Part shown: piece by piece, positions 1 to 10,773 of the stretch
How the letters are laid out: each line of letters opens with the position of its first letter
Position numbering within the stretch: the first letter of the stretch is position 1
Origin: Candidatus Desantisbacteria bacterium CG1_02_38_46
GTDB taxonomy: Bacteria; Desantisbacteria; UBA1551; UBA1559
Assembly: GCA_001871015.1 (NCBI GenBank)
Contig: MNUO01000024.1
Location: 1-10,773 of the forward strand
Direction of reading: 5' to 3'
DNA length: 10,773 nucleotides
Notes under the pieces: model-generated
Seen by the model: the letters and a program-made list of their open reading frames with translations, nothing else
Database searches by the model: none
What the model was told of the DNA's origin: nothing
Program-made: the position numbers and the translations under genes

Positions 1-85
1 CCAGATTGACCAGATGGTTTATAAATTATATGGCTTGACCGAAGAAGAAATAAAAATTGTTGAGGATTTTAATATCCAAAGATAA
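1..85 (+). CDS. C-terminal end of a probable N6-adenine DNA methyltransferase (type IIG / Eco57I-like), 5' part outside window
   Basis: Reading from base 2, 27 residues precede a TAA at 83-85. The peptide includes YKLYGLTEEEIKIVE. A tail of the form (I/L)DxLVYxLYGLTEEEIxIVE is characteristic of large Eco57I/type IIG restriction-modification enzymes and related PglX-like methylases, where it closes the C-terminal target-recognition region. No catalytic motif is inside the window, so the call rests on this tail alone. The next gene starts 14 bases after the stop on the same strand, so the two are probably co-transcribed. A type I-type specificity or methylase subunit with the same tail is an alternative. 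Confidence 0.6.
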   Translation, partial: QIDQMVYKLYGLTEEEIKIVEDFNIQR

Positions 86-99
86 AAACTGGTTCTAAA

Positions 100-1548
100 A
101 TGAAAAAATATGAAATATTTATTAGTGGCGTTCAAAAGGAATTGAAGACAGAACGTCGAGCAGTTAAAGATTTTATTCTTAAAGATGTTCTTTTGTTGGA
201 ATATTTCAATGTTTTTTTATTTGAAGACGCTCCTGCCAGAAGTAAATCAGCCGAGAAATCATATCTTGAGGAAGTAAGAAAATGTGACGTCTATATTGGG
301 CTCCTCGGGCAAAAATACGGAGAAGATAGAAAGGGAAAAATTTCTCCGACTGAAGCCGAATTCTGCCAAGCAAAAGTCAAGCATAAAGAAATTCTGATTT
401 ATATTAAAGGCCAGGGCAGTGTTGATAGTGACCGCGAAATAGGTGTGCGAAAGATTATCAAGGAGATTAAGGATTCCGGGGCAGGACATAGTTATCGGCG
501 ATTTGAAAGCATAACTGAATTAACAAATTTAGTTTATGAGAGTTTAATCACCTTTTTAAAAGAAAAAGGCGATGTCGGTAGGGCCGGATTTGATCAACGG
601 ATATGCGAAGGTGCCACCCTGTCCGATATTGAGGATGCAAAGGTTAAATGGTTTCTGAGAGTTGCTCGAACGAAACGCAATTTCCCACTCGGGTTGGATT
701 CACCGGTAAAAGATGTATTCACGCATTTAAAACTACTGAGGGATGGCAATCTCACAAATGCCGCAGTTTTATTGTTTGGCAAGAATCCAGGAAAGTTCTT
801 TGATCAGGCAAAAATTAAATGTGTTCAATTACCTAACACTGAGGTTGTGAAGCCATTTTCTTCGTACCACACTTACGAAGAGGAAAATCTTTTTGAGCAG
901 GTTGATAAGGCGGTGGCTTTTGTTCTGGATGCTATCAAATTTCCTGTTATCCAGCAGGTTCATACGGTGCAGGTAGCTCGACCTCGCGAAATTCCTGAAT
1001 TCGCTATCTATGAAGCCATTGTTAATGCTGTAGCGCACCGCGATTATAATAAAACATCTTCTGTTCAGGTAATGGTATTTCTCGATCGGGTTGAAGTTTG
1101 GAATTCTGGAACGCTTCCTGATAATTTAAAGGTAGAGGACTTAAAAAAGCCTCATTCTTCTCACCCCTCTAATCCGACATTAGCGAATGTTCTGTATTAC
1201 AGCAATTATATACAGCAAGTAGGTTCCGGCACTACAGAAATGGTGCGTCAGTGTAAAGCACATGGCCTTCCGGAGCCGGAGTTTATTTCGGTGCGAAATC
1301 TTGAATTTAAGACGATACTGGCAAGAGATATTTTCACGGAAGCATTTTTTGAACGATTTGGATTCAACGATCGACAAAAGCGAGCGGTGAAACTGATTAA
1401 AGAAAAAGGTAATATTAGTCTTTCGGATCTACAAGCTGTTTTTCCTGCTGTTAATCGTAGGACTTTATATCGGGATCTACAAGCCCTGGTTGACAAAGGT
1501 ATCCTTAAGGCTCAGGGAGAAAGAAAGGGCCGTAGATACAGACTCTAA
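100..1548 (+). CDS. DUF4062 - RecG-C-like ATPase (HATPase_c_4) - winged-helix protein, candidate defence or stress regulator
   Basis: The 482-residue protein has three parts. Residues 1 to about 105 match DUF4062 (IFISGVQKELKTER at 7-20, YLEEVRKCDVYIGLLGQKYG at 55-74, then SPTEAEF); this family is often grouped with TIR-like signalling domains. Residues about 175-415 resemble the region that follows AlbA_2/Schlafen domains in transcriptional regulators and ends in a RecG C-terminal-like GHKL ATPase: the N-box is EAIVNAVAHRDY at 305-316, a degenerate G1 is NSGTLP, and a G2-like glycine motif is QVGSGT at 373-378. Residues 423-482 form a winged helix (LSDLQAVFPAVNRRTLYRDL). The usual N-terminal AlbA_2 domain appears to be replaced by DUF4062. 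No clear Shine-Dalgarno precedes the ATG. The upstream neighbour looks like a restriction-type methylase, which fits a role in phage defence; this is inference, as no effector activity is visible. Domain calls are from motif recognition. Confidence 0.8.
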   Translation: MKKYEIFISGVQKELKTERRAVKDFILKDVLLLEYFNVFLFEDAPARSKSAEKSYLEEVRKCDVYIGLLGQKYGEDRKGKISPTEAEFCQAKVKHKEILIYIKGQGSVDSDREIGVRKIIKEIKDSGAGHSYRRFESITELTNLVYESLITFLKEKGDVGRAGFDQRICEGATLSDIEDAKVKWFLRVARTKRNFPLGLDSPVKDVFTHLKLLRDGNLTNAAVLLFGKNPGKFFDQAKIKCVQLPNTEVVKPFSSYHTYEEENLFEQVDKAVAFVLDAIKFPVIQQVHTVQVARPREIPEFAIYEAIVNAVAHRDYNKTSSVQVMVFLDRVEVWNSGTLPDNLKVEDLKKPHSSHPSNPTLANVLYYSNYIQQVGSGTTEMVRQCKAHGLPEPEFISVRNLEFKTILARDIFTEAFFERFGFNDRQKRAVKLIKEKGNISLSDLQAVFPAVNRRTLYRDLQALVDKGILKAQGERKGRRYRL

Positions 1549-1905
1549 GATTTGGGACATTTATGGGACATTTGGGACATGTTTCGGACATTTATCGGAC
1601 ATCTCAGAAGATTATTCTAAAGGTGCGTGATTAGCCGATTGGGTCAAGAAGAAGGAAATAAACACTTCAATATTGGTGATTGTGGTGATTAGTTGGCGAT
1701 TCGGGCAATGGTCAGCAATGGGGTAAAAGAGATATTTAATCTTGCGCGATTTGCGTGATTATCCTAAGGGGACAAAGGAGATACAGAAGCATCAAACAGG
1801 ACATTTATGAAATATCTGGGACATAAGGAGTAAGGGTAGATCGGCTCATAAATGGCTCAATTGGCTCACGGTGGTATTGGCGTCTAATTCATTTTATGGT
1901 TAAAA
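1549..1905. repeat. Gene-free region of degenerate short words spaced mostly 9 or 11 nt apart
   Basis: No credible gene is present. GGACAT begins at 1555, 1566, 1575, 1586 and 1597 (spacings 11, 9, 11, 11) and again at 1799 and 1819. GATT occurs at 1629, 1637, 1678, 1687, 1698, 1748 and 1757. GGCTCA occurs at 1843, 1854 and 1863 (spacings 11 and 9). Three different words therefore share a similar spacing of about one helical turn. No tandem unit is exact over its whole length. Origin and function are unknown; slippage-derived degenerate repeats or a cluster of protein-binding sites are both possible. Confidence 0.5.
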
Positions 1906-1933
1906 TTGACTTTTTTCAGTTTTATCATATAAT
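1906..1933 (+). promoter_or_regulatory. Sigma70-type promoter for the GIY-YIG nuclease / miaB unit
   Basis: A -35 box TTGACT at 1906-1911 and a perfect -10 box TATAAT at 1928-1933 are separated by 16 bp in AT-rich DNA. Transcription would start near 1940, giving a leader of about 70 nt before the ATG at 2009. It lies just past the short-word region and is the first good promoter after the end of the ATPase gene. Confidence 0.6.
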
Positions 1934-2008
1934 ATATTACACTTTAGTAATTTTGAGATATAGGCTCATTTGAAATTTTTTGGTCGCTGACAATTTTTTC
2001 TTCAAAAA

Positions 2009-2281
2009 ATGATTAAACGTAAAAGTAAATACTACGTTTACATACTTCAATGTAAAGATGGAACCTATTATACCGGGTATACAAATAATTTAGAGGAACG
2101 GATTAAGCTGCACAATAAGGGAGATGGGGCGAAGTATGTGAAGGGAAGGGGACCTGTGAAACTGGTGTATGCGAAAGAATACAGGTATTATAAAAATGCG
2201 CTGAATGCGGAAAAAGAAATAAAAAGTTATACAAGAAAAGAGAAGGAAGAGTTGATAGGGACATATGAAAAAAACAGATAA
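2009..2281 (+). CDS. Small GIY-YIG family endonuclease-like protein (UPF0213 / YhbQ type)
   Basis: The 90-residue protein is a single GIY-YIG domain. The first strand is YYVYILQC (8-15), the second motif is YYTGYT (20-25), the conserved arginine is R31 in NNLEERIKLHNKG, and the catalytic glutamate is E68 in ALNAEKEIKSY. It has the length of stand-alone bacterial GIY-YIG proteins of the UvrC/YhbQ-like superfamily, which are thought to nick or cleave DNA, though the cellular role of the short ones is unclear. The start is the first ATG after the promoter at 1906-1933; there is no recognisable Shine-Dalgarno upstream. The 3' end overlaps the miaB start by 17 bp, so the two genes are likely translationally coupled. 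Confidence 0.85.
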   Translation: MIKRKSKYYVYILQCKDGTYYTGYTNNLEERIKLHNKGDGAKYVKGRGPVKLVYAKEYRYYKNALNAEKEIKSYTRKEKEELIGTYEKNR

Positions 2282-3548
2282 CAATATAATTAACCCCCAG
2301 ATTTCTTCGAAATCTAAACGGGGGTTTGACATCCGAAAGTTTTACATAAAAACTTTCGGATGTCAAATGAATTCGTACGATTCACAGTGCATTGCGGGAC
2401 AGATGCTGGCTGAGGGATTTGAGCAGATTGACAATTCTAAATGTGCCATAAATCGCACCATTACAAATACAAAAAACGAGCAAGCTCGTTCACTACGTTG
2501 CGCAATGAAGCATACCACCATGGCAGAGGCGGATATAATACTTTTTAATACCTGCTCTGTGCGGGAGCATGCAGAACAGAGATTTTATACAAATCTGGGT
2601 GCAACATACAATTTAAAGGAAAAAAATCCAGAATTAATTGTCGGGGTATGCGGGTGCGTTGCAGAACAGGAAGGAGCAAAACTTCTTAACAGGTATCCAT
2701 GGGTTAAATTGATTGCAGGGCCTGGCAATATTTCTGAAATCGGAAATGCAGTTAAAAAGATAATTGAGAATAATTCACGAATTATATTGACGGGGAATTT
2801 TGATCCCCCTAGTTTCCCTGTTGGGAAACTGGACAGGGGGACAGGCGGGGGAGTAACCATCGCCAGAAAAAACAAAGATTCGGCTCTGGTTGCAATCATA
2901 AGGGGGTGCGATAATTTCTGTTCTTACTGCGTTGTGCCTTATTTGAGGGGTAGAGAGCAGTCCAGACCTATGGATGAAATTATTGAAGAGGTGAAGCAAA
3001 TTGCAAGAGATGGATATAAAGAAGTTATGTTGCTGGGACAGAATGTGTGCGCTTATAATGATTTTGCAAATCTCTTGAGAGAAATTAATGAGATTGAAGG
3101 GATAGAGAGAATAAGATTTATGACATCACATCCCAGGGATGTCGGTGAAGAGATGATTGACGCAGTTGCAAATCTGGATAGAGTTTGCAAGGAATTTCAT
3201 CTTCCAGTGCAGTCAGGTTCAAATAAAATTCTTAAGGCGATGAACAGGGGATATACAAAAGAATATTATTTGGATTTAATAAATTCAATTCGTGCGAAGG
3301 TGCCGGGTATCAGAATTACCACTGACATTATTGTAGGATTTCCCGGCGAAACCGAAGAGGATTTTCAGGATACTCTGGAGCTGGTTAGAAAAATTAAATT
3401 TGATGATGCATTTATGTTTAAATATTCTGACCGTCCCGGGACAAAAGCTAACAAAAAAGATGGAAAGATTCCACAAGAAATCAAAGAAAAAAGGCTTAAA
3501 ATTCTAATGGAAAAAATAAGGTCTTTACGCCCCCCTAGTTTTCTTTGA
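2265..3548 (+). CDS. miaB: MiaB, tRNA-2-methylthio-N6-dimethylallyladenosine synthase, with in-frame palindromic insertions and no TRAM domain
   Basis: MiaB is a radical SAM methylthiotransferase that adds the 2-methylthio group to i6A37 of tRNA. The N-terminal cluster cysteines are C33 (TFGCQMN), C97 (NTCSVRE) and C131 (GCVAEQ). The radical SAM motif is C215-x3-C219-x2-C222 (RGCDNFCSYC), followed by the MiaB-type signature YLRGREQSRP and by LLGQNV. Three stretches absent from normal MiaB are palindromic in DNA: residues about 10-26, about 55-86 and about 180-193. The protein ends at RLKILMEKIRSLRPPSFL, where the family normally continues into a TRAM domain of roughly 60 residues that helps bind tRNA; the stop TGA at 3546-3548 lies inside another palindrome. 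It may be functional but weakened, or a decaying gene. The ATG at 2265 is the only in-frame ATG before the first cysteine motif. Confidence 0.9.
   Translation: MKKTDNNIINPQISSKSKRGFDIRKFYIKTFGCQMNSYDSQCIAGQMLAEGFEQIDNSKCAINRTITNTKNEQARSLRCAMKHTTMAEADIILFNTCSVREHAEQRFYTNLGATYNLKEKNPELIVGVCGCVAEQEGAKLLNRYPWVKLIAGPGNISEIGNAVKKIIENNSRIILTGNFDPPSFPVGKLDRGTGGGVTIARKNKDSALVAIIRGCDNFCSYCVVPYLRGREQSRPMDEIIEEVKQIARDGYKEVMLLGQNVCAYNDFANLLREINEIEGIERIRFMTSHPRDVGEEMIDAVANLDRVCKEFHLPVQSGSNKILKAMNRGYTKEYYLDLINSIRAKVPGIRITTDIIVGFPGETEEDFQDTLELVRKIKFDDAFMFKYSDRPGTKANKKDGKIPQEIKEKRLKILMEKIRSLRPPSFL
2292..2326 (+). repeat. Palindromic element copy 1, in frame near the miaB start
   Basis: The outer stem AACCCCC (2292-2298) pairs with GGGGGTT (2320-2326). 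The inner stem AGATTTC (2299-2305) pairs with GAAATCT (2309-2315) around loop TTC. An unpaired AAAC (2316-2319) lies only on the 3' side. The same design (C-rich outer arm, AG..TTTC inner stem, 3' bulge) recurs at 2804, 3530 and 3610 in the same orientation. It encodes residues about 10-21 of MiaB, before the conserved domain. Confidence 0.85.
2325..2367 (+). repeat. 43-bp perfect hairpin over the MiaB TFGCQ codons
   Basis: A 19-nt left arm (2325-2343) is the exact reverse complement of the right arm (2349-2367), with the 5-nt spacer ACATA. The right arm carries the conserved codons for K29-T30-F31-G32-C33-Q34, so it is the native sequence; the left arm, read as FDIRKF, appears to be an inverted copy of it. 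It starts where palindromic element copy 1 ends. Confidence 0.9.
2438..2515 (+). repeat. In-frame palindromic insertion of a second type inside miaB
   Basis: Three inverted repeats lie in a row: GTGC (2443-2446) with GCAC (2455-2458), extendable with a bulge to AATG..CATT; AACGAGC (2475-2481) with GCTCGTT (2484-2490); and TTGCGCAA (2498-2505). The encoded residues, about 58-85, interrupt the family pattern in which a Gly-Phe/Tyr-rich helix is followed directly by EADIILFNTCSVRE. No stop codon is introduced. The exact borders are estimated. Confidence 0.65.
2804..2841 (+). repeat. Palindromic element copy 2, in frame in the miaB linker
   Basis: The outer stem TCCCCC (2804-2809) pairs with GGGGGA (2836-2841). 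The inner stem AGTTTCCC (2811-2818) pairs with GGGAAACT (2823-2830) around TGTT, and GGACA forms the 3' bulge. It encodes about residues 180-193 of MiaB, in the linker between the N-terminal domain and the radical SAM core, a place that would tolerate extra residues. Confidence 0.85.
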
Positions 3549-3563
3549 AAACTGACAGTGGGG
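3530..3563 (+). repeat. Palindromic element copy 3, supplying the miaB stop codon
   Basis: The C-run at 3530-3535 pairs with GGGG (3560-3563). The inner stem AGTTTTC (3537-3543) pairs with GAAAACT (3547-3553), and GACAGT is the 3' bulge. The loop and inner stem contain the TGA that ends miaB. The MiaB TRAM-coding region expected here is missing downstream. Confidence 0.8.
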
Positions 3564-3574
3564 TATCTACCGAT

Positions 3575-3607
3575 ACAGTTAGAGAAGCAGCAGGTCATAA
3601 AAAATAG
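3575..3607 (+). pseudogene. Possible relic of a duplicated flp 5' end
   Basis: One frame reads TVREAAGHKK then TAG. The genuine pilin gene begins MTKLRDAAGNQKR. At DNA level the two share AGTTA, GCAGCAGG and an A-run, and both are preceded by a palindromic element followed by ATCTAC. This suggests a tandem duplication of element plus gene start, with the first copy now decayed. The match is only about ten residues, so chance is possible. Confidence 0.35.
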
Positions 3608-3609
3608 AC

Positions 3610-3646
3610 ATCCCCACAGGTTTCTACGAAACCTAAACGTGGGGAT
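3610..3646 (+). repeat. Palindromic element copy 4, directly upstream of the flp Shine-Dalgarno
   Basis: The outer stem ATCCCCAC (3610-3617) pairs with GTGGGGAT (3639-3646). The inner stem AGGTTTC (3618-3624) pairs with GAAACCT (3628-3634) around TAC, and AAAC is the 3' bulge. It is the best-paired copy of the family. Its end is 4 nt before the strong Shine-Dalgarno GAGGAGG (3651-3657) of flp, so it could stabilise the mRNA or influence initiation. Confidence 0.85.
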
Positions 3647-3663
3647 CTACGAGGAGGTAGCAG

Positions 3664-3879
3664 ATGACGAAGTTAAGAGATGCAGCAGGGAATCAAAAAA
3701 GGCGTGCCCTGTTTAGGAGCCAATCAGGGCAGGGGATGACAGAGTATATTCTGATAGTCGTGCTCATAGCAGTTGCAGCGATAGTTGTTGTCAGGACGTT
3801 TGGTGATAAGATAAAGGGTTTGTTTCAGAAATCAGCAGAGACTATTGAATCCGGCACAAAGGGCGCATTCGGAAAGTGA
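3664..3879 (+). CDS. flp: Flp-type IVb pilin, major Tad pilus subunit
   Basis: The 71-residue protein has a basic leader, a prepilin peptidase site of the Flp type and one hydrophobic helix. Cleavage would follow G22 in SQSG-QGMTEY, which gives the family's G/xxxxEY pattern with Glu at +5 and Tyr at +6. The membrane/packing helix is YILIVVLIAVAAIVVV (28-43), followed by a short charged tail. The mature pilin would be 49 residues. A strong Shine-Dalgarno GAGGAGG sits 6 nt before the ATG. The stop overlaps the GTG of the next gene, and pseudopilin and CpaB genes follow, so this is the first gene of a Tad pilus cluster. The secretion ATPase, platform and prepilin peptidase genes are not in the window. 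Confidence 0.85.
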   Translation: MTKLRDAAGNQKRRALFRSQSGQGMTEYILIVVLIAVAAIVVVRTFGDKIKGLFQKSAETIESGTKGAFGK

Positions 3880-4364
3880 CCTCCCACTATATGAAAGGAA
3901 GAAAAAAAGAAGAGGGGCAGGCGCTGGTGGAGTTTGCCATTGCCTTTCCTCTTTTGCTGTTATTTATTTTGGGAATATTGCAAATCAGCTTTATTATCAA
4001 TGCATATTCAATTGTGAATTATGCTGCATTTAGTGCGTGTCGTTGCGGGATTGTCCACAATGCAAATGACCAGCAGATGAAACTTGCGGCTTCAATCTCC
4101 TGCTCGCCCATTGCGGGTGGTCCTGGTTTGTCATATCTTAAAACCTCGGTAAAGAAAGAGCTTATTGAGAGCAGGGGCACTATTCCAGCAACTGTTTTGA
4201 AAGTGACTGTTACTCACCGATATAGACTGATTTTCCCGATTGTTGACAGGATATTTAGTTTGATGTGGTTAAGTAGAGGAGATATGCAATCAGGGCTCTA
4301 TTCCTTGAGTGGGGCAGTGCATATACCTGTTAAAGCAACATGTGTAATGAGGATGGAGAGGTAA
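3876..4364 (+). CDS. tadE: TadE-like pseudopilin
   Basis: This is a minor Tad pilus component, anchored in the inner membrane and usually processed by the prepilin peptidase. The N-terminus KKEEG-QALVEFAIAFPLLLLFILGILQ has the TadE pattern: G14 before the cut, Glu at +5, then a hydrophobic helix. The rest is a periplasmic domain of about 120 residues with a paired-cysteine look (C at CRCG and SCS). Two starts are possible: GTG at 3876, giving a 4-base overlap with the flp stop (GTGA) and suggesting coupling, or ATG at 3891, giving MKGRKKEEG, which is closer to the usual leader length. Neither has a strong Shine-Dalgarno. Confidence 0.8.
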   Translation: MTSHYMKGRKKEEGQALVEFAIAFPLLLLFILGILQISFIINAYSIVNYAAFSACRCGIVHNANDQQMKLAASISCSPIAGGPGLSYLKTSVKKELIESRGTIPATVLKVTVTHRYRLIFPIVDRIFSLMWLSRGDMQSGLYSLSGAVHIPVKATCVMRMER

Positions 4365-4368
4365 TTAG

Positions 4369-5160
4369 ATGATTGGACGATTGGCGGGTACCCACGGAGT
4401 GGGTGAGATAATTGGTAGAATAAATAAGACAAAAATAAAAGATGAAAACGGACAGGCGCTGCTCTTTACGGCAATCTTTTTAGTGATTTTTGTTGTATGT
4501 TTCCTCGGCGTATTCAATATTGGCCAATTGGTTACTCAAAAGATGAAAATGCAAAATGCCGTGGATGCCGCAGCCCAGACTGCTGCACTGTGGCAGGCAA
4601 GGGGTTTAAATTTAGAAGGGCATCTCAATGCTGCGCAGGAGGCTCTGTATTGGTCTTACGTAGGAGCACTTGCTATACTTCAACCGGAAATAGCTGCAAA
4701 GGTTTGGCAAACCTCATCCAAAATTACAAAAATTCAGGAGAAAATAGTTCAACAATTTCCTTATTATGCTATGGCTTCGGCTTTCAGTATAGCACGAAAA
4801 AACGGTGCAGATTTTGCTTATCCGGTAAATAAGCTAAATCCAAAAATTGCCTGCACATTAGGTATCAAAAAGACAAATAAAATTCCACTTATCAAAAATG
4901 CTTTTACCATTTATGCTCTGGATGTTCCTAAATACTGGGCACCGCAGGAGAAAAAGGGACCATATGTAACTTTTCTGGCTTACAAAAAAACTAAGGGGTT
5001 AATAGGGATTGAGTTATTTCAAATGAAAAATTCTGGAATGTGGACAATAGCATCAGCAAAACCAAAATATAAATATGAAATGGTGGCACCACAAGGAAAA
5101 GTTAAGGCAGGATGGCGTGCCATCCTGATGCCGGTGAGGTTACAAGGTGAAAAACGTTGA
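4369..5160 (+). CDS. Short TadG-like Tad pilus protein
   Basis: The 263-residue protein starts with a cytoplasmic leader, then a GQALLFTAIFLVIFVVCFLG helix (28-47) and the AVDAAAQTAAL segment (64-74) typical of the Tad/TadG N-terminal domain, where QNAVDAAA follows the membrane helix. Unlike TadE there is no Glu at +5 after G28, as expected for TadG. Classical TadG is much longer and ends in a von Willebrand A domain; none is seen here. The leader is longer than usual and is encoded partly by a palindrome at 4390-4404. Another palindrome at 5108-5127 lies near the C-terminus. A GGAGAGG Shine-Dalgarno precedes the ATG. It lies 4 bases after tadE. Confidence 0.7.
   Translation: MIGRLAGTHGVGEIIGRINKTKIKDENGQALLFTAIFLVIFVVCFLGVFNIGQLVTQKMKMQNAVDAAAQTAALWQARGLNLEGHLNAAQEALYWSYVGALAILQPEIAAKVWQTSSKITKIQEKIVQQFPYYAMASAFSIARKNGADFAYPVNKLNPKIACTLGIKKTNKIPLIKNAFTIYALDVPKYWAPQEKKGPYVTFLAYKKTKGLIGIELFQMKNSGMWTIASAKPKYKYEMVAPQGKVKAGWRAILMPVRLQGEKR
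4390..4404 (+). repeat. Short palindrome in the TadG-like leader
   Basis: ACCCAC (4390-4395) pairs with GTGGGT (4399-4404) around GGA. It encodes part of the residue 7-12 leader (THGVGE), ahead of the conserved membrane segment, where extra residues should be tolerated. It may be a small in-frame insertion like those in miaB, but its sequence is unrelated to them. Confidence 0.45.
5108..5127 (+). repeat. 20-bp palindrome near the tadG-like 3' end
   Basis: CAGGATGGC and GCCATCCTG form perfect 9-bp arms around GT. It encodes AGWRAILM-like residues close to the C-terminus. It is in frame and lies about 35 bp before the tandem array that follows the gene. Confidence 0.6.
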
Positions 5161-5162
5161 GA

Positions 5163-5387
5163 ATGCAGAGTAAACTCTGCACTTCCAGAGTGCCTACTTT
5201 CGGCCACTACCAATGTCGAGTAAACTCTGCCACTACAATGCAGAGTAAACTCTGCCACTACCAATGTCGAGTAAACTCGACCACTACAATGCAGAGTAAA
5301 CTCTGCCACTACAATGCAGAGTAAACTCGACCACTACAATGCAGAGTAAACTCTGCACTTCCAGAGTGCCTACTTTCGGCCACTACA
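5163..5387 (+). repeat. Tandem palindrome array of seven units ending at the next start codon
   Basis: Units begin at the AATG of 5162, 5212, 5237, 5263, 5288, 5313 and 5338. Most are 25-26 bp; the first and last are about 50 bp because they carry an extra GCACTTCCAGAGTGC hairpin plus CTACTTTCGGC. The core is a hairpin with loop TAAA and one of two arm types: GCAGAG..CTCTGC or GTCGAG..CTCGAC. Units 2 and 6 are mixed, with one arm of each type. Each unit ends CCACTAC followed by AATG, and the eighth AATG contains the ATG of the downstream pseudopilin gene. Total length from 5163 to 5387 is 225 bp. There are no unique spacers, so it is not a CRISPR. Confidence 0.9.
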
Positions 5388-5873
5388 ATGAAAAAGAAAG
5401 AAGAAGGGCAGTTTATTTTGGAATTGGCTTTAGTACTTCCGCTTCTCACGCTGATTCTCATCGGCATCTGGCAATTCGGGCGCATTTCTATTATAAAGCA
5501 GAGGGAAGTGATGGCTGTCCGTTATGGTGCCTGGTTAAAGGCACATACGAATATGAGCCATAAGAACATTGAGAACGAAATGAAGAAATTTTTATTAAAG
5601 GAGAAAGGAGAAAGGATATATGTAGAATTAGGGAGGAAACCTTCAGGAGGTTTTCTTAATATTTCTTCATCTTTTGACGGAATTTTGAATAGATTGACAG
5701 GAGTTTATGATGTTTCAATGAATTATAAATTAAAGACATTTGCTCCCCTGAGGGGTATTCTTCCATATTCAATGAATATTGAAGAAAATTGTGTGATGAC
5801 CCGTAATTCCTGGGCAGGAATAGGTGATACAATAAAGGAGATTTTTGGAATCAAGGAAGACGGTAACCGCTAA
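5388..5873 (+). CDS. Second TadE/TadF-like pseudopilin
   Basis: The 161-residue protein begins MKKKEEG-QFILELALVLPLLTLILIGIW, with a prepilin-type cut after G7, Glu at +5 and a hydrophobic helix at 9-29. The remainder is a soluble periplasmic domain with no recognised motif. Tad systems usually encode two processed pseudopilins, TadE and TadF, so this may be the TadF counterpart. The start codon is the last AATG of the tandem repeat array, and no Shine-Dalgarno exists in the repeat DNA before it. Translation may depend on leaderless-like initiation, on an A-rich start or on coupling to the previous gene. cpaB follows after 17 bp. Confidence 0.75.
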   Translation: MKKKEEGQFILELALVLPLLTLILIGIWQFGRISIIKQREVMAVRYGAWLKAHTNMSHKNIENEMKKFLLKEKGERIYVELGRKPSGGFLNISSSFDGILNRLTGVYDVSMNYKLKTFAPLRGILPYSMNIEENCVMTRNSWAGIGDTIKEIFGIKEDGNR

Positions 5874-5890
5874 ATGATAAAGGAGACGAT

Positions 5891-6736
5891 ATGGTTATAG
5901 ACGCAGATAGTAGACGCAGGTCACCACTAAAAAATTGGCGACCAAGGGTTTTGTTAGCAGTTGTGATGGGGTTGGTAGCAGCAGGGCTTTTATTAGTTTA
6001 TCTTAAGAATAAGGAAAAGGAAATCTTTGGTGGTTCATTTGTGGAAGTGTTAGTGGTGTCTCGGGATATTTCCCGGGATACGCCAATTGCCGAGGAATTT
6101 TTATCAATTAAAAAATTTCCGGTTGCATTTGTGCATCCCAATACTATTTTTCCACAAAACAAGGAAGTAATACTTGGCCAGCCAACCCGGTATAACCTTC
6201 AGAAAGGACAGCCTTTATTATGGTTAGATATAGGTAAAGGAGAAGGAGGGCTTTCCTCTATGCTTAACCCGGGTGAGAGGGCTTTAACGCTTTCTGTGGA
6301 TGAAATAAGCGGGATAGCAGGTGCGCTTAAACCAAATGACAGGGTGGACATACTTGGAATATTTGATATTGGCGGTAAGAACATAACAAAAATATTAATG
6401 CAGAATGTCACCATTCTGATGGTTGGTTCTAATTTGACCCGTAATGAAAACAAGGAAGAATTAGAGATAAATCTGGCAAAGTCTCTTTTGCAGGGTGCAT
6501 ACTCATCAATTACTGTGGCTGTTACACCAGAGGAAGCAGAGATATTGGCTTTTGCACAGGAGATGGGCAAATTAATTTTTACTCTCAGGGGACCAACTGA
6601 TTTGAATGTCAATGAAAGTCTGCCGACAGTTAGTATGGATTCAATCATGAAGGTAGAAAAGGAATTGACAGTGAAACGCAAGGAAAGGCAGGAAGGTGGA
6701 AGGACTGAAATAATAAAAGGAGGTGTCGTAGAATAA
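5891..6736 (+). CDS. cpaB: CpaB/RcpC, Flp pilus assembly protein
   Basis: CpaB (RcpC) works with the outer-membrane secretin of Tad pili and carries a SAF domain thought to bind peptidoglycan or carbohydrate. The 281-residue protein has a basic N-terminus, a membrane helix at about 20-37 (VLLAVVMGLVAAGLLLVY) and a SAF domain at about 51-113 (VLVVSRDISRDTPIAEEFLSI, then the GQPTRYNLQKGQPL turn). An RcpC-type domain follows, with ERALTLSVDEISGIAGALKPNDRVDIL at 129-155. The Shine-Dalgarno AAAGGAG (5879-5885) lies 5 nt before the ATG. The length agrees with the family. The secretin rcpA/cpaC, which often follows, is absent here: the next gene is a polyamine enzyme only 1 base after the stop. Confidence 0.88.
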   Translation: MVIDADSRRRSPLKNWRPRVLLAVVMGLVAAGLLLVYLKNKEKEIFGGSFVEVLVVSRDISRDTPIAEEFLSIKKFPVAFVHPNTIFPQNKEVILGQPTRYNLQKGQPLLWLDIGKGEGGLSSMLNPGERALTLSVDEISGIAGALKPNDRVDILGIFDIGGKNITKILMQNVTILMVGSNLTRNENKEELEINLAKSLLQGAYSSITVAVTPEEAEILAFAQEMGKLIFTLRGPTDLNVNESLPTVSMDSIMKVEKELTVKRKERQEGGRTEIIKGGVVE

Positions 6737-6737
6737 A

Positions 6738-7205
6738 ATGTTGATAAAAACACCAACAAAATTTTTTCTGGTTTCAGGAACCGGGGAGGGGAATACTTCC
6801 TTGACCGCTTTTGATGATGCACTATTAAATGCGGGTATAGCGAATACAAATTTATTAAAGGTGACAAGTATTCTTCCTCCTCACTGCAGAGAAATTAAGC
6901 CGATTAAGTTGCCATTTGGCGCTCTTGTTCCTGTAGTTTACGCTCTCAAAATAAGTTCAACACGAGATGAATTGATTTCTGCTACTGTAGGGGTGGGCAT
7001 TCCAGCAAATAAAAACAAACCAGGGTTGATTATGGAATATTCCTGTAGAGGTAGTAAGAAAGAAGCCCAGAGAATTGTAGGTGAGATGATAGAAGAGGGG
7101 TTTAGCAATAGAGAGGAAAAATTGAAAGAGATTAAAATTGTATCTGCAGAGTGCAGAGTAAAAAGGACAGGAGCATCCTGCGCAGCTGTGGTGCTGTGGA
7201 GGTAG
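6738..7205 (+). CDS. pdaD: Pyruvoyl-dependent arginine decarboxylase
   Basis: This enzyme converts arginine to agmatine using a self-generated pyruvoyl group. The 155-residue protein matches the PvlArgDC family along its length: an N-terminal PTKFFLVSGTGEGNTSLTAFDDAL, the processing site LLKVTS-ILPP, and the catalytic region GLIMEYS. Self-cleavage would be between T43 and S44, with S44 becoming the pyruvoyl group. E100 in IMEYS corresponds to the catalytic glutamate of the Methanocaldococcus enzyme (E109 there, with S53 at the cleavage site, a constant offset of 9). The Ser-Ser site of that archaeal enzyme is Thr-Ser here, as reported for the chlamydial homologue. A GGAGG at 6719-6723 lies 14 nt upstream, rather far. 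speE and speB follow. Confidence 0.93.
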   Translation: MLIKTPTKFFLVSGTGEGNTSLTAFDDALLNAGIANTNLLKVTSILPPHCREIKPIKLPFGALVPVVYALKISSTRDELISATVGVGIPANKNKPGLIMEYSCRGSKKEAQRIVGEMIEEGFSNREEKLKEIKIVSAECRVKRTGASCAAVVLWR

Positions 7206-7226
7206 GGGGGATTAAAGGGAGGTTAG

Positions 7227-8063
7227 ATGGAGATGTGGTTTTATGAGAAACATATTCCGGGAGCAGGAATTTGTTTGAAAATCAAAAAGACTCTTTATTC
7301 AAAAAAGAGTAAGTACCAGGAAGTGCAAATTCTGGAAACTGAAGAATTCGGGAGGATGCTTGTCATTGATGGTATGGTAATGACTACAGAAAGAGATGAA
7401 TTCATCTATCATGAAATGCTGGTGCATGTGCCGATTTTTACTCATCCCAATCCTGAAAATATTCTGGTAATCGGAGGAGGCGATGGGGGGACAGTTCGGG
7501 AACTGGTTGAACACAGGGATATTAAAAAAATTACAATGGTAGAAATTGATAAAGATGTTATTGATGCATCAAAGAAGTTTTTGCCAGGGTTAAGTGGACA
7601 GCTGAATAATCCCCGTTTCAAATTGATAATAGGGGATGGAATAAAATATGTAAAAAGCTCAACAGGAAAATTTGATGTTATTATTTTAGATTCCTCTGAC
7701 CCTGTGGGTCCGGCAAAGGAACTTTTTTCCAGAGATTTTTTCAAGAACGTCTATCGCTGCCTCAAACCAGACGGAATTCTTGTGGCACAAACTGAAACAC
7801 CTTTTATGGATAAAGAAGTAATCAAAAAGACATATAAGATACTGAAGAAAATATTTCCATTGGTTAAACTCTATTTTGCGCCAATACCCACTTATCCCTC
7901 AGGAATGTGGAGTTTTGCATTTGCCAGTAAGAAATATGATCCTCTTGTGAATTTTGATATTGAGCGGGCAATGGATAAAAAATTTCCAACGAAATATTAT
8001 AACGAGGATGTTCACAGGGGTGCTTTTATGCTCCCCGAATTTATGAAGAGGTTGGTAAGATGA
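7227..8063 (+). CDS. speE: Spermidine synthase (polyamine aminopropyltransferase)
   Basis: SpeE transfers an aminopropyl group from decarboxylated S-adenosylmethionine to putrescine or a related amine. The 278-residue protein closely resembles the Bacillus-type enzyme: MWFYEKHIPG at the start, FGRMLVIDGMVMTTERDEFIYHEMLVHVP (substrate gate region), the nucleotide-binding GGGDGG at 83-88, the acidic residue in VEIDKDV, and the catalytic region LDSSDPVGPA with D155 and D158. The family's PTYPSGMWSF and KYYNEDVHRGAFMLP signatures follow. The Shine-Dalgarno AAAGGGAGG lies 4 nt before ATG 7227 and 10 nt before ATG 7233; either start gives a normal protein. The stop overlaps the speB start (ATGA), implying coupled translation. 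The supplier of decarboxylated SAM (speD) is not in the window. Confidence 0.95.
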   Translation: MEMWFYEKHIPGAGICLKIKKTLYSKKSKYQEVQILETEEFGRMLVIDGMVMTTERDEFIYHEMLVHVPIFTHPNPENILVIGGGDGGTVRELVEHRDIKKITMVEIDKDVIDASKKFLPGLSGQLNNPRFKLIIGDGIKYVKSSTGKFDVIILDSSDPVGPAKELFSRDFFKNVYRCLKPDGILVAQTETPFMDKEVIKKTYKILKKIFPLVKLYFAPIPTYPSGMWSFAFASKKYDPLVNFDIERAMDKKFPTKYYNEDVHRGAFMLPEFMKRLVR

Positions 8064-8887
8064 GTGTGCCGAAAAGTCGGCAAGAAATTGTGCTTTTTGG
8101 CTGTCCACATGACATTAGTTCTTCATATCGTGTGGGCTCTCGCCTTGGTCCTGCTGCAATACGTCACTCCTTAAATGAAATAGAGGATTACTCTCCATAT
8201 TTAGAAGGAGATTTAAGGGATGTCCACTTTTCTGATGCAGGGGACCTGGGTCTTGCAAATAAAAATACAGGTGATGCGCTGAATTTAATAAAAGAGACAA
8301 CTGAAAAAATTTTAGAGGAAGACAAAATACCGTTTGCCCTCGGAGGAAACCATCTTATAACGCTGCCTGTATTACAGGTTATCAATAAAAAATACAAAAA
8401 TATTAAGATATTATATCTGGATGCCCACTGTGATTTGAGAGAAGAATACCTTGGAAATAAATTATCACACGCTACGGTAGCGAAAAGACTGCTGGATTTT
8501 GTCAGTCCTGAATCGCTTTTTCAATTCGGTATTCGTTCAGGCGAAAGAAAAGAGTTTGAATTTGCTGGCAGACATAAAATTATTTATAAATTTTCAAGGA
8601 AAAGTTTAACCGAAGTGCTCAAAAAAATTGGCAATTCCCCGCTTTATATTACAATGGACCTGGATGTGTTTGACCCGGGAATATTTCCGGGAACCGGGGT
8701 TCCAGAACCAGGGGGAATTTCTTTTGAGGAATTCATTGAATTTATAAAAGGGTTAAAAAAAACCAGAATTGTTGGGCTTGATGTCGTTGAACTTTCCCCT
8801 CCCTGTGACCCTACAGAAATTTCTTCATTTCTGGCTGCAACTGTTGTCAGGGAAATGCTAATTTTGATAGGAAAGAGAAAAAAATAG
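8060..8887 (+). CDS. speB: Agmatinase or aminopropylagmatine ureohydrolase (arginase family)
   Basis: This is a di-manganese ureohydrolase of 275 residues that would release urea from agmatine to give putrescine. All six metal ligands of the family are present: H98 in GGNH, D121, H123 and D125 in DAHCD, and D200 and D202 in MDLDVFDP. The PGTGVPEPGG loop and the ELSPPCDPTEISSFLAA C-terminal signature also agree with agmatinase. One oddity is GGNHLIT where the family usually has GGDHS/F; the ligand histidine remains. The start ATG overlaps the speE stop by 4 bp. Given the speE-speB pairing, a substrate of N1-aminopropylagmatine, as in Thermus, is an alternative. Formiminoglutamase or guanidinobutyrase activity is less likely next to an arginine decarboxylase. 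Confidence 0.92.
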   Translation: MSVPKSRQEIVLFGCPHDISSSYRVGSRLGPAAIRHSLNEIEDYSPYLEGDLRDVHFSDAGDLGLANKNTGDALNLIKETTEKILEEDKIPFALGGNHLITLPVLQVINKKYKNIKILYLDAHCDLREEYLGNKLSHATVAKRLLDFVSPESLFQFGIRSGERKEFEFAGRHKIIYKFSRKSLTEVLKKIGNSPLYITMDLDVFDPGIFPGTGVPEPGGISFEEFIEFIKGLKKTRIVGLDVVELSPPCDPTEISSFLAATVVREMLILIGKRKK

Positions 8888-8905
8888 AAAAAAGTAGAGA
8901 ATTAT

Positions 8906-8934
8906 TTGACAAATTTCATAAAATAGTGTATACT
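8906..8934 (+). promoter_or_regulatory. Strong sigma70-type promoter for the FecR-domain gene
   Basis: A consensus -35 TTGACA (8906-8911) and a -10 TATACT (8929-8934) are 17 bp apart. It follows the speB stop by 18 bp. The transcript would run through the hairpin array at 8942-9196 before reaching the gene at 9305, giving a leader of more than 350 nt. The -10 and its surroundings are repeated at 9197-9214, without a matching -35 there. Confidence 0.7.
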
Positions 8935-8941
8935 ATATTAT
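8924..8941 (+). repeat. 18-bp direct repeat, left copy, flanking the hairpin array
   Basis: TAGTGTATACTATATTAT at 8924-8941 is identical to 9197-9214. The two copies bracket the hairpin array exactly, as a long target duplication would. The left copy includes the -10 box of the promoter. Confidence 0.85.
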
Positions 8942-9196
8942 GAGAAATCAGACCTGAAGGTCCGTAGCTCAGGACTTTAGTCCTGATATGTAACTCAGGG
9001 CTTTAGCCCTGAAGATTAGTGTCAGGACTTTAGTCCTGACCTGCTGTAACTCAGGACTTTAGTCCTGAGCTAATCAAACCTGAAGGTTTGAGTTACAACA
9101 TACAGATGTAACTCAGGGCTTTAGCCCTGAACTAATCAAACCTGAAGGTTTGAGTTACAACATACAGATGTAACTCAGGGCTTTAGCCCTGAAGAT
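8942..9196 (+). repeat. Array of eight or more hairpins (REP-like)
   Basis: Hairpins in order are GACC-TGAA-GGTC (8951-8962); TCAGGAC-TTTA-GTCCTGA at 8969-8986, 9022-9039 and 9051-9068; TCAGGGC-TTTA-GCCCTGA at 8995-9012, 9113-9130 and 9175-9192; and CAAACC-TGAA-GGTTTG at 9075-9090 and 9137-9152. A 62-bp unit is duplicated exactly (9070-9131 and 9132-9193). Inside each unit GAGTTACA and TGTAACTC form a further inverted repeat. There is no open reading frame and there are no T-tracts after the stems, so they are not typical terminators. Stem changes are compensatory (GGAC/GTCC against GGGC/GCCC). Confidence 0.9.
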
Positions 9197-9214
9197 TAGT
9201 GTATACTATATTAT
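9197..9214 (+). repeat. 18-bp direct repeat, right copy
   Basis: This is an exact second copy of 8924-8941, directly after the last hairpin. It brings a second TATACT (9202-9207), but the bases 17 bp upstream are hairpin DNA with no -35 likeness, so independent promoter activity is doubtful. Confidence 0.85.
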
Positions 9215-9260
9215 AAAATAATTAAACTTCTTTCTTTATAAAAGTGTCTAATATTTACAA

Positions 9261-9298
9261 GGTAGCCAAAGATTTAGACTATTAGCTACCAAGGGAGG
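9261..9298 (+). promoter_or_regulatory. Inverted repeat and Shine-Dalgarno before the FecR-domain gene
   Basis: GGTAGC (9261-9266) and GCTACC (9285-9290) form a 6-bp inverted repeat with an 18-nt loop, ending 2 nt before a strong Shine-Dalgarno GGGAGG (9293-9298) that lies 6 nt ahead of ATG 9305. The stem does not cover the Shine-Dalgarno. It could be an operator or an mRNA 5' structure. Confidence 0.35.
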
Positions 9299-9304
9299 GT
9301 CAAA

Positions 9305-10773
9305 ATGAGGAAAAATTATAGGAAATGGGCTTCATACGTGGGATGTATTATTGGAATATTGGTGTTTGGTACTGTATCCATAGCCAGTGCACGAGTTGCT
9401 GTCATTACTACTGTCAAAGGAATGGTTGAGGTGCAAAAGGCGGGTGAGCCTGCCTGGAAACCGGCTGCAGCCAAAATGGAGCTGAAGATTAACGATAAGG
9501 TTCAGACGAAGAATGGTGCAATGTGTGAACTTACACTTGATGACGGGAGCCTTATAAAACTACGCGAGAATTCCACCCTTGAAATCAATGATTTAAGTGA
9601 AGACAAAGAAGCAAAAAAGAAAAGTTCTATATTCAAGTTATTACTTGGTAAACTATGGGCCAAAGTTGAACATCAGGAAGGTTCTAAATTCAATATTGTG
9701 ACTCCTACTGCAGTTGCAGGAGTTCGCGGGACAGAATTTGCTATTATTGTGCAGAGAGACGGAGCCAGCGACATTCTTGTTTTTAAAGGTAAAATAGAGG
9801 TCAAATCGCTGAGAGAAGAAATAGGAGAAATAAGGGTAGTGCTCGTGGAAGAAGGCAAAGCCTTAGGAATTAAACCCGGCGAATTTGGTTTGCCCAGAGA
9901 CCTTACTCCTCAGGAAAAAGGAGATTGGCAGAAGTTTATTGAATCAAAAGCAAGAATAGAGATTAAATTGACAGAAGAAGAAAGAAAAGAAATTCGTTCT
10001 GAGGTTGCAGAATTAAGGCAGGAGTTAAGGGAGCATCGGCTTTTTGGATTGGAGGTTAAAAAGTCTGATTTTGCTGCAGGCAGGTCAATGAAAGACCATA
10101 ATAAGGTTCTGGTCAGAGTAGAGCAGCGTATATACAGACCCAGCGGTGACAGTATCCGTTTTTTGAATCTCAATATGCGTGATCCCGGGAATCCAAAGCC
10201 GGGAAATCTCCAGTATTATCAGGCAGACTGGGGTTTCAGCGGAGAAATTCCATCAAGTCTAATCGGAGCAATAACTGCGATTGCTGCGGATAAGGTGACA
10301 TTAACCAGAGCAGAATCACTCTGGGCAAATGCTGCGCCGGGTGTTGTCAAACGCGACTATTTCCTTCAGAAATGGAACAATACCAATCTTACTGATGGAT
10401 ACGCAGAAATAAATGATAAGGAAATAAAATTTGATACCACCAACGCACCTTCTACAACCCAATCATCAACCGGAGAAATGAGCTGGAGTACAACATTTAA
10501 TCTTGAGGGTAGCGGTAGTATCAAAATGGAAAACTGGGTTATTAATAATGAGGGGAAGGTTCTTACTGCTAATGATTTCGCTGGCAAGAATCCATACGAT
10601 ATGTTACGCAAAGATGTTGGATTTGAAATTGCATGGAATTTGAGTGGTGCCACACTAGTAGGTGGTGGAGCTATAGCTATGAAAAACGGTGGGGTTATAG
10701 ATATTGTTTTCATTCCTGACATTATTTTTGTAATGGCAGATGCAGCAATGAATGAACTGAGAAATCTTGCTTC
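9305..10773 (+). CDS. Exported FecR-domain protein, 3' end outside window
   Basis: The frame stays open for 489 codons to the window edge. Residues 1-29 look like a signal peptide (basic MRKNYRK, a hydrophobic core, then SIASA before RVAV). A FecR-type domain covers about 33-165: VAVITTVKGMVEVQKAG, NDKVQTKNGAMCELTLDDGSLIKLRENSTLEI, LLLGKLWAKV, and FNIVTPTAVAGVRGTEFAI. A charged helical segment, likely a coiled coil, lies at about 223-245 (TEEERKEIRSEVAELRQEL). The remaining 240 residues are rich in beta-like and Asn/Gly/Thr segments and match nothing I recognise. There is no internal membrane segment as in the FecR anti-sigma factor, so this is probably a periplasmic or surface protein of the stand-alone FecR-domain class. 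The Shine-Dalgarno is strong. Confidence 0.75.
   Translation, partial: MRKNYRKWASYVGCIIGILVFGTVSIASARVAVITTVKGMVEVQKAGEPAWKPAAAKMELKINDKVQTKNGAMCELTLDDGSLIKLRENSTLEINDLSEDKEAKKKSSIFKLLLGKLWAKVEHQEGSKFNIVTPTAVAGVRGTEFAIIVQRDGASDILVFKGKIEVKSLREEIGEIRVVLVEEGKALGIKPGEFGLPRDLTPQEKGDWQKFIESKARIEIKLTEEERKEIRSEVAELRQELREHRLFGLEVKKSDFAAGRSMKDHNKVLVRVEQRIYRPSGDSIRFLNLNMRDPGNPKPGNLQYYQADWGFSGEIPSSLIGAITAIAADKVTLTRAESLWANAAPGVVKRDYFLQKWNNTNLTDGYAEINDKEIKFDTTNAPSTTQSSTGEMSWSTTFNLEGSGSIKMENWVINNEGKVLTANDFAGKNPYDMLRKDVGFEIAWNLSGATLVGGGAIAMKNGGVIDIVFIPDIIFVMADAAMNELRNLA

What the first reader, a model, noticed from the sequence alone, without database searches (positions are those of the whole stretch)
2292..3646. 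A four-copy palindromic element family concentrated in and around miaB, two copies in frame
Copies at 2292-2326, 2804-2841, 3530-3563 and 3610-3646 share the same two-tier stem with a one-sided 3' bulge (AAAC or GACA) and the same orientation, while stem bases vary with compensation. Two are translated as extra peptide in an otherwise conserved enzyme. Protein-embedded palindromic elements are known from Rickettsia (RPE); this family seems structurally different, and I do not recognise it as described.
Basis: partly seen in the sequence, partly recalled or inferred. Interest (0 to 1): 0.75.

Follow-up and report, generated by a model that had tools for sequence, protein, structure and literature searches.

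The report
Bulged palindromic repeats embedded in proteins
A roughly 38-base hairpin-forming DNA repeat has spread to about 45-60 places in each of two related bacterial genomes and sits in frame inside many conserved enzymes, adding extra peptide without breaking the reading frame; it resembles known REP and Rickettsia palindromic elements but is a family I could not find described.

Summary
Four bulged palindromes lie at the stated coordinates; 20 shuffled windows contain none. A covariance model from them finds a dispersed family: about 47 copies in this 1.73-Mb genome and about 58 in the only other held genome of its phylum. Of 386 genomes scanned, only five match: these two, two of one genus of another phylum, and one with a single copy. 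Compensatory change is extreme (13 of 14 pairs; covariation 0.60 against 0.145 shuffled). A 3-4-nt one-sided bulge is nearly constant. About a quarter of the copies here are translated. Homologue alignments show in-frame inserts in MiaB, MiaA, alanine racemase, DppD, LeuC and an aminotransferase, in XerD of the sister genome, and in HypF in the other phylum. Sister orthologues lack the inserts, and I saw no gene broken out of frame. The kind is known, though: in-frame REPs and Rickettsia RPEs are published. Best reading: a REP-like, non-autonomous single-strand hairpin element, probably moved by a Y1 (HUH) transposase and tolerated in surface loops. It fails two REP criteria: the GTAG tag is a minority feature, and no transposase gene is flanked by it. 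The mobilising enzyme is inferred.

The parts
2265..3548 (+). miaB (tRNA methylthiotransferase), 427 aa, UPF0004 + radical SAM, no TRAM domain; host gene of three copies
   Evidence: Pfam UPF0004 and Radical_SAM; aligned to solved MiaB 7mjv and to five homologues
2292..2326 (+). element copy 1: AACCCCC-AGATTTC-TTC-GAAATCT-[AAAC]-GGGGGTT; encodes residues 10-21, an N-terminal extension that must be translated because no ATG/GTG/TTG lies in frame between it and the conserved KTFGCQMN motif
   Evidence: absent from all five compared homologues
2804..2841 (+). element copy 2, in frame, residues 180-193 in the linker between UPF0004 and radical SAM domains
   Evidence: predicted disordered (residues 178-202, pLDDT<50)
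3530..3563 (+). element copy 3 (one mismatch in outer stem); gives miaB its last six codons and its TGA stop
   Evidence: its reverse complement carries GTAG just before the stem
3610..3646 (+). element copy 4, intergenic between miaB and the Flp pilin gene; reverse complement starts CGTAGATCCCC
   Evidence: near-identical copy in the sister genome (L073:406-445)
2432..2525 (+). a further in-frame insert in MiaB (residues ~57-84), not a member of this family; contains GTAGTGAACGAGCTTGCTCGTT on the minus strand, REP-like
   Evidence: absent from homologues; single copy in held loci
3664..3879 (+). Flp pilin gene downstream of copy 4
   Evidence: Pfam Flp_Fap

Best explanation
The four copies belong to a dispersed family of REP-like, non-autonomous mobile palindromes. 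Each is a ~36-41 nt sequence that, as a single strand, forms a basal C/G stem, a 3-4 nt bulge on one side and a second stem with a small loop. Many carry a short unpaired tag 5' of the foot on the bulge side (GTAG in this genome, TAAAG or TAAGG in its relative). By analogy with REPs, the folded single strand is the substrate of a Y1 (HUH) transposase acting in trans, which nicks and reinserts it without target duplication. Copies landing in genes survive when they stay in phase and fall in surface loops, linkers or protein ends, where the peptide is simply translated and tolerated. SHOWN: the family, its covariation, the one-sided bulge and tag, dispersal, in-frame lineage-specific inserts in conserved proteins, and Y1 transposase genes in both main host genomes. 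INFERRED: mobility itself, its enzyme, and that the decorated proteins are made and work.
For: Covariance model R1 from the four copies gives 40 matches at E<=1 (36 distinct places) in the own genome and 38 in the sister genome, against one weak hit in 57 control genomes. R2 (42 sequences): 97.1% of cells paired, 13 of 14 pairs changed on both sides, covariation 0.598 versus 0.145 +/- 0.015 shuffled and <=0.092 slid. In an unforced parse 78 of 82 copies have a 5' bulge of 3-7 nt (66 of them 3-4) and 75 have none on the other side. Tags on one side only: GTAG 11/47 here (expected 1.0; other side 2), TAAAG 14/46 and TAAGG 6/46 in the sister genome (expected 0.6 and 0.4; other side 0 and 0). In-frame inserts shown against homologues: Alr, DppD, LeuC, MiaB, MiaA, aminotransferase, XerD of the sister genome, absent from the G000 XerD, HypF in another phylum; N-terminal extension of MnmE. 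No gene split out of frame by a copy was seen. Y1_Tnp genes: 3 here, 10 in the sister genome. Predicted MiaB disorder falls on residues 1-21, 58-84, 178-202 and 424-427, the insert positions.
Against: No Y1 transposase gene among 17 loci in three genomes is flanked on both sides by the family. One copy lies in the leader of a sister-genome gene that has its own, different terminal repeats. G251 holds the family but no Y1_Tnp match. Most copies lack GTAG. Target sites could not be compared base by base because relatives are too diverged. The low pLDDT of inserts is partly expected from a five-sequence alignment without them.
Confidence: 0.62

Rival explanations
1. A functional RNA element: the hairpins are selected as mRNA structures (stability, processing or coupling of neighbouring genes) and some happen to lie in coding regions.
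For: Strong compensatory change; several intergenic copies sit between co-directional genes; copy 4 and the copy in L022 abut the ribosome-binding sequence CTACGAGGAGG.
Against: Inside genes the copies occur in both orientations relative to the gene, so the mRNA carries either strand. No shared regulon. No T-tract, so not terminators. Positions are not conserved between sister genomes. Compensation is also expected for a single-strand DNA hairpin substrate.
Confidence: 0.12
2. Translationally bypassed or RNA-removed inserts: ribosomes skip the hairpin (as with mitochondrial byp elements, from memory), so the peptide is never made.
For: Hairpins in essential, conserved genes; copies 1 and 2 in one enzyme.
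Against: All gene-internal inserts found keep the reading frame, and no out-of-frame disruption was seen; skipping would not need phase. In this genome 38% of element cores are open in all six frames against 8% for shuffles.
Confidence: 0.04
3. A classical MITE: short derivative of a DDE-transposase insertion sequence moved through terminal inverted repeats with target duplication.
For: Palindromic ends, dispersed copies, non-coding.
Against: Far shorter than the 70-300 bp MITEs; the conserved feature is an asymmetric bulge and a one-sided tag rather than two equal ends.
Confidence: 0.08
4. Local by-products of replication (template switching at palindromes) without true mobility; miaB is a decaying gene collecting hairpins.
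For: Four copies within 1.35 kb; a perfect 19-bp palindrome next to copy 1 (2325-2367) looks like template switching.
Against: The same sequence family is dispersed over both genomes and occurs in another phylum and in phage contigs, which local switching cannot give. MiaB keeps every conserved cysteine and the compared motifs.
Confidence: 0.06

Closest known systems
Intragenic GTAG- and CGTC-tagged REPs (Di Nocera et al. 2013, PMC3733652)
   Same: Short dispersed palindromes, one-sided unpaired tag, compensatory sub-families, in-frame copies inside many conserved proteins, copies at protein ends supplying stops.
   Different: GTAG is conserved in >90% of members of most families there, but in about a quarter here and about a tenth in the sister genome, which mostly uses TAAAG/TAAGG; a 3-4 nt one-sided bulge in nearly every copy is not described there.
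Long 'hairpin-bulge-hairpin' REPs of TnpA-REP subclass 2.2, incl. E. coli REP (PMC6006769, PMC8266576)
   Same: Basal stem, bulge, second stem, small loop; bulge and 5' tag are the transposase recognition features in E. coli.
   Different: No REPtron was found for this family.
Rickettsia palindromic elements (RPE)
   Same: Palindromes translated in frame inside functional proteins, lineage-specific.
   Different: No bulged C-rich/G-rich two-tier hairpin is described for RPEs in the papers read; RPE sequences themselves were not compared here.
IS200/IS605 subterminal hairpins
   Same: The sister genome's own IS200-type element (L088) has CCCCGCGGCTTGCCGCGGGG hairpins at both ends, broadly similar in composition.
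   Different: Those hairpins are perfect, without bulge; R2 scores them only 9-14 bits.

Membership tests
REP (RAYT-associated repetitive extragenic palindrome) | Short (about 20-65 nt) palindrome in many dispersed copies per genome | tested here: met
   About 47 and 58 copies of 36-41 nt
REP (RAYT-associated repetitive extragenic palindrome) | GTAG/GTGG guide tetranucleotide 5' of the hairpin foot in most copies | tested here: not met
   GTAG in 11/47 and 5/46 copies: enriched about 10-fold and 7-fold, one-sided, but a minority; TAARG tag in 20/46 of the sister genome
REP (RAYT-associated repetitive extragenic palindrome) | A Y1 transposase gene flanked by members (REPtron) | tested here: not met
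   17 Y1_Tnp loci in three genomes; none flanked on both sides, one has a single adjacent copy
REP (RAYT-associated repetitive extragenic palindrome) | Single-strand hairpin bound and cut by the cognate TnpA-REP | not testable with these tools
   Needs purified protein
Protein-embedded palindromic elements (RPE type, as a phenomenon) | In-frame insertion in conserved protein genes, absent from orthologues | tested here: met
   Alr, DppD, LeuC, MiaB, MiaA, aminotransferase, XerD, HypF
Rickettsia RPE families (RPE-1 to RPE-8) | Sequence homology to a described RPE family | not tested
MITE | 70-300 bp with terminal inverted repeats of 15-30 bp | tested here: not met
   Whole unit is 36-41 nt with one bulged hairpin
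MITE | Target-site duplication | not testable with these tools
   Nearest relative too diverged for exact empty sites
Intrinsic terminator | G+C hairpin followed by a T run | tested here: not met
   No T run after the hairpins in the alignment of copies; many lie inside genes
Any curated RNA family (Rfam 15) | Match to a covariance model | tested here: not met
   No match in 2265-3648 at E<=1

The most novel reading that the evidence does not exclude
A single, previously undescribed family of bulge-defined hairpin elements has spread across at least two bacterial phyla, possibly carried by phages, and uses protein genes as a regular habitat. Its recognition would depend on the asymmetric bulge rather than on a fixed GTAG tag, the tag being free to change between lineages (GTAG to TAAAG), and it would be moved by an enzyme not yet linked to REPs.
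Probability: 0.25. Interest if true: 0.7.

Novelty: new variant of a known kind. Interest (0 to 1): 0.5.

Why it matters
It adds an uncultured lineage, and apparently a second phylum, to the short list of bacteria in which palindromic repeats routinely write new peptide segments into housekeeping enzymes. It also supplies a family with enough copies and covariation to test how such elements are recognised. Both enzymes of the ms2i6A tRNA-modification pathway (MiaA and MiaB) carry it, which offers natural insertion mutants of well-studied enzymes.

Tried and rejected
Intrinsic terminators: no T tract. Rfam: nothing. Chance hairpins: rejected by shuffles and by 57 control genomes. 'Phylum-restricted' was my first conclusion from R1; R2 over 386 genomes and a pattern scan of viral contigs showed a second phylum and two phage contigs, so I dropped it. 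REPtron hypothesis: searched 17 Y1_Tnp loci and did not find one. A +1-frame reading downstream of copy 3 as a displaced TRAM domain: rejected, it is only the pilin gene read out of frame, and the sister MiaB also lacks TRAM. The 2432-2525 insert as a member of this family: rejected, different sequence. A second viral-contig pattern (the GTTTAG sub-family) found nothing.

Full report
Observation. The four palindromes are present exactly as described. A strict scan for that architecture in the window returns the three perfect copies only, and none in 20 dinucleotide shuffles; copy 3 has one outer mismatch. Copies 1 and 2 are fully in frame in miaB, copy 3 provides its last six codons and stop, copy 4 is intergenic.

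Is it a family? A covariance model from the four copies (R1) finds 36 distinct places (40 matches at E<=1, four of them the opposite strand of another) in the window's own 1.73-Mb, 88% complete genome G000, and 38 at E<=0.01 in G001, the only other held genome of the phylum (same order, another family). Of 57 other genomes only one had a match, a weak terminator-like one. A broader model (R2, 42 sequences) raises this to about 47 and about 58 distinct copies. I read 47 copies in G000 and 46 in G001 with their flanks.

Structure. On the alignment of 42 copies 97.1% of pair cells are standard pairs, 13 of 14 pairs show changes on both sides, and the covariation score is 0.598, against 0.145 +/- 0.015 for shuffles and at most 0.092 for slid structures. 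The alignment was fitted to the structure, so I also parsed all 82 short copies freely. 78 have a bulge of 3-7 nt on one side (66 of them 3-4 nt) and 75 have none on the other. In the G000 TTGCTTTC sub-family the bulge and loop are themselves complementary, so the inner hairpin can form in two registers, which is why both strands score. Several G000 copies carry other small palindromes inserted in the loop (L019, L106, L107, L110, L113, L116).

Tag. Turned so that the bulge is on the 5' side, copies carry short tags just before the foot: GTAG in 11 of 47 in G000 (expected 1.0; 2 on the other side), TAAAG in 14 and TAAGG in 6 of 46 in G001 (expected 0.6 and 0.4; none on the other side), and GTAG in 5 of 46 in G001. 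Copies 3 and 4 of the window have GTAG. A G001 copy (L073) matches copy 4 almost base for base, tag included. A one-sided guide-like tag beside an imperfect hairpin is the layout of REPs. In E. coli the transposase recognises both the GTAG and the bulge (PMC8266576), and long hairpin-bulge-hairpin REPs are a recognised class (PMC6006769).

Coding context. Homologue alignments place copies in frame inside conserved proteins of G000: alanine racemase (about 22 extra residues between the two matched segments), DppD-type ATPase (about 28), LeuC/homoaconitase (about 31; the 71%-identical G001 orthologue lacks them), MiaA, an aminotransferase and MiaB. Further copies lie in a UvrD-like helicase, a metallophosphoesterase, an M23 peptidase behind its signal peptide, the N-terminus of MnmE (no in-frame ATG/GTG/TTG after the element) and the C-terminus of an epimerase. 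That is 13 of 47 copies translated wholly or partly. In G001, XerD has a 29-residue insert holding a copy, absent from the G000 XerD in L040. Copies occur in both orientations relative to the gene and in several reading frames. I looked for genes broken by out-of-frame copies and found none; flanking same-strand ORFs were separate genes. Detection of broken genes was by eye on ORF pairs, so a few may be missed. Cores are open in all six frames in 38% of G000 copies against 8% of shuffles.

MiaB. Against five homologues the window's MiaB has the copy-1 extension, a 28-residue insert unrelated to the family, and the copy-2 expansion; all conserved cysteines and motifs are intact. A shallow AlphaFold model (five sequences, mean pLDDT 71) is unconfident at residues 1-21, 58-84, 178-202 and 424-427, i.e. 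at the inserts (and also at 216-229); this is consistent with loops but weak, because homologues lack those residues. G001 MiaB has its own different inserts (DSRASCVVRRASKS; NPPHLNPLPPV at the copy-2 site), so the protein is a repeated target in this order.

Wider distribution. R2 over 386 genomes finds the family in only five: G000, G001, two members of one genus in another phylum (G114, G251) and one copy in G367 (strict filters, so weak copies are missed). In G251 a copy lies in HypF with a clean 16-residue insert, others in Lnt and a NuoL-like protein. Two IMG/VR contigs carry strong copies (50-55 bits) between phage genes.

Mechanism. Y1 transposase genes exist in G000 (3, one with an internal stop and one cut by a contig end), G001 (10) and G114 (4), but not detectably in G251. 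None is flanked by the family on both sides. One G001 gene has a copy in its leader, inside its own unrelated terminal repeats. Thus 'works like a REP' is well supported by architecture, tag asymmetry and dispersal; 'is a REP of a known RAYT' fails two tests. I put the REP-like mobile-element reading at 0.62; the specific enzyme is inferred.

Known or new. In-frame palindromes are published for Rickettsia, Opitutus and others (PMC3733652). None of the papers read describes this bulged family, and it is not in Rfam. Hence: new variant of a known kind.

Noticed in passing
window 2325-2367: A perfect 19-bp inverted repeat (5-nt loop) spans the MiaB start: the conserved KTFGCQ coding sequence is mirrored directly downstream of copy 1, looking like a template-switch event at the insertion site.
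   Followed up: partly
window 2432-2525: A separate 28-residue in-frame insert in MiaB with a GTAG-tagged hairpin (GTAGTGAACGAGCTTGCTCGTT, minus strand), absent from all homologues compared; only this copy in the held loci.
   Followed up: partly
window 5160-5390: Array of GTAG-tagged palindromes (GTAGTGGCAGAGTTTACTCTGC and relatives), also found at many other G000 loci and in frame inside LeuC and DppD next to the bulged element.
   Followed up: partly
window 8950-9200: Array of TCAGGACTTTAGTCCTGA / TCAAACCTGAAGGTTTGA palindromes. In the sister genome the same palindromes flank Y1 transposase genes (L094, L095), i.e. a REPtron-like arrangement for that family.
   Followed up: partly
window 2265-3548 and L043:1459-2610: MiaB of both members of this phylum lacks the C-terminal TRAM domain present in the other homologues aligned; it is the only close MiaB match in the own genome.
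   Followed up: partly
L112:1501-1541 and window 2292-3563: MiaA and MiaB, consecutive enzymes of ms2i6A tRNA modification, both carry in-frame copies of the element.
   Followed up: yes
window 3630-3660 and L022 (minus strand): Two copies end in CTACGAGGAGG, so that the element's tag joins directly onto the ribosome-binding sequence of the next gene.
   Followed up: no
L144 (G001 C23): A second aconitase-family protein of the sister genome has its own unrelated insert at the same loop where G000 LeuC carries the element: apparent hot spot for tolerated inserts.
   Followed up: no
L146 and L147 (IMG/VR contigs): Two phage contigs carry copies of the element between genes, one with an extra hairpin in its loop.
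   Followed up: partly
window 1555-1825: Degenerate direct repeats of GGACATTT(AT)GGGACATTT downstream of the DUF4062/ATPase gene.
   Followed up: no
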